Under the pieces are notes generated by a model. It was not told the origin of the DNA and did no database searches. It worked only from the letters and a program-made list of their open reading frames with translations. From the NCBI GenBank assembly GCA_030431455.1, contig JAUIJE010000007.1, positions 248,001 through 312,000 of the forward strand: 64,000 nt of DNA. Reading direction: 5' to 3'. Shown here one piece after another: positions 1 to 64,000 of the stretch (positions are counted from its first letter, which is position 1; each line of letters begins with the position of its first letter). The position numbers and the translations under genes were made by a program. Source of the stretch: a bacterium. Its GTDB lineage: Bacteria; Myxococcota; UBA727; JAUIJE01.

Positions 1-383
1 CCGCCGTGCGGACCAGAGAACGTTAGCATGCTTACGAATGCGCGCAGCTGACGATCCACGCCACCCGCGCACGGGGCTGAGCCCGGGCCCTTCGTCGGAG
101 TGAAGTTTCGGAGAGCTCAGCGAGGTGAGCCGAACCAGACCAGCAATCGTTGCGAGCCCCAGCGGTTCAGGCCGACAAGAACCCGCGCCTCGCTCACGCG
201 ACGAAGGCGCGCCAGGCGAAGGCCGAGCTTCCTGCCCTCGTCAGAACCAAGTTTTTGAGAGCTCGCCGTCGTCAGCGGGTCGAGGCCAAGGCGGCGACGA
301 GGAGACGAGGTGAGCGGCCCTGAGGCCGTGAACCGAGCGACGAGGAAGCCAACGCCGGCATCGGCTCGCGCAACAGGCGAGAA
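1..383. other. Intergenic stretch with dispersed inverted/direct repeats
   Basis: No convincing gene lies downstream of bamA here; the short frames present have no family resemblance. The stretch holds repeated words. The arm at 249-267 (AAGTTTTTGA, three bases, CTCGCC) is matched in inverted form at 376-393, where the right arm runs into the bamA stop codon. A partial direct copy of the left arm lies at 103-118 (14 of 16 bases identical). The 110 bases between the arms are rich in GACGAGG-type purine runs. This could fold as a long hairpin RNA downstream of bamA or be a repeat element; the sequence alone does not decide. Confidence 0.55.
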
Positions 384-3368
384 TCAAAAACTTTGCCCGA
401 TGTTGAACTCGAATTGTACGGGCTGATCGCCTTGGGTGAAGCCAAAGGTGCCGATGGGCCGGGCGTTGAGGGGCACGCCCCACTCGAAGCGGAGCGGGCC
501 GATGGGCGAGAACCAGCGGATGCCCGCCCCCACCGCGGTGTAGACCCCAAGGGGCAGGTCGCGGCGGTCGCGCGGGTCCCAGCAGCGTTTGCCCCCGCAG
601 CGGATGGTCTGCAAAAACGGGGTGGGCTCGTTGCCGATGTAGAAGAAGTTCTCGTCCGGTCCATAGGCATTGCCGAAGTCCGCGAACAGCACGCCCCGGA
701 TGCCGACCTGCTCAAAAATCGGGAACTCGAGTTCGATGTTGGTGAACAGCTGCTTGGTGCCGCCGACCCGGAACTCGCGCAGCCCGCCGTCGGGGGAGAG
801 CGACCCCACGCGTTGCACCGGCCCGATGGAGCGCGGGAAATACCCGCGGATGGTGTTGAAGCCACCGAGGTAATAGCGCTCGAAGATGAGGGAGTCGTCG
901 TCGGTGTCGATGAACCCGAGTTCGACGTTGGCCTTGAGCACGACCCCGTCGAGGGGGAGCAGCTCGTTGAGTGAATAGTAGGCCCGGGCGTTGATCGAGT
1001 AGCGGCGGAAGTTGTTCACGATGCCGCCGGTCTTGAGGATGCCGGGGCGGACGGGGCCGAGGCCGTCGCGAATGCCGGCGGTGTCGAGCAGCCCTTTGGC
1101 GAAGGTCTCGGCCGGCGGGGCCAGGGCCGAGCCGAGCCACGGGTGGGCGAACTCCGCGCCCAGCGACAGGTAATAGCCGGCCGAGGGGAACAGCCGGTTG
1201 TTGCGCTGGTCGAAGATCATCGAGCCGCGCAGCGACGAGGTGTAGCGCGGGATGTTGGCCGCGAGGCCGAGGAGGCGCACGTTGAAGCTGCCCTCTTGGA
1301 TCTCGACCCGCTCGCCGTTGGCGGTCATGAACAGCTGGAGGTTCTCGGGGTCGGGCACGTAGGGCAGCAACCAATCGGGCGAGGCCTCGAACAGGCCGGT
1401 CATGTACTGCCGGAAGGGCCGGCCGATGGGGTAGCCCATGGTGACGTCGGCGCCGGCGGAGTTGCGGAAGAAGTCAATGAAGTTGCGTTGGGTGTTGAAC
1501 AGCGAGAACGCGAGGGTCACGGGCTCGTACTGGCCGAACACCGGGATGTAGAACGCGTAGGGGTCGACGTAGCGGAAGTCGATGATCTGGCGGAAGGACG
1601 ACCACTGGATCGACCCCGAGAGGGTCACGCCCCGGCCAATGAAATTGTTCTGCGAAATCTGGCCGGTGAGGATGAACTGCTCGGCGTTGGAAAACCCCGC
1701 CCCCACCTGGAAGGTGCCGGTGCTTTTTTCGGTCACGTCGAAGATGACCACCATGCGGTCGGGGCGTGTGCCCTGCCGGGTGGTGACCTCGACGTTCTCG
1801 AAAAAGCCGAGGGCGGTCACGCGTTGCTCGGAGCGTTTGAGCAAGGTGGCGTTGTAGAACTCGCCTTCGTAGACGCGCAGCTCGCGCCGGATGACGCGGT
1901 CTTGGGTCTTGCTGTTGCCGGTGACCTCGACCCGCTCGATGCGCACCCGCGGCCCGGCGTCGATGGCCAGCGCGAGTTCGACGGTGTCGTCCTCGTCGTG
2001 CACGGAGGTGAGCGGGTTGATGTTCACGAAGGCGTAGCCGCGGTCGCGGTAGCGGTCGGCGATGTTGATCACGTCCTGCGCGACCTTGGACCGGGCAAAG
2101 AGCTGGTCCTTTTTGATGCTGGTCTCGCGCAACAGATCGCTCTTGAGGAACACCACCCGGTCGGGTTCTTCGTCGCGGATGCGGTCGTATTCCTCCCGAT
2201 CCTCGACGACGAGGTCCCCGCTGATGTCGAACGAGCGGAGCCGGTACTGTTTGCCCTCGGTGACGGGGATGGACAGGGTGAGCTTGGTCTTGTCCGCGGA
2301 CAGCGCCACCCGCGGCTGGCCGACCTTGACCGTGATGTACCCCTCGTCTTGGTAGATGGCCTCGGCCGCGAGGGGGTCGAGCTCGGCCATCTCTTCTTTG
2401 TACGTGCCCCAGTCGGTGAAGAAGCCGAGCGGGTGGTCTTCTTTGGTGCCGATGCCGCCCTTGAGCTTGGCCTCGGAGAGGTTGTCGTTGCCCACGAACC
2501 GAATCTGGTCGACCTTGACCTTGTCGTGCTCGACGATCTTGAACACGATGTCGGCGAACTCGCCCACGCCTTCGCCCTCGGCCTTGGTGGCGTCGTCGTC
2601 GCTGGGGTTGAGCCAATCGAAGTTGATGCCTTCGTTGCGCAAGAACTCCCGCACGTTGTCGAGGAGGTTGTCCTCGTCGTCCCCGTCGGGGTTGTCGGGC
2701 CCGTCCGATGGTTTGATCTCGTAGGTGACCTCGGCGAGGAAATAGCCCTTGTCGACGTAGAGCTTTTCGATCTTCTTGATGTTGCGCTGGACCCGCGGGA
2801 TGTCGAGCACCTGGAACGCCTTGAGGTCGATGACCTCGCGGATGTCGTCGTCGCCGACCTCGTCGTTGTCGTCGATGAGCACGTTGCCGATGGCGGGCTT
2901 TTCTTGGAGGTCGTAGATGACGATGACCGAGTCCTTCGGGCCCGGCAGGGTCTTGATCACCACATCCTGGAACAGACCCATGCGGTAGATGCGCCGCACG
3001 TCGGAGCGGAACACCTTCTGGCTGGGCTCGGTGTCGACGCGGCTGTGGATGTACACGAGCACCGCGTCGGGTTCGATCTTGCGCGCGCCCTGCACGCGGA
3101 TTTGGTAGATGCGCCCCGCTTGCGGCGACGAGCCGAGCAGCACCCCCGGCTTTTTGGCCCGCTCGCGGGCCTCCTCGACGTCGGGGCCGAGGGGCTCGGG
3201 CAACGGGATGCGCGGGCCGCTGGGCCGCTTTTTCTTCTCTGGCTTTTGCGGCGGCGGCCCCAGGCCCCCTTGGCCGGCCCCGCCCCCGGGCGGAAACTGC
3301 GCAAACGCGGGCGCGCTCAAGAGCAAGGCCCCGAGCAAAATCCCACACCAGCGCACACCGCGGTTCAT
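384..3368 (-). CDS. bamA: Outer membrane protein assembly factor BamA (Omp85)
   Basis: Central subunit of the BAM complex, which folds and inserts beta-barrel proteins into the outer membrane. The start is set at the second Met of the open frame (3368), because it begins a clean signal peptide (NRGVRW, hydrophobic core, SAPAFA cleavage site). A proline/lysine-rich segment follows to about residue 60. Then come several POTRA repeats (about 90-560), including motifs such as VEVTGNSKTQDRVIRREL, and a C-terminal 16-stranded barrel ending in the aromatic residue F, as the outer-membrane beta-signal requires. At 994 residues it is longer than the usual roughly 800; the extra length lies in the N-terminal linker and an acidic insertion around residues 230-280. 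No skp/lpxD genes follow it here, unlike in enterobacteria. Family assignment is firm. Confidence 0.95.
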   Translation of the reverse strand: MNRGVRWCGILLGALLLSAPAFAQFPPGGGAGQGGLGPPPQKPEKKKRPSGPRIPLPEPLGPDVEEARERAKKPGVLLGSSPQAGRIYQIRVQGARKIEPDAVLVYIHSRVDTEPSQKVFRSDVRRIYRMGLFQDVVIKTLPGPKDSVIVIYDLQEKPAIGNVLIDDNDEVGDDDIREVIDLKAFQVLDIPRVQRNIKKIEKLYVDKGYFLAEVTYEIKPSDGPDNPDGDDEDNLLDNVREFLRNEGINFDWLNPSDDDATKAEGEGVGEFADIVFKIVEHDKVKVDQIRFVGNDNLSEAKLKGGIGTKEDHPLGFFTDWGTYKEEMAELDPLAAEAIYQDEGYITVKVGQPRVALSADKTKLTLSIPVTEGKQYRLRSFDISGDLVVEDREEYDRIRDEEPDRVVFLKSDLLRETSIKKDQLFARSKVAQDVINIADRYRDRGYAFVNINPLTSVHDEDDTVELALAIDAGPRVRIERVEVTGNSKTQDRVIRRELRVYEGEFYNATLLKRSEQRVTALGFFENVEVTTRQGTRPDRMVVIFDVTEKSTGTFQVGAGFSNAEQFILTGQISQNNFIGRGVTLSGSIQWSSFRQIIDFRYVDPYAFYIPVFGQYEPVTLAFSLFNTQRNFIDFFRNSAGADVTMGYPIGRPFRQYMTGLFEASPDWLLPYVPDPENLQLFMTANGERVEIQEGSFNVRLLGLAANIPRYTSSLRGSMIFDQRNNRLFPSAGYYLSLGAEFAHPWLGSALAPPAETFAKGLLDTAGIRDGLGPVRPGILKTGGIVNNFRRYSINARAYYSLNELLPLDGVVLKANVELGFIDTDDDSLIFERYYLGGFNTIRGYFPRSIGPVQRVGSLSPDGGLREFRVGGTKQLFTNIELEFPIFEQVGIRGVLFADFGNAYGPDENFFYIGNEPTPFLQTIRCGGKRCWDPRDRRDLPLGVYTAVGAGIRWFSPIGPLRFEWGVPLNARPIGTFGFTQGDQPVQFEFNIGQSF

Positions 3369-3446
3369 CCCGCCGCGTATAGAGGCTCGCGCGCGATTTT
3401 TGAAACCCAATCTGGGACTTAGCCGATTCTCTCGACGCTTTTGTCG

Positions 3447-5012
3447 TCAGCCGCGCATGGCGGCGGCCAAGCGGGTGCCGAGCGCGAGGCTGAGCGCCAT
3501 GATCGTCACCTGGGGGTTGACCCCGAGCGTCGACGGGAACAGCGACCCGTCCCCGACGTACAGGCCCTCGACGCCGTGAACCTTGCCGTCTCCGTCGCAC
3601 ACCGCCTCGCCCCGGGGGCCCATGCGGGCGGTGCCGTGCGGGTGGCTGGCGTGGACCTGGGCAAAATGCGCGGCCTCGTGCACGTCGTCGATGGCGGCGA
3701 GCGCGTCGGCTTCGCGATCAAAGAATGTCAGTGGCTTGACCAGGGGCGCGACCTTCTCGGCCCCGGCCGCGAAATACACCTGCACCACGGTCTTGAGCGC
3801 GGTCTTGATGTTCTCGACGTCGACGTCGTGCAGGTTGTACCGAATCTGGCGCTCGCTGTGCCCGGTGACGCGCACCGTGCCCTCGCCCACGTCGCGCAAC
3901 ATCGCGCCGGCCATGGCGAGGTTTTTGTAGGTGGTGGCCCGGTGGGCGCCGGCCGCGCCGGGACCGCCGAGCACCATGTGCAGCTCGGGCACCCCGACGG
4001 TGACGGTCTCGAACACCACGTCGGGTTGGTCTTTGTGGTGGGCGTAGTAGCCCTGCGGGACCCCGTCCCACATCGTCACGGGGTCGGTGAAGTGACCGAG
4101 CACCGCGGTGCCGGGATGAAGCGACAGGTGCGCACCGACGTGTTGGTGCTCGACGCCGCTGTTCTGCAACACCAGGGGGGTGCCGAGGGCGGAGCCGGCC
4201 ACCACGATGGCGGAGGCCGCGATCTCGCGTTCGGCCTGCACCCGGCGGTCTTGGGGGTCGAGCACGTCGACGAGCACCCGGCGGGCCCGGCCGCCCTCGA
4301 TGCGCACCGCTTGGGCCCGGGCAAAGGTGAACACGTCCGCCCCCCGGTTGATCGCCTCGGGGAGGATGGATTTGTCGACGCTGGCCTTGCCCCCCGACGG
4401 GCAGCCGAGGTGGCAGACCCCGCAGCCGATGCATCCAGGGGCATTGCGGTCCATCCACGCGTGGTCGAGCCCGAGGGCTTCCGCGCCGTTTTTGAACAGC
4501 ACGTTGTGTCTTCGGCCGATGGCCTCGTGGGTGGGCGCGACCCCAATGCGGGACCAGACCTCGTCGACGAAGGGCTTCATCGCCGCGGGCTTCAGACGGT
4601 CATCGCCCACAAACGTGGCCCACTCGTCGAGGCGCGCGTCCGGGGGCCGGAAACAGATCGCGCTGTTGAGCACGGTGGACCCGCCGACCACGCGCCCCTG
4701 GGGGACGAGGATCGGCGGGCTTCCGATCGCGACCTGCAGGCCGTTGTTCTCGTAGAGGTCGCGGGTGGCGCGGATGAGCGTCTTTTTGCGGTAGTCGCCG
4801 ACGGTGTGGCCGCCGCCGCTCTCCAAAAAGCACACCTTGAGTCCAGCGTTGGCGCAGGCGGTGCCGAACACCGCCCCGCCCGCGCCGGTGCCGATGACGA
4901 CCACGTCGTAGACGAGGTCGCCGGCCGGCACCGATGAAAGCGGGCGCACCTTGTTCGAGTGCGAGGCGGAAGGTGCGGTGGGGGCGATGAGGAGCGCGCT
5001 CAAATCGGACAC
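3447..5012 (-). CDS. GMC-family FAD oxidoreductase with cysteine cluster
   Basis: A 521-residue glucose-methanol-choline oxidoreductase. The dinucleotide-binding motif VVVIGTGAGGAVFG lies near residue 40, the GMC substrate-domain motif GRVVGGSTVLNSAI near 115, and the C-terminal signature with HPHGTARMG and GLYVGDGSLFPSTLGVNPQ near the end; the His of HPHGTA is the likely catalytic base. It also carries CIGCGVCHLGCP near residue 190, a CxxCxxCxxxC arrangement also seen in long-chain alcohol oxidases, which may bind iron-sulfur or a metal. The GTG start at 5012 overlaps the end of the upstream Tat protein by 13 bases, so the two are probably translated together. The substrate is unknown; a sterol or fatty alcohol is possible. 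Confidence 0.9.
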   Translation of the reverse strand: MSDLSALLIAPTAPSASHSNKVRPLSSVPAGDLVYDVVVIGTGAGGAVFGTACANAGLKVCFLESGGGHTVGDYRKKTLIRATRDLYENNGLQVAIGSPPILVPQGRVVGGSTVLNSAICFRPPDARLDEWATFVGDDRLKPAAMKPFVDEVWSRIGVAPTHEAIGRRHNVLFKNGAEALGLDHAWMDRNAPGCIGCGVCHLGCPSGGKASVDKSILPEAINRGADVFTFARAQAVRIEGGRARRVLVDVLDPQDRRVQAEREIAASAIVVAGSALGTPLVLQNSGVEHQHVGAHLSLHPGTAVLGHFTDPVTMWDGVPQGYYAHHKDQPDVVFETVTVGVPELHMVLGGPGAAGAHRATTYKNLAMAGAMLRDVGEGTVRVTGHSERQIRYNLHDVDVENIKTALKTVVQVYFAAGAEKVAPLVKPLTFFDREADALAAIDDVHEAAHFAQVHASHPHGTARMGPRGEAVCDGDGKVHGVEGLYVGDGSLFPSTLGVNPQVTIMALSLALGTRLAAAMRG

Positions 5013-5521
5013 CCGTAGCGATGACCGACCCCGGCGAGGGTGCGGTCGTCGTCGAAAAAGGCGATGGAGACCACGCCGCGCAACAGCTGCTCGGCCGCTT
5101 GGGCGGCGGGGTTGTCGCTTTGGTGCATGCCGTCGAGAATCTGCGTGCGCGCCTCGAGCGGCAAGGTCGTGAAGCGCTCGCTCGACGAGAACGACAGCTG
5201 CGGCCAGCGGTCGAACACCGAGAACAAAAGGCGCACCACCCCGCGCTCGCTGGGCGGCATGGGCGCCATCCAGGCATCGATGGTGCCCACCAGGTCCACG
5301 TCGGTGGCGGCCACCCCGATGGGGTTGCCGGGGGGGAAATACACGTCGGCGATCTTGGCGAGGAAGTCCGCTTCCCCGTCGCTCAACAACAAACGGCCCG
5401 CGCCCGGGGTGGGCTCTCGGCGCACAGAGGCATACAGGGCCCCACCTGCGGCGAGCACCCCCGCCGCCCCCGCGGACAGTCCGAGCTTGAGCATGCCTCG
5501 CCGGTCGAGCTGTATGGGCAT
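5000..5521 (-). CDS. Tat-exported small subunit, gluconate 2-dehydrogenase subunit 3-like
   Basis: A 173-residue protein that starts at the ATG preceding a twin-arginine-type signal (LDRRGMLKLG, then an Ala/Gly-rich hydrophobic stretch). The remainder is helical with no enzyme motif. It contains features such as FLAKIADVYFPPGNPIG and a C-terminal VVSIAFFDDDRTLAGVGHR. These fit the small subunit that accompanies GMC/gluconate 2-dehydrogenase flavoproteins and escorts them across the membrane. The downstream GMC gene lacks its own signal and overlaps this gene by 13 bases, which supports a two-subunit, co-exported enzyme. Substrate and electron acceptor cannot be told. Confidence 0.75.
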   Translation of the reverse strand: MPIQLDRRGMLKLGLSAGAAGVLAAGGALYASVRREPTPGAGRLLLSDGEADFLAKIADVYFPPGNPIGVAATDVDLVGTIDAWMAPMPPSERGVVRLLFSVFDRWPQLSFSSSERFTTLPLEARTQILDGMHQSDNPAAQAAEQLLRGVVSIAFFDDDRTLAGVGHRYGCPI

Positions 5522-5627
5522 GGAGAGGACATAGCTTGCTACAATCACAGCGACCAGCCGTTGTCGCTGACAGGACACGTCTGGTACTCACGCCGCAGCC
5601 ATCTGCGGCCACTTGCCGGGACACCCC

Positions 5628-6134
5628 ATGATCGAGCTCTACAACTTCTTGGAAAACAACACCGACCAGATCGTGTCCGGGTTGTTGACCGCCATTCCCA
5701 AGGATGTGCCCGCCTACGCCCGGGTCAACCGCAACGAGCTCAAGCAGTCGGTGGAATACCTCCTCGAGGCCTACACCGACCGTCTCGTCACCGGCGAGGA
5801 CGACAGCCAAAAGACCTACTTCAAGTACCTCGCGAAGGTGCGCACCGCCCAGTCGTTCAAGCTCAGCGACGTGCTGCACAAGCAGCTTTGTTTTCTGCCC
5901 GTGATCCGGTCGCTGCTGCAGCAAGAGTTCCGCGACGTCGACGGGGACGGCCTCACGCTCTTCAACCAAGCGATGGGCCAGCTCGAGCGCACGACCTTTC
6001 AATCTGCGTCACTCTTCATCGATGTCTACCAAGACTACTTGAAGTCGCGTATGACCGAACACGACGAGTATCTGCAGGAGAACAACGAACAGCTGGGCGT
6101 CGACATGTCCAAGTTCATCCTGTTCCGCGGGTAG
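5628..6134 (+). CDS. Helical protein of unknown function (RsbR N-terminal-like?)
   Basis: A 168-residue all-alpha protein without signal or membrane segments. ATG at 5628 is preferred over a TTG five codons upstream because GGGA lies 8 bases before it. Sequence features: ELYNFLENNTDQIVSGLLTAIP near the N-terminus and a middle LHKQLCFLPVIRSLLQQEF. The pattern of a helical sensor bundle recalls the RsbR/RsbRD N-terminal domain of stressosome-related proteins, but this is a weak resemblance and there is no STAS domain. It is followed after 30 bases by the large zinc-ribbon/TPR gene on the same strand, so the two may be co-transcribed. Confidence 0.7.
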   Translation: MIELYNFLENNTDQIVSGLLTAIPKDVPAYARVNRNELKQSVEYLLEAYTDRLVTGEDDSQKTYFKYLAKVRTAQSFKLSDVLHKQLCFLPVIRSLLQQEFRDVDGDGLTLFNQAMGQLERTTFQSASLFIDVYQDYLKSRMTEHDEYLQENNEQLGVDMSKFILFRG

Positions 6135-6164
6135 ACGGCGCCGGTTCGGCGCACGAGAGGCGCG

Positions 6165-9100
6165 ATGATCTGTCCCAAATGTGGTCGACCCGTCGACGAG
6201 GCAGCGGTGATCTGCCCGGGGTGCGATTTCATTTTGGACACCAGCTTCCTCGGGGAGGAAATCCTCGACGAGGAGCGCACGCTGCGGCCCGGACCGGGGG
6301 GCGTCGACCCCGGCCGGTTCAATCTCGCGGACGCGGTCATCCTCGGCGACATCGAGGACACCGCCCAGTCCTTCGAGACCTCTGACTCGGGTTTTCACGT
6401 CAAGGAGACCACCGGCGCGCGGCTTTACGTCTCGGGGCAGAGCCAGGCGCTGATGGCCCCCGATGCCATCCCCGCGGTGCTCGCCGACGCCTCGCCCAAC
6501 GTGCGGCTCACCCCCTTCGAGCGGCACGTGCTCAGCTACATCGACGGGGAGCGCCCGGTGGAGCGCATCCGCATTGAGGCCGGTCTCGACGAGAGCGAGG
6601 TCAAGACCGCCCTCGCCACCCTCGCGGACAAGGGCGTGGTCCAGGTCATCGGCCGGGCCCTGGTCGACCTCGAGGGCGTGCAACGGCAGAACCTCCCGCG
6701 CAAACGCGGCGGCCGGCGGCGCCTCCCCACCGGGCTGGTCCCGATGGTGGGCATCAGCGACGAGACCGACCGGGCCATCGAGGAAGCGTTCCAGACCCAG
6801 ACCGGCCTGTCGCCCCTCCTCGACGAGAACCTCGACCTGCCCGACGACGACGACCGCTCCGGGGTGTTCAGCCCCAAGCCGCAGGCCGAGGACAAGCCCA
6901 CCCACGAGCTGCAGTCGCTCGCCTCGAGCGCGACCCCGCCCGACCCGCGCCCCCGGGTCGGCCCTCGCCCCACCGTCGACGAGGCCGGGCGGGAGAGCAC
7001 CTTTGTCCCGGTCACCAACACCCAAGCACCGGACAATTTGTCCGCGTCCAGCGATGGGTTTGACGATTTCGAACATGCCGCATCGTTCGGCGACGCCACC
7101 GGGCTCATCCAGGTCTCGAGCGCCAACGCCAGCTCGGCGGTGTCCGAGGTCGACGACGCGTTCGAAGACGCGTCGTTTTCTGGGTTCGACGTGGGGACCG
7201 AGGCGATCCAGCGCATCGCGAACAGCGAGCTGGCGCGGCAGAGCATCGGTCCCGACGACGTGTTCTCGACGCCCCCGCAGGCGGTGCGGCCCGAGGATGG
7301 CAACACCCGCGCGACCAAAAACCCCCTCGGCTCGTCGCTGTCGCGGCTGTTGTCCGACGCCGCCGACCTGTCCGACATCGACGTCGAAGCCCAGGGGGCG
7401 TTTCGCTCGTCGGGGGAGACGCCCGCGCTCGGGCCCCGCGGCACCATCGCCTCGGTGGACGAAGGGGACGAGGACTTTGGCGGCGACGAGTACTCCAGCG
7501 AAGAAGCGCCCGGGGGGCTGTCGAGCGCGGACAACCTGTCCGGCCTCGACCACCGCGGCCCGCCCACGGGCAAGAGCCCGAGCGCGGACCTGTTGGATGC
7601 CTTTTCCGACTCGATGAACATGAGCCTCTCCGACGAGCAAGACTCGTTCGAACCCGAGCCGGTGCGGCGCCCGGCGGGGGCGGTGGCCGCCGGCACCCTG
7701 CCCAAGATCGGCGCGTCCAGCGACGCGGCCGACTTCGAGGCCCACAACACCCGGGCCGCGCCGCTGTCCGACGACGGGCCCGCGTTGTCCGAGCTGGTGG
7801 GCGGCTTCGCGGACGCGTCCATTCTCGGCAGCGGCGGCGACGGCGACGGCGGGGTGTTCGCCGGGGGCGACGACCCGAGCGGGCTCGACGACGACGAGAG
7901 CGAAGAGCCCGTGACCGGCCCCCTCACCGACAGCGTCAAACGCGCGGCGATGGCCGCGGCCCAGTCGCTGCGGGAGGACGAGTCCCTCAGCGACGTGAGC
8001 GAAAAGACAAACATCCTCGCCGCCGAGGACCGCCCGGTGCGCGCGGCGGCCCGGGCCTTGGTGGCCGACGGCGGCCTGGGCGAACCCGACGGTGGCGCCA
8101 CCGTGATGCGCCCGCCCCAGGGACCCCCCGCGGCCCCGGCCGAACGGGCGCGCTCGGTGATCGTCAGCGGCATGAGCGACAGCGACGTCGAGCACGACGA
8201 GGACGATGACTCGGTGGAGTACATCGACGAGAACCAAATCGTGGGCACCCGGCGCATCTCGATGGACAGCGCCCGCCGGCTCTCGTCCCAGGCCTCGGAC
8301 GGGGCCGATGCCTCGTCGGTGGACGCCTCCTCGGTCGAAGGGCCGGTGGCGCACAGTGAGATCTCAGCCCTCGCCCCCGGCGACCCCGGGTACGTGGGCT
8401 CGGGGGTGGAAGGCGATTTTGCCGAAGACAGCATCGCCGAGAATGTGCTGCCCTCGAGCCTGCTCGAGGACCAGGCCGAGGACCCCCATGCCACTGCATT
8501 TGTGTCCCAGCCGTCGTCGGTGGGCGAGATGGCCTCCGACGGAGGCTGGACCGGGGAAGGCACGGTCAACATCCGCGAGCTCGATTCGCAGGCCACCGGC
8601 TATGACAGCGACGTGAGCGAACGCGACGGGTCGAGCTCGTACGTGTCGTCGAGCTACGAGTCGTCCGCGCCCCCGCGGGGCACCACCGGCTTGTCCGCGC
8701 ACGAGATGGAGGAGAAGGCGCGCAAGCTGTTCCGGGAGGCGCTCAAGGATCACGCCGCCGGCCGGGTGTCGCGCGCCCGCATGAACGCCAAGCTCGCGTC
8801 GGTGTACGACCCCCACAACGAGGAATACCGGGCCGCCCTCGACCAATGGGACCGGGGCGGCGACCGCCCCCAGACCGACGGCAAACCCGAAGAGGTCATT
8901 CTCTACGAGGAGGCCCAGCGCATCGAAGGCGAAGGGGACATCGACGGGGCCATCGAGCTGCTGCAGCAGGGCATCGCCCTCAACCCGCGCATCGCCGCGT
9001 TCCACAACCGCCTCGGGGTCATCCTCGCCATCCGCAAGCAGGAGTACATCGACGCCGCGCGCTGCGTGCGGCGGGCGGTCCAGCTCGAGCCCGACAACAT

Positions 9101-9170
9101 GCACTACATGAGCAACCTCGGCAAAATCGAGAAGAAGGCCCAGGCCCAAGGGCGGGCCCGGGCCGGCTGA
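6165..9170 (+). CDS. Large zinc-ribbon / acidic linker / TPR protein
   Basis: A 1001-residue cytoplasmic protein of unknown function. It opens with a zinc ribbon (CPKCGRPVDEAAVICPGC, residues 3-20). Next comes a winged-helix-like segment (about 120-180, containing LTPFERHVLSYIDGERPVERI and a two-helix ALATLADKG unit) that resembles the helical half of PATAN/DUF4388 proteins. A very long Ser/Asp/Glu-rich low-complexity region follows (about 200-840). The C-terminus has TPR-like helices (about 845-990: KARKLFREALKDHAAGR, EGDIDGAIELLQQGIALNP, AARCVRRAVQLEPDN). No signal peptide or membrane segment is visible. hutF starts 2 bases after the stop. A scaffold or signalling role is plausible from the TPR and the disordered linker, but is not shown. 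Confidence 0.85.
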   Translation: MICPKCGRPVDEAAVICPGCDFILDTSFLGEEILDEERTLRPGPGGVDPGRFNLADAVILGDIEDTAQSFETSDSGFHVKETTGARLYVSGQSQALMAPDAIPAVLADASPNVRLTPFERHVLSYIDGERPVERIRIEAGLDESEVKTALATLADKGVVQVIGRALVDLEGVQRQNLPRKRGGRRRLPTGLVPMVGISDETDRAIEEAFQTQTGLSPLLDENLDLPDDDDRSGVFSPKPQAEDKPTHELQSLASSATPPDPRPRVGPRPTVDEAGRESTFVPVTNTQAPDNLSASSDGFDDFEHAASFGDATGLIQVSSANASSAVSEVDDAFEDASFSGFDVGTEAIQRIANSELARQSIGPDDVFSTPPQAVRPEDGNTRATKNPLGSSLSRLLSDAADLSDIDVEAQGAFRSSGETPALGPRGTIASVDEGDEDFGGDEYSSEEAPGGLSSADNLSGLDHRGPPTGKSPSADLLDAFSDSMNMSLSDEQDSFEPEPVRRPAGAVAAGTLPKIGASSDAADFEAHNTRAAPLSDDGPALSELVGGFADASILGSGGDGDGGVFAGGDDPSGLDDDESEEPVTGPLTDSVKRAAMAAAQSLREDESLSDVSEKTNILAAEDRPVRAAARALVADGGLGEPDGGATVMRPPQGPPAAPAERARSVIVSGMSDSDVEHDEDDDSVEYIDENQIVGTRRISMDSARRLSSQASDGADASSVDASSVEGPVAHSEISALAPGDPGYVGSGVEGDFAEDSIAENVLPSSLLEDQAEDPHATAFVSQPSSVGEMASDGGWTGEGTVNIRELDSQATGYDSDVSERDGSSSYVSSSYESSAPPRGTTGLSAHEMEEKARKLFREALKDHAAGRVSRARMNAKLASVYDPHNEEYRAALDQWDRGGDRPQTDGKPEEVILYEEAQRIEGEGDIDGAIELLQQGIALNPRIAAFHNRLGVILAIRKQEYIDAARCVRRAVQLEPDNMHYMSNLGKIEKKAQAQGRARAG

Positions 9171-9171
9171 C

Positions 9172-10530
9172 GTGCCCGACACGTGGCTGTTCCCGGATGC
9201 GATTGTCGACGAGAACGGCGCCGTTCATCGCGGGGCGGGCCTGCACCTTCGTGACAATGCCATTGTGGGGATGGTGACCGGCCCACCCCCGAATGATGCC
9301 GTCCGGCTCGCCGGCCGGGTGCTGTTGCCCGGCTTCGCCAACGGCCACTCCCACGCCTTTCAGCGGGCCCTGCGGGGCCGGGTCGAGCGCGCCCCCGACG
9401 CGGGCATCGAGGACGACTTTTGGACCTGGCGCACCGAGATGTACCGGCTGGCCGAGACCCTCGACGGTGACGGCCTGGCCGCGGTGTGCCGCTGGGCGTT
9501 CGCGGATATGGTGACAAGCGGCTTCGTCCGGGTGGGGGAGTTTCATTACCTGCACCACGTCGGGGCCCTGTCCCCGCGCGAGGTCGCCCACGTCGTGGCC
9601 GGGGCGGCCCAGGCGGTGGGCGTTCGGCTCAGCTTGCTGCACACCGGGTACTTCCAGGGCGGGTTTGGCCACGCCCCGTCAAAGGCCCAGCGGCGGTTCG
9701 TCGTCGGGGACGCGGACACGTTTTTGGCCCACGTCGACGCGGCGCGCGCGGACCTGCCCCAGGTCGAGCACGGGGTCGCGATCCACAGCGTGCGGGCCTG
9801 CGGCCCGGCCGAGATTCGGGCGCTGGCCGGCTACGCCGAGGCCTCTGACCTGCCGTTGCACGTGCACGTCAGCGAGCAGCGCAAAGAGGTCGCCGACTGC
9901 CGCGCGGCCCACGGGGTGTCCCCCATTCGGTTGCTCGCGGACTGCGGCGCGTTGTCGCCCCGCACGGTCCTGGTCCACGCCACGCACATCGACGACGAGG
10001 ACGTGGCCCTCATCGCCCAGGCGGGGGCGCTGGTGTGCGTGTGCCCGAGCACCGAGCGCAACCTCGGCGACGGGCTATGCCCCATTGTGAAGCTGTTCGA
10101 TGCGGGGGTGCGCCTCACGGTGGGGACCGACTCCCACGCGCGCATCGATGCATTCGACGAGGCCCGGTCCCTCGAGGACCACGAGCGGCTGCGCACCGAG
10201 CGGCGCGCGGTGTTGCGACGGCCCGGCCGGCCCGGCCTGTTCGGCGCGGTGATGCCCGCCCTGCTCGGCGACGGCCACGCCGCGCTCGGGGCGCGCGCCG
10301 GTACCCTGTCGCCGGGATCGCCCGCGGACGTGGTGGCAGTGAAAAGCCCACCTGAGCTGGTGCTCGGCGACGGCGATGCCGCGCCCGATGCGCTCCTGCT
10401 CGGGGCCGGCCCCGGCCACGTGACCGACGTGTGGGTGGCCGGGCGCCAAGTGGTCAAAGGGGGCGCGCCCACCCAAGTGGACCTCGCCCCCCTGCTGGCC
10501 CAGCTCGACCGGTCGCGTCAGCGCGCGTGA
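9172..10530 (+). CDS. hutF: Formimidoylglutamate deiminase
   Basis: An amidohydrolase-superfamily enzyme of 452 residues. It converts N-formimidoyl-L-glutamate to N-formyl-L-glutamate plus ammonia in the five-step histidine degradation route. Visible motifs are the metal-binding GHSHAFQRALRGR (near residue 60), FHYLHH, the HVSEQRKEV segment, VHATHID and the late GTDSHARID aspartate. These are characteristic of HutF rather than guanine deaminase, which shares the fold. The GTG start lies one base after the stop of the TPR gene. No hutH, hutU, hutI or hutG is present in this window, so the rest of the pathway must be elsewhere. The 3' end overlaps the convergent zinc-ribbon gene by 13 bases. 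Confidence 0.9.
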   Translation: MPDTWLFPDAIVDENGAVHRGAGLHLRDNAIVGMVTGPPPNDAVRLAGRVLLPGFANGHSHAFQRALRGRVERAPDAGIEDDFWTWRTEMYRLAETLDGDGLAAVCRWAFADMVTSGFVRVGEFHYLHHVGALSPREVAHVVAGAAQAVGVRLSLLHTGYFQGGFGHAPSKAQRRFVVGDADTFLAHVDAARADLPQVEHGVAIHSVRACGPAEIRALAGYAEASDLPLHVHVSEQRKEVADCRAAHGVSPIRLLADCGALSPRTVLVHATHIDDEDVALIAQAGALVCVCPSTERNLGDGLCPIVKLFDAGVRLTVGTDSHARIDAFDEARSLEDHERLRTERRAVLRRPGRPGLFGAVMPALLGDGHAALGARAGTLSPGSPADVVAVKSPPELVLGDGDAAPDALLLGAGPGHVTDVWVAGRQVVKGGAPTQVDLAPLLAQLDRSRQRA

Positions 10531-10937
10531 ACGAGCACGCGCGGGCCGTCCGGGAACAGCACTTCGATCTTGGTCTTGTCCTTGAGCATGGTGGTCACGC
10601 CGGTCCCGAACTTCGGGTGCGCGATCACCTCGCCCACGGTGAACTGCGTCTTGGGCGAGTACCGCCGGGCCGCAGCCGGGTTGCGGCCCTCCATCATGCG
10701 GTCGTAATCGCTGGCGCGCAGGGTGCTGCGCCCCGCCTTGGATGACGACGAGCTCGACTTCTTGCGGGTCCCGGGCGGGTTGGCCCGGTACATGTGGGCG
10801 CCGTGACAGCTGTTACACTCGACCCGTTTTGGCGTCTTGCCGTCGTCCTTCATCGACACCACAGTGTGCAAAATCATGATTTTGCATTTGGTGCACCATG
10901 AATCGATATCGCCGCCGACGGTTGCCTGTTTGGTCAT
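10518..10937 (-). CDS. Zinc-ribbon protein with C-terminal UvrD-tail-like domain
   Basis: A 139-residue protein with two parts joined by a serine-rich linker (about 60-75). The N-terminal zinc ribbon has cysteine pairs WCTKC and CNSCHG. The C-terminal half (QFTVGEVIAHPKFGTGVTTML, then IEVLFPDGPRVLVHA) matches the small Tudor/SH3-like tail found at the end of UvrD/PcrA helicases, which contacts RNA polymerase. ATG at 10937 is chosen because GAGGAG lies 7 bases upstream; a GTG two codons earlier is less likely. A role in transcription or repair coupling is an inference. The zinc-ribbon coding region contains a perfect 20-bp palindrome (10867-10886) with unusually AT-rich codons for this genome. 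Confidence 0.8.
   Translation of the reverse strand: MTKQATVGGDIDSWCTKCKIMILHTVVSMKDDGKTPKRVECNSCHGAHMYRANPPGTRKKSSSSSSKAGRSTLRASDYDRMMEGRNPAAARRYSPKTQFTVGEVIAHPKFGTGVTTMLKDKTKIEVLFPDGPRVLVHAR
10867..10886. repeat. Perfect 20-bp palindrome inside the zinc-ribbon gene
   Basis: TGCAAAATCATGATTTTGCA reads identically on both strands. It encodes the CKIMILH stretch of the zinc ribbon using AAA, ATC, ATG, ATT and TTG codons, which are rare in the neighbouring genes. It lies 51 bases inside the gene and about 190 bases from the start of divergent pspA. Confidence 0.95.
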
Positions 10938-11072
10938 TTGCACTCCTCAAGGGCTGACAGGGTGCCCAAATCAAAGTCACCTGTCCACCCGGCGGCGCGG
11001 CTGTTCGCTCCCAACCCGGGATGTTTCGCGGCCCGGAACGGGTTATAAAGACGTCTCACGCTGAGGTTTTTG

Positions 11073-11885
11073 ATGAGCTTGTTCAAACGCATCGCCAACG
11101 TCGTCCGCTCCAACGTCAACGACGTGCTCGACAAAGCCGAGGATCCTCGAAAAATCCTCGATCAGACCATCTTGGACATGCAGAAAGAGCACAAGAGGGC
11201 GAAGCAGAAGCTCATCGAGACGATGACGCTGCAAAAGCAGAGCGAAAAACAGGCCGAGACGCTCGGCAAGCAGGCGGCGGAGTGGGAGCACAAGGCGATG
11301 GCCGCGCTCAAGGCGGGCGATGAGAGCCTCGCCCGCCAAGCCCTGACCGAAAAACAAAAGGTCGAGGAGATGGCCCAGGAAGCCACCGCCGGGTCCGCCC
11401 AGCAAAAAGGCTTCACCGAGGAGCTCAAGCGCAACGTGAAGGCCCTCGAAGAGAAGATCGAAGAGGCCAAGAAAAAACGCGACGAGCTCATCGCCCGGCT
11501 CAAGGCCGCGGAGATGAAAAAGAAGCAGGCGAGCATGTCCGAAAGCGGCGGCACCTCGGACGCGGTCTCGGACAGCAGCGCGTTCGACACGTTCGACCGC
11601 ATGGTCGAGCGCATCGAGCGCAGCGAAGCCGAGGTCGAGGCCCACAAAGAGCTGATGGGGGTCACCGCCAACGAGGTCGATGGGCAACTCGAGGCCCACT
11701 ACAAACAAAAGACCGAAGACGACCTGCTCGCCCAGCTCAAGGCCAAGATGGACGCGGAGAACGGCCCCGCCGCCGCCCCCGCGCCGGCCGCCGCGGCCGC
11801 CCCCGCCGCAGACGACGCGGCCGGCGACAAGTCCGCCGCCATCGACGACGAGCTGGCCGCGCTTCGGGCCAAGCTGGACGACTGA
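11073..11885 (+). CDS. pspA: Phage shock protein A / IM30 family protein
   Basis: A 270-residue coiled-coil protein of the ESCRT-III-like PspA/Vipp1 family, which binds the inner face of the cytoplasmic membrane and protects it under envelope stress. The amphipathic N-terminal helix (SLFKRIANVVRSNVNDVLDKAEDPRKILDQ) is intact and almost continuous helix follows to about residue 225. The last 40 residues form an Ala/Pro-rich segment and a short acidic tail that ordinary PspA lacks. ATG at 11073 has GAGG 7 bases upstream. No pspB, pspC or pspF neighbour is present, and I could not find a clean sigma-54 site upstream. A strong hairpin follows the stop. Confidence 0.92.
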   Translation: MSLFKRIANVVRSNVNDVLDKAEDPRKILDQTILDMQKEHKRAKQKLIETMTLQKQSEKQAETLGKQAAEWEHKAMAALKAGDESLARQALTEKQKVEEMAQEATAGSAQQKGFTEELKRNVKALEEKIEEAKKKRDELIARLKAAEMKKKQASMSESGGTSDAVSDSSAFDTFDRMVERIERSEAEVEAHKELMGVTANEVDGQLEAHYKQKTEDDLLAQLKAKMDAENGPAAAPAPAAAAAPAADDAAGDKSAAIDDELAALRAKLDD

Positions 11886-12135
11886 TTCTTGGGGAAGGGG
11901 CGCAGGCCCCTTCCCCCGCCTTGCGCGTCGCAAGCTCCGCGTTCGGCGGGTCTCCCTTCCCCCTCATCGCTCCAGGGGCCTTCGGCCCGTCGCGACGCCT
12001 CGGCTTTGCCTCGGGCTCGCATCCGGTTGGATGCGAGGCAATCGTCGTCGCCAGTCGTCCGCGTTTGCAGTCGTATGCAGTTGCATACCACCCGGCCGGG
12101 AAGATCATTCTGTTGACGCGTCGTCGACGGACGCT
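11886..12135. other. Hairpin-rich intergenic region after pspA
   Basis: This 250-base gap between convergent genes holds no credible ORF but several stems. These are a 10-bp terminator-like hairpin at 11891-11916, a perfect 9-bp stem with a GGTT loop at 12016-12037 (CTCGCATCC/GGATGCGAG), and the near-perfect palindrome GTATGCAGTTGCATAC at 12073-12088. It could be a structured 3' untranslated region or a small RNA; no promoter was recognised. Confidence 0.5.
11891..11916 (+). terminator. Hairpin terminator candidate for pspA
   Basis: GGGGAAGGGG pairs perfectly with CCCCTTCCCC across a six-base loop, starting 5 bases after the pspA stop. No T-run follows, so it may only protect the 3' end or work with Rho. 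Confidence 0.6.
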
Positions 12136-13041
12136 CTACGCGACGGTGCGGGCGCGGGCGGTGCGGACGGCGACCTTGCCGCCCGCGTCGATGGCGAGGG
12201 TGGCGTGGCCGAGGCGCAGGCCGGAGTGGCCGACCTGCATCACGTGCGTCTGGTGCCCGCCCTTGTGCGCGATGACGGTGGGCTCGTCGAGGAATGTGTG
12301 TGTATGGCCGCTCACGACGTAGTCGCAGCCGGGCACGTCCTTGGGCCAGTCGATGTCGCCGACCTCGCCGCGCGAGCCTTGGTACCCGAGGTGCGACACG
12401 CAGATCACGACGTCGCAGCGGCCCGCGCGCAGGGTCTCGATCTCGCGGCGCGCGGCCTCACGGGGGTCGGCGTAGTCGACGCCGCGGTGGAGCTTGGGGT
12501 TGACCAAACCCTCGAACGCGATGCCCAGCCCGAACAGGCCGACCTTGACCCCGGCGCGGTCGATCACGACCTGGGGGGTGACGAGGTCTTTGAGCGGGTT
12601 GACCTCGTCGAACGCGAAGTTGCTCACCACCGGGTGCATCAGGGGCGCGTGCTTGAGTTGGCGCACCAGGGTCTCGATCCCGGCGTCGAAATCGTGATTG
12701 CCGAGGCAGGTCGCGTCGTAGCCGAGCATGGCCATGGCCTTCATGTCGACTTCGCCCTGGAACGCGTTGAACCACGGCGTGCCCTGGAACGTGTCCCCCG
12801 CGTCGAGCAACACGCTGGCCGCGCTGGCGTCGCGGATGCGCTGGATGAGCGTGGCCCGGCGGGCCACCCCGCCCTGCCCGGCGTACTTGCCGCTGTCGAA
12901 GGGGAGCATGCGGCTGTGGGTGTCGTTGGTGTGCATCACCGCCAGCGACTTGCCGGTGGCGGCCCAGCTGCGGCGGGGGAGCATCAGGGTGGGCGCCACC
13001 GCGGCGGCCCCGGCCAAAAACGCGCGTCGGGTCTTGTTCAT
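12136..13041 (-). CDS. Exported 5'-nucleotidase-type metallophosphoesterase (catalytic half)
   Basis: A 301-residue protein with a twin-arginine-like signal (NKTRRAFLAGAAAVAP). It contains only the calcineurin-like phosphoesterase domain of the UshA/5'-nucleotidase family. Metal-ligand motifs are HTNDTHSR (near residue 37), DAGDTFQGTP, GNHDFDAG, the CVSHLGY histidine and SGHTHTFLD. The family's C-terminal substrate-binding domain is absent but is encoded by the gene immediately upstream, whose stop overlaps this ATG (ATGA). The two products are therefore probably made together and may form one enzyme that hydrolyses nucleotides or other phosphate esters in the periplasm. The start is fixed by the overlap and by the signal peptide. 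Confidence 0.9.
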   Translation of the reverse strand: MNKTRRAFLAGAAAVAPTLMLPRRSWAATGKSLAVMHTNDTHSRMLPFDSGKYAGQGGVARRATLIQRIRDASAASVLLDAGDTFQGTPWFNAFQGEVDMKAMAMLGYDATCLGNHDFDAGIETLVRQLKHAPLMHPVVSNFAFDEVNPLKDLVTPQVVIDRAGVKVGLFGLGIAFEGLVNPKLHRGVDYADPREAARREIETLRAGRCDVVICVSHLGYQGSRGEVGDIDWPKDVPGCDYVVSGHTHTFLDEPTVIAHKGGHQTHVMQVGHSGLRLGHATLAIDAGGKVAVRTARARTVA

Positions 13042-13832
13042 GAGGCCCCCGGCCCGCCGGCGCGCCCGTCGAGGACGGGGTCGATGGGCTGTCCCGCGGC
13101 CTGGGCGCGGAGGAAGGCGGCCTCGATCACGTCGCGCAGCAGCACGCCGGTGTAGACGGGGCCTTCGATGTCGCCGAGCTTGTAGTCGCCGCCCCCCTCG
13201 AACAGGTAGTCGTTGGTGCACACCGCGTAGCGCTTCTTGTGGTCGAGGGGCGCGTCCCCGACGACGATTTCGGTCGGGCCCGCCTCGGCCCGGGCGTACC
13301 GCAAGCCGCTGGCGGGGTCGCCGCGTTCGGCCAGGCGCCGCACAATCTTTTCCAGCCGTGCGCCGTCGACGGTGAACAGCACAATGCCATTGTCAAACGG
13401 CATCAGCTCCACCACCTGGCCGGCGGTGACCGACCCCGGGTCGAGGTCGATGCGCAGCCCGCCCATGTTGGTGAAGCACACGTCGGCCTTGACCCCGGCC
13501 ATCTCGAACACCCCGCTGCGCATCGCGTCGGTGACGAAATTGCCCATGCTGCTCTCGCCGTCGCGGTTGCGGGTCAAAGGCCCGGCCAGGGTGCCCACCA
13601 CCCGTTGGCTGCGGGCCTCGACCTGTTGGCGGTAGGGGTCCAAAAACGCCTGTACGCCCTCGTCGGCCGCGGTCTGGTCGTCGACCACCGTGGCCTGGGC
13701 CTGCACATCGACCTGTGGGGGGGGCTCAAACCCGGCGCCATCCCCGTCCCCCGCCCGATCCGGGGTGGACGCGCAGGCCGCGCCCAGAACCAGCCACAGC
13801 CAAAGGGCCACGCCGCACGAAGGCCGGATCAA
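13038..13832 (-). CDS. Lipoprotein carrying the 5'-nucleotidase C-terminal domain
   Basis: A 264-residue lipoprotein (signal followed by LGAAC, lipidated Cys20). From about residue 70 it contains the 5'-nucleotidase C-terminal domain, which binds the nucleoside. Recognisable parts are ESSMGNFVTDAMRSG, the NMGGLRIDLDPG (family NxGGxR) motif, LMPFDNGIVLFTVDGA and TNDYLFEGGGDY. It lacks any metallophosphoesterase domain; that half is the next gene, with an ATGA overlap. The apparent TTG start overlaps the stop of the upstream HEAT-repeat gene as TTGA. A GTG seven codons in is an alternative, but it would remove the basic n-region of the signal. Gene order is the reverse of domain order in UshA. 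Confidence 0.85.
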   Translation of the reverse strand: MIRPSCGVALWLWLVLGAACASTPDRAGDGDGAGFEPPPQVDVQAQATVVDDQTAADEGVQAFLDPYRQQVEARSQRVVGTLAGPLTRNRDGESSMGNFVTDAMRSGVFEMAGVKADVCFTNMGGLRIDLDPGSVTAGQVVELMPFDNGIVLFTVDGARLEKIVRRLAERGDPASGLRYARAEAGPTEIVVGDAPLDHKKRYAVCTNDYLFEGGGDYKLGDIEGPVYTGVLLRDVIEAAFLRAQAAGQPIDPVLDGRAGGPGAS

Positions 13833-15397
13833 AACCGCCCCCCGATGCTCGCCACCGGGACCGGCCGCCGGTTGTCGAACTGGTCGGCGACCGCCGAAAT
13901 CGTGGGCGGGTCGAGGTCAAAATCACCCGACAGGAGGGGGTCCCAGCTTTTGGGCGCGAGCAACGTGAGCGTCGCGCCCACCACCGCGCCGGTGGCGTAC
14001 CCGCCCGCCACCGCCCAGCCCGAGCCTTCGGTGAACGGGAACAGCTCGCTCTGCAACTGGAACGTCTCCACCAGGCCGGTGACCGTGCCCGCGAGCACGC
14101 CGAGGGCGGCGCCGCCGACGACCCCGCCCACGCAGGGCAGGATGCCGATCTCGTTGGGCCCGACCGCGATGGTGGTCAAAGCCCCCGCGCCCCCCGCGGC
14201 CAGCATCGCCACCCCCGCCGTCCCCTGCATGTCGAATCGCGACGAGAGCGCGATGCCGCCGAAGCCGACCGCGGTGGAAAACGCCACCGTCGCGCCCAGC
14301 GCGAGCGCCCCCGCCGACGGGGGCCGGGTCTCGTTGAGCAACACGCCGAACCCGGTGCCGACCAAGGTCCCGGCCAGGCCGTACGCGGACATGTTGAGCG
14401 CGGCCTCGGGCCCGGTGGCGCTCAAGGCCCCCAAGCCGTAGCCCGCCAGCGTGCCCAGCACGCCGAGCTGCACCACGGTCTGGGCCCGCACGAGGTCGTC
14501 GGCGCGGAAAAACGCGTAGGTCGCGCCGCCGACGGTGCCGGCCACAAAGCCGGTCAAGCCGCCCAGCGGCGACAGGGGCTGGAGCACGGGCCCGCCGTAG
14601 GTGGCCATGAACAGCCCGCCGTGCAGCCACCCGGCCATGCCGCCGAACAGGCCCACCCAGGCGGTGCTCGCGGCGACCTCGAGGCCGCTGGCCTGCGCGA
14701 TGAGGCGCCCCGGGGGTGGCACCACCTGCAGCTGGTTGCGGTCGGGATCGTAGGCCGCCCGCCGGTAGGTCAGGCCGTGGCGGTCCTTCAGGCGGTCGGC
14801 GTAGTCGAGAAAAAACGCGCCCACCCGGCGGTCTTCGTGGCCGACCTGGCCCGCGACCTCAGCCAGGGCTTCGGGCTGGCCGATGTTGGACAGGGCCCAG
14901 CCGGCCATGGTCACCACGTCGACGTCCGGGTCCTCGAGGGCGGCGACCAACACCGGGGTCTGGGGCGCGGACACCGGCTCGGGCAGCCGGCCGAGGCACT
15001 CCGCGGCCTGCCGGCGCACCAGCGCGTCGGGGTCGATGCGCAACACGCGACCACAGATGCGGGCGGTGGCCCGGCTGGGGTCGCGGTCGGCCAACAGCTG
15101 CAGGGCCCGAACCCGGACGTCGCGGTCGTCGGCGGTCCGGGCCGCGCGGCGCAGGATCGGCCGGGCGAGCTGGATGTCGCTGCTCTGGTACCGGTCGAGA
15201 TCGGCGATGCTCGGGGACGCAGGCGCGGGACGAATGCCGGCCGGGGCCGCCTCGGTCGTCGACGCGGCGGCGGGGTCGGCCACGTCCGCGATGTCCGCTG
15301 GCGGGGTCTTTGGTGCGGCCGCGGGCGTGTCCTCCGCGAGGACCGACCCGCTGAGCAGCCAGCAGGTTGTTATGCCGAGCAGAGCCGCGACGCGCAT
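13829..15397 (-). CDS. Exported HEAT-repeat and multi-pass membrane protein
   Basis: A 522-residue protein of unknown function. It starts at the Met before the signal RVAALLGITTCWLLSGSVLA. After an Ala/Pro-rich linker, residues about 65-190 form HEAT/PBS-type repeats (DVRVRALQLLADRDPSRAT, ALVRRQAAECLGRLPEP, DPDVDVVTMAGWALSNIG). The rest (about 230-495) is a series of Gly/Ala-rich hydrophobic segments typical of a multi-pass or glycine-zipper membrane domain. It is the first gene of an operon with the split 5'-nucleotidase (TTGA overlap). It is divergent from tldD, with about 100 bases between them for both promoters. Confidence 0.75.
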   Translation of the reverse strand: MRVAALLGITTCWLLSGSVLAEDTPAAAPKTPPADIADVADPAAASTTEAAPAGIRPAPASPSIADLDRYQSSDIQLARPILRRAARTADDRDVRVRALQLLADRDPSRATARICGRVLRIDPDALVRRQAAECLGRLPEPVSAPQTPVLVAALEDPDVDVVTMAGWALSNIGQPEALAEVAGQVGHEDRRVGAFFLDYADRLKDRHGLTYRRAAYDPDRNQLQVVPPPGRLIAQASGLEVAASTAWVGLFGGMAGWLHGGLFMATYGGPVLQPLSPLGGLTGFVAGTVGGATYAFFRADDLVRAQTVVQLGVLGTLAGYGLGALSATGPEAALNMSAYGLAGTLVGTGFGVLLNETRPPSAGALALGATVAFSTAVGFGGIALSSRFDMQGTAGVAMLAAGGAGALTTIAVGPNEIGILPCVGGVVGGAALGVLAGTVTGLVETFQLQSELFPFTEGSGWAVAGGYATGAVVGATLTLLAPKSWDPLLSGDFDLDPPTISAVADQFDNRRPVPVASIGGRF

Positions 15398-15500
15398 GAA
15401 GGGGACCTTAGCCGAAGACACCGGCAAGTACACGCACGCGCGCACGGCTTGGGTGCTTTTCCTTTTTCCAGTCACGCCGTATGCGGGCCTGACGAGGACA

Positions 15501-16916
15501 ATGATGGCTGAATCCCTGTTGGACCCGACTTTGGTTTCCCGTTTGCTCGGTCGCGCGCTCGGCCAGGGCGCGGGCTTTGCTGAAGTCTACGTGCAAAAGC
15601 GCCGCTCCCTGGGCATCGAGCTCGACGACGGCAACATCAAAAGCGCCCAGGCCGGGACCACCCACGGGGTCGGCATCCGCGTGGTCAATGGGGCGCAGGT
15701 CGCGTACGCGCACTCGGACGACCTGTCCGAGGAGGCGTTGCTCGCCTGCGCCGACGCGGTCTCGCGCATCGGGGACGGCACCGCCGACCTCGCGGTGGCC
15801 AAGCCGTTGTCCGAGAAGGACCGGCCCCACCTCGCCGACCCCGACGCGGCCTCGGCCGGGTTCACCGTCGACGACAAGCTCGCCCTGCTCCGCCGCGCCG
15901 ACGATTGCGCACGCCGCGAAGCGCCCCACCTCTTCCGGGTCCTGGGCGGCTACGCGGACATCGACGAACAGATCCTGATCGCGAACAGCGAGGGGTTGCT
16001 CATCGAGGACACCCGCGCGCTGTGCCGGCTCAACCTGCAGGTGATCCTCAAAGAAACGGACGGCCGGCCGCGGGTCGGCTCCTACGGGGGCGGTTCTCGT
16101 CGAGGGGTGGCCCACTATCGCGACCTTCAAGACCCCGAGTCCATCGCCCAGGAAGCGGTGCGCATGGCCCAGGCCCAAATGGGGGCCAAGCCCGCCCCCT
16201 CGGGCGAGCAAGTGGTGGTGCTCGGCCCCGCCTCGTCGGGCATCCTGCTGCACGAAGCGGTGGGCCACGGGCTGGAAGCGGACTTCATCCGAAAGAAGAG
16301 CAGCCTGTTCGCGGGGCGGCTGGGCGAAAAGGTCGCCAGCGAGCTGTGCACGGTGATCGACGACGGCACCATCGAACACGCGCGCGGGAGCCTCAACGTC
16401 GACGACGAGGGCACCCCCACCCGGCGCAACGTGTTGATCGAAAAAGGGGTGCTCAAGGGGTTCATCTCCGATCGCATCAACGCCGACCTGCTCGGCCACG
16501 AGCGTTCGGGCAACGGCCGGCGCCAGAGCTTCCGCCACAAGCCCATGCCCCGCATGACCAACACGTTCTTGCAGCCCGGGGAGCACGACGCGGAAGAGAT
16601 CCTCAAAGGGGTCAAGCGGGGGCTGTACTGCCGCGCGTTCGGCGGCGGCCAGGTCGACATCGCCAACGGCAACTTCGTGTTCGAGGTGCGCGAGGGCTAC
16701 GTCATCGAAGACGGCAAGCTCACCCACCCCGTGCAGGGCGCGACCTTGGTCGGCAACGGCCCAGAGACATTGGGCAAAGTCAGCCGCGTGGGGGGCGACG
16801 CCGGGTTTGACCCGGGCATCTATACCTGTGGCAAGGGCGGCCAGTCGGTGCCCGTCACCGTGGGCTTGCCCACCGTGCGCATCGACGGCGTCACCGTCGG
16901 AGGGACCAACGCATGA
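15501..16916 (+). CDS. tldD: Metalloprotease TldD
   Basis: The protease subunit of the TldD/TldE heterodimer, which degrades unfolded peptides and matures some modified peptides such as microcin B17. It has 471 residues. The zinc motif HEAVGH at residues 251-256 sits in GILLHEAVGHGLEADF, with the characteristic DEGTPTRRNVLIEKGVLKG, RMTNTFLQPG and FGGGQVDIANGNFVFEV segments downstream. ATG at 15501, or the adjacent ATG at 15504, has GAGG just upstream. It overlaps tldE by ATGA, consistent with equimolar production. TldD/E often acts on leader peptides of RiPPs; whether it touches the bufferin-like precursor 32 kb away is only speculation. Confidence 0.95.
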   Translation: MMAESLLDPTLVSRLLGRALGQGAGFAEVYVQKRRSLGIELDDGNIKSAQAGTTHGVGIRVVNGAQVAYAHSDDLSEEALLACADAVSRIGDGTADLAVAKPLSEKDRPHLADPDAASAGFTVDDKLALLRRADDCARREAPHLFRVLGGYADIDEQILIANSEGLLIEDTRALCRLNLQVILKETDGRPRVGSYGGGSRRGVAHYRDLQDPESIAQEAVRMAQAQMGAKPAPSGEQVVVLGPASSGILLHEAVGHGLEADFIRKKSSLFAGRLGEKVASELCTVIDDGTIEHARGSLNVDDEGTPTRRNVLIEKGVLKGFISDRINADLLGHERSGNGRRQSFRHKPMPRMTNTFLQPGEHDAEEILKGVKRGLYCRAFGGGQVDIANGNFVFEVREGYVIEDGKLTHPVQGATLVGNGPETLGKVSRVGGDAGFDPGIYTCGKGGQSVPVTVGLPTVRIDGVTVGGTNA

Positions 16917-18301
16917 GCGACTACGGACAACTCAAGCACCGCGCCCAGCGCCTGGCCGAACGCCTCTGCGAGACCGCCCAAAAACGCGGCGCCCAGGCCG
17001 CCGACGCCACCTGTGGCTTCGGCTCCAGCCTCTCGGCCAAGGCCCGGGACGGCGAAGTCGAAGACATCACCCGCAGCTCGTCCAACGGCGCGGGCGTGCG
17101 CGTCATCGTCGACGGCAAGCTCGGCTTTGCCACCTCAGCCGCGGCCCCGCAGAACGACGACGACATCGAACGGCTGTGCCAACAGGCCATCGACCTGGCC
17201 AAGATCGCCACCCCCAGCGAGCACAACGTCATCCCCGCGCCCACCGCGCCCACCGACGACGAGCTCGACGCCACGGTCAAGACCCTCGGCCTGTACGACG
17301 AGACCACCGCCGAAGCCTCGCCGGATTGGGCCATCGACAATGCCATTGTGCTCGCCCGGGTGGTGCAAGGCACCCCCGGGATCGAGACCGTGCGCGAGGT
17401 CAGCGCCGCCGCGGGCAAGAGCGTGTTCGCCCTCGCCACCTCGACGGGTTTTGCCGGCAGCTACGGCGGCACCAGCGCCCACCTCTACGCGGGGGCGGTG
17501 GCCAAAGACGGCGACAAGAACCAGGTCGACGGCTGGTGGGTCGCGTCCCGCCGCATGGACCAGCTCGACGACCCCGAGGCGGTGGCCCGGCGGGCCACCA
17601 CGCGCGCCCTCGCCCGCTGCGGGGCCAAGAAGGTCCCGACCACCAAGGCCGCGGTGGTGTTCGACCCCGACATGGCCCGCACCTTCCTCGGCGCGGTGCT
17701 GTCTGGCATCGACGGCGAGCGCGTGGCCAAGCAGGCGTCGTTCCTGGGGGGCAAACAAGGCGAGGCGGTGTTCATCCCTGGGCACGCCCTGCGCGACGTG
17801 CCGCTCCTCGCCGGCGCGCTCGGTTCGCGGCCGTTTGACGGTGAAGGCCAAAAGGTCACCGACGCCACCCTCATCGACGACCAGGGCGTGCTCCAGAGCT
17901 ACCTGCTCGATGCCCGCAGCGCGAGCGAACTCTCCCTGCCCCTCACCGGTCACGCCGGCCGCGGGGCCACCGGGCGGCCGGGGCCGAGCATCTCGAACAT
18001 CGTCATCGACGGGGGCGAAGGGTCGCTGGACGACATCGTGGCCGACACCGCGCGGGGGTTGCTGGTCACCCACCTGATGGGCCACAGCCCGGACATGATC
18101 ACCGGCGAATACAGCCGCGGGGCGGCCGGGTTCTGGATCGAGGACGGGCAGATCGTGCACCCCGTCGAGGAGATCACCATCGCCGGGGACATGCTGGACA
18201 TGATGCGCGGCATCGACCGGGTGGGGGCCGACGCCGACCTGCGCTCGTCGGTGCGGGCGCCGACCATCCGCTTTGCCCAGTTGACCATCAGCGGGTCATG
18301 A
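16913..18301 (+). CDS. tldE: TldE/PmbA, non-catalytic partner of TldD
   Basis: A 462-residue TldE/PmbA protein without the HExxxH motif, as expected for the partner that narrows the TldD cleft. Family features are the N-terminal ADATCGFGSSLSAKARDGEVEDITRS, EHNVIPAPTAP, the GRPGPSISNIVIDGGEGS region and the C-terminal GEYSRGAAGFWIEDGQIVHPVEEITIAG. The start codon overlaps the tldD stop (ATGA). The stop codon lies inside a perfect 18-bp palindrome (18290-18307), followed by a second small hairpin. Confidence 0.95.
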   Translation: MSDYGQLKHRAQRLAERLCETAQKRGAQAADATCGFGSSLSAKARDGEVEDITRSSSNGAGVRVIVDGKLGFATSAAAPQNDDDIERLCQQAIDLAKIATPSEHNVIPAPTAPTDDELDATVKTLGLYDETTAEASPDWAIDNAIVLARVVQGTPGIETVREVSAAAGKSVFALATSTGFAGSYGGTSAHLYAGAVAKDGDKNQVDGWWVASRRMDQLDDPEAVARRATTRALARCGAKKVPTTKAAVVFDPDMARTFLGAVLSGIDGERVAKQASFLGGKQGEAVFIPGHALRDVPLLAGALGSRPFDGEGQKVTDATLIDDQGVLQSYLLDARSASELSLPLTGHAGRGATGRPGPSISNIVIDGGEGSLDDIVADTARGLLVTHLMGHSPDMITGEYSRGAAGFWIEDGQIVHPVEEITIAGDMLDMMRGIDRVGADADLRSSVRAPTIRFAQLTISGS

Positions 18302-18325
18302 CCCGCTTGTCACAGTTTGTGTGAC
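18290..18325. terminator. Palindrome plus hairpin between convergent tldE and zinc-ribbon genes
   Basis: AGCGGGTCATGACCCGCT (18290-18307) is a perfect palindrome containing the tldE stop. It is followed by GTCACA, five bases, TGTGAC (18309-18325). No strong T-run follows; the location between convergent genes suggests a bidirectional transcription stop or 3' end protection. Confidence 0.5.
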
Positions 18326-18345
18326 GGGGCCGCCGGAGGCCGCGC

Positions 18346-19968
18346 CTACTGCTCGAGGATGGCGCGCTTGACCTTCTTCAGCTCGAGGATCATGCAGCTG
18401 TTCTTCTCGTTGCCGATGCGGTCCTCGATCTTCTGGATCGCCTCCAGCGCGCGCTGCTTGGGCGCCGCGCTCTTGAGCTTCTCCAGCCGGGCCAAGCCGG
18501 ACCGGCGCTCGCCACAGCTGGCCCCGGTGAGCATGTCCCGGATGGCGACGTCGACCTGCATGTCCACCGTGGCCGTGCCCCGGCGGAGCAGGACCTTGAG
18601 CGCGTTGTTGCGGATGGTGATCGACTCGTGGTCGAGCACGTCGGTGAGGGCCTTGTCCACGTCGGTGCCGGCGGGGAACGAGCTGAGCACCTTGATCGCC
18701 GCGTCCCGCATGTAGGGGTGGCCGAGCTGGGCGATGCAGAACCGCCGGCCGGCCACGTCCATCGCGTCGAGGCCGCTGGCTTTGCCATAGGCGCTGAGCG
18801 CGGCCTCGAGCTCGCCCACCGAGGCGTGGGCGTGGCCGAGCTGCAGCCACTGGTCGCCGGCGCGGCGGTCCTCGGGGATGGCCCGCACCGAGGCGATCAC
18901 CGCGCGGGCGGCGGCGCCCTCCATCTGGGTGGCGTCGTCGACGCCGCCCTTGCTCGGCCACAGCACCCACACCAACAGCAATGTCAATGCAAAGGTGGTC
19001 ACGCCCAGCGCGGCCAGCCGCAGGTTGATGCCCCCCCCGCCCGGCCCCTCGGCCGCGAGGTTGCGCACCGACGTCGACGGCATCGAGAACGGGCCGCCCT
19101 TGGTCTCTTTTTTGCCCGCGGGGGGCCGTTTTTTGGCCGGGGCGGCCTTCTTCGCGGCCACCGGCGGGGGCGTGCGCGGGGCCTGCGGGGGCGGAGACGG
19201 GGGCCGCGCCGCGGGCGGGGGCGCCTGCTTCTTTTGCACCGGCGCGGGCAGGTCGTCCTCGGGCGGGGCCCTGCGGGCGGGGGCCGGCAAGTCCTCGTGC
19301 GGCACCGGCGGCGGCGTGCGCGGCACGCCCGCACCGGGGGCCCGGGCGCGGGCGGTGGGGGGGCGGCGCTCAACCCGTTGCCCCCCCGCGCGCCACCCGC
19401 AGGCCAGGCACGCGCCGCCGATCACGAGGCGGCCGCAGTCGGGGCAGCGATCGCTCGCGGACGGGGTCGGATCTTCCGCGGGCGGCGGGGGGCGGCCGAC
19501 CGGCGCCCCGCCCGCGGGGCGAATCGAGGGGCCGGCCGCGGCTTGGGGCTGGGGGCGGGCCTGCGGCTGGGGGCGGGCCTGCGGCTGCGGGCGGGCCTGG
19601 GGTGGCGCCGGCCGCGATTGCGGCTGGGGGCGGGCCTGGGGCGGCGCTGGCCGCGATTGCGGCGGGGGGGGCCGGGCGGCGGGCGGGGGCGCGGCCGGCG
19701 GGGGGCGCTTGGCCGGCCCATCGTACAGGCCGGTGACCGGGCGGGGGCCGGTGCTGCCGAGGGGGTCGGTGGCGAACGGGTTGCTCCCGCCGCCGCCGCC
19801 GCCAAAGGCATTGGGCCCGGCGCCGAAGGGGTTATTGCCCCCCGCCGGCGCGGTGGCGGGCGAGGCTGCCGGCGGTGGCGCGGCGGCGGCGCCGGCTTCG
19901 TGTCCACACGCGAAGCACAGCGCGCCGTCCCAGGCGCGGCCACATTCAGGGCAACGTTGCACCGCCAA
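18346..19968 (-). CDS. Double zinc-ribbon, proline-rich, single-pass membrane protein with helical repeats
   Basis: A 540-residue protein of unknown function. Two zinc ribbons are seen: CPECGRAWDGALCFACG (residues 6-22) and, after a Pro/Gln/Ala-rich stretch, CPDCGRLVIGGACLACG (near 175-195). More Pro/Ala-rich linker follows to about 290, then one membrane helix (about 320-337, LRLAALGVTTFALTLLLVWVLW). The C-terminal roughly 200 residues form TPR/HEAT-like helices (LGHAHASVGELEAALSAYGKA, LTDVLDHESITIRNNALKVL). The apparent start is TTG at 19968, with GAGGAGGG at good spacing. The topology suggests cytoplasmic ribbons and an external helical domain. It is downstream of another membrane zinc-ribbon gene on the same strand. 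Confidence 0.8.
   Translation of the reverse strand: MAVQRCPECGRAWDGALCFACGHEAGAAAAPPPAASPATAPAGGNNPFGAGPNAFGGGGGGSNPFATDPLGSTGPRPVTGLYDGPAKRPPPAAPPPAARPPPPQSRPAPPQARPQPQSRPAPPQARPQPQARPQPQARPQPQAAAGPSIRPAGGAPVGRPPPPAEDPTPSASDRCPDCGRLVIGGACLACGWRAGGQRVERRPPTARARAPGAGVPRTPPPVPHEDLPAPARRAPPEDDLPAPVQKKQAPPPAARPPSPPPQAPRTPPPVAAKKAAPAKKRPPAGKKETKGGPFSMPSTSVRNLAAEGPGGGGINLRLAALGVTTFALTLLLVWVLWPSKGGVDDATQMEGAAARAVIASVRAIPEDRRAGDQWLQLGHAHASVGELEAALSAYGKASGLDAMDVAGRRFCIAQLGHPYMRDAAIKVLSSFPAGTDVDKALTDVLDHESITIRNNALKVLLRRGTATVDMQVDVAIRDMLTGASCGERRSGLARLEKLKSAAPKQRALEAIQKIEDRIGNEKNSCMILELKKVKRAILEQ
19541..19660 (-). repeat. 18-bp tandem repeats in the proline-rich linker
   Basis: Imperfect tandem copies of an 18-base unit (GCGGGCCTGCGGCTGGGG and variants) encode the RPQPQA/RPAPPQ repeats of the zinc-ribbon protein. 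Length is likely to vary between strains by slippage. Confidence 0.65.
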
Positions 19969-20074
19969 CTAGCTGAGCCCTCCTCGCCGACGACAAGCGC
20001 CGTGGCGCCCGACGTGGCGCGCCGCGGGTAGAGTCTCCCGGGGTTGCGCCTCAAAAAGCAAGTTCAGGCGTCGC

Positions 20075-21388
20075 CTATTCATCGAACTGCCCCAAATCCG
20101 GCAGCAACGGCGCCCCGTCGTGGCCGCAGAAACGCGCCTTGGTGGGGAACTTCGACTGGCACCGCGGACAGACCATCCCCCCCGACGTAGGGACGTACAT
20201 GGTCTGGCGCACCTCTCGGCCGTACGGCTCGAGTTTGCTCCCGTCGAAGGGGCACACCGTCGCCTCCCCCGCCGCGAACTGGAATTTACATTGGGGACAC
20301 TGCAGCCCCGCCCCCCGCTCCGGGGTCTTGACCGGCTCGGCCGCGAGCTTGGTCGCGCGGCTCCGACGACGGAACAGCAACACCGCCGCCACCAACAGGA
20401 CCAGCGCCCCCGACAGGCTGATCCACAACGCGAGCCGGCGCTCGGTCTTGTACCCCGGCAGCGGCGGGAGCTCGGGCGGGGCCGAGGTCAGCGGCGTGAT
20501 CGACAGCGCCCCCCGGGTGACCTCTTGGATCACCGCCTTGGCCCGTTCGCTCTTCGACTCCTTGGCCAACCGCTTGAGGGTCTTTTTCGGTGCGTCCATC
20601 GTCGGGGGCAGAATGCGGGCGGTGGCCGCGCCCTGGACGTCGCCCACCTTCGCCACCACCGCCACGACCTCTTCGGCCTGAATTTGGCTCGACGGGGAGA
20701 AACACCCTTTGTCGTCGATGCGCCCCTCGGACGGCGGATCCACCACAAACAACACCCGACCGGTGGCCGTGCATTTGTTCTCGTCGAACAACTCGACGTC
20801 AAAACACACCGGTTTGCCGCCGACCTTCACCGTGGCCACCTTCGGTTGCACCGCGATGCGCGCCACGTCGCCGGGCACCTGACACACGTCGACGACCACG
20901 GGGGCCGGATCTTTTTTCGCGGCCACCGGCACCGCCACCGTCTTCCGGGTCAGCGTGCTGATGCAGTCGTCACCGCGGTCTTTGAAGTGCAGCCGGGCCC
21001 GCGTCTTCATGGTCAGGCGGCCGTTTGTCGACGAGACCGTCTGGGTCGACTCCTCCGTGCCCAGGGTGACGCGCTGGCTGCGGCAGGTCAGGGTCACGGT
21101 GCCCTTTTTGCTCACGCTCCGCTTGGTCGCGGCCAGGGTCTTGTTCCGCCCCTCGCACGTCCCGGTGCCGAACCGACGACCAGACCCGGTGGCCCACCAC
21201 TCCGGCCCGTCCACCCCGACGTCGAGGATCGCCCCCTTCGTCGACGACACCGCCGTCTTCTGGGTGTCGCAGTAGAGGCTCCACACTTCCTTTTCGATGT
21301 GAATGTCGTCTTGCACCACGCGGTAGCGGCCCTCCGCAGGAGGGGCGGCGACGAGGGTCAGGGCCAACCACCACACGGGCGGGAGCAT
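20075..21388 (-). CDS. Secreted/membrane protein with C-terminal tandem zinc ribbons
   Basis: A 437-residue protein of unknown function. The start at 21388 begins a signal peptide ([19 protein letters not shown]). The exported part (about 20-310) is cysteine-containing and beta-rich, with an Ig-like segment ([28 protein letters not shown]). A membrane helix follows near 325-347 ([20 protein letters not shown]). The inside-facing tail has two zinc ribbons, [20 protein letters not shown] and [19 protein letters not shown]. That arrangement could carry information from periplasm to cytoplasm. It lies upstream of the other membrane zinc-ribbon gene (106-base gap) and is divergent from dnaK. Confidence 0.75.
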
Positions 21389-21437
21389 AGCGTGGGCCGG
21401 CCCCGCAGAGCACTCCGGCGGGCCCCGGACCGGGCGG

Positions 21438-21465
21438 TTGACGGCCCAACCGGCTTGTCTATGGT
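21438..21465 (+). promoter_or_regulatory. Candidate sigma-70-type promoter of dnaK
   Basis: TTGACG (21438-21443), a 16-base spacer and TATGGT (21460-21465) lie about 85 bases before the dnaK start. No CIRCE inverted repeat or clear sigma-32 box is visible, so heat regulation cannot be read from the sequence. Confidence 0.45.
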
Positions 21466-21548
21466 CCGGTTGTTCACCGAGGGCCCGTCCCTCCCCAGTT
21501 TCAACATCCCTTTGGAAGATGTGGGCTCTGAGCCCAAGGAGCAGCAAC

Positions 21549-23468
<1,920 letters not shown>

Positions 23469-23498
23469 GCCAAACGGCACAAACCGCCAGACACAGAA

Positions 23499-23524
23499 AC
23501 GGGCACCACACGGTGCCCGTTTTT
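23499..23524 (+). terminator. Rho-independent terminator after dnaK
   Basis: ACGGGCACC, loop ACAC, GGTGCCCGT and TTTT form a 9-bp perfect stem 30 bases after the dnaK stop. The AAAC stretch before the stem gives weaker activity on the opposite strand, so it may also serve the convergent SPOR gene. Confidence 0.9.
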
Positions 23525-23559
23525 GTCGGTCCTCGACCAGGAACGCGGACTGCGCGCGG

Positions 23560-24468
23560 CTATTTCTGCCGGCGCACCAGACCGGACAGACCCGTCGCCG
23601 CTTTGACCCGGGCCGCGAGCGCGTCCGCGGCTTCCTTGGACGGGGCCGTGCCGGTGAGCACGCGGTGGGCGGTGCGCCCTCCGCCGAGGTCAAACGCGCT
23701 CACCCGCGCGGAGATGCCCGCCCCGTTCAGCTTGTCCACCAGGCGCTGGGCCGCGGTGGGCTCGGGGAAGCTCGCGACCTGCACAAAGTGGGGCCGGGCT
23801 TCGGCGGCCGGAACCGGCGCGGGTTGCGGCGCGGGCTTGGGCTCCGCCTGCGGCGCGGCCGCGACCTGGACGCGCGCGGCGATCGTCTTCTTGAGCGCGG
23901 CGAGCTCGTCCTCGACGGTGGCGGGCTTTTCCGCGGGTTTGGGCGCGGCTTTCGGGGGGGCCGGCTCGGCGGCGCGATCCTCGACGGGCCCCTGCGCCGC
24001 CTTCGGCGCGGGGGCGTGCGCGGGTTCGTGCGCCTTGGGCGCGGGCTTTCGCGGCACGGGCGGCGGGGCCACGCTGGCCACGGGCACGACCGGGGCGGCC
24101 TTCTTGAGCTCCTCGTGGAAGGTCAGGCGCAGCTTTTCCTTGATGTCCTCGTAGCGCTCGGCCGACCGATCCGCCTCGTCGAGGAGCGCGCCCACGGTTT
24201 GTTCCATGTCCGCGGCCTGGGCCTGGCCCGCCTTGGCGTCCTGTTTGCCGAACACAATGCCACAGGAAAATGCCACCCCGAGCAGGCCGCCGACCCACAG
24301 CGGGGTCCGGGCCGAGGGGCGCACCGTCGACATGCTTCGTCGACGACGGCGCTGGTTCTGGCTCGATGAGCGGCTGAACTCCCGCGACCGGTCGCGCCGG
24401 GACGAGGGGGGCGTCCGCTCGGCGGACCGCTTGGCGGGAGCTTTTCTGCGCCGTTTGCGCTCGGTCAT
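23560..24468 (-). CDS. SPOR-domain membrane protein
   Basis: A 302-residue protein with a basic Arg/Ser-rich cytoplasmic N-terminus (1-53) and a single membrane helix near 57-74 (LWVGGLLGVAFSCGIVFG). A charged helical stretch and an Ala/Pro-rich linker follow. A C-terminal SPOR domain (about 226-300: HFVQVASFPEPTAAQRLVDKL, TAHRVLTGTAPSKEAADALAARV) binds peptidoglycan stripped of stem peptides and targets proteins to the septum. The start codon overlaps the argS stop (ATGA), so it is co-translated with arginyl-tRNA synthetase. An argS-SPOR pairing also occurs in other proteobacteria. It may act in division together with the amidase at 34.4 kb. Confidence 0.88.
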   Translation of the reverse strand: MTERKRRRKAPAKRSAERTPPSSRRDRSREFSRSSSQNQRRRRRSMSTVRPSARTPLWVGGLLGVAFSCGIVFGKQDAKAGQAQAADMEQTVGALLDEADRSAERYEDIKEKLRLTFHEELKKAAPVVPVASVAPPPVPRKPAPKAHEPAHAPAPKAAQGPVEDRAAEPAPPKAAPKPAEKPATVEDELAALKKTIAARVQVAAAPQAEPKPAPQPAPVPAAEARPHFVQVASFPEPTAAQRLVDKLNGAGISARVSAFDLGGGRTAHRVLTGTAPSKEAADALAARVKAATGLSGLVRRQK

Positions 24469-26255
24469 TGGTCCTCTTCGGGCTCGGTCTTGTCCGGTTC
24501 CATCCATTCCGGGGCGGAAATGCCCAGCAATGTCAATGCATTGGCCAGCACCTGGCGCAGGGCCGCGACCAGGGCCAGGCGGGCCTGGGTCAGCTCTTTG
24601 TCGTCGGAGACGATGCGCTCGGTGTGTTTGTACTTGGTGAAATAACTGTGGAAGTCGGCGATCAGGTCCTGGGCGTAGAACAGCACCCGGTGGGGTTCGC
24701 AGGCCTGGGCCGCCCCCTGCACCACGTGGGCGAGGTCGGCCATCTTTTTGGCCATCAGGCGTTCCTCGTCGAGCACCAGGCGTTCGAGCCGCGCGTCGGT
24801 GACGCTGTCTAGGCCCTGAAAGGTCTGGCCCACAGCGTCGGCCTTCTTGAGCACGTTGACGCACCGGGCATGGCCCATCTGGCAATAGAACACGGGGTTG
24901 TCGTTGGACTGTTTGACCGCGAGCTCGAGGTCAAAGTCGAACTGGGTGTTGGCCGCGCGCATCAAAAAGATGAACCGCACCGGGTCCTGCCCCACCTCGC
25001 TGACCAGCTCGCTCAGCTCATAGAGCTCACCGGTGCGCTTGCTGATGCGCACCTCTTCGCCCCCGCGCATCAGGCGCACGATCTGCACGAGCAAGAACTC
25101 AAAGCGCTTCACGTCGTGGCCGAGCCCCTGCATGCCCGCTTTGATGCGCGGCACGTGGCCGGCGTGATCCGCCCCCCACACGTCGATGATGCGGTCGTAG
25201 CCGCGCTCGGCCTTGTGGTGGTGGTAGGCGAGGTCCGCGGTCAGATACACCGGGGTCCCGTCGTGGCGGAGGATGATGCGGTCCTCTTCATCGCCATATT
25301 TCGACGTTTCCAGGAATGTCCCACCGAGCTGCTGTCCGGCGTACTGGCTGGCTTTGCTGTCCGCGCGGCGCTTCTTGTCCTCGGTGCCGCGGGCCTCGTC
25401 CGCGTCGTAGGTCTCGCCCCGCTCCTTGTAGACCTGAACGATCTTTTTCACCGAGCCGTCGTCGTGCAGGTCCTGCTCGGAGAACCAGATGTCGTGGCGG
25501 ATGCCCACCTGCTCCAGGGTCTGTTTGATGCCCTTGAGGTTCTCGGCGATGCCGAAGCTCGTGCACACCGGGAGCCATTCCTCTTCGGGGGCGTTCAGCC
25601 ATTTGTCGCCGTCACGCGCCTTCAGGGCTTTGGCGATGTCGATCACGTAGGGCGCGGGGTATTCGCCCGGGCCCAATGTGACTTCTTGGCCGAACAACTC
25701 GCGGTAGCGGGTGTGCACCGAGCGGCCGAGGGTGAGCACCTGCTTGCCGCTGTCGTTGATGTAGAACTCCCGCGTGACCTTGTGGCCCGCGGCCTCGAGC
25801 AACCGGGCCACCGCGTCGCCCATAAACGCCCCGCGGGCGTGACCGAGGTGCAAGGGGCCGGTGGGGTTGGCGCTCACAAACTCGACGTTCACCGTCTGGC
25901 CCGAGGGCTTTTTGGCCCGGCCGTGGGCCTCGCCCGACTCGAGCACGGTTTTGATCGTGCGCAGCACCGCCAGCGGCTGCAGCCGGAAGTTGATGAACCC
26001 GGGGCCCGCGATCTCCGCGGCCGCGATCAGCCCCTGCTCGTCGACGAGCCCGTCCACGATCGCCTGGGCGATGTCGCGCGGCTTTTTGCGCTCGGGCTTG
26101 GCCAACACCATGGCCACGTTGGTGGCAAAATCGCCGTGTTCGGCTTTTTTGGGCGCGTCGATGGAGTAGCCCGGCCAGGTCTCAAGCGTGAGGACGCCAT
26201 CCCGCTGCAGCTTTCGCAGGGTCTCGCCCACCACCTCATGGATCTGTTCGCGCAT
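24465..26255 (-). CDS. argS: Arginyl-tRNA synthetase
   Basis: A class I aminoacyl-tRNA synthetase of 596 residues charging tRNA-Arg. The HIGH-type motif is HLGH at 136-139 within VEFVSANPTGPLHLGHARG. ISKRTGELYEL stands in the KMSK-loop position, where bacterial ArgRS commonly deviate. The DALR anticodon-binding domain occupies the last 120 residues (YSFTKYKHTERIV-like segment and ALTLLGISAPEWM). The start is the Met preceded by GAGGAAGG; the longer open frame upstream is not coding-like. It is the first gene of a two-gene operon with the SPOR protein and is divergent from the SDR gene. Confidence 0.97.
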   Translation of the reverse strand: MREQIHEVVGETLRKLQRDGVLTLETWPGYSIDAPKKAEHGDFATNVAMVLAKPERKKPRDIAQAIVDGLVDEQGLIAAAEIAGPGFINFRLQPLAVLRTIKTVLESGEAHGRAKKPSGQTVNVEFVSANPTGPLHLGHARGAFMGDAVARLLEAAGHKVTREFYINDSGKQVLTLGRSVHTRYRELFGQEVTLGPGEYPAPYVIDIAKALKARDGDKWLNAPEEEWLPVCTSFGIAENLKGIKQTLEQVGIRHDIWFSEQDLHDDGSVKKIVQVYKERGETYDADEARGTEDKKRRADSKASQYAGQQLGGTFLETSKYGDEEDRIILRHDGTPVYLTADLAYHHHKAERGYDRIIDVWGADHAGHVPRIKAGMQGLGHDVKRFEFLLVQIVRLMRGGEEVRISKRTGELYELSELVSEVGQDPVRFIFLMRAANTQFDFDLELAVKQSNDNPVFYCQMGHARCVNVLKKADAVGQTFQGLDSVTDARLERLVLDEERLMAKKMADLAHVVQGAAQACEPHRVLFYAQDLIADFHSYFTKYKHTERIVSDDKELTQARLALVAALRQVLANALTLLGISAPEWMEPDKTEPEEDQ

Positions 26256-26422
26256 GGTTGCCTTCCTCGGGCGCCGTTTGGGTTCGCCCAGTGTGTGCCT
26301 TGGGGACCAAGGGGTCAAAAAATCCGCCACCGGTTCTGGCCGGCACCGATCAGGGTCTTCTAGCCGCCCGCCGTTGCATTGCCAGGGCCTTTGGGCGACA
26401 TCGTGCCCCCAGAGGAGGAACC

Positions 26423-27199
26423 ATGGACTTTGGCGCGCGCGACCTTTCGAATGACTTGGCGATCATCACCGGGGCCTCGGCCGGCATCGGCAAAAGCTGC
26501 GCCCTGCGGCTCGCCCAAGCGGGCGCCCCCGTCGTGCTCGGGGCCCGGCGCAAGGCCCGCCTCGACGAGGTCAAAGGCGAAATCGAAGGCGCGGTGCCCG
26601 GGGCCCAGGTCCACGTGCACGAGCTCGACGTGACCTCGCGCGAGAGCCTGGCCGCGTTCCTCGCCTTCGCGCGCGGCATCGGCCCCATTCGCATCGTGGT
26701 GAACAACGCCGGCCTCGCCGCCGGCACCGGCCACGTCAAAGACGCATCGGCAGACGACTGGGACAAGATGCTCGACACCAACGTACGCGCCGCGTTCGAC
26801 GTCGCCCGCGAGACCATCGGCGACCTGATCAAAAACGGCGGCGACCTGGTGATGATGGCCTCGGTGGCCGGCATCGACCCCTACCCCGGCGGCGCCGTCT
26901 ACTGCGCGACCAAGTCCGCGCTGCAGACCTTCGCGTCGTCGTTGCGCAAAGAGGTGCTCGGCCACGACGTGCGCGTGTTGACGTTCGACCCCGGCATGGT
27001 CGAGACGGAGTTTTCGGTGGTGCGCTTTTCCGACCAAGACCGGGCCAAGCAGGTCTACGCGGGCATGCGGCCGCTCACCGGCGACGACATCGCGGACTGT
27101 GTGGTGTTCGGCGTGACCCGGCCGCGCCGGATGTGCATCGACCGGATGTTGATTCTGTCCACCGACCAATCGAGCGCGACCACCGTGCACCGTCGGTGA
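26423..27199 (+). CDS. Short-chain dehydrogenase/reductase, YdfG-like
   Basis: A 258-residue classical SDR. The cofactor motif TGASAGIG lies at 16-23, the structural motif NNAG near 93, the catalytic Ser in MMASVAG and the YCATK dyad near 160. An arginine-rich segment after the first beta strand (GARRKARLDEV) suggests NADP(H). The extended LTFDPGMVETEFSVVRF and the C-terminus with a tryptophan-free tail resemble serine/3-hydroxy acid dehydrogenases of the YdfG group, but the substrate is not certain. AGGAGG sits 6 bases before the ATG. It stands alone, divergent from argS. Confidence 0.88.
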   Translation: MDFGARDLSNDLAIITGASAGIGKSCALRLAQAGAPVVLGARRKARLDEVKGEIEGAVPGAQVHVHELDVTSRESLAAFLAFARGIGPIRIVVNNAGLAAGTGHVKDASADDWDKMLDTNVRAAFDVARETIGDLIKNGGDLVMMASVAGIDPYPGGAVYCATKSALQTFASSLRKEVLGHDVRVLTFDPGMVETEFSVVRFSDQDRAKQVYAGMRPLTGDDIADCVVFGVTRPRRMCIDRMLILSTDQSSATTVHRR

Positions 27200-27220
27200 C
27201 CCGACCACGCGGCCGGGCGT

Positions 27221-27970
27221 TCAAGGCTTTTTGCGGGTGACCGCGATCGTGTCCCACAAGGCCTGGTCGCGCCCCTCGAACTTGTCGCGCAGCCTGCGCA
27301 GCGCCTTTTGGCCCTGCACCGCCCGGCCCCCGACGAGAATCTGGTTCAACCCGCGCGGCGGGGCCAGGGCCACGACCTCCGCGAACCGTTCTTCAAAGGC
27401 CACATCGGTCTGCTGCCAAATCTCGCGGTGCCCGTCGTCGGTGATGAGGTTGCACAGCGTGACCCCGTCGTCGCTGGTCACGCGCATCAGGGCGTCGAGC
27501 CGCCCGCCCGCCACCGGTCCATCGCGGAACACGTCGTCGTTGCCGCACAGGTAGAGATCGTCGAGCACCGCGTCGAAGGTGTCGCGACAACCGGTCAGCC
27601 AGCGCGCGGCGTCGTCGACGATGACCTCCACCGGCAACTCCCCGAGGCCCATGTAGCGGTAGGCCACGTCGACCACCGCGGGGTCTATCTCCAGCGCCAC
27701 CACCTCGATGCCCGGGCACACATGGCACAGCTGGCGCACGCTGGTCCCCCCGCCGAGCCCGAGCACCAGGGCGGTCTTCGGCGGCGCGGGCGCGAGCATC
27801 GCCCCCGCACACAGGGCGTCCCAGCTGTACCCGGTCAACCACCGATGGGGATGAAACGACGAGTGCGTCGCCCCCTGGACCTCGAGATCGATCCAGCCGT
27901 CGCGCTCCATGACCCAGATCTGGTTGAACGCGCTCTCCACCGTCTCGAGGATGCGCCCTGCGAATGCCAT
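27221..27970 (-). CDS. Spermidine synthase-like / class I SAM-fold protein
   Basis: A 249-residue Rossmann-fold protein of the spermidine synthase superfamily. Motif I is ALVLGLGGGTSVRQL (near 67) and the acidic loop is EIDPAVVDVAYRY. VIVDDAARWL and DAVLDDLYLCGNDDVF cover the next two strands. The polyamine-site aspartates of true spermidine synthases are only partly kept, so it may be a methyltransferase or a spermidine-synthase-like protein of unknown substrate. It is divergent from purC, with only 55 bases between the two start codons. Confidence 0.75.
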   Translation of the reverse strand: MAFAGRILETVESAFNQIWVMERDGWIDLEVQGATHSSFHPHRWLTGYSWDALCAGAMLAPAPPKTALVLGLGGGTSVRQLCHVCPGIEVVALEIDPAVVDVAYRYMGLGELPVEVIVDDAARWLTGCRDTFDAVLDDLYLCGNDDVFRDGPVAGGRLDALMRVTSDDGVTLCNLITDDGHREIWQQTDVAFEERFAEVVALAPPRGLNQILVGGRAVQGQKALRRLRDKFEGRDQALWDTIAVTRKKP

Positions 27971-28025
27971 CGCGCTTGGTTGCTCTTTGGGCAAAGAAGC
28001 GCAAGATGGTCCCCGGAGGTGCCCG

Positions 28026-28994
28026 ATGTCCGACGCCGCGATCACCCCGCACGACGAGAAAGTCGCCGCTGCCACCGCGCGGCTCGACCAATGCCTGGCC
28101 GGGGTGACCACCTCGTTGCCCAAGATGCAGGGCAAGGTCCGGGACGTGCTCGACCTCGGCGATGAGCTGCTGCTCGTCACCACCGATCGCATCAGCGCGT
28201 TCGACGTCGTGCTCGGCACCGTGCCGGAAAAAGGCGCCCTGCTCACCGAGCAGGCGGCGTTCTGGCTGGAGCACGCCGCCACCGTGATCCCCACGCACCT
28301 CGTGGCCCGGGAAGACGCCCAGGTGCTGCGGGTGCAAAAGGCCACCCCCCTGCCCGTGGAGGTCGTGGTGCGCGGCTACCTCGCGGGCTCGCTGTTGCGG
28401 GAGCCGGCCGAGACCCGCGGGGCCGCCTACGGGTTGTCGGTCGGCGACGTGGGGGCTCACCGCGCGTTCGAGACCCCTCTCATCACCCCGACGACCAAGG
28501 CCGCACGGGGCGCGCACGACGCGCCCATCTCCGCCGCGGACATCGTCGCCTCCGGCCGCGTGACCCAGTCTCATTGGGACGCGGCCGCGCGGGCGGCCCT
28601 GGACCTGTTCGCGCTCGGCCAAAAGGTCGCGGCCGAGCGGGGCCTGTTGCTGGTGGACACCAAGTACGAGTTTGGCCTGGTCGGGGACCAGCTGGTCCTG
28701 ATCGATGAACTGCACACCGCGGACAGCTCCCGGTACTGGGAGGCGGCCGATTACGAAGATCGCCTCGCCCGCGGCGAAGCCCCGCGCATGCTGGACAAAG
28801 AGCGGCTCCGGCGCCGCCTCTTGGCCGATGGCTACGCGGGCGAAGGGCCGCCACCGAGTTTGTCCGACGAGGTCCGGCTCGATGTGTCGATTCACTATTG
28901 GGAGCTGACCGAGCGCCTGGTCGGGCGCCGGTTTGTGCCCCCGGCGGAGGCCGCGCCCGCGCGCCTGTCCGCGTTGCTGCAACGATTCGCCTGA
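28026..28994 (+). CDS. purC: Phosphoribosylaminoimidazole-succinocarboxamide synthase
   Basis: SAICAR synthetase, the step of purine synthesis that joins aspartate to CAIR using ATP. It has 322 residues, the longer eukaryote/proteobacterial form. Visible motifs are GKVRDVLDLGDELLLVTTDRISAFDVVLG (nucleotide site), VVRGYLAGS, ITPTTKA and LVDTKYEFGL followed by LIDELHTADSSRYW. GGAGG lies 7 bases upstream of ATG. No other pur gene adjoins it. The next gene on the strand (DUF4388 protein) begins 27 bases after the stop. Confidence 0.96.
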   Translation: MSDAAITPHDEKVAAATARLDQCLAGVTTSLPKMQGKVRDVLDLGDELLLVTTDRISAFDVVLGTVPEKGALLTEQAAFWLEHAATVIPTHLVAREDAQVLRVQKATPLPVEVVVRGYLAGSLLREPAETRGAAYGLSVGDVGAHRAFETPLITPTTKAARGAHDAPISAADIVASGRVTQSHWDAAARAALDLFALGQKVAAERGLLLVDTKYEFGLVGDQLVLIDELHTADSSRYWEAADYEDRLARGEAPRMLDKERLRRRLLADGYAGEGPPPSLSDEVRLDVSIHYWELTERLVGRRFVPPAEAAPARLSALLQRFA

Positions 28995-29021
28995 GGCGGC
29001 TTTGACGGTAGAGTGAGCGCG

Positions 29022-30317
29022 ATGTCCGTCCCCAAAGTCACCGTGAGCAAGACCGGGAAGGTCGAGGCCCTCGACGACACCGGCGCCCACGTGCTCGGGG
29101 CGCACGCGGGGCAGTACAGCATCCTGCGCGCGGGGGGGATCTTGTTGTTCACCCCTGACGCGGGCACCGGGGCGGGTCCCCGCGATGGCGAACACGTGGC
29201 CATGGCCGGCGACGTGCGGGCGATGCCCCTGCTCGGTCTGCTCAACCTCCTCGGCCAGAACCGCGAGACCGGCCGGTTGGTGGTCAAGCGCGGCCCCCTC
29301 GAGCGGGTGATCATGCTGCGCGAAGGCGACATCGCGTCGGTGGGGAGCAACGCGGCCGAGGACCGGCTGGGGCGTTTTTTGGTGCGGCTGGGCAAGATCA
29401 CCGAGCAGCAGCTGCACGATGCCCTGTCCGAGGCGAGCTACAGCAGCAAGCGTCTCGGTCAAATCCTCGTGCACCGCGGGTGGCTCGACGCGCACGACCT
29501 CTGGGCCACCATCCAGGAGCAGATCACTGAGATCTTCTCCGAGGTGGTCAACTGGGAAGAGGGCTCGTTTGTGCTCTACCGGCTGGACGGCGACTACCGG
29601 TTCCCGTCGACGCCGCCGCTGTCGATGCAGGGCTTGCTGCTCGAGGCGGTGCGCCGCGCGGACGAGATGAGCCGCTTCCGAGATCTCATCCCCGACGGAC
29701 AGACCTGGGTGCGGCGCACGGAAAAGACGCTCCCCGACAGCAACGTCGACGATTTTGAGCGCATCACCTACGACGCGGTCGTCGAGCAGACCAAGATCAC
29801 AGACCTCTGCAAGCGCCTGCACGCCAGCGAGTTCGACACCACCCGCGCGGTCTATGGCCTGGTGCGCATCGGGGTGCTGGAGGTCGCCGAGACCCGCATG
29901 TCCGCGGGCAAGAGCGCCTCGGGGCCGTTCCATTTCGACCAGGACCACCAGAGCAAAATGGAGGTGTTCAACCTCGCGTTTTGCGAAATCCGGGACGAGG
30001 TGGTGCGCAACGGCCGGCTCGACGCGTTCATGGTCGGGGTGCTCAAGTACATGTCCAACCCCGACGGCGCCTACCGTGACGTGTTTCGCGGGGTGACGCC
30101 CGACCCCGCCGGGTCGCTCGACGCGAACAAGATCGAACAGAACCTCGCCAGTCTCGAGGTCCCCGACCCCTTCGGGCTGTTGACCGAAGCGCTCAACGAG
30201 CTGACCTTCTTTATGCTGTTCCAGTGCGGGGAGCTGCTCGACGCCCAGTCCGACGAGAACCTCGGGCGGCGGGTGCGCCTCATCCACAGCGCCCTGTCGG
30301 GCACCAGCGCGGTCTAG
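29022..30317 (+). CDS. DUF4388 (PATAN) domain protein
   Basis: A 431-residue cytoplasmic protein. Residues about 60-200 match DUF4388/PATAN: MPLLGLLNLLGQNRETGRLV, a GDIASVGSNAAEDRLGRFL element, LGQILVHRGWLDAHDL and ITEIFSEVVNWEEGSFVLYR. This domain is associated with gene regulation and gliding signalling in myxobacteria and cyanobacteria. The second half is helical, with a winged-helix-like part (about 245-290, ITYDAVVEQTKITDLCKRLH), and has no recognised name. ATG at 29022 is chosen over a GTG three codons upstream. A signalling adaptor role is plausible; no enzymatic motif is present. Confidence 0.82.
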   Translation: MSVPKVTVSKTGKVEALDDTGAHVLGAHAGQYSILRAGGILLFTPDAGTGAGPRDGEHVAMAGDVRAMPLLGLLNLLGQNRETGRLVVKRGPLERVIMLREGDIASVGSNAAEDRLGRFLVRLGKITEQQLHDALSEASYSSKRLGQILVHRGWLDAHDLWATIQEQITEIFSEVVNWEEGSFVLYRLDGDYRFPSTPPLSMQGLLLEAVRRADEMSRFRDLIPDGQTWVRRTEKTLPDSNVDDFERITYDAVVEQTKITDLCKRLHASEFDTTRAVYGLVRIGVLEVAETRMSAGKSASGPFHFDQDHQSKMEVFNLAFCEIRDEVVRNGRLDAFMVGVLKYMSNPDGAYRDVFRGVTPDPAGSLDANKIEQNLASLEVPDPFGLLTEALNELTFFMLFQCGELLDAQSDENLGRRVRLIHSALSGTSAV

Positions 30318-30324
30318 CGCCCGA

Positions 30325-30900
30325 CTACGGGCTTCGTTTGACCGCGGTGCGCACACGGCCGACGAGCTCGTCGAGTTTGCGCAGGGCCAGCGCGCGCACC
30401 AACGACGTAGGCACGAACCGGCCCACGTCGACGTAGCTCTCATACAAAACTGTGGAGAGCTGGGGCGATTTTTCGGTCACCTTCCAGCGGCCGCGCAGGT
30501 GGCGCACGTCCCCGTCGTCGCCAAACTCGCGCCAGCGGATTTCGTCTTTGTTTTTGCTCAACCGCCGGTCGAGGGTGTAGCGGGCCTTCTGCACCACCGC
30601 GTCGACCTCGAACTCGACCACGATGCGCGCGGCCTCTTTTTTGTGAATGGTCATCTTCTCGACGTCCGGGAACATCTCGGGAAACTTCTCGATGTTCCAC
30701 AAGGCCTCGATGATGCGGGCCCGGGGCGCGGCCACCGAAAATGTCGCCTTGACCCCCTTGATGTCGCCCACGCCCCACTCCGCCTCGGTGCTGCGCACCT
30801 CCTCGACCACCGGGCCGGGCAACGGGTCGGCGGTGGCCCACGCGGGCAGGCTGGCCAGCAGCAGGACGAGGACCGGACGGGGCGCGCGAACCGACAACAT
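30325..30900 (-). CDS. Exported START/SRPBCC-like protein
   Basis: A 191-residue protein starting at the Met before a signal peptide (LSVRAPRPVLVLLLASLPAWATA). The rest is a single SRPBCC/polyketide-cyclase-type fold (VKATFSVAAPRARIIEALWNIEKFPEMFPDVEKM, then RWREFGDDGDVRHLRGRWKV and a C-terminal helix). Such domains bind lipids or other hydrophobic ligands. Its ligand is unknown. It lies 17 bases downstream of the xerD stop on the same strand reading away, so it is probably transcribed separately, though read-through is impossible to exclude. Confidence 0.75.
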   Translation of the reverse strand: MLSVRAPRPVLVLLLASLPAWATADPLPGPVVEEVRSTEAEWGVGDIKGVKATFSVAAPRARIIEALWNIEKFPEMFPDVEKMTIHKKEAARIVVEFEVDAVVQKARYTLDRRLSKNKDEIRWREFGDDGDVRHLRGRWKVTEKSPQLSTVLYESYVDVGRFVPTSLVRALALRKLDELVGRVRTAVKRSP

Positions 30901-30917
30901 GCGCCCAGTGTAGCAGC

Positions 30918-31826
30918 TCACCCTTCGTCGCGGGCCCGGGGATGGTGCTGGGCGTAGAGCCGCTTGAGACGCTCACGGTTGACGTGGGTGTAGATCTCGG
31001 TCGTCGACAAATCTGCGTGACCGAGCATCGCCTGGACCGCGCGCAGGTCGGCGCCGTTCTCGAGCAGGTGGGTGGCGAAGCTGTGGCGCAGCTTGTGGGG
31101 CGAGACCTTGCGGGTCACGCCCGCGTCACGGGCATAGCTCTTGAGCAACTTCCAAAACCCCTGGCGGGTCATGGGCTCGCCCCCCCGTCGCAAAAAGAAG
31201 AACGTCGACGTGGCCCCGGGGCGCAAAAAGCTCTCGCGCCCATCGCTGACATATCGTGACAAGGCGTCGCCGGCGGCCTCGCCAAAAGGCACCACGCGCT
31301 CCTTGTTGCCCTTGCCCCGGCACAGAATAAAGCCGCGCTCGAGGTCCACCCCGTCGGACAGAAGCTCGACCAGCTCGCTCACCCGCATCCCGGTGGCGTA
31401 CAGGGTCTCGAGCATGGCCTTGTCGCGCCGGCCCCGCGGGGTGCTCTCGTCGGGGGCGCCCAGGATCGCCTCCACCTCGTGCACGTCGAGGAACGTGGGC
31501 AGCGCGCGCACAGGGCGCGGCAGCTCGATGTCGGCCACGGGGTTTTCTTTGAGCACGCGCTCTTTGAGCAAGAACCGAAACAGCTGCCGGATGGACACCA
31601 GGTGCCGCGCTTGGCTGCGCACGCTCATGTTGTCTTTGCTCATGCTCACGAGGTGGGCGAGCACGTGCTGGGCCCGCACCTCGTGCACGGTGTCGACCCC
31701 GGCCTCGTCGAGGGCGGCGGCGAGCGCGGACAGGTCGCGCCCGTACGCGGCGATGGTGTTGTCGGCGAGGCCGCGCTCCACCCGCGCCCAGTGCAAGAAC
31801 AGATCGACGGCCGCCCCGGTTTGCAT
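30918..31826 (-). CDS. xerD: Tyrosine recombinase XerD/XerC
   Basis: A 302-residue site-specific recombinase that resolves chromosome dimers at dif. The full catalytic set is present: Arg148 (ATGMRVSEL), Lys172 (GKGNKER), His244 and Arg247 (HKLRH), His270 (LGHADLSTT) and the nucleophile Tyr279 (EIYTHV). The N-terminal SAM-like core-binding domain covers 1-110. Length and a C-terminus ending shortly after the tyrosine fit housekeeping XerC/D rather than a phage integrase, and no attachment site or mobile cargo is near. XerD versus XerC cannot be fully decided without the paralogue. glnD ends 9 bases upstream, so the two are likely one transcript. Confidence 0.92.
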
Positions 31827-31835
31827 CCGCGCAGC

Positions 31836-34349
31836 CTACCAGGCTCCGTTCACCACCGGGCCGAGGGCTTGGGCCAGACGCGCCGGGTCCGCCTCGCCTT
31901 CGCCGGTTTTGTCGACGATGAAGCTGTCTTGGACCCGGCTGCCCAACGTCGTGGCTTTGGCCAGCCGCACCCGGTAGCCGCACTCGTCCATGGTCTTGAG
32001 CACCACCGCAAACAAGCCCGGCCGGTCCCGGGCGGTGATGTCGACCACCAGCGCGCCCCAGGAATCGATCTCCTCGGTGATGCGGACCCGGCCGGGGATG
32101 GGCGCGCCTTTTTTGGGCGCCAAAAAGGCCGGCAACGACACCGTGCCGTCGCCGGCCAGGACCTCGTCCAGGGTGCGCTCCAGCCGCTCGGCCTGGGCCT
32201 CGCTCAACGGCTGCCCCGCGCCGCTGTCGACGCGGAACGAGTACAGGGTGCAGCCGTCGGTGCGCCGGTCGACGAACGCGAACACCACGTTGGCCCCTTC
32301 ACGGGCCAGCGCCGCGGCCAAGGCGGTGAGGCCGGGTCCGGTCTTGCCCGTCACCACCCGCACAATGTGATTGTTTGTCCCTGGGGCGGCCACGACCTTG
32401 ACCAGCGGCTGACCGCCAGAGTCCATAAACGCCACGTGGGCGTGGAAGTCCTCGACCAGGGCCCCGCCCCACCGCGCTTCGAGCCCGGTGATGGTGGCGC
32501 CCTCGACGAACCGGTCGATGGCCGGCGCCGCGCCCACCCCGGCCTCGGCCAGCGTCTCCCGGGCGCGCTGTCGCGCGTCCTCGGCCAAGGCCGCGCTCAA
32601 GGGGGCCGCGTCGGGGGATTCGCGCAGGTAGTCGGCCACCGCGCGGTTGAGCGCGCCGAGGAGATGGCCTTTCCACTCGGTGAACATGCCGGGCGCGACC
32701 TGGCTGATGTCCACGAACGTGAGCAGGGTCAGCAGGTCCAGCCGCTCGATGCTCTTGACCACCTCGGCCACCCCGCGGATGACGTTGACGTCGGCGAGGT
32801 CGCGGCGCTGGGAGGTCCGGGACAAGATCAGGTGATGCTCGACGAGGAACTGCACGGTGGCGATGTCGCCCTTGGTCGCGCCCATGCGCCACAGTTCGCG
32901 GCTCGCAATGTCCTTGCCTTCCAGCGAATGGTCCCGGCCGGTGCCTTTGCCGAGGTCATGAAAGAGCGCGCCCAACACCACCAAGCCGGTGTCCGGCAAC
33001 CGGGCATAGGCGGGGGTGAGCGCGGGGGGGACCTCGAAGGTGCCGCTCGCGACCTGGAGCGCGGCGTCGCACACCCGCGCGATGTGCATGTCGGTGGCGT
33101 AGGCGTGCGCGCCGTCCTGGCGAAAGCGGCCCGAGAGCCGGGCGATGTCTTCGAACACCGCGGGCAAAAACCCGTCGACGAGCAGCGGGGCGAACACCGG
33201 GTGCCGCACGTCCTGGCTCTGGCACAACCGCAGCACGGCCCGAAGCGCGGTGGGGCGTTGGTCCTCGGCCGCGGCCGGGTCCTCGAGCGCCCCGCGCAGC
33301 CAGTTCTTGGTCCGCGTGGCCAGGCGCGCGCCGGTCTCGCCCGCCACCCGGTAGGCAGAGATCGCGTCCGCCAGCTGCGCGGGGGTGCTGACCTGGCGAT
33401 GCAGGGCCCCGTCCTTCACGAACCACGGCGCGGGCACGTCACCGGTCACCTTCGGGTGCGGCGGGGGCACGAGCAGCGCCTTGTCGTTCTCCGCCTCGGC
33501 CCAGCGGCTCAAAATGTCATTGGACGCGGACTCGATCTCGCGCGCGGTATTCACGATTTCCGTGAGCAGCGCCTCCGGCGCCCGCAGGTCGGCGCGCAGC
33601 ACCCCCAGCTGCTGGGCGAGCTCGGCTTGCAGCTCGAACCGGACGCGCTCTTCGGCCCGCCCCGCGAGCTCGTGCAGCGCGGCCCGGTACCCGACGAGCT
33701 TTTGGTAGGGGCCGAGCAAGCGGGCGCGTTCGCGCTCGAACAGGCGGCCCACGTCGACGAGGTGAGCCCACGCCGACCGTTCGTGGGGGTCCTGGCGCCC
33801 GCGCCAGAACGACAGGCACAGACCCACCCACAACACCGCGTGTACGTCGCGCAGGCCCCCCGGCAGCCGCTTGAGGTAGGGCTCGAAGTGTTCGGTTTGG
33901 TTGGCGTACCGCTCGCGGCGCTCGAGCAGCTCGCGCACCTTGCTGCGGGCGAGCTTCTTGCGAAAGCCGGGCGAGAACAGGGCCCGCTGGACGGTGGCCA
34001 GGTCCTCGCCCGCGCGCGGCCCGCTCACCGCCACCGCCTCGAGGAGCGCGGTGGCGAGGTGGTCGTCGTCCTTGGCCGCGCGCTTGACGTCCCGGGGGGC
34101 GAGCACGCGCGAGGCCACTTGCCAGCCCCCGTCCCACAGCGTGCGCAGGGCGTGCTCGATGTTCTCGTCGGCGCGGTCGGTCAGGACCAGCAGGTCGACG
34201 TCGGCGGCCGGGCACAGGTCGCGCCGGGCCACCCCGCCGAGACCGAGCACGGTGGCGTCGCAGCCTGCGTCCAAAAACGCCGCGCGCACGCCGGCCCGGC
34301 GTTGGTCGGCGAGTTCGCGCGACCGGCGGAGGGGTTCGTCGGGTGCCAT
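31836..34349 (-). CDS. glnD: PII uridylyltransferase / uridylyl-removing enzyme GlnD
   Basis: A bifunctional nitrogen sensor of 837 residues that uridylylates PII when glutamine is low and removes UMP when it is high. Domains in order are a nucleotidyltransferase (LGGVARRDLCPAADVDLLVL, metal-binding Asp50 and Asp52), a GlnD helical linker with LPGGLRDVHAVLWV, an HD hydrolase (ALFHDLGKGTGRDHS, then a further HD-type motif LVEHHLILS) and two ACT domains at the C-terminus (near 650 and 755, the second with VVDITARDRPGLFAVVLKTM). The usual GRGEL in the transferase motif reads ARRDL here, a modest deviation. glnB and glnA are not in the window. Confidence 0.95.
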   Translation of the reverse strand: MAPDEPLRRSRELADQRRAGVRAAFLDAGCDATVLGLGGVARRDLCPAADVDLLVLTDRADENIEHALRTLWDGGWQVASRVLAPRDVKRAAKDDDHLATALLEAVAVSGPRAGEDLATVQRALFSPGFRKKLARSKVRELLERRERYANQTEHFEPYLKRLPGGLRDVHAVLWVGLCLSFWRGRQDPHERSAWAHLVDVGRLFERERARLLGPYQKLVGYRAALHELAGRAEERVRFELQAELAQQLGVLRADLRAPEALLTEIVNTAREIESASNDILSRWAEAENDKALLVPPPHPKVTGDVPAPWFVKDGALHRQVSTPAQLADAISAYRVAGETGARLATRTKNWLRGALEDPAAAEDQRPTALRAVLRLCQSQDVRHPVFAPLLVDGFLPAVFEDIARLSGRFRQDGAHAYATDMHIARVCDAALQVASGTFEVPPALTPAYARLPDTGLVVLGALFHDLGKGTGRDHSLEGKDIASRELWRMGATKGDIATVQFLVEHHLILSRTSQRRDLADVNVIRGVAEVVKSIERLDLLTLLTFVDISQVAPGMFTEWKGHLLGALNRAVADYLRESPDAAPLSAALAEDARQRARETLAEAGVGAAPAIDRFVEGATITGLEARWGGALVEDFHAHVAFMDSGGQPLVKVVAAPGTNNHIVRVVTGKTGPGLTALAAALAREGANVVFAFVDRRTDGCTLYSFRVDSGAGQPLSEAQAERLERTLDEVLAGDGTVSLPAFLAPKKGAPIPGRVRITEEIDSWGALVVDITARDRPGLFAVVLKTMDECGYRVRLAKATTLGSRVQDSFIVDKTGEGEADPARLAQALGPVVNGAW

Positions 34350-34415
34350 GCCCTTACGCTAGCGCGCCCACCGCGCGCGGAAACGCAAATCGAAGCGCCC
34401 GGCGCAGGCCGGGGC

Positions 34416-36320
34416 TCAGCGGCGGGCGAAGGCTTGGCGCTCGGCCACAAAGCGGGTCACGCCTTTGACCACCCCGTCGGCCACGGCCTCGCGGTAGCTC
34501 TTGCTCCCGAGGCGTTTTTCCTCGACCCGGTTCGAGATGAACGAGGTCTCGACGAGGATCGCGGGCATCCGCGAGCCGAGCAGCACGTAAAAGAGCGCGT
34601 GCTTGAGGCCGTGGTCGTCGACGTTTTTGTAGTCCTTGCGCAGCCGGCCGATCAGGCTGGACTGCACGTGGCGGCCGAGCCGGATCGAGTCGTCCACGTT
34701 CGACTTCATGGCCAGGTCGGCGAGAATGAACTCGAGGTCGCTGATCTGCTGGTCGCCCCCCGCGTCACGGTTCTCGCGGGCGGCGAGGCGCATCGCGTAC
34801 CGGTCGTGGGTGATGTTCAAGTAGTAGGTCTCCACCCCGCGCACCCGCCGCGACGGGTTGGCGTTGGCGTGGATGGAGATGAACAAGTCCGCGCCCGCGT
34901 TGTTGGCGATGTCGGTCCGGTCCTTGAGCTCGACGAAGGTGTCGTTGTCCCGGGTGAGGATGACCTCGAGCTGCGGCATCTTCTTTTTCAGCTTGTCGCG
35001 GATGGTCTTGGCGATGGCCAAGGTCACGTCCTTTTCCTTGAGCCCGCTCGGGCCCACCGCGCCGGTGTCTTTGCCCCCGTGGCCGGCGTCGATCACCACC
35101 CGGCGGACCTCCAGTCCCATTTGCTGGCTGATGCTCACCCCCCCGGGGGCGCCGGTGGTGCCCAGGCGCCGCTTGACCTCGGCGACCTCGACGTCGGCGT
35201 CGCGCAACGCGGCCTTCTTGTCTTCTTTGGTCTCCACCGCGGCGGGGGCCTTGGGCTCGATTTTGGGCTGTACGGGATCTGCGCGGGGGGGCGCCACCAC
35301 CGTGGCCAGCACCGGCGGGGCCGCGGCCGCGGGTTTGGTCAGCGCCAGGCTCAGGGTGTGCTTTTTCTCGTCGAAGGCGACCACGGGCTCGTCGTCGCCC
35401 TCGAGCTCGACCACCACCCGCACGGTGTCCTCGTCGTACTGCGCGGCCCGAACCCGGCTCGCGATCTCGGTGTTCGCGGCCAGCGGCTTCATCACCGCCA
35501 CCGGGAGCTTGGCCGGCCGCAGGTCGTAGAACATGCGCTTGGGCTTGTCCGCGCTCGCGGGGGCCACGCCGACCTTGATCTCGGGCTGCCCGCTCAAGCG
35601 CACGTCCACCCGGCGCTCGGCCTTTTTGCCCCGCAGCTTCACGGACTTGACCCGCACCGCGCGCTGGTCGTCGTCTTTCTCGACCAACACCCCGCGCACC
35701 CGCTCTTCCGGCCCTTCGCCCGCGGTCTGCCGGGACAGCCCCGCTTCCATGGCCGAGGCCACCGCGTCCACCGCCTCGCTCACCGCCCCCGGGGGCGACG
35801 TGGCCGGCGCCGCGGGGGGCGCGGGCAGCCGCGACAGCAGCTCCCGGGCCCGGGGGCCAAAGTCGGGCGCCCCGTCCATGGCCACGATGGTCTCGAGGGC
35901 GGTGCGCGCGCCTTCTTTGTCCCCGCGCCGTTCGAGCCGAAGCCGGGCGACGCGGAACAGCGCGTCGTCGGCCAGGTTGCTCTGTGGATAGCGGTTGGCG
36001 AGTTCTTCGTACGCGGCCAGCGCGTCGTCGAGGTCACTGGCCACGTAGCTGACCGCGTAGAGCTCGTCGAGCAGCTGCCCCACGATGTACAGCGCGTCGT
36101 CGGCCTTGTCGCTGTCCGGGTGGGTGGCCGCGAACTGCCGCATGCGCCGCACTTGCTTGGCATAGTTGTGTCGGAACTTCCGGGCCTTGTCGTCCTTGCG
36201 AAACGCCATCACATCCGCGCGCAGGGACGCGTAGTCGCCGTCACCTCCCGCGGCTGCGGGCACCGCGCACAAAAGCGCCAACACCAGACCCAAGCGAACA
36301 CTGCGATTGCGTTTCTTCAT
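34416..36320 (-). CDS. amiC: N-acetylmuramoyl-L-alanine amidase (AmiC-type)
   Basis: A periplasmic zinc amidase of 634 residues that cuts the amide between muramic acid and L-alanine during cell separation. A signal peptide (KKRNRSVRLGLVLALLCAVPAAA) is followed by TPR-like helices (about 30-170) and an AMIN domain (about 250-350, peptidoglycan targeting). A Pro/Ala/Lys linker leads to the catalytic Amidase_3 domain (about 410-630). Zinc and catalytic residues are in VVIDAGHGGKDTGAVG, an early Glu, SIHANANP and LVETSFISN. The N-terminal TPR is not found in E. coli AmiC but is common in deltaproteobacterial homologues. The start overlaps the stop of the upstream permease gene (ATGA). Confidence 0.93.
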   Translation of the reverse strand: MKKRNRSVRLGLVLALLCAVPAAAGGDGDYASLRADVMAFRKDDKARKFRHNYAKQVRRMRQFAATHPDSDKADDALYIVGQLLDELYAVSYVASDLDDALAAYEELANRYPQSNLADDALFRVARLRLERRGDKEGARTALETIVAMDGAPDFGPRARELLSRLPAPPAAPATSPPGAVSEAVDAVASAMEAGLSRQTAGEGPEERVRGVLVEKDDDQRAVRVKSVKLRGKKAERRVDVRLSGQPEIKVGVAPASADKPKRMFYDLRPAKLPVAVMKPLAANTEIASRVRAAQYDEDTVRVVVELEGDDEPVVAFDEKKHTLSLALTKPAAAAPPVLATVVAPPRADPVQPKIEPKAPAAVETKEDKKAALRDADVEVAEVKRRLGTTGAPGGVSISQQMGLEVRRVVIDAGHGGKDTGAVGPSGLKEKDVTLAIAKTIRDKLKKKMPQLEVILTRDNDTFVELKDRTDIANNAGADLFISIHANANPSRRVRGVETYYLNITHDRYAMRLAARENRDAGGDQQISDLEFILADLAMKSNVDDSIRLGRHVQSSLIGRLRKDYKNVDDHGLKHALFYVLLGSRMPAILVETSFISNRVEEKRLGSKSYREAVADGVVKGVTRFVAERQAFARR

Positions 36321-37477
36321 GCCGTCTCCAGGACAACACCGGCGGACGCCAAATCGTTCCGCCTTGCCAGCAACACGCCGATGGTCGTGGCCATCGGCAG
36401 CGCGAACAACACACCCAAAAACCCGAACAGGTTTCCGAACACCAACACCGACAAGATCACCGCCAGCGGGCTCAGGCCCGCGGACTCCCCCACGATGCGC
36501 GGGGTGAGCACCCACCCCTCCAGAAGCTGCACCACCATCGCGGTGACCACGGCGCCGAGCAGCGGCCACCACACCCCGTCCTGCACCTCGAGCAAGACAA
36601 AGACCGCGCTCAACACCACACACAACGTCGGCGACGCGAACGGAATCAGATACCCAAACCCCGCGATGATCGCGATGGCGAGCGCCAACGGCACGCCGAA
36701 GACCGACAGCCCCACCGCGTAGATCAGCGCCATGGCCAACGCGACCAGCAGCTGCCCGCGCAGCAGGCGTTGCAGCGCGTCGCCCACCGCCCGGGCCCCG
36801 TCGGCCACGGTCGCACGACGACCAGCCGGGAGCAGGCCCATGCCGAACTGCTTGAGTTCGGGAAGCTCGACGAGCACAAAGAACGTGAGCACCGGCACCA
36901 AGAACGTCTGGCCGGCGGCCCCGATCGCCCCCGACGCGGCGGAGAAAAGGCCCGCCGCGCCGCTCTTCACCGCTTTGGTGTTGCCCTTCACGAGGTCGGC
37001 GGCCTGCTGGAGCATGTCGTCGGACACGCGCGCGGACAGTTCGCTCAGGTCACGGGGGATGTGCACGCCGAGCGTGGTCTCGACCCAGCTTTCCAGCGCC
37101 GCGGCCGCGGCCGGCAACCGCGCGACGAGCTCACCGAGCTCGCGCACCAAGGTCGGGACCACGAGCAGGGAAAGGCCCACCAAGAACAAGAACAGCCCCG
37201 CGAGGTACAGCGCCGTCCCCGCCGCCCGGGGCACGCCGCGGGCGGCCAGCCGCTTCACCAAAGGATCGCCGATGAAGGCGAGCACGACCGCGAACAGCAA
37301 GGTGATGAGCACCGTCTTCAGGGACCAGGCGAGGTAGAGCCCGCCGCCGAGCAGCGCGGTGGTGAGCACCAAGCGCGGCCCCACCACCAGCGGCCGCCCC
37401 GCGGGGGTCAGCCGTCCCGCCCGGGCCCGCTTTTGGGCCTCGATGCGCAATCGTCGCTGGCTGTGCTCCAGTGCCAC
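36317..37477 (-). CDS. AI-2E family transporter (PerM/TqsA-like permease)
   Basis: A 386-residue integral membrane protein of the AI-2E exporter superfamily. About eight membrane segments are visible. The first pair is TTALLGGGLYLAW and VLITLLFAVVLAFIGDPLVKRL. A large amphipathic loop (about 115-215) comes next, then the characteristic PVLTFFVLVELPEL, IIAGFGYLIPFASPTL and the C-terminal LVFGNLFGFLGVLFALPMATTIGVLL. The start is GTG at 37477 with GAGGGG 9 bases upstream; longer frames run through non-coding DNA. Some relatives export autoinducer-2, others are Na+/H+ antiporters, so the substrate is open. It is co-transcribed with amiC. Confidence 0.9.
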   Translation of the reverse strand: MALEHSQRRLRIEAQKRARAGRLTPAGRPLVVGPRLVLTTALLGGGLYLAWSLKTVLITLLFAVVLAFIGDPLVKRLAARGVPRAAGTALYLAGLFLFLVGLSLLVVPTLVRELGELVARLPAAAAALESWVETTLGVHIPRDLSELSARVSDDMLQQAADLVKGNTKAVKSGAAGLFSAASGAIGAAGQTFLVPVLTFFVLVELPELKQFGMGLLPAGRRATVADGARAVGDALQRLLRGQLLVALAMALIYAVGLSVFGVPLALAIAIIAGFGYLIPFASPTLCVVLSAVFVLLEVQDGVWWPLLGAVVTAMVVQLLEGWVLTPRIVGESAGLSPLAVILSVLVFGNLFGFLGVLFALPMATTIGVLLARRNDLASAGVVLETA

Positions 37478-37534
37478 CTGAGGTCCCCTCCTGTTCCCTC
37501 CTGGTTCCGGAATACGCCACCGGTCCTCGGCAAT

Positions 37535-37556
37535 CAAAAAAACGGCCCGGGGCCGT
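37535..37556 (-). terminator. Possible minus-strand terminator-like hairpin
   Basis: Read on the minus strand, ACGGCC, three bases and GGCCGT are followed by seven Ts. No minus-strand gene lies just upstream of it, so its function is unclear; it could block antisense transcription running out of the substrate-binding-protein gene into the permease gene. Confidence 0.35.
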
Positions 37557-37589
37557 GTCCCGGTGCGCCCACGGGGGTACATTCTCCGC

Positions 37590-39017
37590 ATGCGACCGTG
37601 CTTGGTCCTGCTGCTCCTCGGGACGTCGTGTCTCGACGTCGACCTCGAGGGCCGGCCGTGCACCAGCCAGAACGACTGCGTCAAAGGGTATGTATGTGCA
37701 GGTCGCATCTGCTTCGCGGAGGACCGGCGGCCCACCGTGGACGAGCTTTTGACCTCACCGCTGTGCCACGCGGTCTTTCCCGCCGACGCGCAAGATGACC
37801 TCGAGCGGGGGGACGCGGTGGTGCTCGCCAGCGCCCTGCCCACCTCCTACGCCCCGAGCAACGGCGCCGATCGCGAACGCGCGGTCGCGCTCGCCGCCGA
37901 AGAGATCAACGAGGCCGGCGGCATCGGTGGCAAGCCGTTGGCCGTGCTCGCGTGCGACACCGCCAACGAGGCAGACCAGGCCACAGATGTGGTGCGGTTC
38001 GCGAGCGGCTTTGTCGGCGTCGACGCCATTGTGGGGTGCGCGTCCTCGACCAACACCGTGGCCGCGTTCACCGACGCGGCCCGCCCCGCGGGCACGGTGA
38101 TGATGAGCCCATCTGCGACCTCGGTGCGCCTGACCGCGTTGCCCGACGACGATTTGTTGTGGCGCACCGCGCCGTCGGACCAGGACCAAGGCGCCGCCCT
38201 CGCCCGGTTCGCGCTCTCCCGCGGCTACCAAACCGTGGCCGTGGTCCAACGCGATGACGCTTACGGCAACGGGCTCGAGGAGGTCTTCTTCGAGGCCTTG
38301 TGCACGGGGGGCTTCACCTGCGTGACCGGCCAGACCTACCTCGTCGAGCGGTACGCCCCGGACGCGAGCAGCCAAGACCTGCGCGGGATCTTGACCCAGC
38401 TTGCCACAGATTCGCCCGATGTGGTGGTCGTGTTTGGGCTCATCGCGGACGCCTCCGCCGTGCTCACCGAAGCGCTCCGCAACGACAACCTCGCCGAGGC
38501 CGACCTGCTCTTTTCCGACGGGGCGCGACAGCCCGCGCTCACCGACGCGGTGCGCACCGCCACCGACTGCGGCCGCGTGTTTGGCACCGGCCCATTGCCC
38601 CTGGACCGTGACGACGCCACGAGCGTGTACGGGCGGTTTGTGCGCCGGTACGAGGCCAAGTTCGACCGGGACGCGGGCCTGTTCACCGCGCACGCGTACG
38701 ACGCCACCTACGCCCTCGCCTACGGCTTGGCCGGGCGCGGCGAAGGCACCCTCCCCGCCGCCCTGCACCGTCTGGCGTCGGGCACACCGGTGGCGGTGGG
38801 GGCCAGCGAGTTTGCCGGCGCCCAGGCCGAACTCGCCGGCGGCGGGAGCATCGACCTCGTGGGCGCCTCGGGACCGGTCGATTTCGACGCCGCCGGGGAC
38901 GTGGCCGGCGACATCGGGTTGTGGCGGCTGGTCAGCAGCGGCACATCCTGTGACATTGTGGACGTGGGCCGTCTCTATGACGCGGCCACGGACACGTTCG
39001 ACATCCCGCCGCTCTGA
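37590..39017 (+). CDS. Periplasmic-binding-protein-like lipoprotein (LivJ-type fold)
   Basis: A 475-residue lipoprotein (LVLLLLGTSC, lipidated Cys14). A short cysteine-containing segment (about 20-40, CTSQNDCVKGYVCAGRICF) resembles the small Cys-rich modules common on myxobacterial surface proteins. Residues about 65-460 form a type 1 periplasmic binding fold (ADRERAVALAAEEINEAGGIGGKPL, VGCASSTNTVAA, GTVMMSPSATS, VVQRDDAYGNGLEEVF, FTAHAYDATYALAYGLAG) like branched-chain amino acid receptors. No ABC permease genes adjoin, so it may sense rather than transport. ATG at 37590 starts the signal peptide. Confidence 0.88.
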   Translation: MRPCLVLLLLGTSCLDVDLEGRPCTSQNDCVKGYVCAGRICFAEDRRPTVDELLTSPLCHAVFPADAQDDLERGDAVVLASALPTSYAPSNGADRERAVALAAEEINEAGGIGGKPLAVLACDTANEADQATDVVRFASGFVGVDAIVGCASSTNTVAAFTDAARPAGTVMMSPSATSVRLTALPDDDLLWRTAPSDQDQGAALARFALSRGYQTVAVVQRDDAYGNGLEEVFFEALCTGGFTCVTGQTYLVERYAPDASSQDLRGILTQLATDSPDVVVVFGLIADASAVLTEALRNDNLAEADLLFSDGARQPALTDAVRTATDCGRVFGTGPLPLDRDDATSVYGRFVRRYEAKFDRDAGLFTAHAYDATYALAYGLAGRGEGTLPAALHRLASGTPVAVGASEFAGAQAELAGGGSIDLVGASGPVDFDAAGDVAGDIGLWRLVSSGTSCDIVDVGRLYDAATDTFDIPPL

Positions 39018-39027
39018 GCGCGCGCGG

Positions 39028-39795
39028 TCACTCCATCCCGCTGAGCCACACCGTGACCCCCACCAGGGTCCCCGAGCCCACCAGGGCCGAGACCCCGACC
39101 ACCCCAGCCCCCGCCGCCACCAGACCCGCCGCGTTGGCCCAGGCGATGCGATCCTGGGCGTCGCGTTGCGTGCGCTGTTTGCTCTGGGCGAGCTGGTATT
39201 GGGCGAAGGCCCCGACCAAGGCGTAGGCGGCCACCGCCGCGCACGCGAGGCCCACCGCCAGCGCGCCGGTGGCGCCCACCCCGGTGGCGACCGCAGCGAC
39301 ATTGGGCGGCACCGGGGCCTGGGTCCGGGGAGCGCCCGCGTCCTGCTTGACCGGGGCCGGGGTCGGCTCGATGGGGGGCGGGGGCGCGGGCCGATCTGCG
39401 TCCGCCTCATCCTCCTGCACCCGGGACCGGGCCCGCGCGAACCGCTGCTCCACCGACGGCGGGACCGGCGTGGGCAGGAGGATGTCCGGGTCGCGCCGCA
39501 GCCCCTGCTCAAACGCGCGATCCGCCGCGCGCAGGTCCCCCAGCTGCCCATAGTTGATGCCCATCCACACGAACACCAACGCCCGCTCGTCGTCGCTGAG
39601 CGCGTCGTTCAAGGCCACGTCCTGGAGCCGGAAAATGGACTGCTCAAACTCCAGGTCGTTGTACAGCCCCACCGCTTCGACGAAGTCCGGGTCCTGTTCG
39701 ACCCCCATCGGCCCGGCCGAAGCCAGCCCCACACACGCGATGAGCACCCATGACCCGGTCACCGGTCGAGTGTAGTCGCGCCGGCCCTCGGTCAC
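39028..39795 (-). CDS. Exported TPR-like protein with C-terminal membrane segments
   Basis: A 255-residue protein of unknown function. An N-terminal signal-like stretch (GSWVLIACVGLASAG) is followed by TPR-like helices (about 38-100, AVGLYNDLEFEQSIFRLQDVAL, ERALVFVWMGINYGQLGDLRAADRAFEQGL). A Pro-rich linker and two or three hydrophobic segments toward the C-terminus come next. The start is uncertain between GTG 39795 (adds a basic n-region) and GTG 39762. It begins 8 bases after the stop of the kinase gene, so it is in one operon with it and could be a partner or output of the kinase. A similar TPR-plus-linker layout recurs in myxobacterial kinase operons. Confidence 0.7.
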   Translation of the reverse strand: MTEGRRDYTRPVTGSWVLIACVGLASAGPMGVEQDPDFVEAVGLYNDLEFEQSIFRLQDVALNDALSDDERALVFVWMGINYGQLGDLRAADRAFEQGLRRDPDILLPTPVPPSVEQRFARARSRVQEDEADADRPAPPPPIEPTPAPVKQDAGAPRTQAPVPPNVAAVATGVGATGALAVGLACAAVAAYALVGAFAQYQLAQSKQRTQRDAQDRIAWANAAGLVAAGAGVVGVSALVGSGTLVGVTVWLSGME

Positions 39796-39802
39796 AAACC
39801 GC

Positions 39803-41512
39803 TCAGTTCGGTCCCGCGCCGGTGTCCTCGGGCCGGGTGAAGTTCACCTTCACCCGCGCGGTCTGGTCCGCCTGCACCGTCACCGATTCTTCCCGCACCC
39901 GGTCGTCAAACCGCAATGTCACTGTGTAGCGACCCGCGGGCACGACCACGGGCAGAAACGGCGTGGTCCCAAGCGCGCGGGTCCCGATCGAGACCTTGGC
40001 GTAGGGCACGACCCGAAACTCGATGCGCCCGGTCCCCAGGGCGTCAAAGTCCGCGACCCCGTCCCGGATGGGCACGTCGTGCACGGATCCGTACTTCAGG
40101 TGACGCGCCCGCACCGTGCGCGCGCCCGGGGCCACGCCCCCGGGCGGAAGGTCCCACGTCACCGTGGGCGGCCCTTTGACCTCGACCGCGGCGCGCTTGA
40201 CCGGGCGCGGCTTGGCGGGTTTTGGCCCCGGGGCCGCGGCCGGCGCCGGCCCCGCGTCGGGCGTGCGCGGGCGCGGGACCGGGCTTGGCCCGGAAAGCAC
40301 CGGCCGCGGCGGGGGCACGCCGCGTTGCACCACCCGCGCCGGCTCGTCGGGGGCGGTCTCCGCCCGGACCAAAAGGGCCACCAACGCCGCGACCAGGCCG
40401 AGCCCGAGCAGCACCGCCACCGTCGTGCTCGCCGCCCGGCGCTCGGGACCGCCGACGTTGGTGCGCGTCCCGCTGCGAAACCGGCGCCGCCAGGCCACGG
40501 TCGAATCCGTGCGCCGCCCGTCGGGGGGCGTGACCTCGGTGACGGTGGGGTCCCCCGACGACAGGCCCCAATCGGCCTTGAGCTCGTCGATGTCTTTGGC
40601 CTGCGCGGCCTGCACCCGGGCCGCGAGGGCGGCCACCGACTCGGTCTGGTGGGGCGCGAGGGCGCGCGCCACGTTCGCGCCCCGCCGCGGTCGCGCCAGC
40701 GGCTCCTTTTCGAGCATTTGCGCGAGCAGGTCGACGACGTCATCGGGCAGCGCTTGCTGAAAGCCGATGGGCTCGTCGGGCAGGTCGTCGACGATGGCGT
40801 TCATGGTCGACAGCTCTGAGCCCCGGTCGAACGGTCGTCGTCGACACAGCGCCCAGTAGAGCGTGACCCCGAGGCTGAACAGGTCCGAGGCCGCGGTCAC
40901 CGGCTCCCCGCGCACTTGTTCGGGGGCCATGTACGGCACCTTGCCCTTGAGCTCGCCGGTCCGGGTCAGGGCCCCGCCCTTTTCCTCGCGGGCGATGCCG
41001 AAGTCGAGCAGCGTGACGGTACCGTCGACCGCGATCATGATGTTCTCGGGGCTGATGTCCCGGTGCACAAACCCCTCGCCCCGCTCGCCCGGCAGGTGAT
41101 GCAGGTGGTCGAGGGCCTCGGCGATCTCGCCCACGATGCGGGCGAGATGGGCCAAACCAATGGGTCTGCGTGCGAGCCACTCGCGGATCGCGAACTGTTT
41201 GAGCGTCAGCCCATCGATGTAGGCCATGGCCAAAAACGGCCGGCCGCGATCCTCGCCGAGCTCGTGGGTGCGCACCACGTGCGGGTGGTCGATGGTGAGC
41301 GCGACCTTGGCCTCGCGGCGAAACATCTCGACGAAGCGCGCGTCGACCAACAGGTGGGGCAGCAACCGCTTGATCACCACCGGTGATGCATGGTCGTCGT
41401 GCTCGGCCAAGAACACCTCGGCCATGCCCCCGGTGGCCAGGCGGCGAATCACCCGGTAGGCGCCGATGGCCTCGGGCACCGCGTCGTCGGCAGGGGGGGC
41501 ACCGCTGGCCAT
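39803..41512 (-). CDS. Transmembrane Ser/Thr protein kinase with PEGA domain
   Basis: A 569-residue Hanks-type kinase. The ATP loop is LATGGMAEVFLAE, the beta-3 lysine is Lys48 and the helix-C glutamate is Glu67. The catalytic loop is HRDISPENIMI (Asp152), followed by DFG at 170-172 and MAPEQ near 195-199, so all catalytic residues are present. A juxtamembrane region and a single membrane helix (about 362-383) lead to a Pro-rich extracytoplasmic part. The end is a PEGA-type domain (VVPYAKVSIGTRALGTTPFLPVVVPAGRYTVTL). ATG at 41512 is used, not the TTG two codons upstream. It is the first gene of an operon with the TPR protein. Target unknown. Confidence 0.93.
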   Translation of the reverse strand: MASGAPPADDAVPEAIGAYRVIRRLATGGMAEVFLAEHDDHASPVVIKRLLPHLLVDARFVEMFRREAKVALTIDHPHVVRTHELGEDRGRPFLAMAYIDGLTLKQFAIREWLARRPIGLAHLARIVGEIAEALDHLHHLPGERGEGFVHRDISPENIMIAVDGTVTLLDFGIAREEKGGALTRTGELKGKVPYMAPEQVRGEPVTAASDLFSLGVTLYWALCRRRPFDRGSELSTMNAIVDDLPDEPIGFQQALPDDVVDLLAQMLEKEPLARPRRGANVARALAPHQTESVAALAARVQAAQAKDIDELKADWGLSSGDPTVTEVTPPDGRRTDSTVAWRRRFRSGTRTNVGGPERRAASTTVAVLLGLGLVAALVALLVRAETAPDEPARVVQRGVPPPRPVLSGPSPVPRPRTPDAGPAPAAAPGPKPAKPRPVKRAAVEVKGPPTVTWDLPPGGVAPGARTVRARHLKYGSVHDVPIRDGVADFDALGTGRIEFRVVPYAKVSIGTRALGTTPFLPVVVPAGRYTVTLRFDDRVREESVTVQADQTARVKVNFTRPEDTGAGPN

Positions 41513-41527
41513 GGGCAAAGCTAGCCC

Positions 41528-41560
41528 AAAAAAAACGGGAGGCCATCGCCTCCCGTTTTT
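41528..41560 (-). terminator. Strong bidirectional terminator after the FecR gene
   Basis: CGGGAGGC, loop CATC, GCCTCCCG, flanked by A/T runs on both sides. On the minus strand an eight-T run follows the stem, directly downstream of the FecR-domain gene, so the LPP20-FlgT-FecR transcript ends here. Confidence 0.92.
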
Positions 41561-41575
41561 GGGTCGAGGACCGAC

Positions 41576-42358
41576 TCAGTATGCGTCGCAATTCCCCGAA
41601 TCGCAGGCGAGGTTCCAGTTGACCCACTCGGGGTCTTCCAGCTTGTCGCTCTCGGCGGTGAACGCGGAGGCCGCGTCCATGGTGCCGTCGGCGCCGACCT
41701 TCACCGTCATCAACTCCTTCACCACTTGCTCCCACTGCTTTTTGGAAATCTCCGCGAACGGCCGCGCGATTTCCTTGCGGTTGGGGTTGATGGGGCCCAC
41801 CGGCTGGCCCTTGTCGGGACCCTCCGAGAAGTGCGGGGCGTTGCTCACCGCCACCGCACCGTCGTAGACCTTCACCACCGTGGCGTTGTCGCTGTCGACG
41901 TTGACCCGGAACACGGTGCCCCGCACCCCGGCGACGGCGTTTTGGGACTTGACCTCGAATTTGGCATCAGAGCCCACCAGCTTCGAGACCTTCGCCCACG
42001 CCTTGCCCCCGACGAGTTGGGCCGACACCTCGACCTTTTTGGCCTTGGTGTTGAAGCCCGCCTCTTTCACGTGCAGCAAGGAGCTCGGCCCCAAGCGCAG
42101 CACGCTGCCGTCGGGAAAGGTCAACTCCGCGCGGGAGTTTTCGCCGGTGCGCACAAAGCTTCCCGGGGTGACCTTCTTGTTCCGCTTCAGCCGCTTGAAC
42201 GGCCCGTCGGTTTTCTTGCCCGTCTCCACCGTGCCCTTGACGAAGGTCGCCTTGGGACCGGCCGGCTTCGCCCAGGCCGAGGCCGGCACGAAGGCGAGCG
42301 CCAAGCCGGCGAAGAGCGTCGCCGCCAGAGCACTATTTTTTTGGTTCCACGAAAACAC
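41576..42358 (-). CDS. Exported FecR-domain protein
   Basis: A 260-residue secreted protein. A signal peptide (NQKNSALAATLFAGLALAFVPASAWA) is followed by a FecR domain (about 36-165: ATFVKGTVE, VRTGENSRAELTFPDGSVLRLGPSS, GGKAWAKVSKLVGSDAKFEVKSQNAVAGVRGTVFRV). The last 90 residues are charged and end with two cysteines near the terminus (ACDSGNCDAY) that could form a disulfide. No sigma factor is adjacent, so this is not a FecR anti-sigma but one of the free periplasmic/outer-membrane FecR proteins. GTG start with GGAGG 6 bases upstream. It is the last gene of a three-gene operon. Confidence 0.88.
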   Translation of the reverse strand: MFSWNQKNSALAATLFAGLALAFVPASAWAKPAGPKATFVKGTVETGKKTDGPFKRLKRNKKVTPGSFVRTGENSRAELTFPDGSVLRLGPSSLLHVKEAGFNTKAKKVEVSAQLVGGKAWAKVSKLVGSDAKFEVKSQNAVAGVRGTVFRVNVDSDNATVVKVYDGAVAVSNAPHFSEGPDKGQPVGPINPNRKEIARPFAEISKKQWEQVVKELMTVKVGADGTMDAASAFTAESDKLEDPEWVNWNLACDSGNCDAY

Positions 42359-42366
42359 GGGGCCTC

Positions 42367-43596
42367 CTACTTCAGCTCGAGGATGACGCGACCGCGCACA
42401 ACCTCGAGGACTTCGACGCGTCCTTTGCCGTACTTCTTGCCGTCGATCTCCGCCGCGAGACGATCCGCCCCGCCCTCGAGTTCAACGTCCAAAAACGCGG
42501 TCCCGGACTTCAGTTTCTTCTGCGTCACCTTGCTGCCTTTGATTTGCTTCTCGACACCGGTGCGGAACGACTTGGCCAACGCGTAGTTTTTCACCCCACG
42601 CACCTCGACCTCGATCTTGTTGGCGTTCACCATTTGGTTCTGCCACTCGGCCGCGATCTTGGCGTAGAGACCACCCACCGCGCAATCGACGACGCCATCA
42701 CTCGATGCCGGGCACCCGCCCCGGGTGAACGCCTTCGGTTGACCGGCCTTCTCCTCGTCCTCGTAGTTGTCCTTGTACCGGGCCGCGCGGTTCTTCACCG
42801 CTTGGCCGGCGTTGAGGGCCCCGAGGCCTTGGGTCGAATCCGACGCCGCGACTTCGATCTCCCCGGTCTCGAGGTTGATCAAGCGCAGGTCGACCCCCAG
42901 CGAGTAGTTCTTCAGCGGCGAGTTTTTGATCACCGGACCGTTGTCGATGACCCACCCCTTGCCAAACACTGCATAGTCGGCGCGCACGTTCTTCACGATC
43001 TTGTCCATCTGCTCCTTGGTGAAGTCGCCATCGGAGGTGGCGGTCACCTTCACGCCGGACTCGACGAGGGTGAAGCAGTTGTCCAAGAAGTGTTCGGTGA
43101 CCTTCTGCTCGAGGGGCCCGCGCACGCCGGTGCCCGACGCGAACGCCTGGTTGGCGTCGCCGACCTTCTCGACCATGATGATCGTGACCTTGGGGTCGGT
43201 GTTGGCCTTGACCACCGAGCAAATGGCGTCCTCGAGCTTCTCCGGCACCACCTTGGCGGTGAGGTCGATGGCGGCGACGCCATCTTTGTAGCGGGGCTTG
43301 CCCCACTGCGGCTCGACGATGGCCCCGCGCGCGTTGGTCACAATCTCGTCGCTGACGAGTTGAAAGTTCTGCACGATGGTCTGGGACACGACGCTCACCC
43401 CGCCGGCCTTTTCAATGACCTTGCGCATGGCGTCTTTCTTGGCTTGTTTGAGAGCTTCGGATTTGTCGCCATCGATGATGGCGGCTTCCCCCGTCGCGGT
43501 TGCGGCTTTGATTTTTGCATGGGCGGCGCCACCGAGGCCGAGGCTCAAGGCGAAGGCGAGCGGAGCCACCACTTTCTTCAGATTGATGAACTGCAT
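42367..43596 (-). CDS. Exported FlgT-like protein
   Basis: A 409-residue secreted protein. After the signal peptide (VVAPLAFALSLGLGGAAHA), residues about 32-115 match the FlgT N-terminal domain (ATGEAAIIDGDKSEALKQAKKDAMRKVIEKAGG, IVTNARGAIVEPQWGKPRYKDGVAAIDLTAKVV). The middle (about 130-300) resembles a CsgG/FlgT-M fold, and the C-terminus repeats a small domain (IEVEVRGVKNYALAKSFRTGVEKQIKG). FlgT organises the H-ring of Vibrio flagella, but no flagellar gene is near. Related proteins occur in non-flagellated deltaproteobacteria as envelope proteins. GAGAGGAG precedes the ATG. Confidence 0.85.
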   Translation of the reverse strand: MQFINLKKVVAPLAFALSLGLGGAAHAKIKAATATGEAAIIDGDKSEALKQAKKDAMRKVIEKAGGVSVVSQTIVQNFQLVSDEIVTNARGAIVEPQWGKPRYKDGVAAIDLTAKVVPEKLEDAICSVVKANTDPKVTIIMVEKVGDANQAFASGTGVRGPLEQKVTEHFLDNCFTLVESGVKVTATSDGDFTKEQMDKIVKNVRADYAVFGKGWVIDNGPVIKNSPLKNYSLGVDLRLINLETGEIEVAASDSTQGLGALNAGQAVKNRAARYKDNYEDEEKAGQPKAFTRGGCPASSDGVVDCAVGGLYAKIAAEWQNQMVNANKIEVEVRGVKNYALAKSFRTGVEKQIKGSKVTQKKLKSGTAFLDVELEGGADRLAAEIDGKKYGKGRVEVLEVVRGRVILELK

Positions 43597-43618
43597 TTTG
43601 AACTCCTCTCCTTCGCCC

Positions 43619-44446
43619 TTAGTCCATCACGATGACGACTTTGCCTTCTCGCAAGAACGAGAGGTCAGTCGAGGAATCGCGCAGTTTATCGGCGTCGGCG
43701 TTTGAAATGACGAGGTCGGTCTTGCTCTTTTTGGCCAGGCGCAGCGCCTTGACCACCAGCGGCGTCTTGCCGACCAGCTCGTTGTCCTTGGCTTCGGCGA
43801 CGTCGCTCACGTAGACCGCGATGCCGCCCTCTTTGAGACCATCCTCACCCACGAACGCGGAGGAGAACACCTCTTTGCCCTTCTCGTCGACGATCCTGGG
43901 CGCGATCGAGGGGTCGGCGCTCAGCCCTTTGGCGTTCACCACCAGACCGGTGTAGGTCTTGGCCCCGGTGGTGGGCACCGGCTTTTGTTTCTTCGCCGGC
44001 TTGACGTTCAATGCCGAGGTCAGCTTTTCGTCCAATGGCATTTGCACGACCACGTCGACGGAGCCGTCGTTGTAGTACCGGGTGTCGACCCGCTGCGCCC
44101 CCATCACCAGGCCTTGGACCTTGGCTTTGATGGTGCCGTTGCTCAGCACGTCGCCCGCGCTGCGCTTGCTGTCGAGCTGAATGCCCTTCACCGTTTCGAG
44201 AATGTTGCGGTACGCGTCGACGGTGGCGGCGCGTTCAGCGTTGAGACGAGCAACCGCCACCGGTCCGTCCTTGAGGTTGGCCGCAGCCGACCCCGTGGCG
44301 GTGATGGTGTTGTTGCTCCAGTTGATTTCCCCGTGGCCCACTTTCTGAACCACGTCTCCACCTTTCCCGTTCTGCGCCGCCGCCGGCATGGCGACGAGCA
44401 GAGCAAGGAAGGCGGAAGCGAAAACTTTTTTCCGCGCAATGTGCAT
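43619..44446 (-). CDS. Exported LPP20/FlgP-like protein
   Basis: A 275-residue secreted protein, first gene of the FlgT/FecR operon. The signal peptide ends AMPAAA. The LPP20-type core (about 30-150) shows INWSNNTITATGSAAANL, VARLNAERAATVDAYRNILETVKGIQLDS and YYNDGSVDVVVQMPLDEKL. The second half has GLVVNAKGLSADPSIAPRIVDEKGKEVF, a beta-rich module seen in FlgP-like proteins. There is no lipobox cysteine, unlike Helicobacter LPP20. The start is ATG 44446 with GGGAGG upstream; the longer open frame is non-coding. Together with the next two genes it probably forms an outer-envelope assembly. Confidence 0.85.
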   Translation of the reverse strand: MHIARKKVFASAFLALLVAMPAAAQNGKGGDVVQKVGHGEINWSNNTITATGSAAANLKDGPVAVARLNAERAATVDAYRNILETVKGIQLDSKRSAGDVLSNGTIKAKVQGLVMGAQRVDTRYYNDGSVDVVVQMPLDEKLTSALNVKPAKKQKPVPTTGAKTYTGLVVNAKGLSADPSIAPRIVDEKGKEVFSSAFVGEDGLKEGGIAVYVSDVAEAKDNELVGKTPLVVKALRLAKKSKTDLVISNADADKLRDSSTDLSFLREGKVVIVMD

Positions 44447-44802
44447 GATGCTTTTCCTCCCAGAAGCCCGAATAGAAGAGTGTTGAAAAATGACCGCCAT
44501 GATTACCTGCAATCCGATGGGGCCAACAATGAGACCCAAAACTCGCAATGGTAATGTCGGCGACGGTCCTCGGCCTTTGAAGTGAGCAGGCTCACCGCGT
44601 CTCGGACAGTCACAGGGTGCCTTGCTTCACAGTTCATCGTCGAAATCCTCAGCCTCAATCGCCGGTTGGCGGTTTTGTGCTGGGACTTGACGAGGGGGCC
44701 GAAGAAGCGATTCAAAAATTCTCAGGGTTTTTTTCGCAGGGATCCGAATAAAACCCAACCACCCAATTTCTCAGGGCTTTTGGGGTGTGACCGGCCACAC
44801 GG
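44447..44802. promoter_or_regulatory. Intergenic leader of the LPP20/FlgT/FecR operon and 3' region of guaA
   Basis: This 356-base gap has no gene but is markedly more AT-rich than its surroundings. It must hold the promoter of the minus-strand LPP20 operon and the end of guaA transcription. Two copies of TTCTCAGGG followed by T-rich sequence lie near 44718-44732 and 44771-44785. The second is 17 bases past the guaA stop. I could not assign convincing -35/-10 boxes. Confidence 0.5.
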
Positions 44803-46356
44803 TCATTCCCACTCGATGGTCGCGGGGGGCTTGCTGGAGATGTCGTACACGACCCGGTTCACCCCCGAGACCTCGTTGATGATGCGAGTCGACATCCGCC
44901 CCAACACCTCGTGCGGGACCTCGCCGAAATCGGCGGTCATCCCGTCGGTGCTCTGCACCGTGCGCACGCAGACCGTCTCTTCGTAGGTCCGGGCATCGCC
45001 CATCACCCCGACGCTGCGCACCGGGAGCAGCACCGCGAACCACTGCCAAAGGGACGATCGCGGCATCGCCCCGGATTCGAATCCACGGTCGATCTCTTCC
45101 CGGACGATGCGGTCCGCCTGTCGCACCAGGTGAAGCCGGGCCTTGTCGATGGGGCCGATGATGCGGATGGCGAGGCCGGGACCGGGGAACGGCTGCCGCT
45201 CGACCACGTGCGGGGGCAGGCCCATGGTGCGCCCGACCTCGCGGACCTCGTCCTTGAACAGCTCGCGCAGGGGCTCCACCAGCGCCAGCTTCATGTGCTC
45301 GGGCAGGCCCCCGACGTTGTGGTGGGACTTGATGGTGGCGCTCGGCCCTTTGAACGACACCGACTCGATGACGTCGGGGTAAAGCGTGCCCTGCCCCAGG
45401 AAGGCCGCGCCCGGGATGCCCTGGGCCGCCTCGTCGAACACCTCGATGAAGGTGTGGCCAATGCGTTTGCGTTTGACCTCGGGGTCGGCCACGCCTTCGA
45501 GGGCGGCCAAGAAGCGGTCTTCGGCATCGACCACCCGGAGCTCCGATTCGGCGAAGGCATCTTTGAACAGCGCGCGCACCTCCTCGATTTCGCCGGCGCG
45601 GTGAAGCCCGTGGTTCACGTAGATACAATGCAACTGTGGCCCGATGGCGCGAGCGATCAGGGCCGCGGCCACCGATGAATCGACCCCGCCGGACAGACCC
45701 ATCACCACCTGGGCGTCCCCCACCTGCTCCTTGATGCGGGACACGGATTCGTCGATGAAGCTCTCCATGCGCCAGTCCGCGGACAGGCCGCAGAGGTCGA
45801 CCAGGAAGTTGGACAGGATGCGCCGGCCGCACGGGGTGTGGTGCACCTCGGGATGAAACTGCACGCCGTAGTGGCGTGCCTTGTCAAACGCCACCGCCGC
45901 GGTGGGGCATGTCTCGCTGTGCGCAATGGCTTTGCCTGTGTCGGGCAGGACTTTGACCTGGTCCCCGTGACTCATCCACACGCGTTCTTCCTCGCTGAGC
46001 CCCGCGAACAACGGGTGCGCAGCGTCGAGGTGAAGGTCGCGTCGACCGAACTCGCGCTCGGGGGATGGCTCGACGCGGCCCCCTTGGTGGTTGACCAACA
46101 GCTGCATCCCGTAACAGATGCCGAGGAGCGGGACCCCGAGCGCCCAGACCGCTTCGTCGGCGCGGGGGGCGATGTGTTCGGTGGTGCTGCTCGGTCCGCC
46201 GGACAGGATGATCGCGGCCGGCGCGAAGGCCCGAATGTCGTCGGCGGAGGCGGTGCCGGGGTGAATCTCGCAGTACACGTTCAGTTCGCGCACGCGGCGG
46301 GCGATGAGCTGGGTGGTCTGCGAACCGAAGTCGAGGATCAAAACGCGCTGGTGCAT
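44803..46356 (-). CDS. guaA: GMP synthase (glutamine-hydrolysing)
   Basis: Converts XMP to GMP with ATP and glutamine. It has 517 residues: a class I glutamine amidotransferase domain (nucleophile Cys81 in GICYGMQ, His168 and Glu170 in FHPEVHH), the ATP-pyrophosphatase domain with the PP-loop SGGVDSS at 222-228, and the C-terminal dimerisation domain (MTADFGEVPHEVLGRMSTRIINEVSGVNRVVYDISSKPPATIEWE region). The start at 46356 matches the family N-terminus (HQRVLILDFGSQ). guaB is not adjacent. The tRNA genes begin about 100 bases upstream on the opposite strand. Confidence 0.97.
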   Translation of the reverse strand: MHQRVLILDFGSQTTQLIARRVRELNVYCEIHPGTASADDIRAFAPAAIILSGGPSSTTEHIAPRADEAVWALGVPLLGICYGMQLLVNHQGGRVEPSPEREFGRRDLHLDAAHPLFAGLSEEERVWMSHGDQVKVLPDTGKAIAHSETCPTAAVAFDKARHYGVQFHPEVHHTPCGRRILSNFLVDLCGLSADWRMESFIDESVSRIKEQVGDAQVVMGLSGGVDSSVAAALIARAIGPQLHCIYVNHGLHRAGEIEEVRALFKDAFAESELRVVDAEDRFLAALEGVADPEVKRKRIGHTFIEVFDEAAQGIPGAAFLGQGTLYPDVIESVSFKGPSATIKSHHNVGGLPEHMKLALVEPLRELFKDEVREVGRTMGLPPHVVERQPFPGPGLAIRIIGPIDKARLHLVRQADRIVREEIDRGFESGAMPRSSLWQWFAVLLPVRSVGVMGDARTYEETVCVRTVQSTDGMTADFGEVPHEVLGRMSTRIINEVSGVNRVVYDISSKPPATIEWE

Positions 46357-46458
46357 GGGGTCTGCATAGCCTTGTGGACGCGGGCTGCAAACGTTCGCGG
46401 AGACGAGCCGGCGTGCGAATATTGACTTGTGTTTGTCACGGCCGTACGACGACCGCGC

Positions 46459-46531
46459 GCTGGCGTAGCTCAATTGGTAGAGCACCTGCCTTGTAAGCAG
46501 GGGGTTAGGGGTTCAAGTCCCCTCGCCAGCT
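46459..46531 (+). tRNA. tRNA-Thr (TGT)
   Basis: A 73-base cloverleaf with acceptor GCTGGCG/CGCCAGC and D-arm GCTCAATTGGTAGAGC. The anticodon loop CTTGTAA (anticodon TGT) is closed by CCTGC/GCAGG, and the T-arm is GGGGTTCAAGTCCCC. No CCA is encoded. A weak hairpin followed by TTTT at 46590-46615 may end the transcript. Confidence 0.97.
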
Positions 46532-46589
46532 TTGTGTGACCAAGGTTTGTGTGGGTTGGGGAGCGGTACCGCGACGACAGAACAGAAAC

Positions 46590-46615
46590 GGAAGCGCCGT
46601 TTGCGCTTTCCTTTT
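46590..46615 (+). terminator. Weak terminator/attenuator after tRNA-Thr
   Basis: GGAAGCGC pairs with GCGCTTTCC (one bulge) and is followed by CTTTT. It lies between tRNA-Thr and the small gene, so it may partially separate their expression. Confidence 0.4.
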
Positions 46616-46660
46616 GGTTGGAAGCAGTTAAGGTACCAGCGAGTCTTGGAGGCTTTGAGA

Positions 46661-46843
46661 ATGGCGAGCAAGTTCTTTGTGGTCTACGAGCGCCGCGAAA
46701 GTGACCGCTACGCGGATGGACGGCCGCGCAAGGTGGTCCGCCAACTGGTGTCGATGTTCGACGAAAAGGATGAGGCCCGGGCCTTCGCCAAGGCCAAAAA
46801 GGGCGTCGTCTGGATCGCGGACAAAAAGCAGTACGTGCGCTGA
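46661..46843 (+). CDS. Small conserved-looking protein between tRNA genes
   Basis: A 60-residue basic protein (ASKFFVVYERRESDRYADGR at its start, WIADKKQYVR at its end). GGAGG 8 bases before the ATG and balanced composition argue that it is a true gene; the longer frame from 46532 reads through the tRNA 3' end. It has no signal, membrane segment or recognised domain. It sits between tRNA-Thr and tRNA-Tyr on the same strand and may be co-transcribed with them. Function unknown. Confidence 0.75.
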   Translation: MASKFFVVYERRESDRYADGRPRKVVRQLVSMFDEKDEARAFAKAKKGVVWIADKKQYVR

Positions 46844-46902
46844 CGGGTGCGTTTTTGGCGTGACGCGCTCCGCGAAGTTCTGCTAAATGCGTCGTGACAT
46901 AT

Positions 46903-46985
46903 GGAGGGTTGCCCGAGCGGCCAAAGGGAGCAGGCTGTAAACCTGCCGGCGTATGCCTACGATGGTTCGAATCCATCACCCTCCA
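46903..46985 (+). tRNA. tRNA-Tyr (GTA)
   Basis: An 83-base class II tRNA with a long variable arm. Acceptor GGAGGGT/ACCCTCC, anticodon loop CTGTAAA closed by GCAGG/CCTGC (anticodon GTA), T-arm GATGGTTCGAATCCATC. CCA is encoded at 46986-46988. It is followed 9 bases after its 3' CCA by tRNA-Gly, so the two share a transcript. Confidence 0.97.
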
Positions 46986-46994
46986 CCACGTTTC

Positions 46995-47070
<76 letters not shown>

Positions 47071-47071
47071 A

Positions 47072-47097
47072 AGCCTCCCCTCCCGGGGAGGCTTTTT
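47072..47097 (+). terminator. Rho-independent terminator of the tRNA-Tyr-Gly unit
   Basis: AGCCTCCCC, loop TCCC, GGGGAGGCT and TTTT form a 9-bp perfect stem two bases after the tRNA-Gly CCA. tRNA-Arg beyond it must have its own promoter or depend on read-through. Confidence 0.92.
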
Positions 47098-47173
47098 GCG
47101 TCGGGCCTCGTTCGTCGGCGGGTGGACGGCACGGCTTGACGGCGCTTCGTCGACGTCGGACGCTGCGCTCGAC

Positions 47174-47247
47174 GCTCCCATAGCTCAGCCGGATAGAGCA
47201 CCGGTTTCCTAAACCGGGGGTCGCATGTTCGAGTCATGCTGGGAGCG
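47174..47247 (+). tRNA. tRNA-Arg (CCT)
   Basis: A 74-base cloverleaf with acceptor GCTCCCA/TGGGAGC, D-arm GCTCAGCCGGATAGAGC, anticodon loop TTCCTAA closed by CCGGT/ACCGG (anticodon CCT) and T-arm GCATGTTCGAGTCATGC. CCA is encoded at 47248-47250. It reads the rare AGG codon. Confidence 0.96.
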
Positions 47248-47288
47248 CCATCTTTCCCCCGCGGGGCGGGTTCGTCGTCGGGGAGCAT

Positions 47289-47936
47289 GTGACGCCAGAG
47301 CGAACACAACACGCGCAAAAGCTGCGGCAGCGCATCGTCGACGGGACCGCGTCCCCGGCGGTGGTGCGCGAGGCTCTTGCGCACATCCCCGCCGCGGACC
47401 GCGATCGGTGGTGGGACATCGCCTACGGTGTCGATCAGGTGGCGGACGACGACGACCACGCCGCCCTGCCCCCCGGGGGCGTGCCCTACCTGCCCTGCGG
47501 GGTCGAGCACGTGCTCGCCACCATTGAGCACACCAAGATGGGGGCATCTGACGTATTTGTCGACGTGGGCTCTGGCCTCGGCCGCGTCACCACCCTGGCC
47601 CACCTGCTCACCGGCGCGTCCGCCATCGGGCTCGAGGTGCAGCCCGCGCTCGTCGACGCGTCGCGGTCCTTGGCCGCCGCGCTTCACGCCGACCGCGTCG
47701 TCGTCGTGCCCGGGGACGCGGTCCAGCTCGCGCGGTACATGATGATCGGCACGGTGTTCTTTTTGTATTGCCCGTTCAGCGGCGCACGGCTCGACGAGAT
47801 GGTGGACAGCTTGGCCGACGTCGCGCGGACCCGCACCATCCGCATCGCGTGTGTGTCGGTGACGCTCTCGCCGCGCCCTTGGTTGCGCGTCGCGGCCACC
47901 CCGTCGGCTGAGTTGATCATCTACGAAAGCGCGTGA
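47289..47936 (+). CDS. Class I SAM-dependent methyltransferase-like protein
   Basis: A 215-residue protein with a clear motif I (VFVDVGSGLGRVTTLAHLL, near 90) and post-I acidic residue (IGLEVQPALVDAS). Motif II is VVPGDAVQLA. These mark a Rossmann methyltransferase resembling the DOT1-like/histone-methylase fold group. No substrate domain is recognisable. The start is GTG at 47289 with GGGGAG upstream. It lies 39 bases after tRNA-Arg on the same strand, which raises but does not prove a tRNA-modification role. Confidence 0.75.
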   Translation: MTPERTQHAQKLRQRIVDGTASPAVVREALAHIPAADRDRWWDIAYGVDQVADDDDHAALPPGGVPYLPCGVEHVLATIEHTKMGASDVFVDVGSGLGRVTTLAHLLTGASAIGLEVQPALVDASRSLAAALHADRVVVVPGDAVQLARYMMIGTVFFLYCPFSGARLDEMVDSLADVARTRTIRIACVSVTLSPRPWLRVAATPSAELIIYESA

Positions 47937-48228
47937 GCCGTCCGGGAGCGGGGCTGTCCAGATCCTCGCGGGCGGGAAAGGCCCTGTTTTGTCGGCTTTT
48001 TCACCGTTTCGTCACCGGGCGCAGATCCGGCTGTTTGCCCCCTTGCGTCCGGTTAGGTGTCTGGGCCAGGATGCGGGCGATCGTTCTTTTTGTGGCTTGC
48101 CGCAAAAGGGGCCGGGGCCTCTCACCGGGCCAATGGAGATGGTTGATCTGCGAGAAGAATCACAGATCGTACGTCTCCGTCGTAACTCCAACACGGACAC
48201 CTTTGTCCGGAAGCCAGAGGGATAAACC
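47937..48228 (+). promoter_or_regulatory. Upstream region and structured leader of the bufferin-like cluster
   Basis: This 292-base gap has no credible gene. It contains an 11-bp stem with wobble pairs at 48086-48109 (CTTTTTGTGGC/GCCGCAAAAGG). A GATCTG...CAGATC inverted pair lies near 48146-48169. A hairpin CGGACA-CCTT-TGTCCG is at 48194-48209, just before the ribosome site AGAGGG of the lipoprotein gene. A metal-responsive operator or riboswitch-like leader would be expected here; I cannot match any known consensus. Confidence 0.4.
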
Positions 48229-48573
48229 ATGAAGAAGACCAACATTCTCCTCAGCCTCGGTTCTGCGGCTCTCCTCGCCACTGCCGTGGGCTGCTCCTCC
48301 GACGACGGCGCGAAGAAAGACGACGCCGCCGCCACCGAAAGCAACGAAGCCGCCGCCGAGGGCGACGCTGCTGCCGCCTCCGAGGGTGGTGACGCTGCCG
48401 CTGCCGACGGCGCCGCCGAGGGCGACGCTGCTGCCGCCGAAGGTGGCGAAGCCAAAGCCGAGGGCGAAGGCTCCTGCGGCGGTGACAAAGCCGCGGGCGA
48501 AGGCTCCTGCGGTGGCGAGAAAAAAGCCGAGGGCGAAGGCTCCTGCGGCGAAGGCTCCTGCGGCGGTCGCTGA
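48229..48573 (+). CDS. Bufferin-like RiPP precursor lipoprotein with four EGSCG motifs
   Basis: A 114-residue peptide. The signal (KKTNILLSLGSAALLATAVGC) ends in a lipobox with lipidated Cys22 and Ser at +2, which predicts an outer-membrane lipoprotein. Residues 23-78 are Ala/Glu/Asp-rich spacer. The core (79-114) has four EGSCG motifs, at 80-84, 91-95, 103-107 and 108-112, with Cys83, 94, 106 and 111. EGKCG-type motifs are the MNIO modification sites in HvfA and Caulobacter bufferins, where cysteines become copper-binding heterocycles; here Lys is replaced by Ser. An MNIO enzyme and a DUF2063 partner follow directly. Modification is inferred from context. Confidence 0.88.
   Translation: MKKTNILLSLGSAALLATAVGCSSDDGAKKDDAAATESNEAAAEGDAAAASEGGDAAAADGAAEGDAAAAEGGEAKAEGEGSCGGDKAAGEGSCGGEKKAEGEGSCGEGSCGGR
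48351..48438 (+). repeat. 60-bp-period tandem duplication in precursor spacer
   Basis: A 28-base word (CGCCGCCGAGGGCGACGCTG and the next eight bases) occurs at 48351-48378 and again at 48411-48438. The spacer therefore contains a 20-codon duplication with the second copy diverging at its end. Confidence 0.9.
48463..48563 (+). repeat. Four identical 17-bp repeats coding the EGSCG motifs
   Basis: GGCGAAGGCTCCTGCGG occurs at 48463-48479, 48496-48512, 48532-48548 and 48547-48563, the last two overlapping by two bases. No synonymous change separates the copies. Confidence 0.97.
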
Positions 48574-48581
48574 GCCAACCC

Positions 48582-48599
48582 GTCACACTTTTTTGTGAC
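48582..48599 (+). terminator. Small hairpin after the precursor stop
   Basis: GTCACA-CTTTTT-TGTGAC lies 9 bases after the stop. The same GTCACA/TGTGAC stem occurs after tldE (18309-18325). It may protect the 3' end of the abundant precursor mRNA. Confidence 0.45.
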
Positions 48600-48609
48600 G
48601 TGAACGGAG

Positions 48610-48645
48610 CGCACGCCCGATCAAAAGGGTGTGCGTTCTTTTTTT
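48610..48645 (+). terminator. Terminator-like attenuator between precursor and MNIO genes
   Basis: CGCACGCCC pairs with GGGTGTGCG (one G-T wobble) around an eight-base loop and is followed by TTCTTTTTTT. Placed 27 bases before the MNIO start, it should end most transcripts after the precursor gene and allow limited read-through to the enzyme genes. Confidence 0.8.
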
Positions 48646-48672
48646 GGGGCCAAGCCCCGCCGGGAGGCGCGC

Positions 48673-49524
48673 GTGCTGCCACGACTGACCACCGATACGC
48701 CCGAGCGAAGCCCCGTCGGCCTCGGCTTTCGTTTCGCGCTGGCGGAGACCTTGCTGGAGCGCGAGAGCACCAACGCCGAGTTCATCGAGGTCGCGCCCGA
48801 AAACTACGTGGGCGCAGGGGGCAAGCGCCGGCGCCTGCTCGATGCCGCCACCGAGCGGTTTGACGTCGTCAGCCACGGGTTGTGCGGGGACTTCTCCGGG
48901 GCCGCGCCCGTCGACGACGACCTGACCTTGGCCCTCAAACACTTCCTGCGCACCCACCGGGCGCGCTGGTACAGCGACCACCTGTGCCTGACCCACGCCG
49001 CCGGCGCCGAGCTGCACGATCTCATCCCCCTGCCCTTCACCACCGAGGCGGTGCAGCGGGCCGCGGGCCGCATCCGCGAGCTTCAAGACCGGCTCGACCT
49101 CCCGCTCGCGGTCGAGAATGTATCTGCATACGTGCGCATGCCGGGCGCGGAGATGGACGAAGCCACCTTCGTCAAGAGCGTGGTCGAACACGCCGGGTGC
49201 CACCTGCTGCTCGACGTGAACAACGTCTACGTGAACAGCCAGAACTTCGGCTTTGACCCCGACGACTACATCGACGCGTTGCCCCTCGACCGGGTGGTGC
49301 AAATCCACGTCGCGGGCCACCACCGCGAAGACGACGGGCTGCTCATCGACACCCACGGGGCGCCCATCATCGACCCCGTGTACGAGCTGCTCGAGCGCAC
49401 CTTGCCCAAGCTGCCCCAGCACCCCCCGATCCTGCTCGAGCGAGACCACCACATCCCCCCCCTCGCGGAGCTCGACGTCGAGCTCAAGACGTTGCGGGAG
49501 ATCGCGATCCGGAGCGCGTCATGA
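48673..49524 (+). CDS. bufB: MNIO (DUF692) multinuclear non-heme iron oxygenase, BufB/HvfB-like
   Basis: A 283-residue TIM-barrel iron oxygenase of the MbnB/TglH/HvfB/BufB family that converts precursor cysteines to heterocycles or related groups using O2. Conserved stretches are VGLGFR, FIEVAPENY (near 40), VSHG (His68), YSDHL (Asp102, His103), AVENVS (Glu148), LLDVNN (Asp181, Asn183-184), IHVAGH (His212, His216), DTHG (Asp226, His228) and LLERD (Glu256, Asp258). These supply the expected metal ligands. GTG at 48673 has GGGAGG 5 bases upstream and gives family length; the GTG at 48631 lies inside the attenuator stem. The stop overlaps the partner gene (ATGA). Confidence 0.93.
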   Translation: MLPRLTTDTPERSPVGLGFRFALAETLLERESTNAEFIEVAPENYVGAGGKRRRLLDAATERFDVVSHGLCGDFSGAAPVDDDLTLALKHFLRTHRARWYSDHLCLTHAAGAELHDLIPLPFTTEAVQRAAGRIRELQDRLDLPLAVENVSAYVRMPGAEMDEATFVKSVVEHAGCHLLLDVNNVYVNSQNFGFDPDDYIDALPLDRVVQIHVAGHHREDDGLLIDTHGAPIIDPVYELLERTLPKLPQHPPILLERDHHIPPLAELDVELKTLREIAIRSAS

Positions 49525-50246
49525 GCTTGCCCGACCTCGAACAAGCGGTGCGCGATCTCTGCTTCCGACCCGCCGCGGGCACGCTGCCCGGCGTCGACGA
49601 CCCCCACCAAGGGGTGTACCGCGATCTCGTCCGGCGCAGCCTCTACAGCAACATTCGGCGCACCATCCCCGTGGCCCGGGCGTTGGTCGGCGACGAGACC
49701 ATCGACGCCCTGATCGCGGCCTGTCTCGACGAGGCGCCCCCCACCGAACGGTTTTTTCGGGACGTGCCCCGCGGGTTTGCGCAGTGGGCCCAAACCCAGA
49801 GCGCGGAGGCCCCCGACCGATTTGTGCACCCCGGGCTGCCCGAGCTGTTGCATTGGGAAATCCTCGAGGTCGACGTGCTCCTCGCGCCGGACCCGGACCA
49901 AATCCTCGACCCCGACGACCGACCGGTGCAATTGCACCCCAGCGCGCGCCTCGCCGTCTACGCGCACCCCGTGCACAAGCTGACCAAGTCCTCGTCGTGG
50001 CCGCCCGAGCCGCTCGCGGTTCCCGTGTGCCTGCTCGCGTTTCGGGTCGGCGAGCGCATGGAGGTCGTGCCCTTGAGCGCCAAGATCGCCCAGCTGTTGG
50101 CCCTGCTGTCGGACAGCGCGGACTTCGACGCCGCCCTCGAACTGTGCGCACAAAGTCTGCCCGCCCCCTTGGACCGCGGCTACGCCGCTTCGCAACTGCG
50201 CGACCTGCACCGCCGGGGCGCGTTGACCCGTTTTTCTGCCGACTGA
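49521..50246 (+). CDS. bufC: DUF2063 partner protein, BufC/HvfC-like
   Basis: A 241-residue DUF2063 protein. The N-terminal half has the family element YRDLVRRSLYSNIRRTIPVARALVG. Further family elements are RGFAQWAQTQ, FVHPGLPELLHWEILEVDVLLAP and LHPSARLAVYAHPVHKL. The end is a small winged-helix-like domain (about 185-240). In HvfC/BufC/MbnC systems this protein forms a complex with the MNIO enzyme and recruits the precursor leader or signal region. It overlaps the MNIO gene by ATGA, so the two are made in equal amounts. Eight bases after its stop begins the nitrilase-family gene. Confidence 0.88.
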   Translation: MSLPDLEQAVRDLCFRPAAGTLPGVDDPHQGVYRDLVRRSLYSNIRRTIPVARALVGDETIDALIAACLDEAPPTERFFRDVPRGFAQWAQTQSAEAPDRFVHPGLPELLHWEILEVDVLLAPDPDQILDPDDRPVQLHPSARLAVYAHPVHKLTKSSSWPPEPLAVPVCLLAFRVGERMEVVPLSAKIAQLLALLSDSADFDAALELCAQSLPAPLDRGYAASQLRDLHRRGALTRFSAD

Positions 50247-50254
50247 GGACTCCC

Positions 50255-51094
50255 GTGACATTGCTCGCCGTGACCCAGATGACCTCGACCACCGACGTGG
50301 AGCAGAACCTCGCCACCGTCGCCCAGCTCCTCACCAAGGCCCACCAGCGGGGCGCGGAGGTGGTGGTGGTGCCCGAGGCGTTCGCGTTCTTGGGCGAACG
50401 GGACAACCAAGTGCTCGAGGTGGCCGAGCCCCTGGAGGGCGCGCTCTTTTCCCGGTACCGCGACCTCGCGCGCGAGGCGAAGACCTGGGTGTGCTACGGC
50501 GGGTTTTGTGAGCAGGGCCCCGACGACAAACACACCTACAACACCCACGTGGTGGTCACCCCCGACGGGGACATCGCGGCCCGGTATCGCAAAATCCACC
50601 TCTTCGACGTGGACATCCCCGGGGGGCCCCGCCTGCTGGAGAGCAATGGCACTGCACCCGGCAACGAACTGGTGGTCGCGGACAGCCCGGCGGGCAAGCT
50701 CGGGTTGAGCATTTGTTACGACCTGCGTTTTCCCGAGCTCTACCTCGCGTTGTGCGCGCTCGGCGCCGGGGTGCTGTTGGTCCCGGCCGCGTTCACCCTG
50801 ACCACGGGCAAGGAACATTGGGAGGCCTTGCTCCGGGCCCGGGCGATCGAAAACCAGGTCTACGTCGCGGCCGCGGCCCAACGGGGCAAACACAACGCCA
50901 AGCGCCAGAGCTTTGGCCACGCGATGATCATCGACAGCTGGGGCACGGTGGTGGCCCAGTGCAGCGACGCCAGCGGGGTGGCGGTGGCCGAGGTCGACGC
51001 CGCGTTCACCGCCGACGTGCGCCAACGCATGCCCGTGAGCGCCCACCGGCGGCCCGACATCTACGGTCAGTGCCGCGGCAAAGGCGAGCAATAA
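50255..51094 (+). CDS. Carbon-nitrogen hydrolase, Nit1/Nit2-like amidase
   Basis: A 279-residue nitrilase-superfamily amidase. The catalytic triad is complete: Glu41 (VVVPEAFAF), Lys113 (YRKIHLFDVD) and Cys154 (LSICYDLRFPE). IHLFDVDIPGG and the C-terminal VSAHRRPDIYG match the Nit branch, whose members hydrolyse deaminated glutathione (a repair reaction). GTG at 50255 has GAGGAC upstream. It starts 8 bases after bufC and is likely in the same transcript. That position may be accidental or may link thiol metabolism with the cysteine-modified peptide. Omega-amidase activity on alpha-ketoglutaramate is an alternative. Confidence 0.9.
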   Translation: MTLLAVTQMTSTTDVEQNLATVAQLLTKAHQRGAEVVVVPEAFAFLGERDNQVLEVAEPLEGALFSRYRDLAREAKTWVCYGGFCEQGPDDKHTYNTHVVVTPDGDIAARYRKIHLFDVDIPGGPRLLESNGTAPGNELVVADSPAGKLGLSICYDLRFPELYLALCALGAGVLLVPAAFTLTTGKEHWEALLRARAIENQVYVAAAAQRGKHNAKRQSFGHAMIIDSWGTVVAQCSDASGVAVAEVDAAFTADVRQRMPVSAHRRPDIYGQCRGKGEQ

Positions 51095-51176
51095 CAGATG
51101 GTTATGCCCGGCTGGGCGCGCTTCGGCGTTGCGGGATGCAGCCGGTGATGGCACGTGGGGGGTGGAGGTGTCTCCC

Positions 51177-52178
51177 ATGGCGAATCGATTGTGGTTCTTG
51201 TCTGTCGTCGTCGTCCTGGCCAGCGCGTGCCCGGGGCTTCAGCGGTCCACCGCGCGCATCGACGAGGTGAAGTACCGGCCGGACAACGGCGGGGACATCA
51301 TCGAGTGGCGCTACGACTACGACGGTGATGGCTTTTTGACCGGCATCGAAAAAGAGGTCGGGGGCAACGAGACCCTCGACATCAGCTACAGCTACGACGA
51401 TCGCGGCCAGGTGGCGAGCGTGGAGTACGACGGCGGAACCGACGAGGTGGTGTTCAACATCTCGTATGAGGACGGGTTGCTGACCAGCGCGGTGGCGGAG
51501 GTCGAGTACCGCGATGACCTCCAGAATCTCGACATCGAGACCACGGTGGAGTTCACCATGACCTACCTCGACGGGCGCCTCGCCGAGCGGGTCGACACCG
51601 AGGAGACGGTGGCGGTGCGGGACGAAGGCTTGCTGCCGGTGCGCATCACCACCGACAACGAGACCACCCGCAGCTACGCCTGGGGCGACGACGGGCGGCT
51701 CAACAAAGTCATCTACGACGAGCGGGAGGACCGCAAGACGGATTGGGAAGCGCAGCTGTTGCCCGACGAGGAGAGCGCCACCCGGGTGGACGCGGAGACG
51801 CGCTACACCTACGACGACCAGGGCCAACTCACCGACATCGAGCTCGACCAAGAGACCGACGTCGACGGGGTCGAGACCAACACCACCCTCGACACCGAGT
51901 TGAAGTTTGACGAGGAGGCGCGGCTCACCGACGTGGAAGAGACCCTGCGGGCCGGCGACAATACCTTCGATGATGAGTTCACCCTCGAGTACGACGAGGA
52001 AGGCCGGGTGGTGCGCATCGAGGATGAGGACGGCAACCGCTGGGACGTGGACTACGTCGACGGCGACGTGCAGCGACTCACCCTGGCCATGCCCGCGGGC
52101 TTTGCCCACGCGGAGAACTTCGACTTGGCCGGACACTTCTTCGGGGAGTTTTCGCTCGAACACGTGGGCTTGCCCTGA
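51177..52178 (+). CDS. Lipoprotein with YD/RHS-like repeats
   Basis: A 333-residue lipoprotein (NRLWFLSVVVVLASAC, lipidated Cys18). The rest is a series of beta-hairpin repeats of about 20-25 residues with the YD pattern (WRYDYDGDGFLTGIEKEV, YSYDDRGQVASVEYDGG, RYTYDDQGQLTDIELDQ, LEYDEEGRVVRIEDEDGN). They resemble RHS/YD repeats or the similar repeats of secreted surface proteins. The protein is strikingly acidic. GGAGG lies 8 bases before ATG. The stop shares a base with the FIST gene start (TGATG), so the two are coupled. Function unknown; a surface shell or adhesive role is possible. Confidence 0.82.
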   Translation: MANRLWFLSVVVVLASACPGLQRSTARIDEVKYRPDNGGDIIEWRYDYDGDGFLTGIEKEVGGNETLDISYSYDDRGQVASVEYDGGTDEVVFNISYEDGLLTSAVAEVEYRDDLQNLDIETTVEFTMTYLDGRLAERVDTEETVAVRDEGLLPVRITTDNETTRSYAWGDDGRLNKVIYDEREDRKTDWEAQLLPDEESATRVDAETRYTYDDQGQLTDIELDQETDVDGVETNTTLDTELKFDEEARLTDVEETLRAGDNTFDDEFTLEYDEEGRVVRIEDEDGNRWDVDYVDGDVQRLTLAMPAGFAHAENFDLAGHFFGEFSLEHVGLP

Positions 52179-53311
52179 TGGCCGCCCCCGCCGCGTTCGC
52201 GTTGTGCAGCAGCGCGGAACAGACGGTGGACGCGCTGATCGAAATCGGCACCGGGCTCGCCCACCGCCGGCCGCTGCCCGAGGGGGCGTGCGCGTTGGCC
52301 TTCGTGAGCGCGCACCACGCGGACGACGCAACGGCATTGTCGGCGGGGCTGGGCGACGCCCTGGGGGACATCCCCATCCTCGGCCTTGGCTGTGCAGGGG
52401 CATTCTGCGGCCTGGCCCTCGACGAGGACGGGCCGGGCATGGCGGTGGTGATCCTGTTCGACACCGCCGCCCAGGTGCGCGCCGCGCGCCACCAGACCTT
52501 GGGGTCGCACACCGCGGGCGCGTTGCTCGCGGACGGCCCCTACGCGAGTCTGCGCATCCTGTCCTCGTCGCCCGAGGCCCTGGATCCGGACAACCTGCTC
52601 ACCTCGCTCGACGAGGCCGGCGCCCCGGTGCTGGGGGGGCTGTCGGTGTTCGCCCCGGGGGCGGACGGGGCGACGGTGGGGTCGGTGTCCGCGCCGTGGC
52701 CGGCCACGGCGATGCTCGGCCTCGGCGAACACCGGGCGGTGGTGGCGGTGGGCCAGAGCACGGCCCCGGTCGGGCCCTTGCGCACGTGCACCCGGGTCGA
52801 CGGCCCCCGCGTGCTCGAGATCGACGGGCGGCCCGCGCTGGAGATGCTGTACCAGGACGTGCCCCGGCCCGGGCCCGGGGGCGCGCCCACGCCGGTGTTC
52901 GCCAACGTGGCCGCCGACGACGACGGGCTGTGGGTGACCCAGCACGTGGTCGGCGTCGAGCCCGCCACCGGGAGCATCGTCATGCCCGGCCGGGTGCCGG
53001 CCCAGGCCTCGTTGATGTTCAGCGAGATGTCGGCCGAGATGGCCCGCCAGGACCTGGAGGAATCGCTGCACGCCCTCAAGGAGAGCATCGCCGGGCAGCG
53101 CCCGGAGGCGGTGCTGGTGTTCAGCTGCACCGCCCGGCGCGAAGGGTTGCTCGGCACCCCCTTGTACGACGTCGGCCGCGCCCTCGACCTGCTCGGCGAC
53201 GACGATGTGCCCGTCGTCGGCGGCCGGTTCGCGGGGGAGATCGTGACCTACGGCGCGCGCACCCAGCTGCTCAACTACACGGCGGTGGTCGCGGCCCTGC
53301 TCAAGGTTTGA
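52178..53311 (+). CDS. FIST-domain sensory protein
   Basis: A 377-residue soluble protein made of FIST_N (about 25-215) and FIST_C (about 220-360). Key stretches are LAFVSAHHADDATALSAGLGDAL, ILGLGCAGAF, GAPVLGGLSVFAPG, PALEMLYQDV, LVFSCTARREGLLGTPLYDVGRAL and VVGGRFAGEIVTYG. FIST proteins are small-molecule sensors, thought to bind amino acids or similar ligands, and usually sit with a kinase or chemotaxis partner. None is adjacent here. Translation is coupled to the YD-repeat lipoprotein by TGATG. Confidence 0.88.
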   Translation: MAAPAAFALCSSAEQTVDALIEIGTGLAHRRPLPEGACALAFVSAHHADDATALSAGLGDALGDIPILGLGCAGAFCGLALDEDGPGMAVVILFDTAAQVRAARHQTLGSHTAGALLADGPYASLRILSSSPEALDPDNLLTSLDEAGAPVLGGLSVFAPGADGATVGSVSAPWPATAMLGLGEHRAVVAVGQSTAPVGPLRTCTRVDGPRVLEIDGRPALEMLYQDVPRPGPGGAPTPVFANVAADDDGLWVTQHVVGVEPATGSIVMPGRVPAQASLMFSEMSAEMARQDLEESLHALKESIAGQRPEAVLVFSCTARREGLLGTPLYDVGRALDLLGDDDVPVVGGRFAGEIVTYGARTQLLNYTAVVAALLKV

Positions 53312-53339
53312 CCGCTGACTTGAGCGGCGCCAGATGCGC

Positions 53340-54080
53340 TCAAAAGCGCATCAACGGCCGCGAGACGGGCCGCGCCGGCGCGCGCGACACCGGAGCTGGC
53401 GACGGCCCCCGTAGGCCCTCTGCGCCCTCTGGCGGCTCCTGGGGCCGTGCTTGCAACAGCTGCGCGGCCCCGGTCCCGGCCACCGACAACGGCCCGGCCA
53501 GGAGCCCGAGCGCGCCCGCCACCCCCACCACGATGAGGGGCACGTAGGTGGCCGGGTGCTCGTCGACGGTGAACGGTTCGCGGCCGTTGGCTTGGTTCTG
53601 CCAGGCCCAGACCCCGACCGCGGCGCCGGCCACCGCGGCGGTGCAAAGGCCCCAGACCAGGCCAGGCAACGCCCCCACCAGCGCGGGCACGGGATCGGCA
53701 TCGCCCAACCACGCCCCACCCCCCGCGCCGAGCACCGCGCCCAATGCGCCTGCAGGGCCGACGAACAGCGCCGGCACCACCCCGACGGTGAGCGCGTACA
53801 ACAAGGCCACGATGTACACCGCGATGCCGAGGCACGGAATGGTGTAGAGCGCGCCGACGCCGAACCCGAGCACCACCAAGCTCGAGCCCACCCCGGCCGC
53901 GCAGGGGCCGCCGAGCACCGTGCAGCCGAGGGCGGCGCCGGCGGGGCCGGCGAGTTCGCCGAGGGTGAGCGACCGCTCGGCCAAGGGGTCGGGGGTCGGG
54001 GCCGGCGGGGACGCGGACGCCGCCGCCGAGCCGGCGGCGCAGAGGACAACAACGGTGAACGCGGAGCGAAGCAGTGACAT
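53340..54080 (-). CDS. Multi-pass membrane protein of unknown function
   Basis: A 246-residue protein with a signal-like start (SLLRSAFTVVVLCAAGSAAASA) and about five Gly/Ala-rich hydrophobic segments between residues 42 and 205. Examples are GAALGCTVLGGPCAAGVGSSLVVLGFGVG, LGIAVYIVALLYALTVGVVPALFVG and VGALPGLVWGLCTAAVAGAAVGVW. A basic Pro/Arg-rich tail follows. The layout is similar to the membrane half of the HEAT-repeat protein at 13.8 kb. No family recognised. It converges with the FIST gene. Confidence 0.7.
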   Translation of the reverse strand: MSLLRSAFTVVVLCAAGSAAASASPPAPTPDPLAERSLTLGELAGPAGAALGCTVLGGPCAAGVGSSLVVLGFGVGALYTIPCLGIAVYIVALLYALTVGVVPALFVGPAGALGAVLGAGGGAWLGDADPVPALVGALPGLVWGLCTAAVAGAAVGVWAWQNQANGREPFTVDEHPATYVPLIVVGVAGALGLLAGPLSVAGTGAAQLLQARPQEPPEGAEGLRGPSPAPVSRAPARPVSRPLMRF

Positions 54081-54248
54081 GGCGCGGTCCTTTCCGCGCC
54101 AGGGTGCCCGACGGGCCGCGTCAGTGAAACATGGGGGGCGCCAAAGCGAGCGGTCGCGTCCGTGGGCCGGGCGCAGCCCCCGCGGGGCGCACGACCACGG
54201 GCCGCGCCCCGGTGCCGCGATGCGAGCGCTCGTGATCAGGGCCCGTGC

Positions 54249-55034
54249 TCAGAGCTCGGAGCGGATGGCCCACAAGTCTTCGAACACCGGCTTCAGCGTC
54301 GAGAGCAGGTACTGCACGCCCGGGGATCCTCCCGTGCCGCGCTTGGACCCGATGGTCCGCGCCACCATCTTCACGTGGCGGTACCGCCACTCTTGGATGC
54401 CCTCGTCGAGGTCGACCATGCGCTCGCACACCCGGCTGGCCCGCGCGTCGGTGCGGTACACGTCGACGAGCAGCCGCTGCAGGGCCGGGCTCGGGGTCAC
54501 CGGCTGGGTCACGTCCCGGTGGAGCAGCTCGTCGGGCACCGCGAAGCCCTGCCCGGCGAGAAAACGCAAAAACGCGTCCCACAACGTGCGCTCGGTCAGG
54601 CGCCGGTCGAGCGCGGCGCGACCGGGCGTGCCGGCGGGGAAGTTGGTGAGCAGCGCGGTGCGTTTTTGACCGAGCAAGAACTCGAGCTCCCGAAACTGGT
54701 GCGACTGAAACCCGCTCGCGCTCTCGAGCCGGTCCCGGAATGAATTGAACTCGAGCGGGGTCATGGTCTCGAGCACGTCGACCTGGCCCACCACCGTCTT
54801 GAGGATGGTGAGGACGCGGCGAAAGGTGTGCAGCGCCCGGACCGGCTTGTTCTCGTCCAAGGACGCGGCCAGGAAATCCACCTCGTGCAGGATCTGCTTG
54901 AACCACAGCTCGTAGACCTGGTGGATGATGATGAACAGCACCTCGTCGTGCTCGTCGGACTTGGGCGTTTGCAGCCCGAGCAGCTCGTCGACGCGGAGGT
55001 AGTTGGTGTAGGTGAGCGCCTTGTTGTCGGTCAT
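54249..55034 (-). CDS. kynA: Tryptophan 2,3-dioxygenase
   Basis: A haem enzyme of 261 residues that oxidises L-tryptophan to N-formylkynurenine, the first step of the kynurenine route. Family marks are LTYTNYLRVDELLGLQ, EVLFIIIHQVYELWFKQILHE, LTPLEF-type TPLEFNSFRD, SGFQSHQFRELEFLLG and WRYRHVKMVARTIGSKRGTGGS. The axial haem ligand is His220 and the GTGGS loop binds the substrate. Length is typical of bacterial TDO. kynB and kynU are not nearby. It is a single gene; the gap up to tmk (72 bases) should hold its promoter. Confidence 0.95.
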   Translation of the reverse strand: MTDNKALTYTNYLRVDELLGLQTPKSDEHDEVLFIIIHQVYELWFKQILHEVDFLAASLDENKPVRALHTFRRVLTILKTVVGQVDVLETMTPLEFNSFRDRLESASGFQSHQFRELEFLLGQKRTALLTNFPAGTPGRAALDRRLTERTLWDAFLRFLAGQGFAVPDELLHRDVTQPVTPSPALQRLLVDVYRTDARASRVCERMVDLDEGIQEWRYRHVKMVARTIGSKRGTGGSPGVQYLLSTLKPVFEDLWAIRSEL

Positions 55035-55106
55035 GGCCCATCCATAGCCGAAGCGCAGCGTCGAGGTCAGCCCCGTCGAGGGGTTTTTGGGGTGGGCGAT
55101 TTCGCC

Positions 55107-55715
55107 CTACGGCTGGATGCGGTGGCCGGCGAGCGCAGACAACAAGCGCTCGGTCACCTCGTCGACGGTGCCGGCGCCGGGCACGACGTCGGCGCGAAAC
55201 GCCGGGCAAAACCGCAAGTACAGCTGGCGCAGCTTGGCCTGAAACCGTTCGGCCTCGAACAGGTCCATGTCCCGCCCCCGCTGAACCCGGCGCGACACCG
55301 CGGTCTCGGCGGACACGTCCACGAACAGGGTCACGTCGGGACGCGGGGCGTAGCGGTTGATGGTGCGCACCCAGGCGGTGGGCAGGTGCAGCGACTGGTA
55401 CACCAGGCTCGACATCAGGTAACGGTCGGTGAACACCAACGCCCCCCGGCGCACCGCCGGGAGCAGGGTCTGGTCGAGGTGCACGCAACGATCCGCGGCG
55501 TACAACAGGCCGATGCGGGCCATGGCCAGGGGCGAGCGGCGGTCGGCGCCTTTGATCAACGAGCGGACAAGCTTCCCGTCCGGGCTGTCCGAGGGCTCGA
55601 AGGTGGCGACCACGTCCTGGCCGGCGTCTCGAAACAACGCCGCCAGGCGCGCCACCTGGGTGGTGGTGCCCGCCCCGTCCAGCCCCTCGAGGACGATGAG
55701 CCGGCCGCGGCTCAC
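55107..55715 (-). CDS. tmk: dTMP kinase-like protein with altered P-loop
   Basis: A 202-residue protein of the thymidylate kinase family, which makes dTDP from dTMP. Features are VLEGLDGAGTTTQVARL (P-loop, 9-25), FEPSDSPDGKLVRSLIKG, FTDRYLMSSLVYQSLH (DR(Y/H) motif), DVTLFVDVSAETAVSRR and a LID-like RGRDMDLFE. The P-loop normally reads GxxGxGKST/GxxGxGKTT; here Thr17 replaces the lysine that contacts the phosphates. The gene is otherwise full length, so it may be a lineage variant or a divergent paralogue. The GTG start overlaps the stop of the upstream ligase gene (GTGA). Confidence 0.82.
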   Translation of the reverse strand: MSRGRLIVLEGLDGAGTTTQVARLAALFRDAGQDVVATFEPSDSPDGKLVRSLIKGADRRSPLAMARIGLLYAADRCVHLDQTLLPAVRRGALVFTDRYLMSSLVYQSLHLPTAWVRTINRYAPRPDVTLFVDVSAETAVSRRVQRGRDMDLFEAERFQAKLRQLYLRFCPAFRADVVPGAGTVDEVTERLLSALAGHRIQP

Positions 55716-57205
55716 GCTTCGGTCCTGCCGTGCCGGCGCTCGCGCACCCGCTGCGCGCTCTCGTAGGCCGCGTAGGGCTTGGGCACGTGGCTGATGATCT
55801 GCCGCATCTTGTGGCCGCGCTCTTGGCGCGGAATCTCCGCCACCTGCTCGAGGGTGTAGGTGACCTCGTCGTACAGACCGTGCTCGCGCAGGTATTGGCC
55901 CATCTTGTCGTCGACAAAACTCGCCACGCGCGAGGCCGAGCCGCCCTTTTCGGTCACGAACAAGACCTTGAGGTTGTTCTGTCGGATGTGCTGCAACTGG
56001 TACTGGAGCAGGCCGGGCACCCGCAAGAACAGAATCTCGAACGGAATCGGCGGGTGGGCTTGCCACATGTCGTCGCCGCCGCGCAGAAAGATTGTGTCGT
56101 CGGTGCGCCCGTGCACACGCACCCGGCCGAACGGGCTCTTGCATTCGCATTGGCCATCGAGGAACTCGAGCTGATCGGTCAGCACGTAACGCACCAGGGG
56201 CTGGGCGGTGTTGAGCAAATTGGTGACAAGCACCGTGCTCGAGACCCCGCCCTTGGTCACCGGGTGGCCGTCGGCGTCGGCCGGCTCCAGGATGCACGCG
56301 TCCTCGTTGACGTGGAGGTGGCCGTGCGAACAGCTCGTGGCCATCGGCACGCACTCGGTGGCGGCGTAGGTCTCGACGAGCTTGGCCCCGGGGAACGCGT
56401 CCAGCAGGGCCGCGCGGCAGGACAAGGTCAGGGGCTCGGAGCCCGAGGTGATCACGTCGGGGGCGATGCGCAGCGCGCCCCGGCGCTGCTCGGCGGCGAG
56501 GAGCTCGAGCACGGTGGCGTAGCTGTGCAGCAAATGCGGCCGCGTGCGGTTGAGCTCGTCGACGATCGCGCCCAAAGGCATGTCGATGCTCAGCACCTGA
56601 GGGGTCACGAACAGCCGGCCGAGGGCGGGCACCCGCATCGCCAACAGCGCGCTCATGAAGTGCCCGCGGTTGGCGACCACAAACGTCATGCGGGTCTTGC
56701 CCCGCACCAGGCTCCGCAAGGTGTCGCGCTTGCGCAGGGCGTGCTGGAAGATGCGCGCGAAGGTCAGGCCCCGGGTCATCGACCAGCTCTCGAGGTTGTT
56801 CACGAAGATGCCCACCTGACCGGTGGTGCCCGACGTGACCGCGACCAGGTACTCGTCGTTGAGCAGGGTCCCGGCGCGGTCCTCGTCGCGCACAAACCGC
56901 AACAGCGCCCGCTCCGACAGGCCCGCGTCGGTGATGGTGTCGGCGAGCCGTTCGACAAACGTCTGCTTGGTCACCGGCGGCACGTCGTCGAGCGCCCCCG
57001 CGGCGGCCCCGCTCGCGCTGATGTGGGGTCGGTACAGGGCGGTGCGCGACGCGGCGGCGAGCACCCGGCGCAGCCGTTGTTGGCGGACCCGCTCGATCTG
57101 GCCCGGCCGCAGCACCCGGGTGCGGGCCGCGACCACCTCTTGGAGAAACCACGCCACCTCCCGCGGCGGGAGGCGCAATCCAGCGGGGGGACGGGCTGGC
57201 GACAT
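55712..57205 (-). CDS. Adenylate-forming ligase, phenylacetate-CoA ligase-like
   Basis: A 497-residue ANL-superfamily protein of the PaaK/CapK branch. The adenylation loop is LVAVTSGTTGQVGIFV (near 120). The A5-type motif is LVETYAATECVPMATSC, and VRVHGRTDDTIFLRGGDDMW stands for the GRxDD hinge. The C-terminal domain is small, as in PaaK. The carboxylate substrate is unknown. It is sandwiched tightly between a small lipoprotein gene (2-base gap upstream) and tmk (GTGA overlap downstream), so this odd pair is co-translated. Start at the Met before SPARPPAG. Confidence 0.85.
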   Translation of the reverse strand: MSPARPPAGLRLPPREVAWFLQEVVAARTRVLRPGQIERVRQQRLRRVLAAASRTALYRPHISASGAAAGALDDVPPVTKQTFVERLADTITDAGLSERALLRFVRDEDRAGTLLNDEYLVAVTSGTTGQVGIFVNNLESWSMTRGLTFARIFQHALRKRDTLRSLVRGKTRMTFVVANRGHFMSALLAMRVPALGRLFVTPQVLSIDMPLGAIVDELNRTRPHLLHSYATVLELLAAEQRRGALRIAPDVITSGSEPLTLSCRAALLDAFPGAKLVETYAATECVPMATSCSHGHLHVNEDACILEPADADGHPVTKGGVSSTVLVTNLLNTAQPLVRYVLTDQLEFLDGQCECKSPFGRVRVHGRTDDTIFLRGGDDMWQAHPPIPFEILFLRVPGLLQYQLQHIRQNNLKVLFVTEKGGSASRVASFVDDKMGQYLREHGLYDEVTYTLEQVAEIPRQERGHKMRQIISHVPKPYAAYESAQRVRERRHGRTEA

Positions 57206-57207
57206 GC

Positions 57208-57813
57208 TCAGGGCGCGCCTTGGGCCGGCTCGAACTTGACCAGGGTCATGCGCGCGCGCTCTTGGGGGGCCTGGTTGCCGACCGCCGCCCGCTGCACGAG
57301 GCGGATCATGCCCACCCCGGGGGCGTAGGTCCACAGCAGCTCGATGCGCACCGCCTCGCCGGACTCGGTGCGGCCGTCGGTCTCGGCCCGGACCCGCACG
57401 CAGTCATCGAAAAAGCCCGCCGGGGTGGTCACCGCGAAGCCGGTATCCACAATTTCGTATTTTTCCACCGTGGACACCGACGGCACCGCCATCCAGCTGT
57501 GCCCGGTCTTGAGCGGGTCTTGCAGGATGAACCGGTCCCCGTCGAACACCCCGTCGCGGCGGTGGGCCATGCGCCCCCCGCCGGTGAGCTGGAAAAAGCC
57601 CTCTGCGTCCTGGCCGGTGACCTCGATGCGGTGGTCGGGGGTGCCGGCGGGCGCGGGCTCGGGCCGGTAGGTCCACGCCGTGCCCACCGCCAACGGGTAG
57701 TAGTCGATGGCCCGGAGCGTGGGCCGGGCGTCCGGCCGCGCCTCCTCGTGAGCGCAGCCGCCCGCGGGGATCACCACCAAGAGTGCCCACGCTGCCCAGA
57801 GTCCTTTGCGCAT
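57208..57813 (-). CDS. Small lipoprotein of unknown function
   Basis: A 201-residue lipoprotein (KGLWAAWALLVVIPAGGC, lipidated Cys20). The remainder is beta-rich (LRAIDYYPLAVGTAWTYRP, ITGHSW-like KTGHSWMAV, WTYAPGVGMIRLVQ). It resembles the periplasmic lipoproteins with a YYPLAVGTxWTY motif seen in many deltaproteobacteria and Planctomycetes. No function is assigned to them. It is the first gene of an operon with the ANL ligase and tmk. Confidence 0.8.
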   Translation of the reverse strand: MRKGLWAAWALLVVIPAGGCAHEEARPDARPTLRAIDYYPLAVGTAWTYRPEPAPAGTPDHRIEVTGQDAEGFFQLTGGGRMAHRRDGVFDGDRFILQDPLKTGHSWMAVPSVSTVEKYEIVDTGFAVTTPAGFFDDCVRVRAETDGRTESGEAVRIELLWTYAPGVGMIRLVQRAAVGNQAPQERARMTLVKFEPAQGAP

Positions 57814-57898
57814 GCCCCCGTCTAGCAGACCTGAGCGCCCACGAGTAGAAACCGAGACGATCCCCGGCCCTCTCCGTCGATCGTCCGAGGCGGTTCGG

Positions 57899-58762
57899 TT
57901 ATTGGGCGGCGGTGTCCCGCGTCTTGGGCCACGGCGCCTGCGCGACCTCGCCGACGGGGGGGGTGCTCGAGGGCGCGCTCGACAACGCGTCGAAGGCGCG
58001 GCGCGCGGCGAGTTGGACCTCGATGTCGGGGTGACCGGTGCTCAGGGTGAACAACCAAGCCCTCCCCTCGTCCGTGCCCATCGCCCGCACCGCGTCGATG
58101 GCGCGTTTGCGCACGTAGGCGGGCTTGCTGTCGGCGTATTCGATCACCGGGATCACCGCCTTGGGGTCGGCGATCAGCGTCAGTGCGCCCAGGGCGGCCT
58201 CGGCCAGGTCGCGGTCTTCACCGTCGAGAACCGCGATCAGCCGATCCACCGACGCGCTGTCTTTTTTCAAGCCCAACACCCGGATGGCCTGGCGTTTTTG
58301 GGTGATGGACGCGACATCGTCGTCGAGGATGCCCACCAGCTCGGGGATGCTCTTGCGCTCCATCGACCGCGCCCCGTGGGCTTCGTCGAGAGCGTCGTTG
58401 AGCGCCCGGGCGAACAGAATCGTCGTCGGGCTGTCGCCCACCGCGCGACCGGTGCCACGGTACATCAGCCCGTCCTTGCCCATCACGTCGGCCCGGACCC
58501 GCACCGTGCCGGGCTCGTCGCCCCGCGGTGGCGCCGCGCGCAACACCTCGACGCGCAACAGGGCCGGGCCGCGGTCTTTTTTGAACACAAACCCCGCGTG
58601 TTTGTCGACGCCGTCCTCGCACGTGCGCTGCAAAAACGGCATCGACAACGTCCGGGCCGCGCCGAGGTCGACGTCGACCTCCACTTTGCCCACCGTGACC
58701 AGATCGTCCTGACACGCCCCGAGCAGCGACACCCCGAGCAAGAGGCCCAGCACCCGCGTCAT
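57899..58762 (-). CDS. HEAT-repeat lipoprotein
   Basis: A 287-residue lipoprotein (RVLGLLLGVSLLGAC, lipidated Cys17). An N-terminal domain (about 20-125) contains VRVRADVMGKDGLMYRGTGRAVGD. It is followed by HEAT/PBS repeats (about 130-265: ITQKRQAIRVLGLKKDSASVDRLIAVL, RDLAEAALGALTLIADPKAVIPVI, YVRKRAIDAVRAMGTDEGRAWL). The repeats give a protein-binding surface in the periplasm. Its start overlaps the HMG-CoA-lyase stop (ATGA). It is the second HEAT-repeat envelope protein in the window. Confidence 0.82.
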   Translation of the reverse strand: MTRVLGLLLGVSLLGACQDDLVTVGKVEVDVDLGAARTLSMPFLQRTCEDGVDKHAGFVFKKDRGPALLRVEVLRAAPPRGDEPGTVRVRADVMGKDGLMYRGTGRAVGDSPTTILFARALNDALDEAHGARSMERKSIPELVGILDDDVASITQKRQAIRVLGLKKDSASVDRLIAVLDGEDRDLAEAALGALTLIADPKAVIPVIEYADSKPAYVRKRAIDAVRAMGTDEGRAWLFTLSTGHPDIEVQLAARRAFDALSSAPSSTPPVGEVAQAPWPKTRDTAAQ

Positions 58763-59670
58763 GCACCGCCCCGGTGGGTGGCGAGGACCTTGGACGGCAG
58801 CTCGCGCCCGAGCGCGCGCTCCATCGCGAGCGACACCTCGCAGAGCTTGTCGAGTTGAATCCCGGTGCGGATGCCCATGCCCTCGAGCATGTACACCAGG
58901 TCCTCGGTGGCCACGTTGCCCGACGCGCCCGGCGCGTAGGGACAGCCGCCCAGCCCCCCGGCGGCGGAGTCGAACGAGCGCACGCCCTCCTCGAGGCCGG
59001 CCACGATGTTGGCCAGGGCGGTGCCGCGGGTGTCGTGCAGGTGCAACGCGACCTTGTTCAGCGGGACCTCTTGTTTGAGGTCGCGCATGAGGGCGGCGAC
59101 TTGGCGGGGGTTGCCCACGCCGATGGTGTCGCCGATGGAGATTTCGTACGCGCCAAGCTCGAGCAGGCGGCCGGCGAGCGCGACGACGTTCTTGGCGGGC
59201 ACGTCGCCCTCATAAGGACACCCGAACGCGCAGCTCAGGTAACCGCGAAAAGGGATGTCGTCGGCCCGGGCCCGCTCCGCGACCTCGACGTAGCGCTGGA
59301 AGGCTTCTTCGGTGGTGGCGTTGATGTTCTTTTTGTTGTGGGTGTTCGACGCCGCGAGCACAAACGCGACCTCGCGCATGCCCGCCTTGGTGGCGTTTTC
59401 GTAGCCACGCATGTTGGGGATCAACGCCGCGTACGCGACCCCGTCCTCGCGGCGAATGCCCCGGGCGACCTCGGCCTGGTCGGCCAAGGGCGGAATCCAA
59501 CGCGGGTTCACAAACGCGGTGATCTCGATGCGGCGCACGCCAGCGGCGACCAGCCCGTGGATGAAGCCGATCTTCGCGGTGGTTTCCACCACGGTTTTTT
59601 CGTTCTGTAGGCCATCCCGCGGGCCCACCTCCATGAGGCGGACCGTGTCGGGGACAGATTCAAAGACCAC
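58759..59670 (-). CDS. mvaB: Hydroxymethylglutaryl-CoA lyase
   Basis: A 303-residue TIM-barrel lyase that splits HMG-CoA to acetoacetate and acetyl-CoA, the last step of leucine degradation. Motifs are VRLMEVGPRDGLQNEK (start of barrel), AFVNPRWIPPLADQAEV, IGDTIGVGNPRQVAALM, LHLHDTRGTALANIVAGLEEGVRSFDSAAGGLGGCPYAPGASGNVATED, whose Cys is the catalytic loop residue. The GTG at 59670, with GGAG 6 bases before it, is preferred over a TTG two codons upstream. 3-methylcrotonyl-CoA carboxylase and isovaleryl-CoA dehydrogenase genes are not here. It is co-translated with the HEAT lipoprotein. Confidence 0.93.
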   Translation of the reverse strand: MVFESVPDTVRLMEVGPRDGLQNEKTVVETTAKIGFIHGLVAAGVRRIEITAFVNPRWIPPLADQAEVARGIRREDGVAYAALIPNMRGYENATKAGMREVAFVLAASNTHNKKNINATTEEAFQRYVEVAERARADDIPFRGYLSCAFGCPYEGDVPAKNVVALAGRLLELGAYEISIGDTIGVGNPRQVAALMRDLKQEVPLNKVALHLHDTRGTALANIVAGLEEGVRSFDSAAGGLGGCPYAPGASGNVATEDLVYMLEGMGIRTGIQLDKLCEVSLAMERALGRELPSKVLATHRGGA

Positions 59671-59757
59671 ACCCAACTCCTGCAGACATCTTAACGTCTT
59701 TTCGCCGTGTGCGGGAACACACAGTGCGCGGCCGTGGCACGCCGTGCCGGCCCCGGA

Positions 59758-60339
59758 TCACTGCAGGGGGATGCGCGCCGAAAACCGCACCGGGCCGTTG
59801 GCCTCGATGAAGGGGTGGGCGCTCTTGGGCAGCCCGAGCCCCGCCGCGGGCACGGCTTGGTCCAGGACCAACACCGCCACGTTGCCCGGCCCACGCTCAA
59901 ACCCGGTGCGCAGCTCGATGTATTTGCCGCGGCGGGTCTGGTCGAAGAACAGCCCGAAGCCAGGACGTGGTTCGTCCTCGCTGGGGCTCACCCGGGCCCC
60001 GGCCCCGAAGTCGAGCAGGCCTTTGTCCGCTTTGAGCACGTAGCGTTTGAGGTGGGCGGTCAGCACCGGGTCGTCGGTCTTCACCGTCGAGGGGTCGATC
60101 GCCCCGCGCACCACCAACCGGCCGCGCCCGTCGAGGCCGCGCGCCTCGAGCCGGACGAGCTGCACGGTCCCGGCGATCTCGCCGGCGGTGGTCGGCATCT
60201 TGAAGTGAACCGGCACTGGCGCGGCCAGCGAAAAGTACGCGGGGATGTACAGCGGCGGCGGCGGGGGCGGCGCTTCTTGCGCCGGCGTCGGCGCGGCTTG
60301 GCCGACGAGGGCGAACAGGAGGGGCCAGGCCGCGAGCAT
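59758..60339 (-). CDS. Exported beta-rich protein of unknown function
   Basis: A 193-residue protein with a short signal peptide (LAAWPLLFALVGQAAPTPA), a Pro-rich linker and a beta-rich body (PVPVHFKMPTTAGEIAGTVQLV, GRGRLVVRGAIDPSTVKTDDPVLTAHLKRYVL). The pattern recalls YceI-like lipid-binding proteins, whose barrel often starts in a similar way, but the match is weak. It follows merR on the same strand with a gap of a single base (60340), so it is likely in the same transcript. Confidence 0.65.
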   Translation of the reverse strand: MLAAWPLLFALVGQAAPTPAQEAPPPPPPLYIPAYFSLAAPVPVHFKMPTTAGEIAGTVQLVRLEARGLDGRGRLVVRGAIDPSTVKTDDPVLTAHLKRYVLKADKGLLDFGAGARVSPSEDEPRPGFGLFFDQTRRGKYIELRTGFERGPGNVAVLVLDQAVPAAGLGLPKSAHPFIEANGPVRFSARIPLQ

Positions 60340-60340
60340 C

Positions 60341-61069
60341 TCAGCCGAACAAACGCGGGGCGGCCGCGGTGTGCCGGTCGAGCACGTTCAAGATTTGTTG
60401 GACCTCTTCGCGTGCTTTGAGGAGCAGCTCCCGGTCCGACCTCGCAAACCCAAAGCCGAGCTGGCCGGCCTTGTCCCGGCCGGTCTTGAGCACGCTCACC
60501 GGGCGCGCCGGGGCCGCGTCGTCGTCGGCGCCGTTGTCGGATTCGGCGAAGGCGTCGACCTGGACCACACGGTCACCGCTGGCGAGCACGCGCTGGCCTT
60601 CGGCGAGCTCGGCCGCTTTTTCGTCCTCGACCGCGACCAGCTCGACCTCGACGAGGGCTTCACCCGGCGGGGTGCTCGGGGCGTCGGCCGCGGGCTGGGG
60701 CGAAGGCTTGGCGTCGGGGGCCGCGGGTGCCGGCGGGGTGCTTTGCACCTCGACGGGGGGCACGGTGTCGCCGCGCACCACCGCGCGCAACGCTTGGCGC
60801 GCGCCGGCGATGGTGAAGCGCTGCACGTGCAGGAGCTCTTTGATCGCGAGCAGGGTCTCGACGTCGCGCTTGCGGTACATGCGGTGACCGCTGCGGGACT
60901 TGTGGGGACGCACCTGGGGGAACTGGGTCTGCCAGTAGCGCAACACGTGGGGCTCGACGTTGACGAGGTGCGCGACCTCTCCGATCTTGAAGTACTTCTT
61001 CTCGGGGAGGTCGACCTTGCTCACCGCCACCCAGACCGAACTCGACGCCACGTCGCGCGAACCCTTCAT
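60341..61069 (-). CDS. MerR-family transcriptional regulator
   Basis: A 242-residue regulator. The N-terminal winged helix is typical of MerR proteins (KYFKIGEVAHLVNVEPHVLRYWQTQF, RSGHRMYRKRDVETLLAIKELLH, residues about 25-90). A long Pro/Ala/Glu-rich linker follows, then a helical C-terminus (ELLLKAREEVQQILNVL). There are no metal-binding cysteines, so it is not a mercury-type sensor. A MerR gene directly after ihfA and pheT is common in deltaproteobacteria, but its targets are unknown. Confidence 0.88.
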   Translation of the reverse strand: MKGSRDVASSSVWVAVSKVDLPEKKYFKIGEVAHLVNVEPHVLRYWQTQFPQVRPHKSRSGHRMYRKRDVETLLAIKELLHVQRFTIAGARQALRAVVRGDTVPPVEVQSTPPAPAAPDAKPSPQPAADAPSTPPGEALVEVELVAVEDEKAAELAEGQRVLASGDRVVQVDAFAESDNGADDDAAPARPVSVLKTGRDKAGQLGFGFARSDRELLLKAREEVQQILNVLDRHTAAAPRLFG

Positions 61070-61127
61070 CTTGCCTCCCCGCTGTCACCGGCCCATCGGC
61101 CCGCGTCCCTCGTCATCACCGAATCGC

Positions 61128-61478
61128 TCAGTCGAACTCTTTGTCGCCCTCGCCCACCGCGGTCGTCGTCCCGTCGTCGGACAGCGCGTTCTTCAGGACT
61201 TGGCTGGGCTTGAACGACAACACCCGGCGCGCGCTGATTTCGATCTCGGTCCCGGTCTGCGGGTTGCGGCCCCGCCGCGGCTTTTTGTGCCGCACCTCGA
61301 ACTTGCCGAAGCCGGAGATCTTGATCTTCTCGCCCTTCTCGAGGGTCTTTTTCATCGTCTCGAACACCAGCTCGACGAGCTCGGACGATTCTTTTTTTGA
61401 AAACCCGACCTTCTGAAACACGCTCTCGACGATGTCCGCCTTGGTCAGCGTGCGCTTCGTTTTGTCTTCGTCGTTCAT
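61128..61478 (-). CDS. ihfA: Integration host factor alpha subunit-like protein
   Basis: A 116-residue member of the HU/IHF family. LTKADIVESVFQKVGFSKKESSELVELVFETMKKTLEKGEKIKISGFGKFEVRHKKPRRGRNPQTGTEIEISARRVLSFKPSQVLKN is the standard core. The GRNPQTG loop carries the proline that intercalates into DNA and bends it sharply. The C-terminal tail is short and acidic. The position downstream of pheT is the classic ihfA locus of proteobacteria. It overlaps the small membrane protein gene by ATGA. Confidence 0.93.
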   Translation of the reverse strand: MNDEDKTKRTLTKADIVESVFQKVGFSKKESSELVELVFETMKKTLEKGEKIKISGFGKFEVRHKKPRRGRNPQTGTEIEISARRVLSFKPSQVLKNALSDDGTTTAVGEGDKEFD

Positions 61479-61858
61479 GGCTCTTCTCCCCCGCCCGGTG
61501 CCCGCGTCGCCTCGTCAAAGGCGCGCTCAAAACTATCACCGTCCCGTTCGTGGTCCACGCGTTCTTTCCCCGAAAGCTCACTCTCGGCCGGCACCAACTC
61601 GGCGCACGCGTACGTCGACCCGCCCGCGATCAACACGGAGCTTATCCCAGCGAACACCAAGCCACGCACCTTGACCCCGCGGCGTCCTAAAATGAACGCG
61701 GCCACGATCACCACCGCGGCGAGCCCCACCGCGGCGTACATGGTTTGTGCGGCCACGAACGACAGGCCCACCGCGGCCAGGGCCAGGGCGCGCACCCACG
61801 TGGGGCTGCGCGCCGGGGCGCCGGGCGCCTCCGACGAGACCTCGTCGTCGTCGGTCAA
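61475..61858 (-). CDS. Small membrane protein between pheT and ihfA
   Basis: A 127-residue protein with a short acidic N-terminus and three hydrophobic segments (WVRALALAAVGLSFVAAQTMYAAVGLAAVVIVAAFILG and VRGLVFAGISSVLIAGGSTY). The C-terminal 40 residues are charged. No family recognised. The TTG start overlaps the pheT stop (TTGA) and the stop overlaps ihfA (ATGA), so all three are translationally coupled. Confidence 0.75.
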   Translation of the reverse strand: MTDDDEVSSEAPGAPARSPTWVRALALAAVGLSFVAAQTMYAAVGLAAVVIVAAFILGRRGVKVRGLVFAGISSVLIAGGSTYACAELVPAESELSGKERVDHERDGDSFERAFDEATRAPGGGEEP

Positions 61859-64000
61859 CCGCGGACCTCAGCCCCGAACCCTTGCTCGGCGGTGGCCACC
61901 AAGGCGTCGGCCGCGGCCGCGATCTCTTTGTCGGTGAGGGTGCGGTCGTCGGCGCGCAGCACGAAGCTCACCGCCATCGATTTTTTGCCCGCCGGCAACT
62001 GCTCCCCTTTGTAGACATCGAAGACGTCGACATCCTCGAGCAGCGCCTTGACCTCTTTGGTCTCGGCCAGGCGCCGGCACAGCGTGCCCGCCAACACCGA
62101 GTCGTCGACCACGAACGCCAGATCGCGCCGCACCGACGGAAACCGTGGCAAGGGGGCGGCCTCGGGCTTGTCCCGCACCGCTTGGGTCACACGCTGGACC
62201 CGCAGCTCGAACCCGAACACGGGCCCCTTGATGTCGTAGGCCTCGAGCACGTCGGGGTGCAGCTCCCCGATGGTGCCCACCGGGCAGCGCGAACCGTCGC
62301 AGGCCCGCATCGTGACCTCGGCCCGCGCCCGGGGATGCAAGTGTCCGGGGCCGTCCTCGAGGTGGGAAAAGCCGATGTCGTTGCCCACGTACCCGACCTC
62401 GAGCCCAAACGCCTCGAGCAGGTCCTCGAGGGTGCCCTTGAGATCGTAGAAGTCTGCGTCCTTCTGGCGGTGGTCAAAGCCCACCCGCCCCACCGGGCCG
62501 GTGAGCACCGCGGTGATGCGCTCCTCTTCGGTGACGAACGCATCGCCCCCGAGCGGGCCGTCGTCGTCGTCGAGACGCGGCGCGGCCCCGTTTGGGTTGT
62601 GGGCCACGAACACCGAGCCGACCTCGAACAGGCGGACCTGCTCGGCCCCGCGGCGTTGGTTGAGGGCGACGTTCTTGAGCAACGCCGGATACAAGGACTG
62701 GCGAAGCAGACTCATTTCTTCGCCCAGGGGGTTTTTGATCTCCACCGGGTCGGCCCCGGTGACGAACAGGGCCGCGTCCTTGGGGCCCATGAAGCTGAAG
62801 TTGATCGCTTGCGAAAACCCCGCGGCCTTGAGCACGCGCGAACACACCCCCACCGTGCGTTTGGCCTTCACGTCGTACAGGCCCTGGGCTTCACCAGAGC
62901 GCGCGGGCAGCGTCGGCGGCACCGCGTCGTACCCGATGAGGCGCAGCACCTCCTCGATGAGGTCCACCTCCCGGGTCAGGTCCGGCCGGTAGGTCGGCAC
63001 CCGGAACCGCAAGGCACGGCCTTCGCGCCCGGACACCTCCAGGCCGATGCCGAGCAGCAGCTTGCTGCAGCGGGCCTCGTCGACGTCGCGCAAGGGGAGC
63101 CCGGTGAGCTCGGCCACGCGCTCGGGGCGCAGGCTGACCTCGACGGGTTTCATTTTTTTCGGGTACACGTCGATGGTGCCGCGGGCCACGCGCCCGTTGC
63201 CCAGCTCGGCGATCAGCGACGCGGCCCGGTCGAGACATTGGCGAATCCCGTTGGGGTCCGCCCCCCGCTCGAACCGGTGCGAGGCCTCGGAATGCAACTG
63301 GTGCCGCTTTGCCGTGCGCCGCACCCGGCTGGGCGCAAAGTACGCACACTCGAGGAGGATGCGCGTGGTCTTGTCCGACACTTCGGTGCGCGCGCCCCCC
63401 ATGACCCCGGCGAGGGCGATGGGGCCCACGGGGTCGGCGATGACGAGGTCATCGCCGGAGAGGGTGCGCTCCTTGTCGTCGAGGGTGGTCAACGTCTCGC
63501 CCTCTTCCGCGGTGCGCACGATGACCTCGGCGCGCTCGCGGTCCTTGCCGATGGTGTCGAGGTCGAAGGCGTGCAGCGGGATGCCGCGCTCCATCATCAC
63601 CAGGTTGGTGATGTCGACAATGTTGCTCACCGAGCGCACACCACACGACGCGAGCCGCGACACCAACCAGGCCGGGCTCGGCCCCACCTGCACGTCCTCG
63701 AGCACGCGGCAGCCGTAGCGGGGACAGCCGTCTGGGTCCTGGATCGTGACGTGGGCCATGCTGTCGATGGGCGCGCCGCGCTCGGCGCAGGTCGGGGCGG
63801 AGACTTTGCGGCGGGCCTCGAGGGCCACGCTCACCTCGCGCGCCACCCCAATGTGACTGAGCGCGTCCGGCCGGTTGGGGGTCACGCCGATCTCGAGCAC
63901 GACGTCGTCGCGGCCGAGCAGCTCGGCGAGGACGAGGCCGGGCTTGGCCCCCTCGGTGCCGGTGAGGTTCATGATCCCGGCGTGCTCGGTCGAGAGGCCG
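61855..64000 (-). CDS. pheT: Phenylalanyl-tRNA synthetase beta chain (5' part outside window)
   Basis: The beta subunit of the alpha2beta2 enzyme that charges tRNA-Phe. The frame stays open to the window edge, so roughly the first 90-100 residues are missing. Domain landmarks are the B1 region (IGVTPNRPDALSHIGVAREVS) and B3/B4 (VSNIVDITNLVMMERGIPLHAFD; the editing region). B5 contains VDLIEEVLRLIGYDAVPPT, and the catalytic-like core contains GFSQAINFSFMGP. The C-terminal FDX-ACB domain (LPRFPSVRRDLAFVVDDSV to the end) clasps the anticodon stem. pheS should lie just outside the window. Confidence 0.96.
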   Translation of the reverse strand, partial: GLSTEHAGIMNLTGTEGAKPGLVLAELLGRDDVVLEIGVTPNRPDALSHIGVAREVSVALEARRKVSAPTCAERGAPIDSMAHVTIQDPDGCPRYGCRVLEDVQVGPSPAWLVSRLASCGVRSVSNIVDITNLVMMERGIPLHAFDLDTIGKDRERAEVIVRTAEEGETLTTLDDKERTLSGDDLVIADPVGPIALAGVMGGARTEVSDKTTRILLECAYFAPSRVRRTAKRHQLHSEASHRFERGADPNGIRQCLDRAASLIAELGNGRVARGTIDVYPKKMKPVEVSLRPERVAELTGLPLRDVDEARCSKLLLGIGLEVSGREGRALRFRVPTYRPDLTREVDLIEEVLRLIGYDAVPPTLPARSGEAQGLYDVKAKRTVGVCSRVLKAAGFSQAINFSFMGPKDAALFVTGADPVEIKNPLGEEMSLLRQSLYPALLKNVALNQRRGAEQVRLFEVGSVFVAHNPNGAAPRLDDDDGPLGGDAFVTEEERITAVLTGPVGRVGFDHRQKDADFYDLKGTLEDLLEAFGLEVGYVGNDIGFSHLEDGPGHLHPRARAEVTMRACDGSRCPVGTIGELHPDVLEAYDIKGPVFGFELRVQRVTQAVRDKPEAAPLPRFPSVRRDLAFVVDDSVLAGTLCRRLAETKEVKALLEDVDVFDVYKGEQLPAGKKSMAVSFVLRADDRTLTDKEIAAAADALVATAEQGFGAEVRG

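Follow-up and report, generated by a model that had tools for sequence, protein, structure and literature searches.

Gene Arrangement at the Locus

Two genes encoding the two domains of UshA-type 5'-nucleotidases lie next to each other in the window, as we call the whole 64,000-nucleotide stretch of DNA analyzed here. Gene 1 (13038..13832, minus strand; TTG start, 264 aa, TGA stop) encodes a protein of the PF02872 family (5_nucleotid_C), which it matched in Pfam with an E-value of 2.7e-26 (93 bits, cut-off 23.6). Gene 2 (12136..13041, minus strand; ATG start, 301 aa) encodes a PF00149 (Metallophos) protein (E 6.9e-16, 59.7 bits, cut-off 21.5), and neither gene matched any other Pfam family at E 0.001. 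As read from the sequence, the gene 1 stop codon and the gene 2 start codon have an ATGA in common (13038..13041, minus strand), an overlap that is likely to couple the translation of the two genes, and the start of gene 1 shares a TTGA (13829..13832, minus strand) with the stop of an upstream HEAT-repeat gene recognized by Pfam (13829..15475, minus strand). The HEAT-repeat gene and the pair are probably carried on one transcript, and the next gene downstream of gene 2, a PspA-type gene by Pfam (11070..11885), runs in the opposite direction. A search with Rfam at the gathering score matched no RNA element between 11600 and 15800, and no promoter or terminator patterns were found between 11800 and 14100.

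The two products start with different export-type signals, one twin-arginine (Tat) type and one lipoprotein type, as had been predicted from the sequence alone. The N-terminus of the gene 1 product has a hydrophobic stretch followed by the lipobox-like LGAAC, which ends a lipoprotein-type signal at Cys20 (13773..13832, minus strand; assigned by eye and by a lipobox pattern match only), and the gene 2 product begins with the twin-arginine-type signal MNKTRRAFLAG...RSWA (12961..13041, minus strand; assigned by eye, with the motif counted in relatives). The coordinates, the ATGA overlap between two distinct genes, and the order with the gene for the C-terminal domain first were also as claimed in the original prediction. 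Its further statement that UshA-type enzymes are single chains with the catalytic domain first holds for all 45 fused relatives with both domains detected, and the order of the two genes is therefore more than a matter of chance.

Elsewhere in the window, an amidohydrolase gene (9172-10530, plus strand) exceeded the cut-offs of two NCBIfam models of formimidoylglutamate deiminase (NF006681 and TIGR02022 hutF). Two adjacent, overlapping genes for PmbA/TldD-family metallopeptidases (14883-16916 and 16913-18301, plus strand) form a probable TldD/TldE pair; the true start of the first frame is probably further downstream because its domains begin only at residue 233.

Occurrence of the Split Pair in Other Bacteria

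A scan of named genomes yielded 80 loci, the best 80 of 555 confirmed, and in 76 of them the PF02872 gene is separate from the PF00149 gene and lies upstream of it on the same strand. These 80 loci represent Bacteroidota, Balneolota, Acidobacteriota, Gemmatimonadota, Myxococcota, Calditrichota and other phyla, the majority coming from Bacteroidota and other phyla than Myxococcota. The remaining four are a single open frame (L056) and three loci without an adjacent partner (L055, L061 and L067). In each of the three latter genomes a single stand-alone PF02872 gene lies at another site, and the flanks examined there contain no catalytic gene (the upstream flank of L252 was short). In the 78 of 80 other pairs for which the start could be assigned, the two genes overlap by 4 bases in 23 cases and by 1 base in 14, and the distance between them is at most 20 bases in 70.

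The original prediction had raised the possibility that a sequencing mistake joins the frames. We found nothing to suggest that a single fused gene had been broken by an error in sequencing or assembly, and we regard the probability of such an error as negligible: the gene order is the reverse of that in the 45 fused proteins, there are two signal-type starts, and the error is excluded in practice because the separate order recurs in those 76 of the 80 other loci.

In a first look at 39 Myxococcota genomes, the own genome included, gene 1 had a match in 27. The best match was a stand-alone gene in G002, G025, G032 and G001, followed each time by the catalytic gene with an overlap of a few bases. 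A survey of 144 sampled Myxococcota genomes that were at least 90% complete was then evaluated with a five-sequence profile (A2) at E-values up to 1e-25, and 72 of them gave matches. Copies of at least 366 bits were present in only four genomes (the own genome, G001, G002 and G025), whose high scores arise by construction because all four are rows of the profile. All other Myxococcota matches listed scored 143 bits or less and lay in frames of at least 482 aa, except that in G062 (329 aa, 120 bits). Profile A2 gave 152 bits for L046 and 176 bits for L065, two named Myxococcota loci that carry the pair, and similar copies would thus have stood out in the survey. The two-gene arrangement, which the original prediction had suggested looking for in other Myxococcota, was found there in only these 4 of the 144 sampled genomes and at the two named loci; the split pair is rare in this phylum.

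Among 118 Bacteroidota genomes, 51 gave a match at E 1e-10, and 26 of the 118 harbor a stand-alone copy. These copies, which score from about 142 bits upward and lie in frames of 241-352 aa, are clearly set apart from the other matches (at most 128 bits, frames of at least 479 aa). The catalytic gene is located downstream on the same strand of all 26 stand-alone copies, although at L226, L229 and L238 it is found only about 400 bases or more beyond the binding gene. A plasmid record of Bacteroides finegoldii (NZ_OY725905.1) contains the pair in the same order and on the same strand with 26 bases between the genes, annotated as "5'-nucleotidase" (WP_007756805.1) and "metallophosphatase" (WP_032839871.1). 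RefSeq names the two genes separately, and the texts, in the extent to which the open library searched provides them, contained no description of a split UshA. The split is not peculiar to this genome: the same pair recurs in several phyla, and it is a real, conserved arrangement.

The genes surrounding the pair were compared using the 16 largest clusters of neighboring frames around 85 loci. The clusters that could be named by eye (dnaA, dapA, ligA, mnmA and hpt) are each confined to one lineage, and no functional neighbor recurring across phyla was found among the listed clusters, the only one that crosses phyla besides the pair being a cluster of antisense frames. No relative of the HEAT-repeat gene was found beside the pair at L040-L043 and L046, and the match at L065 was at chance level (E 0.45).

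Some individual loci showed features of their own. At five related Acidobacteriota loci (L070, L082, L083, L094 and L096), there is an upstream gene on the opposite strand that by eye resembles that for hypoxanthine phosphoribosyltransferase, which could fit purine salvage or could reflect chance within one lineage. In a Longimicrobiales MAG (L069:650-2857), the PF02872 part and an amidohydrolase domain (PF01979) share one 736-aa frame that is followed by the catalytic gene with an ATGA overlap, which may hint at further processing of the product. In CP034120.1 (L066), labelled Glaciecola amylolytica, the catalytic gene and its upstream neighbor group with Fluviicola, and the record may therefore be mislabelled or the region transferred.

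Comparison of the Split Halves with the Fused Chain

To compare the two halves with the fused enzymes, profiles of both split families were aligned with the fused proteins, 21 of the 45 passing a filter for coverage of the ends. Over these 21 proteins the median corrected gap between the halves was -1 residue (range -12 to 14, with one outlier at 57); the two halves together tile a fused chain almost exactly.

The relationship between split and fused forms was analyzed in trees. When the fused members came from Myxococcota only and no rows were left out, the split proteins of gene 2 separated cleanly (98), and those of gene 1 did not with all 28 Myxococcota fused rows kept, 2 changes being needed. 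The trees were enlarged by including further Myxococcota as well as fused proteins of other phyla, to 84 (gene 2) or 81 (gene 1) split rows versus 37 fused rows, seven long-branch rows being left out. In these enlarged trees the split proteins of gene 1 and of gene 2 each occupy one side of a branch with an SH-aLRT value of 99, and both halves from the window fall with their split relatives, apart from the fused proteins. A single origin of the split pair is favored by these trees, which give no direction; because they are quick trees without bootstrap, they do not prove it.

The structural model of the gene 1 product obtained with AlphaFold2 (mean pLDDT 89.9, pTM 0.79) corresponds to UshA from its linker helix through to the chain end, and also to the matching part of CD73. 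Its residues 55-261 align with residues 340-550 of UshA (1ush; Z 23.1, rmsd 3.6, 198 aligned), and the best row was the Thermus 5'-nucleotidase 2z1a (Z 25.4, rmsd 2.3, 188 aligned). Both Pfam and this model comparison place a PF02872 domain of the UshA/CD73 fold in the gene 1 product, and the linker helix of the fused enzymes sits in this product as well (model helix 58-75).

The PF00149 domain of the gene 2 product carries the residues D40, H42, D83, N115, H116, D119, H217, H246 and H248, which we take to be the expected UshA/CD73 dimetal ligands and His-Asp dyad. All of them, together with D80, are invariant in the 84 split catalytic proteins; R62 is kept in 82 of the 84, and R44 and R61 are variable. 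An RRxF-like twin-arginine motif is present in 68 of the 84, most of the other 16 having RK or KR. The lipobox pattern was detected in 58 of the 81 split binding proteins, a count that includes at least two false positives (L108 and L111) and several visible misses, and the lipid-carrying Cys is apparently missing in several binding proteins from Acidobacteriota.

Evidence for a Probable Two-subunit Enzyme

We consider that the pair probably encodes a two-subunit, exported UshA/CD73-like phosphohydrolase made up of an anchored binding subunit and a soluble dimetal subunit. The gene 2 product would be a dimetal metallophosphoesterase that is probably folded and loaded with metal in the cytoplasm and exported by Tat, and the gene 1 product would be a lipoprotein exported by Sec that carries both the substrate-binding domain and the linker helix found in fused enzymes. 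Once beyond the inner membrane, the catalytic subunit would dock on the anchored one approximately where the N-domain sits in UshA, and a substrate held by the aromatic pair F146/Y209 could then reach the dimetal site. From these features we infer the complex, the membrane location, the use of Tat and Sec, a nucleotide substrate, and a role in salvage or phosphate scavenging.

The one-frame copy in a Geothrix MAG (L056:2191-3951), in which the binding part is followed by the catalytic part and a Tat-like motif is left in mid-frame, was used to model both halves in one chain. The family to which the L102 genome belongs gave matches at E 1e-60 in 51 of 61 genomes, and a stop codon separates the two parts in all 31 loci read. 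Because the 31 relatives read have a stop at that point, L056 served only as a chain to fold, and its use as evolutionary proof of interaction was dropped. The AlphaFold2 model, based on an alignment of 48 rows of which 10 span both parts via a stop codon read as a residue, had a pTM of 0.81, with the two halves confidently placed; by an arithmetic estimate, placing the halves wrongly by 20-15 angstrom would lower the pTM to about 0.53-0.57, whereas deviations of 5-3 angstrom would give 0.77-0.83. The model supports a preferred docking of the two halves, which may be an echo of the solved UshA/CD73 structures. When the model was compared with solved structures, the top VIA-align rows, among them CD73 (7jv8; Z 30.9, 257 aligned) and UshA (1ush; Z 28.8, 259 aligned), covered its catalytic half only, and the SoxB rows begin at residue 25. 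Foldseek TM-scores by query length stayed close to 0.4 in the rows listed, which is in keeping with a swapped domain order. The conserved pairing fits a soluble catalytic part working with an anchored specificity part, as in the original prediction, and docking of the two in the cell is plausible.

The two products might also act independently, gene 2 as a stand-alone secreted phosphodiesterase or phosphatase and gene 1 as a nucleoside-binding lipoprotein for uptake or sensing, the genes being merely co-expressed. According to the accessible parts of the published reports, the N-terminal domain of E. coli UshA alone hydrolyzes ATP, ADP and pNPP with lower affinity and does not hydrolyze AMP (PMC8475336), and the isolated N domain of E. 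coli CpdB is poor on 3'-AMP and dinucleotides and active on 2',3'-cyclic nucleotides (PMC7922932), so that gene 2 could act alone. The genes are also unlinked in the three genomes mentioned above, and the own genome has five PF02872 matches, namely gene 1, three fused UshA-like proteins (L003, L004 and L005) and an orphan, a 303-aa lipoprotein-like protein (L001:1363-2274, contig 25) with no metallophosphoesterase gene in the 3.5 kb examined. However, both genes are present in all three genomes in which they are unlinked, the catalytic gene follows on the same strand in every one of the 26 Bacteroidota copies sampled, the two halves add up to the fused chain with the linker helix included, and AlphaFold2 places them together. 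We regard independent action as unlikely.

Binding Site and Substrate

Numbering on UshA was checked on a printed alignment of the gene 1 product with UshA. The aromatic pair and the Arg410 equivalent are present in the gene 1 product as F146, Y209 and R127. The equivalent of UshA R410 (R127) is Arg in 78 of the 81 split binding proteins, that of F429 (F146) is Phe or Tyr in all 81, that of N431 (N148) is Asn in all 81, and that of F498 (Y209), a Tyr in the window protein, is aromatic in all 81. A basic residue occupies position 88 in 62 of the 81. R88 and R90 lie inside the region of the loop with Arg375 and Arg379 of UshA, presumably the phosphate-contact pair, a loop that varies and whose alignment is uncertain. 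Asp504 of UshA, which we take to be a ribose contact, is replaced by G215 in the window protein. The equivalent position is Asp in 50 of the 81 split and 21 of the 28 fused proteins, and Gly in 24 of the split proteins, the window protein included. A group-wide loss of D504 and of the phosphate Arg loop in the split C-domains, which we had considered, is wrong, the Asp being kept in those 50.

These substitutions bear on the substrate: instead of 5'-nucleotides, a two-subunit enzyme could act on 3'-nucleotides, on cyclic nucleotides or dinucleotides, on NAD or nucleotide sugars, or on phosphoesters that are not nucleotides. Such a substrate would be a variant of the two-subunit explanation and compatible with it, and we hold it to be possible but somewhat doubtful. 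The Gly for Asp504 and the Tyr for Phe498 in the window protein and the variable R375/R379 loop point in its direction, as do the two tyrosines proposed for CpdB in the available part of that report (PMC8071527) and the mixed NCBIfam matches. No NCBIfam model reaches its cut-off on the pair, the sub-cut-off matches being a mixture of UshA, CpdB, NadN and SoxB, and the equivalog cut-offs for CpdB, SoxB and NadN are likewise not reached. Against another substrate stand the Asp kept at the 504 equivalent in most split proteins and the almost complete conservation of R127 and F146.

Discussion

The two-subunit reading draws on the domains, their order and overlap, the export-type motifs, the invariant catalytic residues, the tiling of the chain, the grouping of both halves apart from the fused forms, and the presence of both genes even when unlinked. 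Against it are the Gly at the D504 equivalent, the relatives without a lipobox or RR motif, the unclean separation of gene 1 with all rows kept, the NCBIfam cut-offs that are not reached and the absence, among the clusters listed, of a recognizable neighbor that recurs across phyla.

The pair resembles UshA and CD73 in both domains, the expected metal and dyad residues, the aromatic binding pair, the linker helix and an export-type signal. In contrast, UshA and CD73 are one chain with the catalytic domain first, and the window has two genes with the binding domain first and differing export-type signals, as well as Gly where UshA has Asp504; because it is not one chain, the pair was not filed as UshA. 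CpdB, the 2',3'-cyclic nucleotide phosphodiesterase/3'-nucleotidase, shares the same two domain families and the Tyr in the binding site but is one chain, and the CpdB model scores of the pair (84.6 of 486 bits and 78.3 of 883 bits) are below the cut-off. The SoxB thiosulfohydrolase has a related fold of both halves; it is also one chain, and the SoxB model score of the pair (81.1 of 550 bits) is below the cut-off. The pair from Bacteroides finegoldii has the same order and strand, and other Bacteroidota pairs group with the window pair in the trees, from which the NZ_OY725905.1 pair itself is absent. The two differ in that the window genes overlap in an ATGA and follow a HEAT-repeat gene, whereas those of Bacteroides finegoldii are separated; the window gene 2 product is 37% identical to its Bacteroides finegoldii counterpart over 86% of its length.

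The distribution of the pair can be compared with a 2023 catalogue of ushA-like genes, in which, as far as its accessible text goes, a match is defined by a score >150 and a query coverage >70% (PMC10454023). Acidobacteriota, Balneolota, Calditrichota, Gemmatimonadota and Rhodothermota are given there as ushA-negative phyla, Flavobacteriia, Cytophagia and Chitinophagia as ushA-negative classes, and Balneolota, Calditrichota and Gemmatimonadota as cpdB-positive (PMC10454023). Judged by record titles and taxonomic ranks, split pairs occur in phyla that the accessible text gives as ushA-negative and in families of its ushA-negative classes. A split and reordered pair would be unlikely to pass these criteria, and split pairs may supply ushA-type activity in such lineages.

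Catalysis by UshA depends on a 96-degree domain rotation (PMC8475336), and domain-swap chimeras of UshA and CpdB have been described (PMC8071527), both in the available parts of these sources. We tentatively propose, as an idea of some plausibility, that the pair represents a two-subunit nucleotidase family of its own that separated long ago. In this family the Tat-exported dimetal subunit would dock on the anchored binding lipoprotein, perhaps with subsequent release, in place of the hinge-bending rotation of UshA, and the family would supply ushA-type activity in lineages catalogued as ushA-negative, such as Flavobacteriia, Cytophagia, Chitinophagia and Acidobacteriota.

The pair looks like a little-described two-part enzyme that is real rather than accidental. 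The mechanism proposed for UshA requires its binding domain to swing widely around a covalent hinge. With a natural version made of two proteins that have separate export-type signals, one could test directly which step depends on the covalent connection. Such an enzyme could also revise our view of which bacteria can clip extracellular nucleotides.

Follow-up and report, generated by a model that had tools for sequence, protein, structure and literature searches.

A putative lipid-anchored HvfABC-like RiPP cluster in a Myxococcota genome and its relatives in the phylum

The window, a stretch of 64,000 nucleotides from a Myxococcota genome (7.7 Mb in 28 contigs), carries three consecutive genes that we interpret as a RiPP cluster of the HvfABC/fontiphorin kind, whose product is probably a lipoprotein acting as a membrane-fixed copper buffer. 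A preliminary description had proposed a precursor with a lipobox (Cys22) and four EGSCG motifs, followed by an MNIO enzyme and a DUF2063 partner whose start overlaps the MNIO stop as ATGA (positions 49521 to 49524). Open reading frames and Pfam searches confirm this arrangement (Table 1), and domain models, the partner fold, the MNIO tree and the relatives of the cluster bear out its HvfABC-like character. Gene content, domain assignments, lipobox, motifs, conservation and tree position are direct observations. Judged by its sequence, the cluster is of the HvfABC/oxazolin ("captophorin") type; what appears to be newly described is a Myxococcota branch of that type, predicted to be lipid anchored, with mostly Ser before Cys and two enzyme clades, and for the most part not recognized by the NCBIfam HvfA model.

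Table 1. Features of the cluster and its surroundings (positions in the window)
Feature	Position	Strand	Basis or remark
Precursor peptide (HvfA/captophorin-like lipoprotein), 114 aa	48229..48573	+	ORF, translation, relatives beside MNIO genes
SPII-type signal peptide (predicted), residues 1-21, MKKTNILLSLGSAALLATAVG	48229..48291	+	Sequence; same pattern in window-clade relatives
Cys22, predicted lipidated +1 residue; +2 Ser, +7 Ala	48292..48294	+	
EGSCG motif 1 (Cys83)	48466..48480	+	
EGSCG motif 2 (Cys94)	48499..48513	+	
EGSCG motif 3 (Cys106)	48535..48549	+	
EGSCG motif 4 (Cys111)	48550..48564	+	
Small hairpin directly 3' of precursor stop codon	48581..48600	+	
Terminator-like hairpin (48606-48639), 13 pairs, then seven T	48606..48645	+	Between precursor and MNIO genes
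MNIO enzyme (DUF692, HvfB/FonB lineage)	48673..49524	+	PF05114, 302 bits; invariant residues; tree
Partner protein, PME type 1 (DUF2063 + RRE-like C-terminal domain), HvfC-like	49521..50246	+	
Carbon-nitrogen hydrolase gene (PF00795)	50255-51094		Starts 8 bp after partner gene

Organization of the cluster

The precursor has a KK start, a hydrophobic stretch and the lipobox A-V-G-C22, its signal peptide type being called by eye and with a regular expression. An Ala/Gly/Glu spacer separates this signal from the EGSCG motifs, within which all four of the Cys other than that of the lipobox are found. When the mature precursor was shuffled, EGxCG occurred 0.03 times on average and never four times in 20,000 trials. 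No Pfam model, DUF2282 included, matched the precursor, and the NCBIfam HvfA domain model NF050137 scored 18.5 bits by hmmscan (cut-off 19.5) and 22.1 bits in the genome search. Membership in the bufferins Buf1 or Buf2 was rejected on account of the missing DUF2282 and 6/12-Cys Buf2 pattern.

RNA from 48565 to 48660 folds better than its shuffles (-46.3 versus -29.9 kcal/mol, z -4.8) because of the two hairpins between the precursor and MNIO genes. The second of these could act as a partial terminator and raise precursor mRNA above enzyme mRNA, and a similar element of hairpin and T-run is found at the same place in two loci, L007 and L008, from the same order as the window genome. Such a terminator was rejected as a general rule, the strict pattern being matched in 9 of 66 loci. 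A sigma-70 promoter scan returned no match. The open frame of the MNIO gene extends back to GTG 48631, which was rejected as the start owing to its position inside the hairpin; GTG 48673, preceded by GGAGG at 48663-48667, is the likelier start and would give a protein of 283 aa.

The cluster is flanked by a methyltransferase-like gene and by the carbon-nitrogen hydrolase gene, which may be cotranscribed with it. We set the hydrolase aside as a fourth operon member, since the open reading frames next to the related clusters L022 and L025 include no such gene. At L007 (2852-3583) and L008 (2894-3661), ECF-type sigma factor genes diverge from the precursor genes. The window genome (G000) also holds another MNIO cluster on contig C2, at about 193490-195370 (L001:1174-3056), in which a lipobox precursor, an MNIO and a partner weakly matching DUF2063 follow each other; its precursor keeps to the same lipid-anchored plan but has a different motif, (ADAGCPSCG)n, and a spacer of GD repeats.

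The best NCBIfam model for the MNIO is HvfB (303 bits, equivalog cut-off 360), and the partner likewise stays below the HvfC equivalog cut-off, with 94 bits for NF050145 (cut-off 142). Across 14 aligned MNIOs, 39 columns are invariant, including residues of the HG, SDH, EN, LLD, IHxAGH, DTH and LLExD motifs. The His, Glu and Asp of these motifs, which we take to be iron ligands after MbnB and TglH, are kept in the window enzyme. The partner matches PF09836 (DUF2063) at 40.8 bits and NGO1945_C at 25.4 bits, just below the cut-off of 27. Its AlphaFold model, built from an alignment of eight sequences, has a pLDDT of 88.4 and a pTM of 0.83; in a Foldseek search, the best match of this model was 3DEE (NGO1945 of Neisseria gonorrhoeae, the gonophorin PME1; E 2.7e-5), followed by TglI and MbnC, both known MNIO partners.

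Relatives in Myxococcota

Starting from the enzyme, we searched 195 Myxococcota genomes, found an MNIO at E <= 1e-40 in 120 and read the upstream gene for about 110 MNIOs. In 66 of these loci, a lipobox precursor with xGxC-type motifs adjoins the MNIO: 7 belong to the enzyme clade of the window (the window itself, L005, L007, L008, L022, L024 and L025), 58 to the Myxococcaceae-like family f18, and one is L104. The six relatives in the window clade combine the lipobox with EG[S/K/D]CG beside the same enzyme and partner. Position 3 of EGxCG in the 66 loci is Ser in 50 instances, Lys in 24, Asp in 5, Thr in 2 and Gln in 2; the lipoprotein-type signal and the replacement of Lys by Ser, both pointed out beforehand for the window, thus recur in relatives. 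The lipobox Cys is kept in 7/7 window-clade and 58/58 Myxococcaceae precursors, a conservation that is not independent evidence for the 66 as a set, defined as it is by the lipobox; the seven window-clade loci do count as such, because every EGxCG precursor of that clade has a lipobox. Ordinary-signal precursors stand beside other Myxococcota MNIOs (e.g., L032, L043 and L099), and Buf2-like ones do so at L107 and L114, so that the lipobox is common, not universal, in the MNIO precursors of this phylum.

By contrast, none of 63 precursors of the HvfA type, taken from Gammaproteobacteria and two Bacteroidota, has a lipobox, and Lys fills 536 of their 548 EGxCG motifs; since this contrast set was sampled with a Lys-favoring motif model and the Myxococcota set by enzyme, the difference in residue is inflated, and that in lipobox less affected. 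In the sampled Myxococcota, precursors would thus commonly be lipid anchored and commonly lack the Lys of the motif. The NCBIfam HvfA model matches only 7 of 193 Myxococcota genomes, and existing family models largely miss the variant.

Other architectures were seen in the same survey. EGKCG precursors fused to EF-hand-like repeats occur at L062 and L063, in Myxococcaceae-like genomes that also have the lipid-anchored type; this Buf_EGKCG/EF-hand type is already known (PMC12452194). Upstream of the MNIO at L106 (786-1388) and L111 (794-1414, both in MNIO orientation), lipoproteins with AGCPAGCP repeats are fused to a CxxCH haem-motif domain, which in L106 weakly matches Cytochrome_P460 (22.9 bits versus 27). 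At L113 (697-1398) and L015 (552-1478, MNIO orientation), Buf2-like Cys motifs are fused to a cytochrome c domain (PF00034 in L113) directly before the MNIO gene.

The window-clade MNIOs form one clade (100/99), the Myxococcaceae lipo-type enzymes another (100/99) and the canonical EGKCG enzymes a third (100/99), the window clade being sister to the canonical one (SH-aLRT 94, wider quick tree). A single clade of all lipid-type enzymes is rejected (p-AU 0.0008), and with it a single origin of lipidation tied to one enzyme clade. Therefore, lipid-anchored precursors accompany two separate enzyme clades, a pattern that might stem from separate gains, from losses in other lineages or from precursor exchange.

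A profile of the Myxococcaceae precursors, run on 193 genomes, gave 77 strong matches (E <= 1e-13 or so), 69 of which have an MNIO within 1.5 kb. For 7 of the 8 unlinked precursors, inspection found no MNIO within about 1.5 kb, and all 7 of the genomes concerned carry a lipo-type MNIO elsewhere. In the window clade, a precursor is adjacent in 7 of 9 MNIO loci. The other arrangement is seen in genus g13, of the same order as the window genome: the window-clade MNIO/partner pairs of G013 and G014 (L006 and L004) adjoin a protein without Cys motifs, and the genes for lipobox/EGSCG proteins are on other contigs (L229 and L230 in G014, L232 in G013, L231 and L233 in G015), none with an MNIO within about 2 kb. 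In G015, assembled in 1270 contigs, no window-clade MNIO was detected. For these unlinked g13 precursors, the simplest reading would be modification in trans. The preliminary description had counted regular occurrence of homologues without an MNIO/DUF2063 pair against its proposal; such homologues do exist (8/77 and several stand-alone genes in g13), yet almost every genome concerned has a suitable MNIO at another place. Just upstream of the MNIO at L004, L006, L023 and L026 lies a gene for a small secreted protein that lacks Cys motifs (...VERWWMS...VPDxxLQ); by eye, this g13 protein resembles a protease-inhibitor/propeptide fold, with no Pfam match.

Comparison with known systems

NedA of Neisseria dentiae, an EGKCG lipoprotein that has been isolated, is tri-acylated and shifted by -4 Da per motif, -12 Da in total (PMC12636315); lipoprotein signals are also predicted for about 16% of the Buf2 bufferins (PMC12452194). 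Membrane tethering is therefore not new, and these cases contradict the earlier view that known members have only ordinary Sec signals. NedA and the window cluster have in common an SPII lipoprotein signal (predicted in the window), repeated EGxCG motifs and an MNIO with its partner, whereas NedA has EGKCG and comes from Pseudomonadota, and the window has EGSCG, a longer Ala/Gly/Glu spacer and an enzyme of a different clade. HvfABC/oxazolin (Haemophilus), fontiphorin and gonophorin share with the window the order A-B-C, the MNIO lineage, a PME type 1 partner and repeated EGxCG; unlike it, these Lys-Cys captophorins have an ordinary Sec signal, Lys before Cys and usually DoxX. The Buf1 (DUF2282) and Buf2 bufferins, despite their different precursors, follow the same MNIO and DUF2063 logic, with export and a presumed copper role, and some Buf2 are lipoproteins as well (PMC12452194). 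RiPP-lipoproteins of the DybA/chryseobasin type are also MNIO-modified lipoproteins, as predicted for the window, but differ by a CPACGMG motif and an MNIO of the ChrH family with a C-terminal domain (PMC12636315). The main texts of the captophorin literature that mentions Myxococcota hold no description of the present precursors, some of which may be listed in supplements, and literature searches for a copper response of Myxococcus in which DUF692 is named yielded no direct match.

Proposed function and alternatives

HvfA, fontiphorin and gonophorin contain 5-thiooxazole, to which an earlier oxazolone-thioamide assignment has been revised, and bind Cu (PMC13097082, PMC13419390); HvfBC favors a precursor bearing its signal peptide (PMC13419390). 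From these relatives we infer the chemistry, the copper and the order of steps proposed here. The partner would bind the precursor, with the signal peptide as part of the recognized region, as in relatives, and offer its four EGSCG motifs to the MNIO; this enzyme would carry out a four-electron oxidation of every motif Cys, with 5-thiooxazole as the most likely product. The precursor, once modified, would then be exported by Sec, acylated on Cys22 and cut by signal peptidase II, leaving the flexible Ala/Gly/Glu-rich spacer to tether the modified peptide to an envelope membrane, where its thiooxazoles might bind Cu(I) as a membrane-fixed buffer. The terminator-like hairpin may keep the precursor well above the enzyme.

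From its sequence, the product is a predicted envelope lipoprotein; the term "cell-surface" in the earlier proposal was overstated, since inner membrane, outer membrane and extracellular matrix are all compatible with this prediction. In M. xanthus, Lys at +2 goes with inner-membrane lipoproteins and Ala at +7 with the extracellular matrix (PMC3222651). The Myxococcaceae relatives have Ala at +2 in 56/58 and at +7 in 47/58. Together with the window residues, this may speak weakly against inner-membrane retention, leaving the outer membrane or matrix; the pointer is weak because Ala abounds in this region and the rule derives from another family.

The Ala at +7, in this Ala-rich region, would also fit a RiPP-lipoprotein that is not a copper buffer and serves instead another soft metal, thiol-reactive stress, or the matrix or outer membrane through some other role of its Cys. 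Within the window, no copper gene, DoxX or sigma factor lies beside the cluster, L007 and L008 have their diverging sigma factor genes instead of copper genes, and which metals these peptides are specific for is left open in the literature (PMC13097082). We nevertheless regard a non-copper role as unlikely, given that Cu binding and a response to metal stress are found for every characterized EGKCG product (PMC13097082, PMC13419390). A modification other than 5-thiooxazole at the EGSCG Cys seems less likely still. This alternative arises because the enzyme lacks FonB-type residues around the substrate: by alignment, FonB Arg15 and Asp249 are kept in the window MNIO (R34 and D272), and Arg16 and Phe250 are replaced by Phe35 and His273, the FonB positions being placed from its published description and from L029 and L027, with FonB itself outside the alignment. 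Arg16 and Phe250 flank the substrate in the FonB model (PMC13097082), and both positions differ throughout the window clade. However, single FonB mutants there still install 5-thiooxazole (PMC13097082), and the changed enzyme type also adjoins EGKCG precursors, at L022 and L024. FonBC tolerates Ala, Arg and Thr at the position of the motif Lys (PMC13097082), which makes Ser plausible there and EGSCG a plausible MNIO substrate.

An unmodified Cys-rich lipoprotein could also have come to lie by chance beside an MNIO pair acting on another substrate. The unlinked Myxococcaceae-type precursors and the g13 pairs beside a protein without Cys motifs lend this some support, but the close linkage of 69 of 77 precursors and the adjacency in 7 of 9 window-clade loci argue against it, and we consider it very improbable. 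The modified, copper-buffering lipoprotein remains our preferred reading. A broader proposal, to which we give only tentative credence, is that Myxococcota have a large Lys-poor lipid-anchored branch of their own, with at least two enzyme clades and display at the outer membrane or in the matrix, and with trans modification in some genera, where a single unlinked enzyme pair would serve several lipoproteins. If true, this branch could be part of the copper handling of these social predators outside the cell.

To date a single thiooxazole peptide, from Neisseria, has been shown to be lipid anchored; in Myxococcota such anchoring looks common, and models keyed to EGKCG miss most of the precursors there. 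The system is present in genetically tractable Myxococcaceae, which makes it directly testable whether a metallophore fixed to the membrane gives protection from copper and at which face of the envelope it would do so.
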